Source of the DNA: Desulfallas thermosapovorans DSM 6562
GTDB taxonomy: Bacteria; Bacillota; Desulfotomaculia; Desulfotomaculales; Desulfallaceae
NCBI RefSeq assembly: GCF_008124625.1
Contig: NZ_VNHM01000021.1
Span: forward strand, 1-40,840
Length of the DNA stretch: 40,840 bases
Reading direction: 5' to 3'
Shown: piece by piece, positions 1-40,840 of the stretch
Numbering within the stretch: the stretch's first letter is position 1
How the letters are laid out: each line of letters starts with the position of its first letter
Made by a program: the position numbers and the translations under genes
The notes under the pieces: generated by a model
The model's input: only the letters and a program-made list of their open reading frames with translations
The model's database searches: none
Told to the model about the DNA's origin: nothing

Positions 1-1149
1 TGGCAACACTCCGCCATTGTACTCATTCTCTTTCTCGGGATTTCCCAAATAACTCCTTGCCAAGCCGACTATTGCCTTTTCAAGAAGATAATCCGTTTTT
101 ATGACACGGTGATGATATATAACATACTTATAAAGTAGCCATCTACGATTAAAAAAGTCCTCAACAGTACTTAAGGTTCTAATATCTGGGCAAAAAAGAA
201 AATGACCATTCATTATAATAAGCCTCATGGATCTAATCAATCTGTCATATTCAATACGTCCATAATTAAATCCGGAGTTTTCCAAATCCCTGGTCACATA
301 ATCAAGCCGGTCGCAATCTATAGACCCGTCAATAATGCGGTGAATATCTTCAAAAAGCGAACTTTCTTCGGTAAAAATATAAGTAACAAATTTGCTTACC
401 AACCAGTAAAATAATTGTACCTGTGCTTCATCCCTTTGCTCAGGTCCATTACAAATTACAGATTCAGTCAAACGCTCCGCAATTCTATATCCTATTTCCT
501 CGTGTAAATGGGCATTATTCTCAAAAAATTTTTTTAGTGAATTTTTAAAGTATGTTCTTCTCTCGTTTAAATCGACGTCAGGCATGTCTTTTACATCTTT
601 CCATATCTCTTTTAACGCATTCTCAGATATGTGGCTAAAAGGAGGATGCCCAACATCATGCAGTAATGCTGCAAGGCGAATTGCTTGATAAATTAAAATG
701 TAGGAAAAAAGGTGCTTATCGTTAATAACCTTTGGAGTATTTAATTGGTAAATTGGTTCACGATCATATATTATCCTTATGTTTCTATAGTCCTGCATCA
801 AATCTACAAAGCTGTCACCCAGACTTAAACGCAACGTTCTATTAAAATCATTATCATTACCTAATTTTTCAATTTCATCGTTAATACTATCTAAAAACAT
901 ATCCCTAACTTCATTATCCGCATTCAGCAGGCTATTATAAAAAATTAACCCGCCTAAATGCATCGTTCCCAGGGAATGTACAAATCGTTTAGTTTGATTG
1001 GATGGATATGTAAGATAAACAGTAGAATTCTGCAAAATGTTATGTAAACGGTTAAAAGCTTGCGTAGAAATAATTTGTTTCTCTAGATAACTAATTTGGA
1101 TTGAGCCATGCAGTGAATCTGCAACCTGAATAATCTTTTGGTTTACCAT
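1..1149 (-). CDS. HD-domain phosphohydrolase (COG1078/SAMHD1-dGTPase-like), 3' end outside window
   Basis: The minus strand is open from an ATG at 1149 to the window edge (383 codons seen), so the C-terminus is missing. A GGAGG Shine-Dalgarno about 8 bases upstream supports this start. Visible HD-superfamily motifs are RFVHSLGTMHL (around residues 56-66), which supplies the first metal-binding His, and LLHDVGHPPFSH (HD at about residues 164-165). A later acidic stretch, DGSIDCDRLDYVTRD, is typical of COG1078 proteins, which resemble dGTP triphosphohydrolases and SAMHD1. The likely activity is metal-dependent hydrolysis of dNTPs or another nucleotide phosphate; this is inferred from the family. 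The gene is AT-rich and sits just downstream of the bacillosamine gene remnants, in a stretch with restriction-like genes, so a defence role is possible but unproven. Family call is firm, substrate is not. Confidence 0.85.
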   Translation of the reverse strand, partial: MVNQKIIQVADSLHGSIQISYLEKQIISTQAFNRLHNILQNSTVYLTYPSNQTKRFVHSLGTMHLGGLIFYNSLLNADNEVRDMFLDSINDEIEKLGNDNDFNRTLRLSLGDSFVDLMQDYRNIRIIYDREPIYQLNTPKVINDKHLFSYILIYQAIRLAALLHDVGHPPFSHISENALKEIWKDVKDMPDVDLNERRTYFKNSLKKFFENNAHLHEEIGYRIAERLTESVICNGPEQRDEAQVQLFYWLVSKFVTYIFTEESSLFEDIHRIIDGSIDCDRLDYVTRDLENSGFNYGRIEYDRLIRSMRLIIMNGHFLFCPDIRTLSTVEDFFNRRWLLYKYVIYHHRVIKTDYLLEKAIVGLARSYLGNPEKENEYNGGVLP

Positions 1150-1418
1150 ACCAGCGCCTCCGTTGAGAGGATTTTTCTATATCTCAAGAGGTCGGAATAT
1201 ACGTTATTCATTATTGATTTCCATATGTGCATTTCCTTTTATAGCCTATTTTAGTTAAATATTATCGATATTTTACCATAAATTAATTGCTCCCCATTTT
1301 ATTTTCCTAACTTCCACAGTTATTTTATAAATTTTTTTACTAAATTCGCCTGTATCATTATAACCGATAAAAACGGTACTTTTCCAATGTTAATCCTTTG
1401 GATAACAACAGGCCCTAT
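1150..1418. other. AT-rich gap upstream of the HD gene, no gene seen
   Basis: No convincing coding frame on either strand. The sequence is strongly AT-rich and presumably carries the promoter of the leftward HD gene, but I could not find a -35/-10 pair good enough to call. A weak inverted repeat, GTTAATCC/GGATAAC with one mismatch, lies at about 1389-1406, just outside repeat copy A. Confidence 0.5.
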
Positions 1419-1480
1419 ATAACAATTTATCCGAATAATACAGTTAGTTTAATAAACTTTAAGCCTGACCCCTATTTAAT
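1419..1480 (+). repeat. Dispersed repeat, copy A (62 bp)
   Basis: A 62-bp block nearly identical to 1954-2015 (one clear mismatch, C/T, in the AACAAYTTATCC part). The shared core AATAAACTTTAAGCCTGACC recurs at 5189-5227 and, reversed, near 25000. Read on the minus strand, the copy begins ATTAAATAG and ends the truncated aminotransferase frame. It looks like a small mobile or REP/MITE-like unit. No transposase is adjacent, so its class is unknown. Confidence 0.85.
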
Positions 1481-1882
1481 TGCAATGGTTTCAGCGGTTA
1501 TATTCTGGCTTACAGGGTCTACATCGGCCATCACCGGAGTGGCTCCCCGCATTACGGCGCAAGTGGCTGAAGCAATGAAGGTACGGCTGGTTACAATAAC
1601 TTCATCACCGGGGCCTATGCCCAGGGCATAAAGGGCCAGCTCCAAGGCCACAGTTCCGTTGGCCAGGGCCACGGCATACCGGCAGCCGGTAAAGGCGGCA
1701 AACTCTCTTTCAAATTCCCGCCCCTCTTCCCCGGTCCAGTAGTTCACCTTGCCGGATTTTAGAACGTCACCGGCCGCTGTAATCTCACCAGCGGCAAAAT
1801 ATGGCCAGGGGGCAAAGGGCATTGCACGCACGGGCATTCCCCCGTCAATGGCAAGTTTATTCAATATGTAATCACTCCACAA
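1472..1882 (-). pseudogene. pglE: Truncated DegT/DnrJ/EryC1/StrS aminotransferase (PglE-like), N-terminal third only
   Basis: The frame encodes only about 130-136 residues of a PLP-dependent sugar aminotransferase family that normally runs to about 370-400. Recognisable parts are LAIDGGMPVR near the start, the substrate-loop region NYWTGEEGREFE, and the cofactor-binding region ALANGTVALELALYALGIGPGDEVIV. It stops at VDPVSQNITAETIAIK, well before the catalytic lysine, so it cannot be active. The last codons and the TAG stop lie in repeat copy A. The true start may be TTG at 1864, which has a GGAG site about 9 bases upstream, rather than ATG at 1882. It follows pglD-like and pglC-like genes, the usual company of the UDP-bacillosamine 4-aminotransferase. 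The truncation may reflect repeat-mediated deletion of the rest of the gene. Confidence 0.88.
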
Positions 1883-1953
1883 TTTTTTACTTAAAAAATT
1901 ATTAATGAATCACATAGATCGTGAATTTTTCTGGAGATATTAACCAAGGTCCA

Positions 1954-2015
1954 ATAACAACTTATCCGAATAATACAGTTAGTTTAATAAACTTTAAGCC
2001 TGACCCCTATTTAAT
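1954..2015 (+). repeat. Dispersed repeat, copy B (62 bp)
   Basis: Near-identical to 1419-1480 and in the same orientation, so the pair are direct repeats 535 bp apart bracketing the truncated aminotransferase. On the minus strand its first nine bases, ATTAAATAG, end the acetyltransferase gene, exactly as copy A ends the aminotransferase frame. Confidence 0.85.
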
Positions 2016-2648
2016 CGGTTTGGCCGGAACGCCCACCGCAGTGCAACGGGGCGGTATATCCCGAACCACTGCTGCACCGGCGCCAATTGTGGACCACTCA
2101 CCGATGTTAATTCCTTGGATTATTGAGGAATTAGTACCAATATTACATCCTGTATTTAAAACAACATTCCCGGAAACATTTACACCTGGTAGCAATGTTG
2201 AATAATCGTTCATTATGACATCATGCCCAATAGTACAATTCAAGTTAATAATTATATGGCTCCCTAAGCTAATATTTACAGTTAGAATATTACCGGCACA
2301 AATTATATTCCCAACACCCATTTCCACATGGCGAGACATCATCACAGAAGGGTGAATCAAATTCACAAACTTATATCCCCACTCTACAGCCTTTTTTACC
2401 AGGTTCATTTTGCTTCCGGGGTTACCCACTGCACACACGGTATAAACGGGTTCATTGATACGCCGGTTATAAAAAAAATCAAAGTCGCCCAATACGGGAA
2501 AACCGTTTAAAACCTTACCGTGATTGGCAACATTTTCATCAATAAAACCGAGCAATTCCCATTCTTCATTTACAGCATTTATATCCTCAACGAGCCAGGC
2601 AACTTCCCGGGCAAAACCACCGGCGCCGATTATAACCAGCTTTTTCAA
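2007..2648 (-). CDS. pglD: NeuD/PglD-family sugar O/N-acyltransferase
   Basis: 213 residues. The N-terminus has a Rossmann-like sugar-binding start, LVIIGAGGFAREVAW, and the C-terminal half is a left-handed parallel beta-helix of hexapeptide repeats (for example GVGNIICAGNILTVNISLG and SVVLNTGCNIGTNSSIIQG-like turns), ending VGVPAKPIK. Family members acetylate amino or hydroxyl groups of nucleotide-sugars with acetyl-CoA. PglD makes UDP-N,N'-diacetylbacillosamine. It starts 12 bases after the pglC-like gene, implying co-transcription, and precedes the pglE-like remnant. The length is normal, but the last codons (IK and stop) are contributed by repeat copy B, so a short native tail may have been lost. 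Substrate is inferred from neighbours. Confidence 0.85.
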   Translation of the reverse strand: MKKLVIIGAGGFAREVAWLVEDINAVNEEWELLGFIDENVANHGKVLNGFPVLGDFDFFYNRRINEPVYTVCAVGNPGSKMNLVKKAVEWGYKFVNLIHPSVMMSRHVEMGVGNIICAGNILTVNISLGSHIIINLNCTIGHDVIMNDYSTLLPGVNVSGNVVLNTGCNIGTNSSIIQGINIGEWSTIGAGAAVVRDIPPRCTAVGVPAKPIK

Positions 2649-2660
2649 ATAGTATCACCT

Positions 2661-3284
2661 TCAAGCCCCATATTGACGCTGCTCTTGCCCTTTAAATTCC
2701 GGCATGGTAGCATGCCCCTGGGCACTTATTCCTTCGCGTTTAATCGTTTTTAATAATGTAAGCCATAGTATCTTTATATCCATCCGTAACCCCCAATTAT
2801 CCACATACCAAATATCCAGTTTAAATCGTTCTTCCCAGCTAACAGCATTACGCCCGTTAACCTGCGCCCACCCGGTTATTCCGGGTTTTACCTCGTGGCG
2901 GCGGGCCTGCTCCGGTGTATACCGATCGAGGTACTCCATTAATAGAGGTCGCGGCCCCACAAGGCTCATATCCCCCTTTAACACGTTCCACAACTCCGGC
3001 AGCTCGTCCAAACTGGTGGCACGTAAAAAACGCCCCAAACGAGTTAAGCGCTGCTCATCCGGCAATGGGTTACCCTGCCCGTCACGCTCGTCTTTCATGG
3101 TTCTAAATTTATACATGGTAAAGGGTTTGCCATGCAAACCGGGGCGCACCTGCCGGAAAATTACAGGGGTTCCCATATTCAAACGAATTAGGATAGCCAC
3201 TATAGCCAGGATGGGAAATATAACAATCAAACCAATTAAGGAAATCAAAAAATCCATTGTTCTTTTAATTGTATACATACGCAT
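2661..3284 (-). CDS. pglC: Initiating sugar-phosphate transferase (PglC-like, bacterial sugar transferase family)
   Basis: 207 residues. One hydrophobic segment near the N-terminus (about residues 10-32) is followed by the family hallmarks FRQVRPGLHGKPFTMYKFRTM, the catalytic SLDELPELWNVLKGDMSLVG region, VGPRPLL, and KPGITGWAQVNGRN. These enzymes move a sugar-1-phosphate from UDP-sugar to undecaprenyl phosphate at the inner membrane face, starting polysaccharide or glycan assembly. The short form without extra N-terminal TM helices matches PglC (diNAcBac-1-P transferase) more than WbaP. It is the first gene of the pglC-pglD-(pglE) run. The stretch ahead of the ATG at 3284 is only modestly purine-rich. 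The exact sugar is an inference. Confidence 0.88.
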   Translation of the reverse strand: MRMYTIKRTMDFLISLIGLIVIFPILAIVAILIRLNMGTPVIFRQVRPGLHGKPFTMYKFRTMKDERDGQGNPLPDEQRLTRLGRFLRATSLDELPELWNVLKGDMSLVGPRPLLMEYLDRYTPEQARRHEVKPGITGWAQVNGRNAVSWEERFKLDIWYVDNWGLRMDIKILWLTLLKTIKREGISAQGHATMPEFKGQEQRQYGA

Positions 3285-3374
3285 ACCTCTTTACCCTTTA
3301 CTTGTATAAAGGTCAATATCAAGCCACCATATATTTTAAACAGGCGGCTTTTCAGCATGGCAACTTATCTCGAT

Positions 3375-5051
3375 TTACAACCGCCAAACCTGCTTCAACG
3401 TATCTAAAAGCTTCTGCTGCCGCTGCTTAACCACATCCTGCGTCCACTCTTCTTCCATCAACACCTGGGTAGTCAACGCAAAGGGTGAAGTCCCTTTTCG
3501 TGCAAAATATTCATTTTTCTTACGCTCAAACTCAAAATTGCGCGCCTGGCTATTCTTGCTGCGGGATAACAAAACCAGGTTCCCCAACCGGTGTGTCCAC
3601 TGATCCCGGTCGCCTTCGGCAGGAAACCACTCCAGCCACTTGCTACCCTGCGGCGGGTTTTGGGGCAACACGTGCTCCACTGAAATTACCCGGTAATTAT
3701 AAACAGCTTCCCCACTGGATAACGCGGCGTCCAAGCGCAGTAGAACCAGCAGGCGAACTTTAACTTGACGGTAGATATCCCCGTCAAGGGCTTCGATAAC
3801 CAAACGTCGTTCTTCAGCAGTCAGTTGCAGCGGAGAAGTATCCGTGTATAGATCTTCCCCTGCCTCTATGGCCTTTAGCAACGCTCCGTAACGATCAATG
3901 CGCTGGTTTATATAGGTCCTGGTAATCATCATTCCAGCCGCCAGGCGCTCCAAATCGCGGAAAAAATGAACCAATTTTTCCGGCTGGTTGTTATTCCGAA
4001 CCAGGAACAAGATAGCCGGTGGTATCCAGTCTGTATTATCGATGCGCCCGAGCCAACCGAGATACCTGTTTACCTCGCCGGCCAAGGCCGGGCTGGAATA
4101 ATTAGCGTATAAAATATCATTATAAGCATCAGCCATCGGTAAAAGAACCCGGTCCACCAACTGCCGTGGTTCCTCAGTCGCGCACACCGCTTCCCGAAAC
4201 TCTTTAAGAACGGTAGCCCGAGGCTTTGTTTTACGGTAAATCATTCGGATGTAGGCAAAAAGGTCCTTAAAAGCCTCCCGCCCCAGTTGTTCCTCAGCTT
4301 CCTCCCATTTACGGGCATATTCCGCTTGCTGCCCCTCGGGAATCTGACCGATAATCTCGGCTTTGAGGATATCTGCATGGGACAGATCCATACCCCGGTC
4401 GTTTAAAACAGAAAAAATCCGGTAAGCCGAGTCTATATCCGGCGTCCAAACCACCACCAGAAAACATCTATGTAACACATACTGAGCCAGTCGCTGCCGT
4501 TTCGCCTCCGGTAGTTCTTGCAAACGCGAACGGAATAATAATGCGTTGTCCCTGAAATTAATCTGGCTGTCCGTAAGGGAACCATTCAATTGTTTCAACT
4601 CTTCGATACCGCCACGGGATTGAATGTATTTTTCAAAAAAATATTGGTCCCGGGCGCGCACCGTCAAGCGATAACGATCCGGCGTATCCAGCAAAGAGCT
4701 GCCCTTTTCCACCAGAAACCTTTCCAGGTCACCGGCAACCTTTGTATCGGCCGTCAGTTCACGCAATACCGACAATAAGATTGTAAAAGTTATAAGCCTC
4801 TGCTGGCCATCCACAACCTGGGCTTCAGGATCTTTCCCCTTGATGAGCACAATACTGCCCAAAAAGTATGGATCCAGCTCTCGCACAGGTTCATCACTTT
4901 CACCCAAAGCAGCCACTAGATCATCGAATAACTCCCCGGCTTGTTCAGTAGTCCAGGCGTAGGGGCGTTGGTAGTAAGGTATGGAAAAAGCAAACCAATC
5001 GCTGAATACTTCTTTAAGGGGAAACTGTTTCCCTTCGATATCCGCAGACAT
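3375..5051 (-). CDS. DUF262/DUF1524 (GmrSD-like) nuclease, probable anti-phage restriction protein
   Basis: 558 residues. The N-terminal DUF262 (ParB/Srx-like NTPase) domain shows IPYYQRPYAW at about 24-33 and the signature DGQQR at 81-85. The C-terminal DUF1524 HNH-type nuclease shows EHVLPQ at about 459-464, then RLGNLVLLSRSKNSQARN. This two-domain order is that of GmrSD-type IV modification-dependent restriction enzymes, which use NTP and cut DNA bearing modified bases, and of related phage-defence proteins. The length is normal and all key motifs are present, so it looks intact. It is a single gene inserted between the polysaccharide genes pglC and a GT4 gene, with no methylase partner. 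A degraded piece of a second DUF262 gene lies at 5916-5955. Confidence 0.85.
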   Translation of the reverse strand: MSADIEGKQFPLKEVFSDWFAFSIPYYQRPYAWTTEQAGELFDDLVAALGESDEPVRELDPYFLGSIVLIKGKDPEAQVVDGQQRLITFTILLSVLRELTADTKVAGDLERFLVEKGSSLLDTPDRYRLTVRARDQYFFEKYIQSRGGIEELKQLNGSLTDSQINFRDNALLFRSRLQELPEAKRQRLAQYVLHRCFLVVVWTPDIDSAYRIFSVLNDRGMDLSHADILKAEIIGQIPEGQQAEYARKWEEAEEQLGREAFKDLFAYIRMIYRKTKPRATVLKEFREAVCATEEPRQLVDRVLLPMADAYNDILYANYSSPALAGEVNRYLGWLGRIDNTDWIPPAILFLVRNNNQPEKLVHFFRDLERLAAGMMITRTYINQRIDRYGALLKAIEAGEDLYTDTSPLQLTAEERRLVIEALDGDIYRQVKVRLLVLLRLDAALSSGEAVYNYRVISVEHVLPQNPPQGSKWLEWFPAEGDRDQWTHRLGNLVLLSRSKNSQARNFEFERKKNEYFARKGTSPFALTTQVLMEEEWTQDVVKQRQQKLLDTLKQVWRL

Positions 5052-5188
5052 AACCGTGTTTTCACCTGCCCTTTTCCAGACATTTATTTAGTTAACCAAT
5101 CACCGATCTTTTTCTTTAAAATGACAACAGGTAGGAACAAATTGAATTAAAACGGGAAAGTTTACTGGTCTTCTTTATGTAATACTTG

Positions 5189-5227
5189 ATAATGTAGTTA
5201 CTTTAATAAACTTTAAGCCTGACCCCT
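5189..5227 (+). repeat. Dispersed repeat, copy C (39 bp)
   Basis: Shares the core TTTAATAAACTTTAAGCC plus TGACCCCT with copies A and B but lacks the ATTTAAT end. The minus-strand YwgA-like gene reads into it, so its last residues (GVRLKVY) and stop codon come from the repeat. Confidence 0.8.
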
Positions 5228-5790
5228 GACAACCTACCTACATACCCCTTTGCTTCCAGCTCAGCTACAGCGGACTCTATTTCCAACACAGAAAAATGGG
5301 GTTTTATGCCATGTATCTCCTGAATGAACTCTCGCCCGGACAGGTTTCTTTTTTCCCTGTGGGCGGCGCGGTCAATATAAACAATGGTGGAGCGCAATTC
5401 CAGGTCCCGGGTTTTCATGTAACCGAACTCATCCAACAATTTGTTTATGTGTTCCTGGTGGACTGCTAAAAATTCTTCTGCTTTGCTTTTTATGACATCT
5501 TTTCCCGGTGCCGGTGAAATACTATAGCCGTTGACCCGGGAATCAAAGTCCACCGACACAGCACCTAAAGCGTTCATATAATCCAGGTCGTCCGTCAATT
5601 CGCTGCAATAGGGGCCGTGGATATACAGTGAATATTGATAGCCGCAAGGAACTTTATAGACCGCCCCCAGTAAATAAACCAGTTTTTGCAATGCCGTTTT
5701 TCCAAACCAGTATCCTTTCCCCTGCATTTTTTCAGCTAAAGCCACTATTAGGGCATAACGGTGCCAGGGGATATCAAGCGTAAGTCTCAT
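5203..5790 (-). CDS. YwgA-like protein of unknown function
   Basis: 195 residues, soluble, no signal peptide. The pattern LQKLVYLLGAVYKVPCG followed by YSLYIHGPYCSELTDDLDYM is the signature I associate with the YwgA/Panacea-like (GepA/SocA-related) group of small proteins often beside defence or HD-domain genes. In Bacillus, an HD-domain gene (ywfO) is a neighbour of ywgA, and an HD-domain remnant lies directly upstream here (5805-5912), so the ancestral arrangement may have been a pair. The ATG at 5790 has only a weak site (GGTGGGGG further back). The C-terminal residues after YVGRL are encoded by repeat copy C, so the native end is altered. Function unknown; association with defence is inferred from context. 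Confidence 0.6.
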   Translation of the reverse strand: MRLTLDIPWHRYALIVALAEKMQGKGYWFGKTALQKLVYLLGAVYKVPCGYQYSLYIHGPYCSELTDDLDYMNALGAVSVDFDSRVNGYSISPAPGKDVIKSKAEEFLAVHQEHINKLLDEFGYMKTRDLELRSTIVYIDRAAHREKRNLSGREFIQEIHGIKPHFSVLEIESAVAELEAKGYVGRLSGVRLKVY

Positions 5791-5804
5791 TTTTTACCCC
5801 CACC

Positions 5805-5912
5805 TTAAAATTTCTCCGGGTTAACAGGCATCAATTCCTCCCCGGCATGGGAAAAAGGGCCATGCCCGACATCGTGCAAAAGGCTTGCCAAGCGCACTAT
5901 TACGATAAACTT
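5805..5912 (-). pseudogene. Remnant of a second HD-domain phosphohydrolase
   Basis: A short open stretch reads [20 protein letters not shown] and ends with LMPVNPEKF and a TAA. This is the catalytic HD block of a COG1078/YwfO-type protein with nothing recognisable before or after. It differs from the HD gene at 1-1149 ([14 protein letters not shown] against HDVGHPPFSHISEN), so it is not a simple copy of it. It sits just upstream of the YwgA-like gene. Confidence 0.75.
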
Positions 5913-5915
5913 TTA

Positions 5916-5955
5916 GGTAACACATGCTCCACTTAAATAAACCGTTATAAACAGG
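5916..5955 (-). pseudogene. Scrap of a second DUF262/HNH gene
   Basis: About 40 bases resemble the HNH-coding part of the DUF262 gene: TAACACATGCTCCACTTAAA here against CAACACGTGCTCCACTGAAA at about 3668-3687, then both run to TATAAACAG. Translated in broken frames it gives VYN, then VEHVLP, matching VYNYRVISVEHVLP in the intact gene. It abuts the HD remnant. Confidence 0.55.
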
Positions 5956-5957
5956 CA

Positions 5958-7190
5958 TTATTGCAATTTCACATACTTTTCGCCAGCAGCGTTATATAAA
6001 CTCCCCCATTCTTTGTTATTCTCCGCAACGCCGCATTCTACCAAGACTTTCAAATAAAAATCCTTGAGCTCTTGCCAAATATATTCTGATTGAAAGTGTT
6101 CTTCAACATATTTACGTCCTGCGTTGCCTAACCTTTTTCTTAAGTTTTCATCCTTTAAAACCCAAATTAGATTATCAGCCAATGCTTTAACATCACCAAT
6201 GGGGCTTAGTAAACCTGTTTCCCCGTGAATTACCGCATCCACAACTCCGGTTGCTAGTGTTCCTACAACAGGCACCCCGGCTGCTGCAGCCTCTAATGCA
6301 ACGTTACCTAAACCTTCCCTGTGCGTTGGAAATGCCAAGCAATCCATTATACGGTAATAAGGTGCTACATCGTTAACATATCCGGTTTGTATGATATTTT
6401 TATCCGACTTTATTTCCTCTCGAATATTTTGCGGAACAGGATCGCCTTCTTCATACCTTCCAATCAAAATTAATCTTACATCCGGAAAAGCCGATTTCAC
6501 AACTTTATAAGCTTTGATTAATTCAATAATTCCTTTATCTTTTGTAAGCCGCCCAACAAAACCAATAACAGGCACATCTTCAGGGATGCCAAGTTGACAA
6601 CGTATTTTTTCGTGTTTTAAAGCCCCTTCATTCATGGAAGCAAATCGGGAAACATCTATTCCATTACTACTTCCTTTGCCAATAACATGGGCTTTTTTAG
6701 GGTCTAAAAGTCCAAGTGACACAGCCTGCCTACAAAGGCTGTTACTTACAGGCAACACACGGTGTGCGCAAAATACAGCTACCTTTTCACAAATGTACAA
6801 CACGTTTTTCTTAAACCCTTTCGCAGTTTCCAAACGTAAGCCGCGAAGGGTGTATATTCTACAGGGAACCCTTGCCAGATAGGCAGCGATTCCCCCAAGC
6901 AATCCTGCTTTGGGTGTACCCACATTTACAATAACGGGTTTAATCCGCCTCATTAATAGAAACAATCTCCATAATGCAACGAAATCTTTTAAAGGTGATA
7001 TTTCCCTCTCCATCGGTACAGCATATACATTTACCTTCTCTCTATTTTTAGCGATCTGAAGCTTTTCGCCAGGCGATGAAATTACGTAAACATCAAAACC
7101 TGCTTCCCTGAGATAAGCCAACTGCCCGCGCATCAAACCCACACTGCTAGCCGCAGTTACAATATGAATAACTTTGGGTCTTCTTATCAT
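5958..7190 (-). CDS. GT4-family glycosyltransferase
   Basis: 410 residues from ATG at 7190. A longer frame opens at 7265, but the start at 7190 has AAGGGG about 9 bases upstream and avoids overlap with the preceding gene. N-terminal acceptor domain: KVIHIVTAASSVGLMRGQL. C-terminal donor domain: IGFVGRLTKDKGIIELIKAY and the EX7E motif in HREGLGNVALEAAAAGVPVV. GT4 enzymes are retaining transferases that use nucleotide-sugars at the cytoplasmic membrane face. The N-terminus resembles PglA/CapM-type enzymes that add the second sugar to Und-PP-linked bacillosamine, which fits the pglC-D-E genes nearby. The specific sugar is an inference. It lies about 50 bases after the tviB frame and is probably in the same operon. 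Confidence 0.85.
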   Translation of the reverse strand: MIRRPKVIHIVTAASSVGLMRGQLAYLREAGFDVYVISSPGEKLQIAKNREKVNVYAVPMEREISPLKDFVALWRLFLLMRRIKPVIVNVGTPKAGLLGGIAAYLARVPCRIYTLRGLRLETAKGFKKNVLYICEKVAVFCAHRVLPVSNSLCRQAVSLGLLDPKKAHVIGKGSSNGIDVSRFASMNEGALKHEKIRCQLGIPEDVPVIGFVGRLTKDKGIIELIKAYKVVKSAFPDVRLILIGRYEEGDPVPQNIREEIKSDKNIIQTGYVNDVAPYYRIMDCLAFPTHREGLGNVALEAAAAGVPVVGTLATGVVDAVIHGETGLLSPIGDVKALADNLIWVLKDENLRKRLGNAGRKYVEEHFQSEYIWQELKDFYLKVLVECGVAENNKEWGSLYNAAGEKYVKLQ

Positions 7191-7240
7191 CTTCTGCATC
7201 CCCTTACCAAATATAGCGCATAAACAACTGATACCAAATT

Positions 7241-8544
7241 CTAAGCCTTTACCACATTCGCCCACTTACCGGAAATACAGTTTCTTGTATCAACAATTAA
7301 CTTTGCTTTTTGCCGCAGCCAATCATAGTCAATACATGAATGGTCTGTAGTAATGACCACGCAATCATAATCAGCTAAGTTTTCCTCCGTTAATTCCACC
7401 GAAGTCATTTCCCATCCGGGGTAAGCCCGGTGGCCACCACTACGGGGTACATGCGGGTCATGGTAAGATACTACCGCGCCACGTTCGTTAAGTAACTGGA
7501 TAATTTTCAAAGCCGGTGATTCCCTTTGATCGTCAACATCTTTTTTATAGGCAATACCCATAATTAAAATCCGGGCGTTTTTCATAGCAATGCCCCGGTC
7601 ATTAAGTGCCCGCGCCGTCTTTTCCACCACGTAATAGGGCATGCTTGTATTAATTTCACCGGCCAGTTCAATAAAACGGGTGGCGAAATCATATTCACGC
7701 GCTTTCCAGGACAGATAAAAGGGATCAATGGGTATGCAATGCCCCCCTAACCCCGGACCGGGTAAAAAGGTTGAAACCCAAAGGGTTTGGTACTGGATGC
7801 CGCTATAACCTCCCAAACGTCAATGTCCATCTTGTCAAAAAGTATTTTCATTTCATTGATCATGGCAATATTAACAGAACGGTAAATATTTTCCAAAAGC
7901 TTGGTGGCTTCCGCTGTCCGGGTTGATGAAACAGGTACAACCTTGACTACCTTTCCATACAATGTCTTGGCCACCTGTAAGCATGCATCTGTTGTACCTC
8001 CTACAACTTTTGGTATAACTTCAGTTTTAAATTTGGGGTTACCGGGATCTTCACGTTCGGGCGAATAAGCTAAAAAGAAATCTTTTCCCACAGTTAAACC
8101 ACTTTTCAATAATACAGGCAAGATGACTTCGTCAGTTGTGCCGGGATAAGTGGTACTTTCCAAAACAATAAGTTGCCCCGACCGCAGGCACGCTGAAATG
8201 GCGGAAACAGCATTATTTATGTAAGTGAGGTCCGGTTCCCTTTGAATCGTTAGTGGCGTAGGTAAACAGATTAATATGGCATCCGGTTCCCCCAACCTTC
8301 GAAAATCGGCTGTCGCTTCCAAAAAAGCATTGTTTCTGGCACTTGTCACTTCTTCCGAGCTAATATGTTTTATATACGATTGCCCGGAGTTTAGCAGATC
8401 GACTTTGCTCTCATCGTTGTCAAAACCAATAACTTTAAACCCAGCCCGGCTGAATACCAGGGCCAGGGGCAAACCCACATAGCCCATACCAATGACACCG
8501 ACAACACATGATTTATCTTCAATCTTTTGTATAAAATTTTGCAT
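7241..8544 (-). pseudogene. tviB: UDP-N-acetylglucosamine 6-dehydrogenase (TviB/WbpA type), frameshifted
   Basis: Two overlapping frames together make one UDP-glucose/GDP-mannose dehydrogenase family protein of about 434 residues. The first (8544 to 7747) has the NAD site VIGMGYVGLPLALVFSRAGF and runs to KPFGFQPFYP. The second supplies PGLGGHCIPIDPFYLSWKAR, which includes the catalytic Cys, and the C-terminal UDP-binding domain. The expected junction is FYPGPGLGGHC; around 7757-7764 the sequence CCCGGTCCGGGG is one G short of the codons needed, shifting the frame. As written the enzyme lacks its nucleophile. This type oxidises UDP-GlcNAc to UDP-GlcNAcA. It is followed upstream in the operon by the tviC partner. 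A one-base assembly error in a G/C run is a real alternative. Confidence 0.88.
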
Positions 8545-8616
8545 TTTTATCCCCCACGGCTTGCTTATAGTAACCTACCTCAAAACCTCACATCACGGAA
8601 CATGTCCCAAGTAAAA

Positions 8617-9645
8617 CTAAATTACATTGTCCTTAAACCAAGTTACCGTTTCCCGTAGCCCGTCAAAAACCGCATAAGCTGGTTCATAGCCCAAAAGTTG
8701 TTTCGCCTTGCTTATATCTGCCTGAGAATGTCGCACGTCCCCAGGCCGGAAATCCCGGTAAACAGGTTTTATATTGGCAGCCTCTGGTTGCATTTCGCTA
8801 ACCAAGTCACGAATCATATAGAATAACTGGTTCAACGTTGTACGGTCACCAAAGGCAACATTGTACACTTGCCCAACTGCTTTTTCATCCTTTACGCTAG
8901 CGGCCAATAAATTGGCCTGGACGGCATTATCTATATAACAAAAATCCCGGCTGGTTTCACCGTCTCCATTAATATAAACCGGCTCGCTCCTAAAAAGACC
9001 GGCAATCCATTTAGGAATGACCGCCGCATAAGCCCCGTTTGGATCCTGCCTGCGGCCAAAAACATTGAAATAACGAAGACCGATACATTGCATGTTATAT
9101 ATTTGACCAAATACCCTAGCATATAATTCATTTACATATTTAGTTACGGCGTAAGGCGAAAGGGGTTGTCCAATTCTATTTTCCACTTTAGGCAAATCGG
9201 GGTGATCGCCATATGTAGAACTGGAAGCAGCGTATACGAAACGCTGCACTCCGGCATCCCTTGCTGCTACAAGTATATTTAGAAAACCATCAATGTTGTT
9301 TTGATTGGTGGCAATGGGATCATTTATAGAACGCGGAACAGAACCCAAAGCAGCTTGGTGTAAAACGACATCCGCATTTTCGCAGCATGTTTTACAGATT
9401 TCCAGTTCCCTAATATCCCCTTCGATAAGCTTAAACCTGGATGCCTGTTCGCCAGTAACGTTGTTTAGGACAGCATCAATATTGTGTTTATGCCCGGTGG
9501 AAAAATTATCAAGACCTATTACCTCTTGATTGAGCTGCAATAGCTTTTCCATCAAGTTAGAACCTATGAAACCAGCCACACCAGTTATCAGCCAAGTTTT
9601 ACGATTTTCCAACAAGCTTAGTTGAAGTTGTTGATATCTACTCAA
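8617..9645 (-). CDS. tviC: UDP-GlcNAcA/UDP-GlcNAc C4-epimerase (TviC/WbpP type)
   Basis: 342 residues, extended SDR epimerase. The N-terminus [14 protein letters not shown] binds [17 protein letters not shown] is diagnostic for the WbpP/TviC subgroup, and the catalytic set is [14 protein letters not shown] plus YAVTK (YxxxK). The C-terminal part [20 protein letters not shown] is typical. It resembles Salmonella TviC, which turns UDP-GlcNAcA into UDP-GalNAcA for Vi antigen. The start is TTG at 9645, overlapping the TGA stop of the preceding glycosyltransferase (TTGA), so translation is probably coupled. Pairing with the tviB-like gene supports a GalNAcA-containing polymer. Confidence 0.92.
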
Positions 9646-10853
9646 TTTAAGTTAATCTCGCCTGCCTTTCGTTTGTTCAAACTCTTAACATATTGTGCAA
9701 ATTCACTCCAAAAATCATATCTAGCCTTATCTATCTTGTCCTTTGTGTAATCCGATGCAGTGATAAAGTTTCGCCTGGCCTGTTGTTCCAACCATTCGTG
9801 GTTATTTACGCTTTTTAGAATCGCCTCGGATAATGCGTTACTATCACCCGGTTTATGCAGGCATGATTCGTCCAGTAATTCAGGTATACCACCCGCCGTG
9901 GACCCCAATGCAGGACAACCCCTGCTCATAGCCTCAATTAATGCCCGTGGCAATCCTTCTGTTAAGCTGGGTTGAATATAGAGATCTATATTATCCAACC
10001 AATTTAAAACGGGATTCCCCCCGGGTAATGTACCACAAAAATATGTAATTTCAGATAAACCAAGTTTGCGGGCAATCTCCTTAAAAGGTTCGGCATTACC
10101 ACTCCCAAGAATATGAAACTCAAAGGGAGGCAATTCCTTTTTTGCGTTATACAATGCTTTCAAAGCCACGTCAATACCTTTATATTTAGCGGACATGGAC
10201 CCAATTAAGCCAATCTTAAGAGGTGATGGTTTATTTTTAATGCGCACAAGTCTCATTTGAAGCACATCATCAGAAGTAAAGGGCAACTCCACATCTGAGC
10301 AGGCAACTGTTTTACCGTTCGAGGGATAACGCTTTTGTAAGAATTCTTTAGTTACGTATAATACAAAGGGTGCACGGCGAATTAATGCTTTATTTTGCAA
10401 CTCTGCATAGGGTGCATAAACTTTCCCTTTCCAGTTGCCATAATTCCACAATGCATCCCATGAGCAACCAACCACCTCCACGGCCCATGGCTTTTTTAAT
10501 CGCTCCGCCACTTGAATGGCCAATCTTCCGGTTAAACTAACCCGGGCAATAAGCGCATCGGCCTTGCTAATCTCATCGAACAATATTTTTTGCGCTTTAT
10601 TTCGCTTAAATAGCATAGCCTTGGGGTTACTAAGGGATGGCACTGGAACAAAGGACACATTTGGCCCGCTTGAAAGTTTTAGGCCTTTTGTGGATTCAAG
10701 TGTAGAAATATCTTGGCATCTTGAGATAACGGTTAGTTCATCAAAGTGCTGCAGATACCGTTGGAATACTTCGTAAGGAAGGTTGCCGTTGGTATAGTAT
10801 TCGTTTGGATTGTTTTTGTATAAGATAGTGTCATGGGCAAATACGGCTTTCAT
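9642..10853 (-). CDS. GT4-family glycosyltransferase
   Basis: 403 residues from ATG at 10853, with AAGGGGG about 6 bases upstream. The C-terminal donor half is clear: [20 protein letters not shown], then IYIQPS-type loop [19 protein letters not shown], which contains the GT4 EX7E motif. The N-terminal half has [14 protein letters not shown] and [13 protein letters not shown]. No signal peptide or TM helix. It probably adds a sugar to the lipid-linked repeat unit at the cytoplasmic face. Donor and linkage cannot be read from sequence. The stop overlaps the start of tviC. Confidence 0.85.
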
Positions 10854-11018
10854 AAAAACCCCCTTATTTTAAGAGCCTATTCGAAAAGTTTCATAAATAA
10901 TTTATACCACAATTAGAAACCCCTCTGTCCCGTGGTGATTCCGATTTATAATCACCTTTGTTGTGTCACGTGCCAGCCTGGAAATAACGAAGCTTATAAA
11001 AATAATGTCAAGCTCAAT

Positions 11019-12242
11019 TTAAATTTTGATAAACAAACCATGATACGGAAAAAGATATGGTATATGACTATCCAATGCAAATTGCGTTTTATACAAATAC
11101 AAAAAACCATATACAATTATCAAAAAATATAAAAAAAACCTCCTGGAATCTCTATTTAACGCTTTACAAGCCATTGGAGCGGCTATAAAAAAGGCACTAT
11201 TTGCGTAAAAAATCAATCTCCCTAGTGAAACCATACTACTATAAAAAGACACAATAAAGGATACGGCAAAAACCGACATAAAAAGTTTATAATAGTCTAA
11301 TTTTTTTATATCAATTTTATTATAAAATAACAGCAGCAATATCAACAATGGAACCGTGTCAAAACTTAAGATAGAAAAGCTAAAATCATTTACCATAGCA
11401 TAACCTGCATAACGCTCCCCCATAAGTGGAACTAAAAATTTCGAGATACCCATAAAAATAAAAGGCGTAGCAATAAATCCAATAATTAAAAACCTCTTTA
11501 CTCTCTTTGAAAGATAATCTTTCTTTAATGCAAAGTAAGCAAACAACAACATAAAAAGCGATGAGTAGTGAAAAAAACCGGCAATTAAAACTAGCAACAC
11601 ATATTTTGTCGCATTTCTTTGCACAATATAAGGCAAGGCATTTAAAACAATACCTAAGGCAATAAACATTCTCAATAAACCCACTGCAAGCATTTGAAAG
11701 TATAACATAGTGATTAATAGAAAAATTGCCATTGGCAAACTTATTATGTGTCTAAACTTCACAAAAACCCGATAAAAAAGAAACAATGGCACAAAAGAAG
11801 TGGTTATTTGCATATATAAATAATTACTTGTAAACTGCGATATTAAATTATTCAATATCAGGTATCCCGGTTCAATTGTTTCCGTCCGAAAGACATAAAA
11901 CCACCCATACATAGTAACATCATTAAAAATTCTAATATAGGAAGGATCATCAATAGCCGTGTAACTTCTTAAAGCAAACGTTAGAAACAAAATTAAAAAC
12001 GACAATGTTATGTACATTTTAAACTCGAAGGTTGTTTTAGATTTTTCAGCTAAAGCAGCAAAAAACACAGCACTTAAAATAATCGCACTATAATATAATG
12101 CAGTGCTTAGTTGTTCCTCCGGTAAAATAACACACATCCCAAACGCTATAAAAATATATAAATATAAAATAGCAATATCCACGAACTGCCTGTTCGATAT
12201 AGTATTTTTAGTGCTCTCAATTTTATTTCCAGCTTGAAACAT
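11019..12242 (-). CDS. EpsG-like polysaccharide polymerase (Wzy function)
   Basis: 407 residues, almost wholly hydrophobic, with about ten or more predicted membrane segments. The central loop LRSYTAIDDPSYIRIF, followed by TIEPGYLILNNLI, is the EpsG family pattern (D-x-x-x-Y, then E-x-G-Y). EpsG/Wzy proteins polymerise flipped repeat units on the outer face of the membrane. Position between two glycosyltransferase genes and close to a flippase fits. The gene is markedly more AT-rich than the dehydrogenase and control genes nearby, which is common for serotype-defining genes and suggests separate acquisition. Confidence 0.8.
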   Translation of the reverse strand: MFQAGNKIESTKNTISNRQFVDIAILYLYIFIAFGMCVILPEEQLSTALYYSAIILSAVFFAALAEKSKTTFEFKMYITLSFLILFLTFALRSYTAIDDPSYIRIFNDVTMYGWFYVFRTETIEPGYLILNNLISQFTSNYLYMQITTSFVPLFLFYRVFVKFRHIISLPMAIFLLITMLYFQMLAVGLLRMFIALGIVLNALPYIVQRNATKYVLLVLIAGFFHYSSLFMLLFAYFALKKDYLSKRVKRFLIIGFIATPFIFMGISKFLVPLMGERYAGYAMVNDFSFSILSFDTVPLLILLLLFYNKIDIKKLDYYKLFMSVFAVSFIVSFYSSMVSLGRLIFYANSAFFIAAPMACKALNRDSRRFFLYFLIIVYGFLYLYKTQFALDSHIPYLFPYHGLFIKI

Positions 12243-12291
12243 TACTAAGCATACCTCTATAATCTAATTATTTTAGCGTTAGTCTAAATAA

Positions 12292-13422
12292 CTAAAACTT
12301 ACTATATAGGACTTCTAAATCTTTAGCCACTTGTTCGACATCATAACCGGCTGTTTTTAATTCAACCACTCTTTCCCCAAATCGAGGGCGTTCTAATTGC
12401 AAGCATTTTATAACCCGCTTTACCCAATAATCAACATCACTTTGCAACCCAACAAACTCCATCAAACCCAGCTTCATATCAACTTCCTTGGTAATCACAT
12501 CTGAAACAACACAAGGAACCCCTGCTGCTTGGGCCTCTATTAAAACAACCGGTAGCCCTTCATAAAGGGACGGAAAGAGAAAAAGATCCAAAGCGCCCAT
12601 AATAAGCGGAACGTCATCTCTTATTCCCAGCATATGGACACGGTTATCAATACCCTTGGCATGAATAATTGTTTCAATTTCGGTTTTTAACGGGCCATCA
12701 CCCACAAGCACCAAGTGAGCATCGGGTAATTTTTTTAAAAGGGCATGAAAAATCTCAATTAAAAATTTATGGTTTTTCTGTTCATGAAACCTACCCACAT
12801 GCCCAATTAGAGGCACGTTTACCGGCAACAAGAGCTTGTCTCTTAGTTCATGTTTATCCCCTAATTTAAATTTGGACAGCTCTATAGCATTAGGTATCAC
12901 TCTAAACCGGGAATCACTTCCACAATCGGGACCGAATAAATGCTGTCCTGCTGCACGGGAACAACCATACAGGTGCGTGGAATGTTTTAAAATAAGGTGG
13001 CGCATAAACTGGCGGTAAATAAGTCTTTTTATTGTATCAGTTTTACCGTCTTGAGTGTTATGACTGTGGGAAATACGCAAAGTCAACCCAGCTTTTTGAG
13101 CAGTACGTACAATAAAACCGCTATAGTAATGTACATGGCTATGTACACCGTGAAAAGGCCCGTATTTATGCAGCACCTGCATCAACGTCCGGCCATATAC
13201 ACGGGGACCTACCTTGGCAGGGCTTGGGAGGTGAATTATCCGTCCTCCCAAATCTTTAATCTCGTTATCATAATGGCATTGTTCCTTTGTATGTACTGCA
13301 AAATCAAACTGTACTTTATCACGGTCTATATGGCGGTAGATATTCATAATCATGGTTTCCGCGCCGCCACGGTTCATACCGCCAAAAAAGTGAAGAATAC
13401 GAACAGGTTTATTTTTTTGCAT
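12292..13422 (-). CDS. GT4-family glycosyltransferase (EpsF-like)
   Basis: 376 residues. N-terminus RILHFFGGMNRGGAETMIMN is the classic glycine-rich GT4 start with the GGAE motif. C-terminal half: VPLIGHVGRFHEQKNHKFLI and EX7E in LYEGLPVVLIEAQAAGVPC. The protein resembles EpsF and similar transferases of Firmicute exopolysaccharide loci. It starts 13 bases downstream of the flippase stop and is 49 bases ahead of the EpsG-like gene, so the three are probably one transcript. Sugar specificity is unknown. Confidence 0.87.
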   Translation of the reverse strand: MQKNKPVRILHFFGGMNRGGAETMIMNIYRHIDRDKVQFDFAVHTKEQCHYDNEIKDLGGRIIHLPSPAKVGPRVYGRTLMQVLHKYGPFHGVHSHVHYYSGFIVRTAQKAGLTLRISHSHNTQDGKTDTIKRLIYRQFMRHLILKHSTHLYGCSRAAGQHLFGPDCGSDSRFRVIPNAIELSKFKLGDKHELRDKLLLPVNVPLIGHVGRFHEQKNHKFLIEIFHALLKKLPDAHLVLVGDGPLKTEIETIIHAKGIDNRVHMLGIRDDVPLIMGALDLFLFPSLYEGLPVVLIEAQAAGVPCVVSDVITKEVDMKLGLMEFVGLQSDVDYWVKRVIKCLQLERPRFGERVVELKTAGYDVEQVAKDLEVLYSKF

Positions 13423-13435
13423 TAATACAGCGCTC

Positions 13436-14689
13436 CTATCGTTTTGCCGGTATAAAATGCATTTTATAAACTATTGCTAACAAACTAACCAATAACTGCA
13501 CCAGTGAAGTAATAATTAAAGCATAAGCCGCGCCTTTAAGTCCGGCAATGGGAATTAATATGGCACATGAGGATAAACTAACTAAAGTTACTATGCAAAA
13601 AATAGCTGGCTGGATTTTGAAAAACCTAGCCGCTGTTAACCCGTAGCCTAAAAATGATGCTACATATCCAATGCCGGCGCTTACGATAATCAAGTTAAAG
13701 ATACCGGCATATTCCGCATACTCCGGCGTATAAAGCAAGGCAAGAATTTCTCGGCCAAAGGTAACAGACACGCCCAGACCCATTATACCCAGCCCAGCAC
13801 CTAAAAGGGCTAGCTTTAACAGCAGCCGCCGGTAAGCCTTCATATTGGCAAAGGCAAAATATTTAGCCAAACGCGGGCTGGCTGACTGCCCCAGCGCACT
13901 TACAACAGTATTTCCTGCTACAATTAAATAAGCCATGGCTGAAAAATAACCTAATGCTTCAATGCTCAGTTCATGTTCTATGAAGTAACGTGGAATATTT
14001 GAGTTCAATGAAATTAAAGCCATAACAGCACCAAGGGGTAAACTTAGCCGAGCCAACGGCCATAACTTTTCACCACTAAAGACCGGCTGTGGTTCACTAA
14101 AGTTACGAGTGTTAACCCAATCATAAAGAACCAGGACTAGAAACCAGCTAATGATTAAACCTACAATACTTAATGTAATGCTACCTGTGACTATAAGTAT
14201 AATAACCAAAACAACCAGCGACAGAATTCCTTTAACAATATGTGACTTAGCAATCAATTGCATTTGTTCGTGTTTTTGAGCCAAGCCAAAACAAATATCG
14301 CTAACGGATTCAATAAATTTGGCTAAACCAAGCAACATAATAACAACCGCTGTTTCCCCACGGTAACCACCGAACCAAATAATTAATAAAATTATGGCTA
14401 GGGCAACAGCGCTGCCGGAAATTCGCAGCCCCAAATATTCACCAAAGGAATGTTCATCTTTGGCATCCGTGGCTTGAACGCCCCTTAACTGCAAATTAGT
14501 CAACATAAACACAGGTGCCGTTACAGCTAAGCCCAGCGTATATTGCCCCACCACGACGGGAGTGCCTAGTTTTGCCATCGCCATTAACATACCCCACTGG
14601 CAGGCGGCATAAATAACGTTACCCGTAAACGTCCAGGAGAAGTTTCGGCGCAGGGACATAGGTTTAATTTGTTTATCATTTGATATCAT
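13436..14689 (-). CDS. wzx: Wzx-like polysaccharide flippase (MATE/MOP superfamily)
   Basis: 417 residues with about twelve hydrophobic segments and short polar loops. The N-terminus MSLRRNFSWTFTGNVIYAAC has the usual pattern of a polysaccharide exporter. The motif around VQATDAKDEHSFGEYLGLRI lies between the second and third helices. Wzx proteins move undecaprenyl-PP-linked repeat units across the membrane for polymerisation. It is the first gene of the 14.7-to-5.9 kb leftward run, with a possible attenuator at 14756-14799 just upstream. The start ATG at 14689 has no strong ribosome site; a later in-frame Met (MSLRRN) is a possible alternative. Confidence 0.87.
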   Translation of the reverse strand: MISNDKQIKPMSLRRNFSWTFTGNVIYAACQWGMLMAMAKLGTPVVVGQYTLGLAVTAPVFMLTNLQLRGVQATDAKDEHSFGEYLGLRISGSAVALAIILLIIWFGGYRGETAVVIMLLGLAKFIESVSDICFGLAQKHEQMQLIAKSHIVKGILSLVVLVIILIVTGSITLSIVGLIISWFLVLVLYDWVNTRNFSEPQPVFSGEKLWPLARLSLPLGAVMALISLNSNIPRYFIEHELSIEALGYFSAMAYLIVAGNTVVSALGQSASPRLAKYFAFANMKAYRRLLLKLALLGAGLGIMGLGVSVTFGREILALLYTPEYAEYAGIFNLIIVSAGIGYVASFLGYGLTAARFFKIQPAIFCIVTLVSLSSCAILIPIAGLKGAAYALIITSLVQLLVSLLAIVYKMHFIPAKR

Positions 14690-14755
14690 AAAAACATTAT
14701 GCTTCCCATCATTTTCTTTAATGCGAAAGTATTGGATACATTAATTTGTTAAACT

Positions 14756-14799
14756 AAAAAGGACACCCCCAACTTGCTCACCCCAAATTGGCGCGTCCT
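14756..14799 (-). terminator. Hairpin plus T-run in the wzx leader: possible attenuator
   Basis: Read leftward, AGGACGC (14799-14793) can pair with GTGTCCT (14766-14760) including one G-U pair, and TTTTT follows immediately. It lies about 70 bases upstream of the wzx start and downstream of a TATAAT-like hexamer (ATTATA on + at 14801-14806). It could end transcription arriving from the recombinase block or act as an attenuator of the polysaccharide operon. The loop is long (26 nt), so strength is uncertain. Confidence 0.45.
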
Positions 14800-14959
14800 A
14801 ATTATAAGAGTATATATGTAAACATAACCTAACACCTGTTTCATATGTAAAATATTCACCTTCACTAAACACCAACATCCCACGACACACTATACATAAC
14901 GTTTGCGACAAAACTGCTCCGGAATTTCCTTCTTTATATAGCAAAATTCAGCAAGGACT

Positions 14960-15880
14960 TCAAAATTCCTGCTTCTTTTCCAAAAAAATCTCATTCATTA
15001 AACAACAATATATGCCATTTGTCTCTTTGACCTGATCCGCTTTAGCGGCCAGCTCCAGTACAGCTTCCGGTGCTGTTTTGGCATAACGCCGGGTGGTGGA
15101 AATGTTTTCATGGCCCAGTACTTCCTGAACCTTGTCAATTGCCACACCTTTTTGCAGTAGTTGGGTACCTACTGTATGTCGGCAACGATGGGGATAAAAA
15201 TGCACGCCAATTTGTTTTTTGCACTTGTAAGACCAATTCCTGTATTGAATTGGTGTAACATCAATTAGAGATGCCTCACCAGTCCTTTCCTTTTGTATCT
15301 CCGCCAATTTCCTGGCCACTTCTGCATCCATCACCGGTACATATCTTTCCTTATTTCCTTTGCCATGCCTAACCCGAATGATATAGCCACCGTTATCTAA
15401 TCTAATTAGATCGTTACATTTCATAGCCACAACTTCACTTGTGCGCATTCCGGTGGCCAGCATAGTGCGAAATCCTAGAGCAATTGTTTCCGGGATTGTA
15501 CTTAACCAGTTATCCAGCAACTCAAGCTCGGCGGTAGTCATGAATTTTGGCAGAGCTTGTCCTTCCTTTACACGCAGTCTTCTGGTGTTTATGGGGTTGC
15601 CGGCAATTTTGCCTTCTTCAATCAGAAAATCATAAAAACCCTTAAGTACTGATACAGCTTTATTCACTGACCGGGGTTTTAGTCCCGCTTCCACCAGGGA
15701 ATTTCTGTACAGCCTGGCGTGGGTGGGATTCAGGGCAAGAAAATTAATATTATTTTTATCGGCAAAGTTTACAAACCTGCTCAAATTATATGCGTATCCT
15801 TTTACAGTTACCTCCGAATTACCACGCATTTTGAAATCAATCAGATATTCTTTTATTAGTTCCCTTAACTTGGATTGCAT
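14960..15880 (-). CDS. Tyrosine recombinase/integrase 1
   Basis: 306 residues from ATG at 15880; a longer frame from 15940 would overlap hicA and lacks the typical start. N-terminal SAM-like core-binding domain with a TVKGYAYNLSRF helix. Catalytic domain shows the full set: Arg in TMLATGMRTSEVVA, Lys in RVRHGKGNKERYVP, HxxR in PHRCRHTVGTQLLQ, His in LGHENISTTRRY, and the nucleophile Tyr in RRYAKTAP. These enzymes cut and rejoin DNA at specific sites through a 3'-phosphotyrosine. It is a clear paralogue of the recombinase at 17191-18072, in the same orientation. The target site is unknown; no att-like duplication was identified. Confidence 0.9.
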   Translation of the reverse strand: MQSKLRELIKEYLIDFKMRGNSEVTVKGYAYNLSRFVNFADKNNINFLALNPTHARLYRNSLVEAGLKPRSVNKAVSVLKGFYDFLIEEGKIAGNPINTRRLRVKEGQALPKFMTTAELELLDNWLSTIPETIALGFRTMLATGMRTSEVVAMKCNDLIRLDNGGYIIRVRHGKGNKERYVPVMDAEVARKLAEIQKERTGEASLIDVTPIQYRNWSYKCKKQIGVHFYPHRCRHTVGTQLLQKGVAIDKVQEVLGHENISTTRRYAKTAPEAVLELAAKADQVKETNGIYCCLMNEIFLEKKQEF

Positions 15881-15905
15881 TTTTAATTTAACCCTTTTGG
15901 GATGA

Positions 15906-16166
15906 CTATGTATTATTCTCGTTATAAAACAGCTCGACAATTACATCTTGTTTGCTTTTCCCCATATACTGAGCAATGTCGGTAATAACAGCACTCAATG
16001 TGCCCACCCTCAGAGGGTTGTGGGCAGGCACAGTAATATGGTGCTTTCTCTTTTTTATGTTGGATGTCAGGCGAATATGGCTTCCTGTTTGTCTAGTAAC
16101 AGAATACCCATATTTCTTCAAAATAACAGTAAACTGCTTGGCATCAATATCACGAGGAATTCTCAT
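15906..16166 (-). CDS. hicA: HicA-type mRNA interferase toxin
   Basis: 86 residues. Family marks are the fold start FTVILKKYGYSVTRQTGSHI, where the His of GSHIRL is the catalytic residue, and HHITVPAHNPLRVGTLSAVI. HicA proteins are dsRBD-fold ribonucleases that cut mRNA when their HicB partner is lost. The start ATG overlaps the hicB TGA (ATGA), so translation is coupled and antitoxin is made first. The length is typical and no key residue is missing. It sits between the two recombinase genes. Confidence 0.88.
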   Translation of the reverse strand: MRIPRDIDAKQFTVILKKYGYSVTRQTGSHIRLTSNIKKRKHHITVPAHNPLRVGTLSAVITDIAQYMGKSKQDVIVELFYNENNT

Positions 16167-16372
16167 ATTGCCAAAATCTCTTCTTTTATGAAATGAATTT
16201 TTACCATATCCGGCATTTCTTGATCATCAAAATGACATCTTACCGCGTCTTTTATCTCTTCTTTTATTGCATCCAAAGTATCACTTTCCGAGAATATAGA
16301 ATACCCCAGAGCCCTAGCAATATAACCACCTTCTGGAGCTTCTTTAACAATAAAGATTATCTCGTTTTTCAT
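16163..16372 (-). CDS. hicB: HicB-like antitoxin
   Basis: 69 residues from ATG at 16372, which has AAGGTG about 8 bases upstream; a longer frame from 16435 is less likely. The pattern EIIFIVKEAPEGGYIARALG followed by SESDTLDAIKEEIKDAVRCH is the HicB-like partial RNase H fold. There is no obvious C-terminal HTH or RHH DNA-binding domain, so operon control may fall to another protein such as the adjacent regulator. It overlaps hicA by four bases. Confidence 0.85.
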   Translation of the reverse strand: MKNEIIFIVKEAPEGGYIARALGYSIFSESDTLDAIKEEIKDAVRCHFDDQEMPDMVKIHFIKEEILAI

Positions 16373-16457
16373 TTTCTCACACCTTATATTCGAACTGCCC
16401 ATGTTTTCCTTTATATATATTTTGCCTCGCGGCATCTAAATATAAGCATTTCATACC

Positions 16458-16480
16458 AAACATTCAACCATTGAACGTTT
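16458..16480. promoter_or_regulatory. Imperfect palindrome between the regulator and hicBA (possible operator)
   Basis: AAACATTCAAC, one base, ATTGAACGTTT: 11-base arms with two mismatches. It shares the core TTCAAYCATTGAA with the perfect palindrome at 17081-17107 on the other side of the regulator gene. It overlaps the regulator stop codon and lies about 90 bases ahead of hicB. Confidence 0.55.
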
Positions 16481-17009
16481 AACTCATTTTCTCAAGTATA
16501 TTTACAACATTATATTTGCCATCCATATGATCCACCCGGGCGTCATCCCAGGTGATCACCAGAGCGTTTTCCAAAAGATCCTCCGGTAAATCGTTAATCC
16601 CTTCGGATATTCTGTAATTTACCCCCAGGTCGTGCGCGGCAATTTTTAATACGGCCAGCACATCGCCGGGGCTTCCGCAGAGTATGATTTCCTTTACGGG
16701 GCCATAAGTAACCTGGTGTTCGGTTATAACTTGTTCCATCGCCCGGCTTATTTTGATGATCTGCTTGTATGCTGCTTTAAGATACTGATAAGCCAGCCGG
16801 GTTTTTTCAGCCATGCCCCTGGGGGTTAGAATATAACGCAGCGTCCTGCCGTTGACCCTTTCCAGCTTGACCAGCCCTTTATGGACCATTTTTTTCAGCA
16901 GTAGGTTTACGGTGCCCACCGAAAGGCCGGTCCTGCTGGCGATTTGACGCTGGGATAAATCTTTGTTTTTCTCTATATGACTTAATATTTCATATTCATG
17001 AATCGACAT
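16479..17009 (-). CDS. MarR-like winged-helix regulator with a C-terminal Rossmann-like domain
   Basis: 176 residues. The N-terminal winged helix is clear: EYEILSHIEKNKDLSQRQIA, then the recognition helix SVGTVNLLLKKMVHKGLVKL and a wing GRTLRYILTPRGM. After a helical linker (residues about 65-100), the C-terminal part VKEIILCGSPGDVLAVLKIA looks like a Rossmann-type strand-loop-helix with an altered glycine loop. Similar regulators occur in polysaccharide loci, where they may control transcription or sense a nucleotide-sugar; this is inferred. The RBS AGGTG is about 5 bases from ATG and is directly preceded by a (TA)9 tract. Related palindromes lie on both sides, suggesting autoregulation and control of hicBA. 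Confidence 0.8.
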   Translation of the reverse strand: MSIHEYEILSHIEKNKDLSQRQIASRTGLSVGTVNLLLKKMVHKGLVKLERVNGRTLRYILTPRGMAEKTRLAYQYLKAAYKQIIKISRAMEQVITEHQVTYGPVKEIILCGSPGDVLAVLKIAAHDLGVNYRISEGINDLPEDLLENALVITWDDARVDHMDGKYNVVNILEKMS

Positions 17010-17017
17010 TTTTCACC

Positions 17018-17036
17018 TATATATATATATATATAT
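17018..17036. repeat. (TA)9 dinucleotide tract beside the regulator RBS
   Basis: Nine TA units plus one T, directly upstream of the AGGTG ribosome site of the regulator. Slippage in such a tract would change the spacing between promoter and RBS. It could also include the -10 region. Confidence 0.85.
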
Positions 17037-17043
17037 TACCGAA

Positions 17044-17078
17044 CCGCACCCGAACACTTTTACCTGGTTAGGGTGCGG
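17044..17078. other. GC-rich hairpin CCGCACCC/GGGTGCGG
   Basis: Perfect 8-base arms (17044-17051 and 17071-17078) with a 19-base loop. No T-run follows on either strand, so it is not a normal terminator. It sits between the (TA)9 tract and the long palindrome, in the presumed leader or promoter of the regulator gene. Confidence 0.7.
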
Positions 17079-17080
17079 GC

Positions 17081-17107
17081 TAAAATGTTCAATCATTGAA
17101 CATTTTA
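17081..17107. promoter_or_regulatory. Perfect 27-bp palindrome upstream of the regulator (probable operator)
   Basis: Arms TAAAATGTTCAAT and ATTGAACATTTTA around a single C. It lies about 75-100 bases upstream of the regulator start and between it and recombinase 2. The same core reappears, less perfectly, at 16458-16480. Confidence 0.75.
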
Positions 17108-17190
17108 ACTCAGGACAAAAATTTTGTCAATATAGGCAGGTTATTCCCTTAATATTAAAAAATGATATATCCCACATTTTATCACTCAAA

Positions 17191-18072
17191 TTACCGCAAC
17201 CAGAACCTGTACAATGCCCGGCGTTCCTTTATTTCATCCACTTTAGCCGCCAGTTCATAGATAGCTTCCGGGGCGGTTTTAGCGTAGCGCCGGGTGGTGG
17301 AAATGTCGGCGTGCCCCAGCACGTCCTGCACTTTATCTATAAAGACTCCCCTTTGCAATAGTTGGGTGCCCGTGGTATGCCGGCACCGGTGGGAGTGGAA
17401 GGCCACTCCGGTTTCCAGGCGGCATTTGCGGGCCCACCATTTAAAGGCATGACTGGTAACCCCGAATAAAGGTTCATCGTCCCGGCGGTCCCCCACGAAG
17501 TCAATTAATTCATTTACCACCCCGGCATCAATAACGGGCACATACCGCTCCTTGTCCCCTTTACCATGCCGTACCCGGAAGATATAGCCGCCGTTGTCCA
17601 GCACAATGATATCGTTAGGGGTAACGGAGGATACTTCACTCACCCTCATGCCGGTGGCCAGCATGGTGCGATAGCCAAGGGCCATATGGCGGGGGATGGT
17701 TTTCAGCCACCGGTTGAATATCTTCAGTTCTTCCGGCGTCATGAAGCGGGGCAGGGATTGGCCTTCCTTGACCCGCAAACGGCGGGTGATAATGGGATTG
17801 CCCTGCACCTCCTGCTCATCCACCAGAAAGTCATAAAAACTTTTCAAGGCGGCCAGCACCGCGTTGATGGTGCGGGGTTTTAATCCCTGCTGCACCAGGT
17901 GGTTGCGAAACTGTTTGACTTGCTTCAAAGTCAGGGTGGTAAAGTCCAGCCCGCTACTTTCCACAAAGGATATGAATTTATCTAAATGGTAGCTGTAATT
18001 GCTTAATGTATGCGCCGAGCTGCCTTTCATTTTCAGTTCGGTTAGGTAACTTTTCACCTGCAGGCGGAGCAT
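17191..18072 (-). CDS. Tyrosine recombinase/integrase 2
   Basis: 293 residues. Same architecture as recombinase 1: N-terminal core-binding domain with THLSNY-like helix HTLSNYSYHLDKFISF, then catalytic Arg in TMLATGMRVSEVSS, Lys in RVRHGKGDKERYVP, HxxR in SHRCRHTTGTQLLQ, His in LGHADISTTRRY and nucleophile Tyr in RRYAKTAP. All catalytic residues are present. The two recombinases agree closely through long segments such as LRVKEGQ-LP-FMT and STTRRYAKTAPEA, so they are diverged duplicates. It lies just downstream of the HEPN/MNT pair (18 bases). It may act with recombinase 1 on shared sites. Confidence 0.9.
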   Translation of the reverse strand: MLRLQVKSYLTELKMKGSSAHTLSNYSYHLDKFISFVESSGLDFTTLTLKQVKQFRNHLVQQGLKPRTINAVLAALKSFYDFLVDEQEVQGNPIITRRLRVKEGQSLPRFMTPEELKIFNRWLKTIPRHMALGYRTMLATGMRVSEVSSVTPNDIIVLDNGGYIFRVRHGKGDKERYVPVIDAGVVNELIDFVGDRRDDEPLFGVTSHAFKWWARKCRLETGVAFHSHRCRHTTGTQLLQRGVFIDKVQDVLGHADISTTRRYAKTAPEAIYELAAKVDEIKERRALYRFWLR

Positions 18073-18090
18073 AGTTTACCTCACGTGCTA

Positions 18091-18567
18091 CTATTCTTGT
18101 ATCTCAGTCAACAGATCCAGAAAGGTTTCAAGGTTATCCTTAAACTCACTAAAGGTTGGCACCAAATCCCGAACCAGGGGTTCCATCCTGGCCCATTCAA
18201 GTTCATACCCGTATAAGTTGCGAAAACGATGTCTAAAGCCCAGGTATTGCTGCAACTCCCCCAACAAATGATCATTGATAACCGCAGGTCTTTTGGAGGG
18301 AATGTCCAGCGTCATTTGCTCCAGCAGGTCACGGTGCCACCCCTGTGATTTAGGCACCACTTGATCAATTTCACGGGCTATGCTAATGAAGATTTTCTCT
18401 ATTCCGGAGTAAAAATCGTGCAGTATTGAGGCATAAGCCCTGAGTTTAACGCTTTTGAGCTTTTGTTCTTTGAGTTTTGCCAGGGTTTTTAACTCGTCCT
18501 GCAGCTTTTCCAATTGGTCTAACTCTTTCCGAATGCGTGCTTCCAGCAAAATTAAGTTTGGGATCAT
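18091..18567 (-). CDS. hepT: HepT-like HEPN ribonuclease toxin
   Basis: 158 residues, all-helical, no signal peptide. The conserved end RHRFRNLYGYELEWARM is the HEPN motif region; the catalytic Arg and the downstream polar-x-Tyr pattern are recognisable although it is not a strict RX4-6HXY. LRAYASILHDFYSGIEKIFI matches the first helices of HepT-like proteins. These act as RNases that are silenced when the paired MNT protein AMPylates them. Its ATG overlaps the end of the MNT gene by four bases, the normal antitoxin-first arrangement. Confidence 0.8.
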   Translation of the reverse strand: MIPNLILLEARIRKELDQLEKLQDELKTLAKLKEQKLKSVKLRAYASILHDFYSGIEKIFISIAREIDQVVPKSQGWHRDLLEQMTLDIPSKRPAVINDHLLGELQQYLGFRHRFRNLYGYELEWARMEPLVRDLVPTFSEFKDNLETFLDLLTEIQE

Positions 18568-18929
18568 AACTCCAACCCCTTTTGGAGAATATAATCCCTC
18601 ACTTCAGGGTCGATTCTTTCCAGCTCAATCAGGTCAAAGTCAAACGGGTGTAGTATATCCATGACCTCTGCGTATACCCGCCAGAAGTTCTGTTCACTAC
18701 TCAAGTTTAATGTGGCAATGTCTATATCGGAATGCTCCATAAATTTGTCCTTTTCCAGCAAGGAACCAAATAAGAACACCCGGCACTGATAAGCCTGTTT
18801 TAAATGCTCAGCGGCCTTGCGGGCCAGGGTAATAGCTTTTTTGTAGCGGGCCTCCAGTTCCTGCTCCCTCTTCTTTTTTCGTTCAAGCCACCCGGCGCGG
18901 TAGCCGGCCAGTTGTTTTGGTGTTAACAC
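18564..18929 (-). CDS. mntA: MNT-type nucleotidyltransferase antitoxin
   Basis: About 121 residues from GTG at 18929 (GGGGTGG about 5 bases upstream). A longer frame from 18971 is possible, but its first residues lack family character. The nucleotidyltransferase signature is intact: FLFGSLLEKDKFMEHSDIDI, the GSx10DxD metal-binding motif, with a later acidic residue in FDFDLIELE. MntA proteins AMPylate the tyrosine of HepT toxins. A TGGTATAAT extended -10 on the minus strand (TATAAT at 18953-18948) sits about 19 bases ahead of the GTG, so the pair probably has its own promoter. Confidence 0.85.
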   Translation of the reverse strand: MLTPKQLAGYRAGWLERKKKREQELEARYKKAITLARKAAEHLKQAYQCRVFLFGSLLEKDKFMEHSDIDIATLNLSSEQNFWRVYAEVMDILHPFDFDLIELERIDPEVRDYILQKGLEL

Positions 18930-19109
18930 AATAACCACCCCGGCATTATTATACCAAACTACCGCAGCCAAAAACTGTATGACTTCCTATACAACTCGAA
19001 AGAATTTTTTTATTTAGCGCCGGTAAAGACCCTCCATTTTACACACTGGTTTCGTATTTAATATTGTAAGCACACCATGTATAGTTTTATATAATCTGAC
19101 GGGACAGGT

Positions 19110-20945
19110 TTACACTGCCCTCACTTTTCTGTAACACTTGAAATTGGGCAGTATGGCCGCCAGAGCGGCAAATACATCTTCATCCTTAATCCGGGTGGTT
19201 TTTTGGGCCAAAAGCAACAGCTCCTGCTCCAGAGCGGCTATATCCACCAGGCAAGGTTTGGCTACAAATATTCTTTTATGCTTGGTGGCAGCGGAGCCCT
19301 CTTCGGCGGTGAGCAGTTCTTCAAAAAGTTTTTCACCGGGCCTGGCACCGATAAATTTTATTTTAATGTCTTTTTCGGGTTCCAAACCGGAGAGCCTGAT
19401 CATTTCGCAGGCCAGGTCCACTATTTTCACCGGTTCACCCATGTCCAGTATGAACACTTCGCCCCCGTCCGCCATGGAACCGGCCTGGATGACCAGCTGC
19501 ACCGCTTCGGGGATGGTCATGAAGTAGCGTTTCATCTCCGGGTCGGTGACGGTAACCGGGCCGCCGTTTTTAATTTGTTCTTCGAAGATGGGCACCACAC
19601 TACCCCGGCTGCCCAGTACGTTGCCGAACCGCACGGCCACGAACCGGGTGTGGCTGATCCGGGCCATGTGCTGCACAATGAGCTCGGCCATGCGTTTGGT
19701 GGCCCCCATAACGCTGGAGGGGTTTACTGCTTTGTCGGTGGATATCAGTACAAAGGTTTTGGCACCCGCCCTGTCCGCTGCCTCGGCCAGGTTTTTGGTA
19801 CCGAATATGTTCGTTTTCACTGCTTCGTCCGGGTGTAATTCCATCAGGGGCACATGCTTGTGCGCGGCGGCGTGGAAGACCAATCCCGGCCGGTTTTGTT
19901 GAAATATGTAATTAATCTTGGGCTGATCCCGTACGTCGGCGATTTCTATACCCAGGGGAAGATCCGGATACTTGGCGGACAGCTCCAGCCATATTTTATG
20001 GATACTGTTTTCTCCGTGGCCTAAAAGCACCAGCTTTTTGGGGGCAAAGCCCGCCACCTGGCGGCAGAGCTCCGAGCCTATGGAGCCCCCGGCCCCGGTC
20101 ACCAGTACTGTTTCCCCTTTGATATAGTCCGATATTTCACCAAGGTTCAGTTTCACGGGCTCGCGATGCAGCAAATCTTCGATTTTCACCGGGCGCAGGT
20201 GACTGACGGATACCCGGCCGTCGATGAGCTGGTACATGCCGGGTAATATTTTTACCTCCAGGCCGGTTTGGTTACATATGGCCACCAATTCCCGAATAGT
20301 TTGTGCATCCGCAGAGGGCATGGCAATGATGATAGTTTCAATATTATAACGTTTGACCACCAGGGAGATCCGCTGCCGGCCACCCAACACCGGCAGGTCC
20401 AGCACTCGCATTCTTTGCTTGCCTTTGTCATCGTCGATAAACCCCACCGGCATAAGGCCGCTGTCATGGTTTTTCAGTTCCCGGGCCACCAGCACGCCGG
20501 CGTCCCCGGCCCCGATGATCAGGGTGCGCTTACCATAGTGACCGTTGCCTTTTTTGCGTTCCACCACCAACCGCCAGCTTAGGCGCGAAGCTCCCACCAG
20601 TAAAATTAACAGCGCCCAGGAAGATAATATGATGCTGCGGGGCAGCAGGTTTTCAAATAAATATGTAAGGGCGATGAAACCCAGGCTGCCCAGGGTTACC
20701 GCCTGTACGATGGCGATTAGTTCACTAATACTGGCATATGCCCATACCCGGTTGTATAATTTCATAACATAAAAAAAGGCCAGGTATACCAGTACCACCA
20801 TGGGAGCAATTTTGTAATACTGTAACAAGTGCGGAGCGGTTAGATCCAAACTTTCGAACCTGAAAATATAGGCAATAATAATTGACAGATTGATTAATAC
20901 AGCATCGCAAAATAGCAGCAGTGCTAATCGCGCGTGACCGTTCAT
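19110..20945 (-). CDS. pglF: PglF/CapD-type UDP-GlcNAc 4,6-dehydratase, membrane-bound
   Basis: 611 residues. Four N-terminal membrane helices (about residues 5-130), then a CoA-binding-like Rossmann domain with LIIGAGDAGVLVARELK, then the catalytic SDR domain with VLVTGAGGSIGSELCRQ, STDKAVNPSSVMGATKRMAE and ISHTRFVAVRFGNVLGSRGS. The Met-x3-Lys replacing Tyr-x3-Lys is typical of this dehydratase group. Family members remove water from UDP-GlcNAc to give the 4-keto-6-deoxy sugar, the first step to bacillosamine or related amino sugars. This fits the pglC-D-E genes 16 kb away. It is a stand-alone gene between the MNT pair and the kinase operon. Confidence 0.9.
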   Translation of the reverse strand: MNGHARLALLLFCDAVLINLSIIIAYIFRFESLDLTAPHLLQYYKIAPMVVLVYLAFFYVMKLYNRVWAYASISELIAIVQAVTLGSLGFIALTYLFENLLPRSIILSSWALLILLVGASRLSWRLVVERKKGNGHYGKRTLIIGAGDAGVLVARELKNHDSGLMPVGFIDDDKGKQRMRVLDLPVLGGRQRISLVVKRYNIETIIIAMPSADAQTIRELVAICNQTGLEVKILPGMYQLIDGRVSVSHLRPVKIEDLLHREPVKLNLGEISDYIKGETVLVTGAGGSIGSELCRQVAGFAPKKLVLLGHGENSIHKIWLELSAKYPDLPLGIEIADVRDQPKINYIFQQNRPGLVFHAAAHKHVPLMELHPDEAVKTNIFGTKNLAEAADRAGAKTFVLISTDKAVNPSSVMGATKRMAELIVQHMARISHTRFVAVRFGNVLGSRGSVVPIFEEQIKNGGPVTVTDPEMKRYFMTIPEAVQLVIQAGSMADGGEVFILDMGEPVKIVDLACEMIRLSGLEPEKDIKIKFIGARPGEKLFEELLTAEEGSAATKHKRIFVAKPCLVDIAALEQELLLLAQKTTRIKDEDVFAALAAILPNFKCYRKVRAV

Positions 20946-21249
20946 GTAAAGTCACCTCAAGGGATCATCTTATTCTGCCCATATACAGCCGGTATGCTAC
21001 CGGTCACCAAGTATAGGGACCTTTTTCCTGCTTAATATAGGACTTCCACTTTATTGCCCGGTAAGTTCTGATATATTATAATAAAATTGTAGAATGGTGT
21101 AGTGTGTATTGGTGAAACGAGTATGGTGTTATAAATGAGTACATTTTGAGCGATTGAATGTTATTTCGCTATTTTATTGGGAAACTCCTCCATGTTTGGA
21201 GGAATAAATAACAAAAAACTGAAATAAATATTAATTTTTTTTAATAAAA
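20946..21249. other. Gap between pglF and the kinase operon, no gene seen
   Basis: AT-rich and presumably holds the promoter of pglF. TATTATAATATATC on the minus strand at about 21075 is -10-like, but no good -35 is present. A small hairpin TCCTCC/GGAGGA lies at about 21187-21204. No coding frame of note. Confidence 0.5.
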
Positions 21250-21277
21250 AAAACCCGGGTATACAAGCCCGGGTTTT
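21250..21277 (-). terminator. Rho-independent terminator of the kinase operon
   Basis: AAAACCCGGG and CCCGGGTTTT arms around an 8-base loop. In the leftward direction the stem is followed by a T-run. It lies 16 bases after the BY-kinase stop. Confidence 0.9.
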
Positions 21278-21293
21278 CTTGTTCCCTAATTTT

Positions 21294-22013
21294 TTATAAA
21301 GCTACTTTGGGCATGCTCTTTTTTTTATCATCCTTGGCATAGTAATAATAGTGGTAATAATAATTGCTGCTGTTGGCGTCCACCTGGTTCAGCACTACAC
21401 CGATTATTTTGGCGTTAGCCTTTTCCAGTGACGATTTGGCCTCTTGCACCATCTCAATTTTGGTGGAAGCAGTTTTTACCACCAGTAGCACTCCGTCCAC
21501 CATAGCGGACAGCAGTGATGCATCGGTTACCGTCAAAGCAGGTGGCGAGTCCACCAGAACAATGTCATAGGCCTCCCGGGCAGCGTTTATCAAGGCGGCC
21601 ATTTTATCGGAGGCTATTAGTTCCGCCGGATTGGGGGGGATCGGCCCGCAAGTCAATACATCCAATCCGAGCACTTCGGTACTCTGCACCACCCGGCTGA
21701 GTTCCTGGCCGTTTACCAAACAGTTCGTTACCCCAACTGTATTATTTAACATAAAGTTATTATGCTGCACCGGTTTTCTCAGGTCGCAGTCCATAATCAG
21801 CACTTTTTGCCCGGCCTGGGCCAGTACCACCCCCAAGTTGGATGTGGTACTGGATTTACCCTCATCGGGTAAGGTGCTGGTGACCAAAATAGTCCGGTAG
21901 GGCTTGTCTACCCCCGCAAAACTTAAATTGGTACGCAAGGTACGGAATGCCTCCGCAAAGGGTGAACGGATGTCGACACTGCTGAAAACCGGGCTGCTAT
22001 GCTTTTTTGGCAT
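21294..22013 (-). CDS. cpsD: CpsD/CapB-family bacterial tyrosine kinase
   Basis: 239 residues. BY-kinase motifs are all visible: Walker A TSTLPDEGKSST at about 45-56, Walker A' VLIMDCDLRKP at 71-81 and Walker B IVLVDSPP at 151-158. The C-terminus carries the autophosphorylated tyrosine cluster (seven Tyr in NYYYHYYYY). In Firmicutes this cytoplasmic kinase needs a separate membrane adaptor, here the gene just upstream, with which it overlaps by 17 bases. The cycle of phosphorylation and dephosphorylation tunes polymer length and export. AGGGGG about 8 bases before the ATG supports the start. It is the last gene before a strong terminator. Confidence 0.93.
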   Translation of the reverse strand: MPKKHSSPVFSSVDIRSPFAEAFRTLRTNLSFAGVDKPYRTILVTSTLPDEGKSSTTSNLGVVLAQAGQKVLIMDCDLRKPVQHNNFMLNNTVGVTNCLVNGQELSRVVQSTEVLGLDVLTCGPIPPNPAELIASDKMAALINAAREAYDIVLVDSPPALTVTDASLLSAMVDGVLLVVKTASTKIEMVQEAKSSLEKANAKIIGVVLNQVDANSSNYYYHYYYYAKDDKKKSMPKVAL

Positions 22014-23349
22014 TTAATAACCCCCTAACGGATTTATTACCGGAACCCCTGTAGAACGGAATAGTACCCACCACCGGTAATCCCAGGTGTTTTTGCACAT
22101 CGTCGGGACTTTTGATGGTATTATCCATAAATTCCAATACAAAGGCCAAGCCCACCGCCACCATCAACCCCAACACCAGGGCTATTGCCATGTTAAGCTG
22201 TTTGTTCGGCTTTACCGGGTTGGCGGGCACCAGGGCCGGCGAAGCAATATTAATGCTGGTCTCGCCCATATCGATGGATTTGGCGATTTGGGTTTGGGTG
22301 ATCTTTTGGGCCAGCATGTTTTGAGTTTCTTCCAGCCGGCTTATTTCATTTTGCAGCTGCTGCTGTTTAATTTGCTTGGCACTTAGCACTGTCTGCAGCG
22401 AGGCCAGCTGTGCCCGCAGCCGCTCGATGGCTTCGTTCATGGCCGCTAGGCCGGCGGTCTTTTCCGCCAGTTGGGCTTCCTTTTCGTTTAACTGCTGGGA
22501 CAGGCTAACATAAACTTGGTTGGCTTCCTCCGAGACAATAACCCCCGTGCCATCCTGGCTCACTCTGTCAACGGTGATGGTTTCCGGGGTCTGGGCCAGC
22601 TTGGCCCTTAAACTGGCCACACCGGCCTCCAACTGCCTTGCCTCGGCATAGGCTAGATCCGCTTGGGTCTGGTAGGCGTTTAAATCGTCGGTCAAGCTGG
22701 CAAACTGTTTTTGCAGGTATTCCACACTTTGAGCGTCGGAATTAAATAGCCTGTATTCTTCCAAAAGCGCGTTCAATTGTTTATCGGTTTCTTCCTTTTG
22801 TTCCAATAAAAAGTCGGTGGAGCGTGTCATCTGCTGCTGGTTTTTTTCCGATAGGTATTCCAGGTATACTTCACCCAGCGCATTGGCCACGTCGGCGGCC
22901 AGCCTCGGGTCGGTGTGCTGCACCCTGAGCTCTATAATGTTGCTGTCCTTGGCCACTTCGGCCTTAACCATACCCGCCAGGTTTTTAGCCTTGTACCCCT
23001 GTTCGTCCAGATTAAGTTTGTCGACCACCCGCTGGTACATGGTATCACTGGTTAACTGGCTGACATAGGTATTCATGGTCATGAGGGGTAGCCGGGATAT
23101 AGTATTGATCACTGATTCCAGATCGTTACCGCTTTGCAAAGAGGCCGGCTGGTTGCCAACAGGCATGGTGACCAGCAGCATGGATCTGGCTTCATATACC
23201 GGGTCCATGACAAAATAACTCATCACGGCACTGGTAAGCAATGCCAGCAGGGTGATGATCACAATCACCTTGCTCCATTTTTTGAGCACCCCGAATATTT
23301 GCCGCAGGTCTATTTCGTCGGACTCTATGTAGTCAGGTTTTTCAGACAT
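21997..23349 (-). CDS. cpsC: Wzz-type chain-length determinant and kinase adaptor
   Basis: 450 residues. TM1 at about residues 31-50, a large extracytoplasmic part with coiled-coil segments (about 160-370, for example LNEKEAQLAEKTAGLAAMNE), then the Pro-rich PALVPANPVKPNK motif and TM2 at about 390-410. A short cytoplasmic tail activates the kinase. Family role: sets polysaccharide chain length and recruits the BY-kinase. Compared with streptococcal CpsC (about 230 residues), this is a longer version with an expanded coiled coil. AGGAG precedes the ATG. Confidence 0.9.
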   Translation of the reverse strand: MSEKPDYIESDEIDLRQIFGVLKKWSKVIVIITLLALLTSAVMSYFVMDPVYEARSMLLVTMPVGNQPASLQSGNDLESVINTISRLPLMTMNTYVSQLTSDTMYQRVVDKLNLDEQGYKAKNLAGMVKAEVAKDSNIIELRVQHTDPRLAADVANALGEVYLEYLSEKNQQQMTRSTDFLLEQKEETDKQLNALLEEYRLFNSDAQSVEYLQKQFASLTDDLNAYQTQADLAYAEARQLEAGVASLRAKLAQTPETITVDRVSQDGTGVIVSEEANQVYVSLSQQLNEKEAQLAEKTAGLAAMNEAIERLRAQLASLQTVLSAKQIKQQQLQNEISRLEETQNMLAQKITQTQIAKSIDMGETSINIASPALVPANPVKPNKQLNMAIALVLGLMVAVGLAFVLEFMDNTIKSPDDVQKHLGLPVVGTIPFYRGSGNKSVRGLLNAKKA

Positions 23350-23452
23350 TACTTCACACTCCTGTGTAATGTTTAACTATCTAATTGGATAAATTAGTTA
23401 TCTCGCCCGCCAAGGGCCTTTTGTCCGGCAAGCCCTACAAACACGGCGCAAC

Positions 23453-24256
23453 TTAGCGACTGGTGAATTTCTTGCGCCATAGCCTGCCCAAAAAGCCCAG
23501 CTTACTTTTATTGACCTCCTTCTCCAACACAGGTGGCCGAGCCGGAGCATGCCCTTGGAGCAATCGTTCCGGGTTGTCCATCGTCAGCAGTTCCCCCAGG
23601 CCCGCACTGTACCCCTCGGCCACCCGGCAGGCTTTGGCCAGATCGGGAGAGCGGCCGCCGGTGCCGTGGGCATCGCTGCCGATAAAATGGTAGCAGCCAT
23701 CCAGCAGGTAATCTATGGCTACCTGGCGCACCCGGCTGCCGAATAAACCGGTGAGACTGCCCGCAGTGCACTGGCACAGCGCCCCTCTGTCAATAAAGGA
23801 GAGCAGCAAATCCGGGTCCTCAATAAACCTTCTATTCCGCTCGGGATGGGCAATAACGGGAGTTACACCCTGCAGGGCGATTTCAAAAAGTGTTTGGTTG
23901 GCATACACCGGGATTTCCCCGGCAGGGAATTCCACCAGCAGGTATTTGCCACCGTCATACAGCGTCAGCGCCCGGCCTTCTTTTAGCCAGCGCGGTATTT
24001 CCGGTTCCAGCATATATTCCGCCCCGGGATATACTGCAAGGGGTATGTTATGGGTTTGCAGCACGCCACGCAATTCCTGCACCGCAGCCAATATTTTTTC
24101 CCGGGTGTTATTATACACACCGGTCATAACATGAGGAGTGGCCACCACCGCTTTAATACCACCGGCCACGGCACAGCGGGCCATTTCCAGTGATTCCTCC
24201 GTGTCCCGGGAACCGTCATCCAGACCGGGAAGTATGTGTATATGTAAATCAATCAT
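23453..24256 (-). CDS. cpsB: CpsB/YwqE-type PHP protein-tyrosine phosphatase
   Basis: About 267 residues from ATG at 24256 (GGCGAGG about 7 bases upstream). An open frame extends to 24499, but it overlaps the preceding gene and the extra part lacks family character. Metal-binding PHP motifs: IDLHIHILPGLDDGS, ATPHVMTGVYNN, VIAHPERNRRF and FIGSDAHGTGGR. Such Mn-dependent phosphatases reverse tyrosine phosphorylation of the CpsD-type kinase. It starts eight bases inside the end of the preceding membrane-protein gene, so the two are translationally coupled. Confidence 0.92.
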   Translation of the reverse strand: MIDLHIHILPGLDDGSRDTEESLEMARCAVAGGIKAVVATPHVMTGVYNNTREKILAAVQELRGVLQTHNIPLAVYPGAEYMLEPEIPRWLKEGRALTLYDGGKYLLVEFPAGEIPVYANQTLFEIALQGVTPVIAHPERNRRFIEDPDLLLSFIDRGALCQCTAGSLTGLFGSRVRQVAIDYLLDGCYHFIGSDAHGTGGRSPDLAKACRVAEGYSAGLGELLTMDNPERLLQGHAPARPPVLEKEVNKSKLGFLGRLWRKKFTSR

Positions 24257-24914
24257 TGACATACCTCGCCATTTGCTGCAGCATTTCTTTGCGCAGCTGG
24301 CTTTTTTGTTCCTTATAATGCTTTTCCGCCCGGTCGGCCATATCAGTGGACAATCCCTGGGCCTGCAGTTCGGCCCGCATATTACCCAGAACTCTGTTGA
24401 AGCTGCGATCGGCTTCCTTCTCCAACTGTTTTCCGGCGTCCACATACGCAAGGGCCAACCGGCCGATGGAGATATCCTTTTGCCCCTTTTGGACGGCAAT
24501 GTAGTCCGCTTTGGCGGATTCCACCAAACGGTTTATCTCCTGGCGGTACCGGGCTTCCATGGTTGAAAATATTTTTGTGTATGTATTCTCAATAATAGCT
24601 TTTTTTTCTGTCTTGTTTAACTCCGGGTCATAGGATATGTTTACATTCCCCGCAGGAGTAAATGTGACATAACTTGGCCAGTCCAGCTCCTTTATTTCCA
24701 CATCCCAACCCGGCCTGACATCACCGCCGGGGGTAGTGCCCGTAGGGTCTTCTCCCGCGGGATTATATGAAATAGGTTGAAAATCGCTCCTGCCCAGCAG
24801 GCTTGCAGCGACAACAACAGCTATACACACCAAAGCACCGGTAAGTATTACCCAACCAGCTTTTGATTGGGGCCATATTTTCTTTTTGCGCTTCTTCCTT
24901 TTGCGCAAAGGCAA
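24249..24914 (-). CDS. Membrane-anchored protein of unknown function
   Basis: 221 residues from a TTG start. A very basic N-terminus (PLRKRKKRKKKIW), one TM helix (about residues 20-41), then a Pro/Gly-rich linker and a mainly helical, charged extracytoplasmic part with coiled-coil character. I do not recognise a named family. It precedes cpsB with an eight-base overlap, so it is probably part of the polysaccharide control operon and may help anchor or scaffold the machinery. That role is inferred only from position. Confidence 0.75.
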   Translation of the reverse strand: MPLRKRKKRKKKIWPQSKAGWVILTGALVCIAVVVAASLLGRSDFQPISYNPAGEDPTGTTPGGDVRPGWDVEIKELDWPSYVTFTPAGNVNISYDPELNKTEKKAIIENTYTKIFSTMEARYRQEINRLVESAKADYIAVQKGQKDISIGRLALAYVDAGKQLEKEADRSFNRVLGNMRAELQAQGLSTDMADRAEKHYKEQKSQLRKEMLQQMARYVND

Positions 24915-24998
24915 TAAACCACCCCCGGCTTGGTCACAAAATATAGTACAGTTTTATATATTTCAACATGGATTCTGCAACTCCTGCAGCATTTTCCC

Positions 24999-25029
24999 CG
25001 GGGTCAGGCTTAAAGTTTGTTAAAGTAAC
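24999..25029 (-). repeat. Dispersed repeat, copy D (reverse orientation)
   Basis: GGGGTCAGGCTTAAAGTTTG on the + strand is the reverse complement of the core in copies A-C, with differences (GTTAAAGTAAC). It lies between a terminator and the membrane-protein gene and is not attached to a gene end, unlike the other three. Confidence 0.75.
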
Positions 25030-25086
25030 CGTAGTGTTTGATAATGTAATATGGAGTGGTGCGGGGGAATGGGGGTAAATAAAGCT

Positions 25087-25113
25087 GCCTCCCGCGGTTG
25101 TTGCGCGGGAGGC
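25087..25113 (-). terminator. Terminator after the first SLH gene
   Basis: GCCTCCCGCG and CGCGGGAGGC arms with a 7-base loop. Leftward, the stem is followed by a T-containing run (CTTTATTTA). It lies 43 bases after the SLH gene stop. Confidence 0.8.
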
Positions 25114-25156
25114 TGGTTGTCTCGCTAGTCTTAACATTACCCGTAAATTGCAGGAA

Positions 25157-26770
25157 TTATTTCTGGGCAGGTAGTATTATTTCTACTTCAACTGTTTCTT
25201 TATCTTTGTTTTCACCGTATATAGTGATTTTAATGTCATTTGCCACTTTTAACAGTGTCCTCAGTGACTGCAAGCTTATACCTGGTTCTCCGGTATCAAG
25301 TGGCCCCAGTAAGTTCTTCACTGTAGTACTTGCCACGCCTTGATTAAAGTTAATCTCTCTAGTCTCACCCATTATGGTAATGCTGGCCCTGGTGGCGTTT
25401 TGAGTTGCCCTGACGGTCAATTCAGTAAACATGTCCGTATCATTATAACCGGTTAGATCCACCGTAAATACATTATTTACGCCCGACACCGTTTCTTGCC
25501 GGTCATCAACCACAAATGTTACGGAGTTTACCTTTAATTTGGGCTCTTTCTGGTCATTGGAATCTCCTCCGGAGACTCCACCGGAACCATCGCCGCCAAT
25601 CTTAATAACTTCGCCATCAAAAGAAGCCTTAATATCACCTACATTATGATTCCCTACACCCTTCACTTCCAACTTATCCTTCACAACCACCGGCTTTTCA
25701 TCTTTATTATCGGGATCGGTAGCCCGGACTTTATATGTTTTGTTGGGGTAAACCGGCACCTTAAACTTTCCATCGTTATCAGTAACGGTAACGAACGTAG
25801 GATTAGTTGTAAAGTACATGGTGGTTTTCTTTACCGGTCGGTTGTTATCATCCAATAGTTCACCACTAAGCACAGCTGCTTTGGTAAGGAGTAAATCCAC
25901 CCGTGTCATTTTTTGTTCAACAATAGTTATATCATTATTGAAAGATACTTCCCAGTCTGTAACAGCTGTAATATCGTATTTTCCGGGCTCCAACTTGATT
26001 TTAAAGTTGCCCTCACTGTCGGTTTCGATTTCTTTGAGCACTTCATAGCTATTAGCTTTAAATATATTTACTGCAGCGTTTTTTACTGGCTGGCCGTTAT
26101 AAGTAACCGTACCCTCCAAACCGGTCTCCAGCAACGGTTTGGGTTCAACCGGTTTTGTCACGCCTGGTACATATTCTAGAGCACGGTCCAGGGATACTAC
26201 AGCTTCGGCACGGGTAATGCTCTTCAGCGGCATAAATTTGTTATCAGGCATCCCGCGCATCAGCCCTGTTTTGACAACAGCGCCAACATTACCCCGGGAC
26301 CATTCGGAAATTTGAGCCGTATCCGCAAATACGCTTAGCCCTTCGGTGGTGGTTTCAATGTCCAGTAACCTGACCAAAATACTGGCTACTTCCTGGCGGG
26401 TAATGGGGTTATTGGGTTTGAAGGTACCGTCTGCATATCCACCTATGTAACCGGCAGCTTTGGCGGCCGCCACTTCACTGGCGTACCAATCACTGGATTT
26501 GACGTCACTAAAACTGACTGCTGCTTCCTTTTTATCAATATGGAAGGCACGGTTGGTCAAGGCCACAAATTCAGCCCTGCTTACTTGTTGGTTGGGTTTG
26601 AAGGTGCCGTCGGCGTACCCGCCGGCCAGGCCGTTTTCGGCCCACTTGTTGATTTGGCCCTCGGCCCAGTGGTTATTTACGTCTTTGAAACCAGCCGCAA
26701 ATGCATATCCGGAAACAGCTAACAGCATAAACATCGTTAAGAATACAGTCAAGTATTTCCTACCATACAT
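25157..26770 (-). CDS. SLH-domain surface protein with two carboxypeptidase-regulatory-like domains
   Basis: 537 residues from ATG at 26770 (GGGAGG upstream; two TTG codons just before are alternatives). Signal peptide ends near GYAFAAGF. Three SLH repeats (about residues 28-210) each show W..., GGYADGTFKPN and TRAE-type motifs; they bind the pyruvylated cell-wall polymer. They are followed by two carboxypeptidase-D regulatory-like beta-sandwich domains (LEGTVTYNGQPVKNAAVNIF and PAVLSGELLDDNNRP-like), a Gly/Ser linker (GGDGSGGVSGG) and a beta-rich end of unknown type. It is a paralogue of the next gene with the same start order. It probably forms part of the surface layer. Confidence 0.85.
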   Translation of the reverse strand: MYGRKYLTVFLTMFMLLAVSGYAFAAGFKDVNNHWAEGQINKWAENGLAGGYADGTFKPNQQVSRAEFVALTNRAFHIDKKEAAVSFSDVKSSDWYASEVAAAKAAGYIGGYADGTFKPNNPITRQEVASILVRLLDIETTTEGLSVFADTAQISEWSRGNVGAVVKTGLMRGMPDNKFMPLKSITRAEAVVSLDRALEYVPGVTKPVEPKPLLETGLEGTVTYNGQPVKNAAVNIFKANSYEVLKEIETDSEGNFKIKLEPGKYDITAVTDWEVSFNNDITIVEQKMTRVDLLLTKAAVLSGELLDDNNRPVKKTTMYFTTNPTFVTVTDNDGKFKVPVYPNKTYKVRATDPDNKDEKPVVVKDKLEVKGVGNHNVGDIKASFDGEVIKIGGDGSGGVSGGDSNDQKEPKLKVNSVTFVVDDRQETVSGVNNVFTVDLTGYNDTDMFTELTVRATQNATRASITIMGETREINFNQGVASTTVKNLLGPLDTGEPGISLQSLRTLLKVANDIKITIYGENKDKETVEVEIILPAQK

Positions 26771-26890
26771 CAACAAAAATCCTCCCTTTCAAATTAGTTG
26801 CACATTATTTTTAGTTGGCTATTTATAGATTCTCTGTAAATAATGTTATTCCCTGCACTCGCATGCATTTGTTATCGGCCCAATAAAAAC

Positions 26891-26915
26891 GCCCCGCTAC
26901 TATAAATAACGGGGC
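26891..26915 (-). terminator. Terminator after the long SLH gene
   Basis: GCCCCG and CGGGGC arms with a 13-base loop; on the minus strand the stem is followed by TTTTTATT. It is 15 bases beyond the gene stop. Confidence 0.8.
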
Positions 26916-26930
26916 TAAGCAGTACAATAT

Positions 26931-29900
26931 TTATTTCTCCACATCCACCGTGTAAACAGTTTGATTAGCAGGGTTCTTCTTATCTTTGACGATTACCACC
27001 AAGTCGTTACCAACCTTTTCACTTACGTTAATCATCAACTGGCTAAGGTTGACAGTATTTAATATTTCCTTTTTGCTATCGGAGCCAAGTTCATCCAGGT
27101 AGACATATACCTTCATAGCCATGGCCGCTATAGTAGTCGTGCCTGCATGTTCGGTGATGGCATTAATTATTGCTTTCTCATTGATAGCGTCAATAATGGC
27201 GTCCTTTTTACTGGATGATTTTATAGTTTCATACAGCGCAGTAATGTTTACAGCGTTGTAAAAGGCTTCTCTACATTCCGATTTTGCAATATTGTCCAAG
27301 GTATTTACATAATCATCAACTAAATCTTCTACGGCAATATTATCTCCGGCACAGGTGTTATACTTTTCGACTGCAGGCCGTAAAATATCTTTTATCTTTG
27401 CCTTGGTATTTGTGTCGGCGGCATTGTTAATTGCGGGAATGTTCAATGCTTCAATTATAGCTTTTCTGCCCTGTTCAGATATATTTTCATCATTGTTTGC
27501 TATTATCGCAATCTCGTTCACGACCTCAGCATAGAATTCATCTTTATTAAAATTAGACGATCTTTTAATAGCCTCAAAAAGACTACTAAACTCCACAGCA
27601 TCCAACACATCCTGGTGACTTAACCCCGCTCCAAGCAGTGCAGCTGCAGTTGTTGCAATATTAAAACCTGATATACTGTTGCCCAAGCTAAGATCATTAG
27701 AACCATTTATAAAATCCCAACTACCAAGCTTACTACCATTAAGGTTTATTTCTAAAGTGCTATTACCGGAAGGTGAATATAGTTCAATTTCCAAATCCGA
27801 AAATTTGCTTGGTTCTTTATCTATAATAATCTTTTTATTTTGCTGATCAACCGTTCCATTGGTAATACTTTCAATATAAGGTTTGTAAGGTTTTATGTTA
27901 TATTCAAAGGTTTCCACATGGCTGTTCTTCATATTATCTTTGATAGCTAATGCTTTAATGGTAGTATCTGATGTTATAACAATCGGTGCTTCATATAGGA
28001 TTCTATGTTTAGGCGCATTGGGGTTTTTACCGTCCGTGGTGTAGTAGATCTTGGCATTCGGTGTAGCTGTGCTTAATTTGACCTTAGTACCTTTGTCTAT
28101 TTCTCCGGGCTGCGGATTGGCAGTTGGTTTTTCTACCCTAGCAGCCTCAATAACACCCCATTTAGAAAAGTGGTATACCGTTACCGTAACTAACTTGTTA
28201 ACTTTATCAACAACAGGGTCGGCGGCACACTCCCACTTTTTCTCACTTTCATTATAATAAAAGATTGCCAGGTTGTCAGGATCATCAACCTTTGACTCAT
28301 CATAGGGCAGGGTCAATTTAACTCCGGCACTAAAATCATCGACTTGTTTATCAAACTCCACTTCAATTACCTGGCCCGCTACGGTAAATACCGCAGGAGG
28401 ATCACTAGGAAGCTCATAATCATCTTCATCGCATTTTTTAACAGTCACTTTTACACCTTCTGGAAGACTGCTCTTCACAGAGGTAAAGTCTATGGTAATC
28501 CCACCCTCATATGCAACGGGAATATCAGGATCCACTTCCACAGATGTACCTACAGGTGCCTCTACCCTAAGGGTAAGAATAACCTTGGGCGCATACCCGC
28601 TAACGGTGCCTTGGAAAGTAAATACACCGGCTTTTGTTGTATCTACAACATTAGGACTCCATGTTACAGAATATTTTTTAGTTTTACCATCGCTCATATT
28701 AGCTGTAACTTCGGTAGGTAAACTATAATTTTCATTTAAGGCAACAGTGTATTGAATATTATCAATGCTTACTATTACGGGTGTATCGTCACCCCCACTC
28801 GGCCCACCGCCACCGCCACCACCGGGTGCTGAAAGTGAGAACGGTGCCTTAAAGATGCCCAAACTCCGGGTACCGGCGGCTCCTACAGCCACATCTTCGG
28901 CCAACAGCAGGGGATCCTCGTCTTCTTTACCGGGCTTGTACACCTGCACCGTATATGTACTGTCAGGCAGTACGGCCCCCTTAAACTTTCCATCATTACC
29001 CGTATAAATAATAAACGTGGGGTTTGTGGTGAAGAGCATCTTGGCATTCTGAACCTTGGTTCTATTTTCATCATACAAAGTACCGGAAACTACCGCTGCG
29101 GGTACCAATTCCAGTTTTGCCGTGGCTTTCTCATCTTTTACCACCGTGATATCACTTTGATAAGCCACCTTATTGTCGGTAACCGCCGTTAAATCGTAAT
29201 CACCGGCAGCCAGTGCGAATTCAAAATAACCTTTGCTGTCGGTTTCGGTTTCCTTTATATCTTCATAACCACCGGCCTTAAACACACGCACGGTGGCACC
29301 GGATACTGCTTTACCGTCCAGTGTTACCGTTCCCTGTAAAGTTGCCTCTTCAATTACAGGCGGTGTAACCGGGGCAAATTCCCTGGCTCTGTCCAGAGCG
29401 ACCACTGCCTCGGCTCTGGTGATGCTTTTGCCGGGCTGGAAAGTGCCGTCAGGATAACCGGCCATTAGACCGGCCTTGGCTATGGCACCGATGCTGCTGC
29501 GGGACCACTGGGGAATCTGGCCGGCGTCTTTAAAACCTTCCAATCCCTGGGTAGTGGGTTCCAGTTCGAGCAGTCTGACCAAAATACTGGCCGCTTCCTG
29601 GCGGGAAATGGACTGCTGCGGTTTAAAGGTACCATCTGGATAACCGCCGGTATAACCCGCCGCGCTGGCGGCTGCAATATCGTTATAGTACCACTGGCTT
29701 GAGTTTACATCGCTGAAATTAGCGGCAAAACCTTTAGTTTCAATGCCAAAGGCACGGTTGACTAGGGCTACGAATTCAGCTCTGGTAACCTGGTTATTGG
29801 GTTTAAAAGTACCATCTGAATAACCGCCGGCCAAACCTTTTTCCGCCCATTTGTTAATTTGTCCTTCGGCCCAATGCCCCCGGGTGTCCGTGAACCCTGC

Positions 29901-29978
29901 GGCAAAGGCGTATCCCGCCGCGGTAAGCATCAGGGATAACACTATTAATAAAGATAAAAAATATCTCCTATTAAACAA
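26931..29978 (-). CDS. Large SLH surface protein with Ig-like, chitobiase-C-like and helical-repeat regions
   Basis: 1015 residues from TTG at 29978 (AAAGGAG about 8 bases upstream); the GTG at 29996 places the RBS inside the gene. Signal peptide ends at YAFAAGF. Three SLH repeats (about 30-205), two carboxypeptidase-regulatory-like domains matching the paralogue next door, a Gly-rich linker, a Big_4-like domain (VTWSPNVVDTTKAGVFTFQG), then a chitobiase/FN3-like C-terminal type domain (KIYYTTDGKNPNAP and ITSDTTIKALAIKD). The last 250 residues are helical with a repeated AVNxxxLxxxI motif that I cannot assign. It probably sits in the S-layer and may bind carbohydrate or mediate contacts. Confidence 0.85.
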   Translation of the reverse strand: MFNRRYFLSLLIVLSLMLTAAGYAFAAGFTDTRGHWAEGQINKWAEKGLAGGYSDGTFKPNNQVTRAEFVALVNRAFGIETKGFAANFSDVNSSQWYYNDIAAASAAGYTGGYPDGTFKPQQSISRQEAASILVRLLELEPTTQGLEGFKDAGQIPQWSRSSIGAIAKAGLMAGYPDGTFQPGKSITRAEAVVALDRAREFAPVTPPVIEEATLQGTVTLDGKAVSGATVRVFKAGGYEDIKETETDSKGYFEFALAAGDYDLTAVTDNKVAYQSDITVVKDEKATAKLELVPAAVVSGTLYDENRTKVQNAKMLFTTNPTFIIYTGNDGKFKGAVLPDSTYTVQVYKPGKEDEDPLLLAEDVAVGAAGTRSLGIFKAPFSLSAPGGGGGGGPSGGDDTPVIVSIDNIQYTVALNENYSLPTEVTANMSDGKTKKYSVTWSPNVVDTTKAGVFTFQGTVSGYAPKVILTLRVEAPVGTSVEVDPDIPVAYEGGITIDFTSVKSSLPEGVKVTVKKCDEDDYELPSDPPAVFTVAGQVIEVEFDKQVDDFSAGVKLTLPYDESKVDDPDNLAIFYYNESEKKWECAADPVVDKVNKLVTVTVYHFSKWGVIEAARVEKPTANPQPGEIDKGTKVKLSTATPNAKIYYTTDGKNPNAPKHRILYEAPIVITSDTTIKALAIKDNMKNSHVETFEYNIKPYKPYIESITNGTVDQQNKKIIIDKEPSKFSDLEIELYSPSGNSTLEINLNGSKLGSWDFINGSNDLSLGNSISGFNIATTAAALLGAGLSHQDVLDAVEFSSLFEAIKRSSNFNKDEFYAEVVNEIAIIANNDENISEQGRKAIIEALNIPAINNAADTNTKAKIKDILRPAVEKYNTCAGDNIAVEDLVDDYVNTLDNIAKSECREAFYNAVNITALYETIKSSSKKDAIIDAINEKAIINAITEHAGTTTIAAMAMKVYVYLDELGSDSKKEILNTVNLSQLMINVSEKVGNDLVVIVKDKKNPANQTVYTVDVEK

Positions 29979-30063
29979 ACAGGTCACTCCTTTCACTTAC
30001 TATAAATACCGACCCATCCTCGCAACCTGGTTTTTTATCTCTAATGCCACCTCCTATTGTTTT

Positions 30064-30093
30064 TTGACAATTTTTTCATTAACGTAATAATAT
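30064..30093 (+). promoter_or_regulatory. Rightward sigma-A-like promoter
   Basis: TTGACA (30064-30069), 18 bases, TAATAT (30088-30093). The -35 is consensus. It points right, away from the leftward SLH gene, toward a 41-codon frame and the terminator at 30223-30260. No annotated rightward gene explains it. Confidence 0.55.
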
Positions 30094-30097
30094 AGAC

Positions 30098-30260
30098 ATG
30101 GAACTTAAGAATTCCACAAAACTTGTTATAAATCCTTCCAACATGCTTAAAATGTCCCAATATTTAAGAAGCACAAAGCCAGACGTCGATAAAATGCAAA
30201 GTGAACATGTAAGCCGGATATAAAAAAACAGAAAACCGGTTCACCCGGTCTCTGTTTTTT
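30098..30260 (+). ncRNA. Candidate small transcript or 41-residue gene
   Basis: Between the TTGACA/TAATAT promoter and a strong terminator lies about 160 bases. It contains an ATG frame at 30098-30223 (MELKNSTKLVINPSNMLKMS to the middle, ending SEHVSRI). There is no ribosome site, because the ATG is only a few bases from the -10. It could be a leaderless peptide, a non-coding RNA, or nothing. Confidence 0.3.
30223..30260 (-). terminator. Bidirectional terminator
   Basis: ACAGAAAACCGG and CCGGTCTCTGT arms with a short TTCACC loop, flanked by A7 on the left and T6 on the right, so it can work in both directions. Leftward, it ends the acidic stalk-domain gene (15 bases after its stop). Confidence 0.85.
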
Positions 30261-30274
30261 GAAAGGTTTCATCA

Positions 30275-31321
30275 TTAAACATTGTACTTAAAACTTTCCA
30301 GCTCAAAACCGTCCTCATCATAAAAATACAACTCTACCGTATCCAGCCTGACATTTTCATCTTCAAATTCCTCGGCTATATCTTCTCCGATACTATCCAC
30401 GGCATCCTCAATATCACGATCACGTAAATATCTCCACTCTACCGAACAATCATCATCCTCTGCGTCCAAGTGAATGTCAACTTCCTTATCGTCCTTATCA
30501 TAGTTTACCTGGGTTACTCTAAATTCCAAATCTTCCACGCTATATCTTTTGTTCAGCAGGTTATCTTCCACCTCGGAGGCATTATCACTGCCACCCCGGT
30601 AGTCCTCGTCGTTAAAATCCACTTCCAGGTCGTCCTTGCCGTCTTTATTAAATTCCACCAGCTCTTCATCATCATCTATATCGATGACTACACCTTCGAT
30701 TACCGTATTTTTCGTCAGCTCGTCCTGGATATATTCAACCAGATCTTCCAGCCAGTCTTCAATATCTTTGTCCCTCAGATCTTCCCACTCATCGCCATAA
30801 TCGCCCAGATCCACTTCAATCTCCACTTCCACGTCATCCTCGTCGCCGTCCAGCCTGATGTCCTCTATGGCCACATCTTCCAACTCATCAAATCTATCCA
30901 GCAATTCATCTTCCAGGTCTCTTAAATCATTCTTGTCCTCTTTGTCCGGCTGTTTCTGCAAATCTTCGATTTGCTTCTTCAAGTTGGCTATTTCCTGATC
31001 CTTTGCTATCAGTTGCGCCTTCAAGCTGCCAACCTCAGCAGCGGCACCGCTGGTCAATTGGATGGTTTTGGTTTCAGCCTGCCAGTTTACATTACATTTT
31101 AAGGCTTCCCCGGCCACGCGCAGCGGTACATAAGTAACTCCATTTAGCAAGAAAGGCTCCTGCCCGGCTGATAGATTAACCGCTTTCCCATCGGCATAGA
31201 TTACAATATTATTGTAGTCTACCTTAATTTGTTTGCTGCCCACAGTCGCTTCCGCCATCCCACTCAGAGCAAACAATAAAAACGCCGACATCATCAAAAC
31301 TATGAGTCTCTTTTTAAAAAT
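30275..31321 (-). CDS. Secreted acidic protein with copper-amine-oxidase-like N-terminal (stalk) domain
   Basis: About 348 residues if it begins at ATT (31321), 340 from TTG (31297). The ATT start has GGGAGGG about 7 bases upstream and gives a proper signal peptide (IFKKRLIVLMMSAFLLFAL); the TTG start has no nearby ribosome site and no basic n-region. After the signal comes a stalk domain with VTYVPLRVAGEALKCNVNW, typical of Cu_amine_oxidN1 (wall-surface module, no oxidase activity). A coiled coil (LKAQLIAKDQEIANLKKQIE) follows, then two similar Asp/Glu-rich units, each with a W-x2-LRDxDIED block. It is likely extracellular or wall-bound, perhaps binding cations; that is inference. Confidence 0.8.
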   Translation of the reverse strand: MFKKRLIVLMMSAFLLFALSGMAEATVGSKQIKVDYNNIVIYADGKAVNLSAGQEPFLLNGVTYVPLRVAGEALKCNVNWQAETKTIQLTSGAAAEVGSLKAQLIAKDQEIANLKKQIEDLQKQPDKEDKNDLRDLEDELLDRFDELEDVAIEDIRLDGDEDDVEVEIEVDLGDYGDEWEDLRDKDIEDWLEDLVEYIQDELTKNTVIEGVVIDIDDDEELVEFNKDGKDDLEVDFNDEDYRGGSDNASEVEDNLLNKRYSVEDLEFRVTQVNYDKDDKEVDIHLDAEDDDCSVEWRYLRDRDIEDAVDSIGEDIAEEFEDENVRLDTVELYFYDEDGFELESFKYNV

Positions 31322-31449
31322 GGCTAATCCCTCCCTAATAATTTTATCAACCTGTTAGTTATGACGTAGCTTACTGGCAGGTTGTTCCTAACATTGAAAA
31401 ACTTCTACATTTTATGATTCAATCCTGCCCTTAAAGGGTTTTGACAAGA

Positions 31450-31485
31450 AAAGAAAGCCGGCAATGACAGTAAGCGGCTTTCTTT
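31450..31485 (-). terminator. Terminator after the small secreted-protein gene
   Basis: AAAGAAAGCCG and CGGCTTTCTTT arms with a 14-base loop; on the minus strand the right arm ends in a pyrimidine-rich TTTCTTTTCTTG tail. It lies 15 bases after the gene stop. Confidence 0.75.
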
Positions 31486-31499
31486 CTTTAGTACAGGGT

Positions 31500-31949
31500 T
31501 TAAAAACCCCGGTACATAATAATGGTCGGTTTTTGGGCTTTGATACCCCGGCCGTCGGACTTGGGCAGGCTAAACAGGTGATTGTTTTCCACTACCTGGC
31601 CAGCCATGACATTTTTCCCGGCTGTCAAATCGGGTATACCGCCGCCGCTGGGATCCACTACCACAGCGCTGCCGCTGCGCACAATGATTTCAGTACCCGC
31701 TTTGCCAATGAACTCCTGGCCGGTTTCCAGCTCAGCAACAACCCATTCCAATGATGCAGAGCCCCCGGATAAACCCAGGCCGGCAATGTATTCCTGCACG
31801 TATCTTTCCACGAAGCTTCTGGTTACCAGGGGGTCACCGGCGGATCCGGGGTCACCGCCGTCGGCCGCAGCTAAACCTGCATACCCGGTGATGACTGCCG
31901 CCATGAGCAGCAGGGCCACCAACACTGCTTTGCTTTTGATTTTGCTCAT
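31500..31949 (-). CDS. Small secreted protein of unknown function
   Basis: 149 residues. Signal peptide with KIKSK and a hydrophobic core, ending near AGLAAADGG. The mature part has GDPLVTRSFVERYVQEYIAG, then LETGQEFIGKAGTEIIVRSG and DGRGIKAQKPTIIMYRGF. I recall similar proteins of this size in Desulfotomaculum-type genomes but know no function. GTGAGG about 7 bases before the ATG supports the start. It is monocistronic, with its own terminator, and is followed on the left by the acidic stalk-domain gene. Confidence 0.7.
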   Translation of the reverse strand: MSKIKSKAVLVALLLMAAVITGYAGLAAADGGDPGSAGDPLVTRSFVERYVQEYIAGLGLSGGSASLEWVVAELETGQEFIGKAGTEIIVRSGSAVVVDPSGGGIPDLTAGKNVMAGQVVENNHLFSLPKSDGRGIKAQKPTIIMYRGF

Positions 31950-32232
31950 CGAAAAACCTCACTTTTCGTAATAATGTATGGTTTTCCAGTTCGACAAGAC
32001 AGGCACATTTCCTGCCATCACCTTGTACCTGTTAAACCCTTTCTATATAATTGACATAACTTGTAACACTCTCCGGTAATGGTCTTGCTATTGCTACGTT
32101 ATATTATAGTAGAGGTTAGCCTTGTATTTTTGCCATCACCGCAATGACAAAGTTTTACTTCGCGGCTGAGGGTAGGTTAGCTTAAAATCCGGGGAAAATG
32201 TCTCCATATCTTTTAGGAAGGTGGCAGGTCTT

Positions 32233-33840
32233 ATGAAAAAAGCGCAGGTAATACTTGCAGGGTTGCTATTGGTATCTTTGGTATTTATCTACCAAACCCT
32301 GGGCCAGGAAAGTAGGGTATCAGCAAACAACACGGCTGACCCCGGCACAAATGTTTTATACATACCGCTGGACAACCGCCCGGTTAATTATCAGAACGCC
32401 CTTGAGCTGGCCCGGTTGGCTGGTTTTAATCCAGTCTTCCCCACCCAGGAACAGCTTGCCGGTAATGGCGAGTTAAATACTTGGTTAACAGGCCAAATTC
32501 CCCACTACGGGGCTGCGGTATTATCGTTGGATATGCTGCTTTACGGTGGCCTGGTGGATTCCCGCAAACATAACTTGACCATGGATGAAATAGCCAAACG
32601 GGTTAACTTAATAAAAAGCATTAAAAAAGACGATCATCTTGTCTACGCTTTTATCTCCATTATGAGAGCGCCAATGGCCAATACCCCCCACACCATGCCG
32701 GATTATTACAACACATACGGCGCCAAGATTTTTAAATACGGCCAGTTAATGGATAAAGACCGCCTGGGCATTATTGAACCGGCTGAAGCTAAAAGGTTGA
32801 GCGAGCTTACCAGTGAGATCCCCGGTGAATACCTTAAAGATTTCACTGCTAGAAGAGATAAAAATTATCAAGCAACTGTGCAGGTTCTTAAGCTGGTACA
32901 GCAGGGCTATATTGACCGCCTGGTGATAAGCAAGGATGATACCGCACCCTACGGGTTTACCCGCATGGAGGCGGAAAGATTGACCAGGCTGGTGCAGCGG
33001 TATAACATCGCCGGCAAGGTGGAGTTCTTGGCAGGCACCGATGAATGCGGCCAACTGCTGCTGGCTGCCATGGCCAACAAGCTGGGCGCAGGTGTGGGCG
33101 ACCGGGCTCTCCGGGTTTACGTGGATTATGCCTGCCGGGAACTGGCCGGAGATATCCCATTATATGAAGATGTTCCTTTACAGGAGAACATACTTCTGCA
33201 CATTAAGGCTATCGGGGCCGAATTGACAGCACTGCCCGGCAAGGCTGATTTGGTACTGGCAGTGCATAACGGACCGGGATCGGGCGAACCGCAACAGCAA
33301 GATGCTTATGAGGTTACCGAGGCACGACAACAATTTATCGAGCGCATCAAAAACTACAATGCCCGGGGAACTTCAGTGGCCATAGCAGATGTGAACCGTC
33401 CCAATATGGCGGATGCCGGGTTTATGCAAACCCTTAACACCCACTATGACCTGTCCCAGTTGGCGGGCTATTCGGGTTGGAATACTGCGGGTAATTCAGT
33501 AGGCCTTGCGCTCAGCCAGGGAATTATAGCCACCGGGCATACCGGTGCAGGTGACCCGGGCTTTGCCGAAAAACAGCGGGACATCATTCTAAAGTGCTTG
33601 CTTGAGGATTGGGGCTACCAGGCAATAACCAGACCGGTGATCAGGGAAAAGGTACCGGTGGAACAACAAACATTAATGACCGATCCACAATTGGAACAGC
33701 AAACCACGGCGGAGATAGCACGAATGCTGAATGACTTTGCCGACCGAAATTTGCGGGAGGATTTTGGTAATGTTGAGGTAACAGAGGTCAACTTACCCTG
33801 GCACCGGTTATTCGATATCGATTTTGAAGTGCAAACATAG
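32233..33840 (+). CDS. DUF4127-family secreted or membrane-anchored protein
   Basis: 535 residues from ATG at 32233 (AGGTGG about 8 bases upstream); GTG at 32221 is possible but overlaps the ribosome site. An N-terminal hydrophobic segment (AQVILAGLLLVSLVFIYQTL) acts as a signal peptide or anchor. The family mark VLYIPLDNRPVNYQNALELA is near the start, with AAVLSLDMLLYGGLVDSRKH and ISKDDTAPYGFTRMEAERL following. DUF4127 proteins have no established activity; the conserved Asp, Asn and Arg suggest an enzyme. It is the first rightward gene in the window, divergent from the small secreted-protein gene, and is followed by a stalk-domain gene. Confidence 0.85.
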   Translation: MKKAQVILAGLLLVSLVFIYQTLGQESRVSANNTADPGTNVLYIPLDNRPVNYQNALELARLAGFNPVFPTQEQLAGNGELNTWLTGQIPHYGAAVLSLDMLLYGGLVDSRKHNLTMDEIAKRVNLIKSIKKDDHLVYAFISIMRAPMANTPHTMPDYYNTYGAKIFKYGQLMDKDRLGIIEPAEAKRLSELTSEIPGEYLKDFTARRDKNYQATVQVLKLVQQGYIDRLVISKDDTAPYGFTRMEAERLTRLVQRYNIAGKVEFLAGTDECGQLLLAAMANKLGAGVGDRALRVYVDYACRELAGDIPLYEDVPLQENILLHIKAIGAELTALPGKADLVLAVHNGPGSGEPQQQDAYEVTEARQQFIERIKNYNARGTSVAIADVNRPNMADAGFMQTLNTHYDLSQLAGYSGWNTAGNSVGLALSQGIIATGHTGAGDPGFAEKQRDIILKCLLEDWGYQAITRPVIREKVPVEQQTLMTDPQLEQQTTAEIARMLNDFADRNLREDFGNVEVTEVNLPWHRLFDIDFEVQT

Positions 33841-33947
33841 AAATAATAGGAAATGTTTAATTTTGTAAAAAAGAAGGGATTTATGCGTCTTATATCAAAT
33901 TAAAAAATGTAGCTTAGCATAAGGGGGTGGTTTCTATTGCGCATAAT

Positions 33948-33966
33948 TTCAGATCTGAGATCTGAA
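33948..33966. promoter_or_regulatory. Perfect palindrome in the leader of the acidic stalk-domain gene
   Basis: TTCAGATCT, G, AGATCTGAA: 9-base arms. It lies about 37 bases before the ATG at 34003 and just upstream of the AGGAGG site. It could be an operator or a short RNA hairpin; no T-run follows directly. Confidence 0.55.
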
Positions 33967-34002
33967 GTAAAAAATCTTTTTATAAAAAATAGGAGGTTGA
34001 GT

Positions 34003-34776
34003 ATGAAAACTAAATTAATAGCAGTATTGACCCTGAGCATTTTCTTGCTTACCTGCAGTTTTGCCATGGCGGCGGTCTCACCGGCCATTTTTATCAATGG
34101 AAACGACCTGGCAGCAGAAAGCTCCGCTATTGTAGAAGATGATACTACCCTGGTACCCTTAAGAGCAGTTTTTGAAGCCCTGGGTCAAGAGGTGGAATGG
34201 AACGCTGAAGACAAATCAATCACCTCCGGTGGTATTTGGTTACAGGTTAACAACCCTGTGGCTACCGTTGACGGAGAAAATGTAAATTTGGCGGCTCCTG
34301 CCAAGATAATCAATAATGTAACATATGTGCCCCTGCAATTCATCGCTGTTAGCCTGAATAAGAATGTCGCTTTTTACAGCGAACAAAACCGCATCGACAT
34401 AACTGACGAGCCCGTTGTAGATGAAGAAGTTGATGAGGAAGTTGATGAAGAGGCTGTAGCGGACGAAGATGTGGCCACCGATGATGACGCGGATGTTGAT
34501 GAAGATGCAGCCGCTGAAGAAGATGTAGATGTGGATGAAAACGTTGACGCTGATGAAGATGCTACCAATGAAGAAGACGTGGATGTTGATAAAAACGCCG
34601 ACGTTGATGAAGATGCTACTGCTGAAGAAAACGTGGATATGGATGAAAACGCCGACGTTGACAACGAAGATGTAGCTACCGATGAAGACGCTGATGATGT
34701 GGACGAAAATGCTGACGCTGACGAAGATGCAGCAGCTGATGAAGACGTGGAAGCTGAAGAGGTCGTAGAAGAATAA
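34003..34776 (+). CDS. Secreted protein with copper-amine-oxidase-like stalk domain and long acidic repeat tail
   Basis: 257 residues from ATG at 34003 (AGGAGG 6 bases upstream), not from the earlier ATT/TTG-type starts of the open frame. Signal peptide MKTKLIAVLTLSIF to AMA. The stalk domain includes DDTTLVPLRAVFEALGQEVE and VTYVPLQFIAVSLNK. From about residue 137 to the end it is a low-complexity Asp/Glu/Val/Ala tail built of repeated units such as VDVDENADVDEDA. The DNA repeats match, so length variation by slippage is likely. The strongly acidic tail could bind cations; that is an inference. Terminated by a strong hairpin. Confidence 0.85.
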   Translation: MKTKLIAVLTLSIFLLTCSFAMAAVSPAIFINGNDLAAESSAIVEDDTTLVPLRAVFEALGQEVEWNAEDKSITSGGIWLQVNNPVATVDGENVNLAAPAKIINNVTYVPLQFIAVSLNKNVAFYSEQNRIDITDEPVVDEEVDEEVDEEAVADEDVATDDDADVDEDAAAEEDVDVDENVDADEDATNEEDVDVDKNADVDEDATAEENVDMDENADVDNEDVATDEDADDVDENADADEDAAADEDVEAEEVVEE

Positions 34777-34798
34777 GTTAACCAGCGTTAAAATATAT

Positions 34799-34830
34799 AA
34801 ACCCCCTGCTCGAAAGCGGCAGGGGGTTTT
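34799..34830 (+). terminator. Terminator after the acidic stalk-domain gene
   Basis: AAACCCCCTGC and GCAGGGGGTTT arms with a 9-base loop and TTTT on the right. It lies 22 bases after the stop codon at 34776. Confidence 0.9.
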
Positions 34831-34933
34831 AAATAGTTTACTGGATCCACCTATTTTTTAACCATGTTGTTGTTGAAGTTTCAGTAAACGGGACTGTGAA
34901 ATATTGTGTGTAAATTCAATAAGTTGATAAGTT

Positions 34934-34948
34934 AGGTGCCTGGCACCT
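34934..34948. repeat. Short palindrome AGGTGCC-T-GGCACCT
   Basis: Perfect 7-base arms about a single T, between the terminator at 34799-34830 and the end of the long SLH gene at 34969. This GGTGCC...GGCACC form resembles small palindromic repeats scattered in Firmicute genomes. Only one copy seen here. Confidence 0.55.
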
Positions 34949-34968
34949 TTTCTTCCTTAACGCGGCTA

Positions 34969-37900
34969 TCAATCAACTCTGATATACATTACCCTTTCAG
35001 TGATTACTGCATCGTTATTATTTAGATCTATCAACTCAAATGCAATTTCATATCTACCTGCTGTATCGGCAAATACATACACATCCATGGTTTTTTCATA
35101 ATCAGCCGCCAATGGGAATCCATTTTCACCACCCCAACCATGCACTGCTATGTCAATCCACTTCTGGTCATCCTCAGAGTAGTACCATAGCTCAAGTTTT
35201 CCCCCACTGCCTGCCGTCTGCTTTATTTCAGGTACTAATATCTTTACGCTATCATAGCCCAGATTTTCTACAGGGTCGGCTTTTAAGTTTACCCCTATAG
35301 GTGTTAAACCGTCTGTGTCTACTCCATATACCCCATCTATTACTGAACCACCTGAACTGCCCGGTAAATCTCTTATTTCAAATTCCAGAGGGCCTATAGG
35401 GTAAAATAAAAATGTGTACTCCGATACAGCCGGTTTTTGTACAGTAATGGTTGCTTTATCGCCAACATCATTGATTTGCTTTTTACTATCTAGATCATAG
35501 GAGACGAATTTAATTGTGTAGTCCCCAGGTTTGTTGATAGTTGCATCAAAACCGGCGGTAACTTTGTGACCGTCTTTGATTAGATCGCCAAGTTTAATAC
35601 CTTTATTATCGCCCCAGCCAAGGACTAAATCATTACCCCCGGCACCTACATTTCCTTTTTCTTCGCCCGTAATAATTTCTATCATGTCGGTGCTAACATC
35701 AGTACTTTGATCCGCTTCGGTTATAATGTGTCCGCTAAGTTCGTCTTTTTCAATATCGTCGCTACTAAGGTCGGGAATTACCCCGTAAAAACGAACATTG
35801 TGATCTTTATCCGCGTCCATTACTGCGCCCCAGATTTCGACATCCATGGTGAACTCTTTGAAAGCAGTTGTTTCCACGTTATATTTTGCATTCATATTCA
35901 ACTTGGTTTCGTTTAAATAAAATGTAACATAATTAGTTGTTCCCGCAGCTTCTGCCCTAAGGTAATAAACTCCTGCTGATGCCAACTCTTTTGGTACAGT
36001 AATCTCAACTGTAGCCACATTGTCCTCAATAGTGCCTGATACAGGCCCTGCAATTATTTCGTTAATTGATTCTCCTGTAAGCGCTACAGTTACTTCAGTA
36101 CCACTAGCTATTCCACTGGTTTTTACCGTTACTGGAATAGTATGTTCCCTGCCTGCCAGATAAGTGTCCTCGGGATATGTTATTTCTGTTATTTGGGGTT
36201 CTTCCACACCCAGTGTAATATCTTCGCTGACCGACCGATAGCCGGATTTAGTAAATGTTAATGTGTAAGTTCCGCTAAAAACACCCTCCGCAGGACTTAT
36301 CAAATACTCGTGGGGAGGAATATCGAGGTCACGCAGTTCCGGATCATTAAATTTAAAGTCTACATCCTGTCCTGAAGCATCTTTTAATGTAAAATCTTCT
36401 TTAGTCAAATCAAGTATTGGCTCATCTTTGTAGGTATCATAAACACATACCCAGAATTCTTCTTCCGAGGGGGCTATAATTTCTAATGCTGTGAATACAT
36501 CGCTATACTGTACTTGTACGCCTTCATGTCTTCCATGGCCCCATGGCACTCGAGAAGTAATTTTCCAGAAACCCGAGTTATTATTCAGATAAAAAGGACC
36601 ATTTGCCGGGTCTAAGTCGGCTGCAATATTGTATATAGCCGCATTAGCCCCTTGAGAAACTGATGTAATCGGCACATAATCACCCTTGTTATCTGTTAAT
36701 ATTAACTCGTTTGCCCCAAGACCATTGACTGATTTATGCAGATTAAGAATAAAGCCCGACTCGCTAACATTAGTGATATAAGCGTCATTAGGCATAACTG
36801 CAATCATTTGAGAGAAAATCTGGGCATAGCCGCCTACATTTTCCCCATCGCCGGTTGCCCGAATCAATAGCTTATAGCCTAAATCAGCTTCGGTAGTGAT
36901 ATAGGTCAGTTCTGTTGCGCCTACAATCGGGGTCATTGCATAGGTTAAAGGATTAACCCGATACCACTGGTAAGTTATATGCTCATCCGTGTATTCAGGC
37001 TCCTCTCCACCATAATTGGCAACTTTAGCCGTAAAGGAAGCTTCCAAACCGCTTCCGACAAAGGGAGACATTACACCGGAAATATCCATACTTTCACTTA
37101 AGCTCCAACCGGTGAATTGGGAGCTGACGGGTGGGATATCAGCGACAACGGCATTGGAAACATAGCCATCTTTTGTTCCTCCTATAACCTTTAGCCTATA
37201 GGAGTAGTTACCCTCGGGATCACTCACGATGAAGTTATCTTGGTCTTCCCGTACGGTCACCAAATCGGCATCGACTCCAGTATCGGAGTCCAGTGTCTGA
37301 TAGTTATCCCAGGTCTCTCCAGAATCTTTGGAATACTGTAGTTTATAGCCGGTTGCTCCAATTTTATCAGGCTGGACAAAATATAGCTCTATCTCATGAT
37401 GATAAATTGGCTTGCCACTAAAGATAATTGAATAGTATTTGTGATTTTTCGCTATATATAACCCGCCAATTTTACCGGCCTCTGCAGTAAAAGGAGTAAA
37501 TTCTGGAAGGCTACCCCCCGCACCAGGAGTAAAAGCTGCTTCCTGCCCGGAAATGGTAACCACTAACTGCCCTTTCACACCCGAACCGTCTTTAGCTGTT
37601 GCTGTTACTGTGACAGTTCCATTTGTTAATGCTGTTAATAAACCTGTTGCACTAATTGTTGCCATGCCGGTGCCATTGGCAACTGACCAGCTAACACTCT
37701 TATTGCTTGCATTGGCAGGGCTTACGGCTGCATTCATTTGCAGTGTGCCACCATCTGTGGTGATGGTAGTGGCATTACCTGCACCTGTCACCGTAATAGC
37801 GTTTACGTTTATTGTGTCTGATCCGCCACCTGACCCGCCGCTTGACCCGCCGCTTGACGTTACGGTGCCAACGGTTTTATCACCTACGGTTGCGGTAACA

Positions 37901-39135
37901 CCCTTTGCTGCCATTGTGTTGGTGGGTGTCTGCATTATGGTTGAACCGGCGACATTAATATGCGCAGTCTCGATGTCACCTTTTCCTGTGACGACAGCCC
38001 TGGCATCAAGGATCAAATCCCTTACCATACCTTCGGCAATCTCAATTTTGGCATCCTTTGCTTGTACATTTACCGTCACAAAGTCTCCGGAAAGGTTTAT
38101 TTTAGCGTCGGCAGGAACAACTTCGGATAATGTCACCGTATTAAATCCATCCCCGGTCACTGTTACCTCAACCAGTGTTGCGCCGGACTTTAAAGTAACT
38201 GCTTTAACAGTGGTTTTTCCCACTGCAACCACCCGTACACCGTCCTTATCCACAGTGATGTTGGGGATGGTGCAATCCTCCAATGTAATACTGTTTGCGC
38301 CACCTCCATTAACGGTGGTTTCTCCTTTAACAGTTACATTCTTCAGGATGACGTCACCATTACCGATGCCTTTGGCCAAAAGAAGATCCCCTGTAATGAT
38401 CACGTTTTGCAAAGTCACGTCGGAGACGCCAATGACAACATCAGATTTGATGGTTTCAGTTCCGGCCGCCGGTCCGTATGTTCCGGCATTGTCATAAGTA
38501 ACCGTGGTCGCTGCCGGTATGGATATGTTTACCGCCCGATCCAGGGTGACTACGGCTTCCGCCCGGGTTATAGGACTAGCCGCTTTGAAGGTACCGTCAG
38601 TATATCCGCCCATTATCCCCGCTGAGACTACAGCATTGACGGCATCCGTCGCCCATGCAGCAATACCCTGGGCATCTTGGAAGGAAACCTGGGTAGCATT
38701 ATCTCCCAACTGCAAAAGCCGTGACATTATTGAGGCAACCTCTTGACGGCTAATGGGGTTGTCCGGCTTAAAAGTACCGTCGCTGTAGCCGCCAACGTAC
38801 CCGGCCCCGGTAGCAACCGCCACTTCTCCGTAGAACCAATGGGACTTGTTAACATCCTTGAAGTTGGCCTCGGCTAAGGGATTCGATTTTCCAGTAGCCC
38901 GGTTCACCAACGCGACAAACTCCGCGCGGGTTATTTGGTTATTTGGTTTAAATGTACCATCCGGGTATCCTCCAGCTAGTCCTTTATCCATCCAATCGGC
39001 GATTTGTTCCGCCGCCCAGTGCTCATGGAAATCCGAAACTTTGGCCAAGGCGGCTTGTGCGCCACCAATCGTGATCGAAAGTAGAAAGATTATAGCTACG
39101 ATTGCAGATAACCTGCAACGCCTTTGAAATCCCAC
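34969..39135 (-). CDS. 1388-residue SLH surface protein with beta-helix-like and Big_2-like regions
   Basis: GTG start at 39135 with GGGGGGAG about 7 bases upstream. Signal peptide to about residue 32 (SITIGGAQAALA). Three SLH repeats (about 33-205), each with a GGY.DGTFKP/A motif. Residues about 210-430 are valine/threonine-rich with regular VTLQNVIITGDLLLAKGIGN-type turns, as in right-handed beta-helix segments of Firmicute surface proteins. A Gly/Ser linker (SSGGSSGGSGGG) leads to a Big_2 Ig-like domain (LQMNAAVSPANASNKSVSWS). The remaining 800 residues are beta-rich domains I cannot name. Probably a main S-layer or adhesion protein. Confidence 0.85.
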   Translation of the reverse strand: MGFQRRCRLSAIVAIIFLLSITIGGAQAALAKVSDFHEHWAAEQIADWMDKGLAGGYPDGTFKPNNQITRAEFVALVNRATGKSNPLAEANFKDVNKSHWFYGEVAVATGAGYVGGYSDGTFKPDNPISRQEVASIMSRLLQLGDNATQVSFQDAQGIAAWATDAVNAVVSAGIMGGYTDGTFKAASPITRAEAVVTLDRAVNISIPAATTVTYDNAGTYGPAAGTETIKSDVVIGVSDVTLQNVIITGDLLLAKGIGNGDVILKNVTVKGETTVNGGGANSITLEDCTIPNITVDKDGVRVVAVGKTTVKAVTLKSGATLVEVTVTGDGFNTVTLSEVVPADAKINLSGDFVTVNVQAKDAKIEIAEGMVRDLILDARAVVTGKGDIETAHINVAGSTIMQTPTNTMAAKGVTATVGDKTVGTVTSSGGSSGGSGGGSDTINVNAITVTGAGNATTITTDGGTLQMNAAVSPANASNKSVSWSVANGTGMATISATGLLTALTNGTVTVTATAKDGSGVKGQLVVTISGQEAAFTPGAGGSLPEFTPFTAEAGKIGGLYIAKNHKYYSIIFSGKPIYHHEIELYFVQPDKIGATGYKLQYSKDSGETWDNYQTLDSDTGVDADLVTVREDQDNFIVSDPEGNYSYRLKVIGGTKDGYVSNAVVADIPPVSSQFTGWSLSESMDISGVMSPFVGSGLEASFTAKVANYGGEEPEYTDEHITYQWYRVNPLTYAMTPIVGATELTYITTEADLGYKLLIRATGDGENVGGYAQIFSQMIAVMPNDAYITNVSESGFILNLHKSVNGLGANELILTDNKGDYVPITSVSQGANAAIYNIAADLDPANGPFYLNNNSGFWKITSRVPWGHGRHEGVQVQYSDVFTALEIIAPSEEEFWVCVYDTYKDEPILDLTKEDFTLKDASGQDVDFKFNDPELRDLDIPPHEYLISPAEGVFSGTYTLTFTKSGYRSVSEDITLGVEEPQITEITYPEDTYLAGREHTIPVTVKTSGIASGTEVTVALTGESINEIIAGPVSGTIEDNVATVEITVPKELASAGVYYLRAEAAGTTNYVTFYLNETKLNMNAKYNVETTAFKEFTMDVEIWGAVMDADKDHNVRFYGVIPDLSSDDIEKDELSGHIITEADQSTDVSTDMIEIITGEEKGNVGAGGNDLVLGWGDNKGIKLGDLIKDGHKVTAGFDATINKPGDYTIKFVSYDLDSKKQINDVGDKATITVQKPAVSEYTFLFYPIGPLEFEIRDLPGSSGGSVIDGVYGVDTDGLTPIGVNLKADPVENLGYDSVKILVPEIKQTAGSGGKLELWYYSEDDQKWIDIAVHGWGGENGFPLAADYEKTMDVYVFADTAGRYEIAFELIDLNNNDAVITERVMYIRVD

Positions 39136-39320
39136 TAAACTCCCCCCTTAATTATGTCGTGTTGTCGTGTTAATGCTCATAAGTTTTTTTGAACAATAAC
39201 TATCCTTTTTCTAATTAGTCAATCAGCATCATCCCCCTCATATGCATCACGCCATATATAATAAAGTTTAAAAAACAATCCGGAGTAAATCGTCGATCAA
39301 AAGTATGAAATTAAGTAAAA

Positions 39321-39350
39321 AGGCTCCTCATACCAAAGTATGAGGAGCCT
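39321..39350 (-). terminator. Perfect hairpin and T-run ahead of the SLH gene
   Basis: AGGCTCCTCATAC, CAAA, GTATGAGGAGCCT: 13-base perfect arms. Leftward, the stem is followed by TTTTT. It lies about 185 bases upstream of the SLH start, so it either ends a leftward transcript from the element remnant or acts as an attenuator in the SLH leader. Confidence 0.8.
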
Positions 39351-39434
39351 ATATTACCAGTATTTATGCGGCTTTGAAAAACTATGAATGGAATTGATTT
39401 TTAAGCAGGTTACTGATGAGCTCAGGCGTCAAAT

Positions 39435-39464
39435 AATCCCCACCTTGATTACAGAGTGGGGATT
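39435..39464. other. Hairpin AATCCCCAC/GTGGGGATT
   Basis: Perfect 9-base arms with a 12-base loop. No T-run on either side. It lies between the hairpin at 39321-39350 and the inverted repeat at 39607-39701. It may be a boundary structure of the mobile element remnant. Confidence 0.6.
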
Positions 39465-39606
39465 AAATATGCTTATTTATATACCAGACAGACAATAGGT
39501 AAAGTGCCTGACCAGGGGAGTATCTCGTCTAAGTTGCCCTGGTGTTTTAGCTAAGCTAAAAAGTCCAAAAGTTGACCTTATTGCCTGACCGAAAATTACC
39601 ATATAT

Positions 39607-39701
39607 AATGACCATAAAACAGGAAAGGAAAAGACGCCCCTTTTTGATGTGCTTACCACGTCAACAGAAGCACAAGAGGCGTCCCCACTAACATGGTCAT
39701 T
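39607..39701. repeat. Imperfect long inverted repeat at the left of the element remnant
   Basis: Three paired blocks in order: AATGACCAT (39607-39615) with ATGGTCATT (39693-39701), GACGCC (39633-39638) with GGCGTC (39678-39683), GTGCTT (39649-39654) with AAGCAC (39668-39673), around a loop of about 13 bases. Spacing of the blocks differs between the arms. It begins right before the DUF6431-like remnant and may be an element end. Confidence 0.6.
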
Positions 39702-39720
39702 GTATCAAAATATAATTTAA

Positions 39721-40215
39721 TTGAAAACCCCGAAAAGGGTGTTTTTTATTAGAAGCGGGGAGCAGAATCCATGTCCATGCTGTGGTGGTTTACTAAAAGT
39801 TATAGGCAGTCGCCGTCGTGGGATCAACATGAGAGATCAAAAGAAAGCTGAAGATATTGCCACCCAGCGGCTACAGTTACTATCTCCGCTACTAGCAGAG
39901 GGTCTGGATGCCGCCCAAGCTAAACAGATCAAAGCAGGTATTTGCCAGCAGACAGGGATATCGGAACGCACCTTGCGTAGATACCTGGCCCAGTACCGGT
40001 TAGAAGGGTTTAGCGGTCTAAAGCCAAAAGGTCAGGGTCGACCCCGAAACGAAGCTGCAATTCCAGTAATGCTGGAAGAGATATTGGGCCGTCTGGAATA
40101 CGCCGCCAAACGGCAGCTTTTCGCTGTAATTACCGGTGATTGCGGTACCGCCAAGACCACCACCATACGCTATTTTAAGGAAACCCTTGATTCAGCTAAA
40201 TTAAAGGCGAGATGA
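39721..40215 (+). pseudogene. Fused remnant of a DUF6431/HTH-transposase/AAA-ATPase mobile element
   Basis: One 164-codon frame from a TTG joins pieces of three proteins. Residues 1-34 (FFIRSGEQNPCPCCGGLLKV) match the start of DUF6431 proteins, with a CxxC pair. Residues 37-115 (ICQQTGISERTLRRYLAQYR, then GFSGLKPKGQGRPR) are the N-terminal HTH of an IS481/TniA-type integrase. Residues 116-164 (YAAKRQLFAVITGD, then CGTAKTTTIRYF) are the start of an ExeA/TniB-type ATPase with a Walker A in which GTGKT reads GTAKT. The DDE core and most of the ATPase are missing. Such genes are normally separate neighbours, so internal deletions have fused them. Confidence 0.7.
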
Positions 40216-40358
40216 TTGAGGCCATATGCAAAGTCGCTGACAAATCCAGAATTTACCCGCCAATCATAAACAGGAGCGCCTGGTTTAGAAAAGTTTACAG
40301 GGAAAAATTGCTTGAAGCAAGAGCAGATATCCTGGCTTTTAATAAATGCCGGCGCTGA
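40212..40358 (+). CDS. Small 48-residue frame, probably part of the same element remnant
   Basis: ATG at 40212 to TGA at 40358, overlapping the end of the fused frame. It reads SAWFRKVYREKLLEARADIL near the end and is basic and helical. I recognise no family. Position suggests a small accessory gene or leftover of the mobile element. Confidence 0.4.
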   Translation: MIEAICKVADKSRIYPPIINRSAWFRKVYREKLLEARADILAFNKCRR

Positions 40359-40393
40359 TGCAGTTACGAGTCCGAAGTGAAATAGGTTTTAAC

Positions 40394-40426
40394 GCCGGTG
40401 GCTATTAAGTTTACCGGCTTTCTTGT
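40394..40426 (+). terminator. Terminator after the element remnant
   Basis: GCCGGT and ACCGGC arms with a 13-base loop, followed by TTTCTTGTT. It lies 35 bases after the small frame. Confidence 0.6.
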
Positions 40427-40607
40427 TGCTAATCTGTCGTCGTATGGACTGACTGACTGACGGACTATTATTGGTCAATAATATCGTCATGCTTTGGACA
40501 TTTAACGCCGTCTATCTCTAGCAGCCTGTCTGAGTATTAACATAATCAAGGAAAATTAGATACTATTAGCAGGGCAATTGGTACAAGTTGTCGAAATATA
40601 CAATATT

Positions 40608-40840
40608 ATGATCAAAGGATATAAGCCATACAACCCAAATCAAATATATTTATTTCCGCCCGCGCCACAGGATTGGTTACCCAAGGAACATCTTGTTTAT
40701 TTTATCAGTGATCTTGTTGACCACTTGGATCTAACGGTTATCCACAAGGTATACGAGAAAGGGATAAAAGGTCAACCACCGTATCATCCTGTTTTAATGA
40801 CTAAGATTCTGTTTTATGCCTATTGCCGCGGCGTATTCTC
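40608..40840 (+). mobile_element. IS1182-like transposase, 5' end only
   Basis: ATG at 40608 runs open to the window edge (77 codons). The start MIKGYKPYNPNQIYLFPPAP followed by DWLPKEHLVYFISDLVDHLD and PPYHPVLMTKILFYAYCRG is the N-terminal (DUF772-type) region of IS1182-family DDE transposases. The catalytic DDE region is outside the window. The terminal inverted repeat was not identified. A GACT tandem run (about 40447-40461) and the palindrome ATTATTG/CAATAAT (40467-40482) lie upstream. Confidence 0.85.

What the first reader, a model, noticed from the sequence alone, without database searches (positions are those of the whole stretch)
3375..5955. Defence-type genes inserted inside a polysaccharide locus, with scraps of the same two gene families
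Between the GT4 gene (5958) and pglC (3284) lie an intact DUF262/HNH nuclease, a YwgA-like gene, and degraded pieces of a second HD gene (5805-5912) and a second DUF262 gene (5916-5955). An intact but different HD gene lies at 1-1149. HD, DUF262 and YwgA-like families thus appear together in intact and decayed form, suggesting a turnover hot spot or a composite HD/DUF262/YwgA defence module.
Basis: partly seen in the sequence, partly recalled or inferred. Interest (0 to 1): 0.55.

Follow-up and report, generated by a model that had tools for sequence, protein, structure and literature searches.

The report
Broken HD–YwgA pair in glycan locus
Inside a bacterium's surface-sugar gene cluster lies the relic of a two-gene pair (an enzyme resembling the human antiviral protein SAMHD1 plus a partner folded like a toxin's inhibitor) that recurs, often intact, in such clusters of related bacteria and may be an unstudied defence or nucleotide-control device; a separate nuclease-type gene has moved in beside it.

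Summary
In detail: the DUF262 and YwgA genes are open and both scraps are real. The HD scrap keeps 27 codons (5817-5897), 24 identical to an HD protein paired elsewhere with one of the two closest YwgA relatives found. The DUF262 scrap (29/37 nt) was reached by 0 of 260 shuffles. The 'intact' HD gene at 1-1149 is cut by the contig end.

The interpretation splits. HD and YwgA are a true module: HD lies upstream of YwgA in 40/44 phylum cases, and the 33 best HD hits all have YwgA adjacent. The HD partner is SAMHD1/EF1143-like; the YwgA model matches the DarG antitoxin C-terminal domain (Z 15.5). DUF262 is not part of it (1 of 40 loci). The pair is no newcomer: polysaccharide genes flank 15/40 HD-YwgA regions, 2/40 random and 0/40 DUF262 regions; one genome has GT–HD–YwgA–PglC–PglD–DegT.

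So the window shows a decayed HD-YwgA pair at a habitual site, with a GmrSD-type gene between YwgA and PglC, amid repeats and duplications. Most likely YwgA restrains a dNTPase, toxin-antitoxin fashion; function is inferred. YwgA was not found in phage, plasmid or viral collections.

The parts
5203..5790 (-). YwgA-like gene, DarG C-terminal-domain fold, now without its HD partner; natural 3' end replaced by repeat-coded GVRLKVY*
   Evidence: model pLDDT 92.5; 7yk3 Z 15.5; 59% identical to L102 YwgA and 60% to L106
5817..5897 (-). HD scrap: 27 codons around [10 protein letters not shown], remnant of the HD partner gene normally upstream of YwgA
   Evidence: HMM E 2.3e-11; 24/27 identical to L102 HD
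5911..5947 (-). DUF262/HNH scrap (VEHVLP codons) of a second DUF262 gene
   Evidence: 29/37 nt; 0/200 and 0/60 shuffles
3375..5051 (-). Open DUF262+DUF1524 (GmrSD_N + GmrSD_C) gene lying between YwgA and PglC
5189..5227 (-). Copy of a repeat (GGGGTCAGGCTTAAAGTTTATTAAA...) found only in this genus among the genomes searched; it supplies the YwgA stop codon
2661..3284 (-). PglC-type priming sugar transferase (Bac_transf), downstream neighbour of YwgA in L102
   Evidence: 73% identical to L102 PglC
2007..2648 (-). PglD-type acetyltransferase
   Evidence: 31% identical to L102 PglD
1472..1882 (-). Truncated DegT aminotransferase copy, cut at a repeat; with its leader 92-93% identical over about 530 nt to copies on contigs C29 and C32
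1419..1480 (-). Repeat copy at the DegT truncation point
1954..2015 (-). Repeat copy at the PglD 3' end
1..1149 (-). Other HD gene (SAMHD1-like), cut by the contig end; not YwgA's partner
5958..7265 (-). GT4-type glycosyltransferase upstream of the scraps

Best explanation
The stretch is the remains of a two-gene HD-YwgA operon that belonged to a surface-polysaccharide locus, later disturbed. Shown: HD+YwgA is a nearly obligate pair; its HD gene here has shrunk to 27 recognisable codons while YwgA stays open; a DUF262+DUF1524 gene lies between YwgA and PglC, which are neighbours 50 nt apart in L102; a 37-nt scrap of another DUF262 gene lies upstream; repeats mark several junctions and the adjacent HD/DegT segments are duplicated. 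Inferred: the intact pair works as a nucleotide-depletion device under restraint. The HD protein is a SAMHD1/EF1143-like dNTPase (likelihood about 0.85 from family and conserved motif), and YwgA, with the fold of the DarG domain that blocks DarT by mimicking ssDNA, binds and restrains it or sets its trigger (about 0.5), so that phage infection or stress frees the enzyme to drain dNTPs (about 0.4). In the window the device is dead: the enzyme is lost and the presumed restrainer remains. The DUF262 protein is a separate, probably type IV-like restriction nuclease (about 0.6).
For: Pairing: HD near YwgA in 15 of 19 relative loci; HD upstream in 40 of 44 phylum genes and 14 of 16 named loci (three of these 16, L153, L156 and L158, are contigs already counted, leaving 12 of 13); the 33 HD matches with E <= 8.5e-76 all have YwgA within 476 nt. 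Fold: YwgA's profile has one PDB sequence match below E 0.01, DarG 7yk3 (E 5.4e-11); model to 7yk3 Z 15.5 over 166 residues, next row 9.1. HD relatives: 2hek, 2o6i (EF1143), SAMHD1; HD motif invariant in 14 aligned HD proteins. Site: 15/40 versus 2/40 and 0/40, 32 of 33 polysaccharide ORFs on the pair's strand versus 338 of 417 of all ORFs. Order: L102 GT–HD–YwgA–PglC–PglD–DegT. Defence hint: HD–YwgA between BrxC and PglX in L150; DpdA- and helicase-like genes about 1.2 kb downstream in L148.
Against: Neighbours are not clearly enriched in defence models: PADLOC hits at 1e-30 are scattered in both 135 neighbours and 81 control ORFs (the output gives families, not the number of proteins hit). 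No YwgA match in 72,556 plasmid or 50,697 phage records at E 1e-5, nor in viral contigs by pattern scan. B. subtilis ywfO–ywgA looks chromosomal (recalled), and ywfO has been read as nucleotide housekeeping (PMC4993169, passages). The shared fold does not show that YwgA inhibits HD.
Confidence: 0.55

Rival explanations
1. HD–YwgA is a housekeeping nucleotide-pool pair with no defence role; in some lineages it is simply co-transcribed with glycan genes, perhaps tuning nucleotides used in sugar activation.
For: No match in the phage, plasmid and viral sets searched; frequent in polysaccharide operons on the same strand; ywfO read as a clean-up phosphohydrolase.
Against: Patchy: 66 of 299 genomes of the phylum hold a YwgA-like match and 0 of the 6 other genomes of the genus; relatives of 36-44% identity scattered over several phyla; found inside a BREX operon.
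Confidence: 0.3
2. A composite HD/DUF262/YwgA defence system.
For: Two DUF262 traces flank HD–YwgA here; G155 has a dGTPase-like gene, DUF262, a 1504-codon ORF, truncated HD and YwgA in a row. Both families share a genome somewhat more often than chance: 30 of 299, odds ratio 2.2, p 0.004 (own genome and DarG-type hits included).
Against: 1 of 40 HD–YwgA loci has DUF262 within 10 kb; none of 16 named loci shows one by single-sequence search; the G155 DUF262 is not matched by the window's in the same search.
Confidence: 0.05
3. Polysaccharide loci merely collect any mobile or defence gene, so the site says nothing about HD–YwgA.
For: The locus holds other such items: MNT/HepT pair and two tyrosine recombinases, repeats and duplications.
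Against: 0 of 40 regions around DUF262 genes from the same genome sample have these polysaccharide genes, versus 15 of 40 for HD–YwgA (p 6e-6); 32 of 33 co-directional.
Confidence: 0.1
4. The scraps are chance resemblances.
For: Both are short.
Against: HMM E 2.3e-11 and 24/27 identity at the place of the partner gene; DUF262 scrap reached by 0 of 260 shuffles.
Confidence: 0.02

Closest known systems
DarTG toxin-antitoxin system (DarG C-terminal domain)
   Same: YwgA has the fold of DarG's C-terminal domain and is the second gene after an enzyme
   Different: No macrodomain or NADAR domain on YwgA, no DarT; the partner is an HD phosphohydrolase
Clover (CloA dNTPase + CloB nucleotidyltransferase; PMC12265719, abstract and passages seen)
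   Same: HD dNTPase encoded with a dedicated second gene
   Different: Second gene is a DarG-like fold, not a nucleotidyltransferase
B. subtilis ywfO–ywgA / E. faecalis EF1143 (PDB 2o6i, 3irh, 4lrl)
   Same: HD family member; the gene pair itself recalled from B. subtilis, not tested here
   Different: Here set in a polysaccharide locus, with the HD gene lost
GmrSD / type IV restriction (DUF262+DUF1524)
   Same: Both domains in one 558-aa chain
   Different: Substrate unknown; closest PADLOC model is 'Orf5'

Membership tests
HD–YwgA two-gene pair | YwgA-like gene present | tested here: met
HD–YwgA two-gene pair | Intact HD gene directly upstream | tested here: not met
   only 27 codons recognisable in the window; the genome's C4 pair has open frames (L029)
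DarTG | DarG C-terminal domain fold | tested here: met
DarTG | Macrodomain/NADAR domain on the antitoxin | tested here: not met
   195 aa; DarG models match only in their C-terminal half
DarTG | DarT gene next to it | tested here: not met
   no DarT among the window's neighbouring genes; partner is an HD gene in 40/44 relatives
Clover | HD dNTPase | tested here: inconclusive
   relatives match dNTPases by sequence; activity untested; window copy decayed
Clover | CloB nucleotidyltransferase beside the dNTPase | tested here: not met
   neighbour is YwgA
Toxin-antitoxin | Two-gene operon, overlapping or near-overlapping genes | tested here: met
   34 of 40 pairs have stop-to-stop frames -33 to +24 nt apart; transcription itself untested
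Toxin-antitoxin | Toxicity of one, neutralisation by the other | not testable with these tools
   needs expression tests
GmrSD type IV restriction | GmrSD_N and GmrSD_C domains | tested here: met
   both over cut-off
GmrSD type IV restriction | Cleaves modified DNA | not testable with these tools
   no activity data
Composite HD/DUF262/YwgA module | The three neighbour one another across genomes | tested here: not met
   1 of 40 loci

The most novel reading that the evidence does not exclude
HD–YwgA is an uncharacterised two-gene system in which a SAMHD1-like dNTPase is held in check by a free-standing DarG-type domain, possibly by nucleic-acid mimicry at the dNTPase's nucleotide or ssDNA sites, and which surface-polysaccharide operons (phage-receptor loci) carry as a built-in second line of defence or addiction device.
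Probability: 0.28. Interest if true: 0.75.

Novelty: new variant of a known kind. Interest (0 to 1): 0.5.

Why it matters
Bacterial dNTPases that limit phages need a brake; Clover showed one kind. A widespread pair joining a SAMHD1-like enzyme to the fold that neutralises DarT points to a second, testable kind of brake, and its preference for surface-polysaccharide operons (shown for this phylum only) suggests a link between receptor loci and nucleotide-level defence. It also gives a likely role to YwgA, which matches no Pfam family here.

Tried and rejected
Composite three-gene module: rejected on neighbourhood counts, with G155 as the one partial exception. Defence-island enrichment by PADLOC: inconclusive; the control ORFs came from own-genome stretches taken for the repeat and include JetA- and JetC-type genes (Wadjet, name recalled). 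Two of the 137 neighbour ORFs listed were left out of the 135 scanned. Phage or plasmid carriage: no match. Y1/RAYT transposase as source of the repeat: one PF01797 hit in the genome (C9:9453-9788), none of the 40 listed repeat matches near it; not pursued. SocA/Panacea relation of YwgA: below cut-off, for one relative only. The GT upstream in L102 is not an orthologue of the window's GT4. A same-genus PglC locus (G002) shows DegT–PglC–PglD and no YwgA or HD by single-sequence search, with only 57% PglC identity, so it is not a clean empty site. VIA-align rows other than DarG (winged-helix regulators, Z 9.1 and below) are taken as common local similarity. Limits: the 40 HD–YwgA regions hold the best-scoring of 85 non-own matches, G282 (contig edge) and G157 (383-aa DarG-like frame) being skipped; the random regions come from 10 complete genomes of the sample; the 40 DUF262 regions were picked by me from the higher-scoring matches, a number of matches being skipped (many of them near contig ends); the polysaccharide test used 12 window proteins plus the C32 DegT.

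Full report
WHAT IS THERE. All genes concerned lie on the minus strand. Reading in that direction: GT4 gene (7265-5958), a 37-nt DUF262 scrap (5947-5911), an HD scrap (5897-5817), the YwgA-like gene (5790-5203), a repeat copy (5227-5189), the DUF262+DUF1524 gene (5051-3375), PglC (3284-2661), PglD (2648-2007), a repeat, a truncated DegT gene (1882-1472), a repeat, and another HD gene that runs off the contig (1149-1). The DUF262 gene has both GmrSD domains.

THE SCRAPS. A profile built from HD genes that precede YwgA in relatives finds the HD scrap at E 2.3e-11 over 26 residues. The HD protein of L102, whose YwgA is 59% identical to the window's, is identical to the scrap in 24 of 27 positions. 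The scrap sits where the partner gene should be. The DUF262 scrap matches the intact DUF262 gene in 29 of 37 nt around the VEHVLP codons; no shuffle reached its score (0 of 200 and 0 of 60). The stretch was picked by eye beforehand, so this is a post hoc test.

HD AND YWGA ARE A PAIR. Relatives: 15 of 19 loci have HD next to YwgA; of the other four, L038 has a frame that reads like an HD C-terminus (my reading), L041 is at a contig edge, L045 is a whole DarG, and L031 has none. Phylum sample of 299 genomes: 66 have a YwgA-like match, 87 matches in all. In 40 regions read, 40 of 44 YwgA-like genes have an HD frame upstream on the same strand within 1.5 kb, 34 of the 40 at -33 to +24 nt between stop-to-stop frames; three have none (L103, L107 second, L111 second) and one is at a contig edge (L135). 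Sixteen named loci, from Chloroflexi, Desulfobacterales, Goldiibacteriota, Omnitrophota, Nitrospirae, Spirochaetes, Clostridia and others: 14 of 16, the misses being L152 (contig edge) and L156. Three of the 16 (L153, L156, L158) are contigs already met under other numbers, so the fresh count is 12 of 13. In reverse, the 33 best HD matches (E up to 8.5e-76) all have YwgA within 476 nt; below that score HD genes without YwgA appear. The own genome has a second pair with open frames at C4 (L029).

WHAT THE PROTEINS ARE. The HD partner matches 2hek, EF1143 (2o6i) and SAMHD1 in the PDB and keeps the HD motif. The YwgA profile matches DarG 7yk3 at E 5.4e-11; the only other row up to E 1 is a designed protein at 0.25. 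An AlphaFold2 model (mean pLDDT 92.5) matches 7yk3 with Foldseek E 2.4e-4 and Z 15.5, rmsd 3.9, 166 residues. DarG's C-terminal domain is reported to occlude DarT by mimicking ssDNA (passage in PMC11481870; the primary paper was seen only as a reference). Clover shows that a dNTPase defence enzyme can be paired with a restraining protein (PMC12265719, abstract and passages).

THE SITE. Using 12 polysaccharide proteins of the window and the DegT of contig C32 as queries, 15 of 40 HD–YwgA regions have at least one hit and 11 at least two; 40 random regions from ten complete genomes of the sample have 2 and 1; 40 regions around DUF262 genes of the same sample have 0 and 0 (p 3e-4 and 6e-6 for at least one hit). 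Of the polysaccharide ORFs, 32 of 33 are on the pair's strand, against 338 of 417 of all ORFs. The three regions with the closest YwgA relatives (L102 59%, L106 60%, L105 55%) are all among the 15. Of the 16 named loci only 2 have hits, so the excess is shown for the phylum sample only. In L102 the order is UGDH–GT–HD–YwgA–PglC–PglD–DegT, with PglC 73%, PglD 31% and DegT 36% identical to the window's or C32's copies and YwgA and PglC 50 nt apart. The window has the same order with the HD gene reduced and DUF262 between YwgA and PglC; its GT is not the orthologue of L102's. The same-genus genomes G001-G006 have no YwgA match.

DUF262 IS SEPARATE. 93 of 299 genomes have PF03235; 30 have both families (p 0.004), but besides the window only G155 and G021 have them within 10 kb (coordinates compared by eye), and the G021 match is DarG. 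G155 deserves mention against my reading: a dGTPase-like gene, DUF262, a 1504-codon ORF, a truncated HD, YwgA, Bac_transf and an epimerase follow each other, and its YwgA is as close to the window's as L102's.

TURNOVER. The repeat has at least 40 matches in the genome, and its 19-nt core occurs in 7 of 7 genomes of the genus and none of 53 others. The DegT copy in the window is, with its leader, 92-93% identical to copies on C29 and C32; C29's HD copy lacks about 680 nt present in C32.

MECHANISM. Most likely the intact pair is a restrained dNTPase. The fold and pairing are shown; restraint, trigger and phage defence are inferred. The hints for defence are its place between BrxC and PglX in L150, and DpdA- and helicase-like genes about 1.2 kb downstream in L148; absence from the phage, plasmid and viral collections searched and the unclear PADLOC comparison speak against a typical mobile defence cassette. 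In the window the enzyme is gone and the presumed brake remains, the order of loss expected of a toxin-antitoxin pair.

LITERATURE. A search for ywgA or ywfO gave 11 papers, none listed as a study of the pair; searches on DarG/YwgA-like, SAMHD1-type defence, COG1078, Panacea, defence genes in polysaccharide loci and EF1143 showed no paper on HD–YwgA in their listings, several of which were cut to the first 10 to 20 papers. The library holds open-licence papers only.

Noticed in passing
window 1419-1480, 1954-2015, 5189-5227, 25000-25024 and about 40 places in the genome: A repeat (GGGGTCAGGCTTAAAGTTTATTAAAGTAACTG...), found in the 7 genomes of the genus and not in 53 other relatives, sits at gene 3' ends on the sense strand and often supplies the stop codon: 23 of 36 copies follow a 100-codon or longer frame ending within -6 to +21 nt, 2 of 36 in antisense, 28.6% for random insertion of the repeat in silico.
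   Followed up: partly
window 1-1149; L021 (C29) 1-1450; L022 (C32) 1-2641: HD gene, 71-aa gene, repeat and DegT form a duplicated segment at three contig ends; one HD copy has an internal deletion, several DegT copies are broken.
   Followed up: partly
L150 4352-15813: HD–YwgA lies between BrxC and PglX of a BREX-type operon in a deltaproteobacterial MAG.
   Followed up: partly
window 14960-18971: Two tyrosine recombinases and an MNT/HepT-type pair sit inside the same polysaccharide locus.
   Followed up: no
window 7241-8544: The UDP-glucose dehydrogenase gene is split into two overlapping frames (8544-7747 and 7816-7241), a frameshift or a sequence error.
   Followed up: no
L021 (C29) 1633-6290: RelB/ParE-type pair, an AAA_21 ATPase with a DUF4276 protein, and an IrrE-like peptidase whose frame ends in the repeat.
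   Followed up: partly
L023 (C11) 3660-5848: A weak YwgA-like frame precedes, rather than follows, an HD gene, with a repeat copy just upstream.
   Followed up: no
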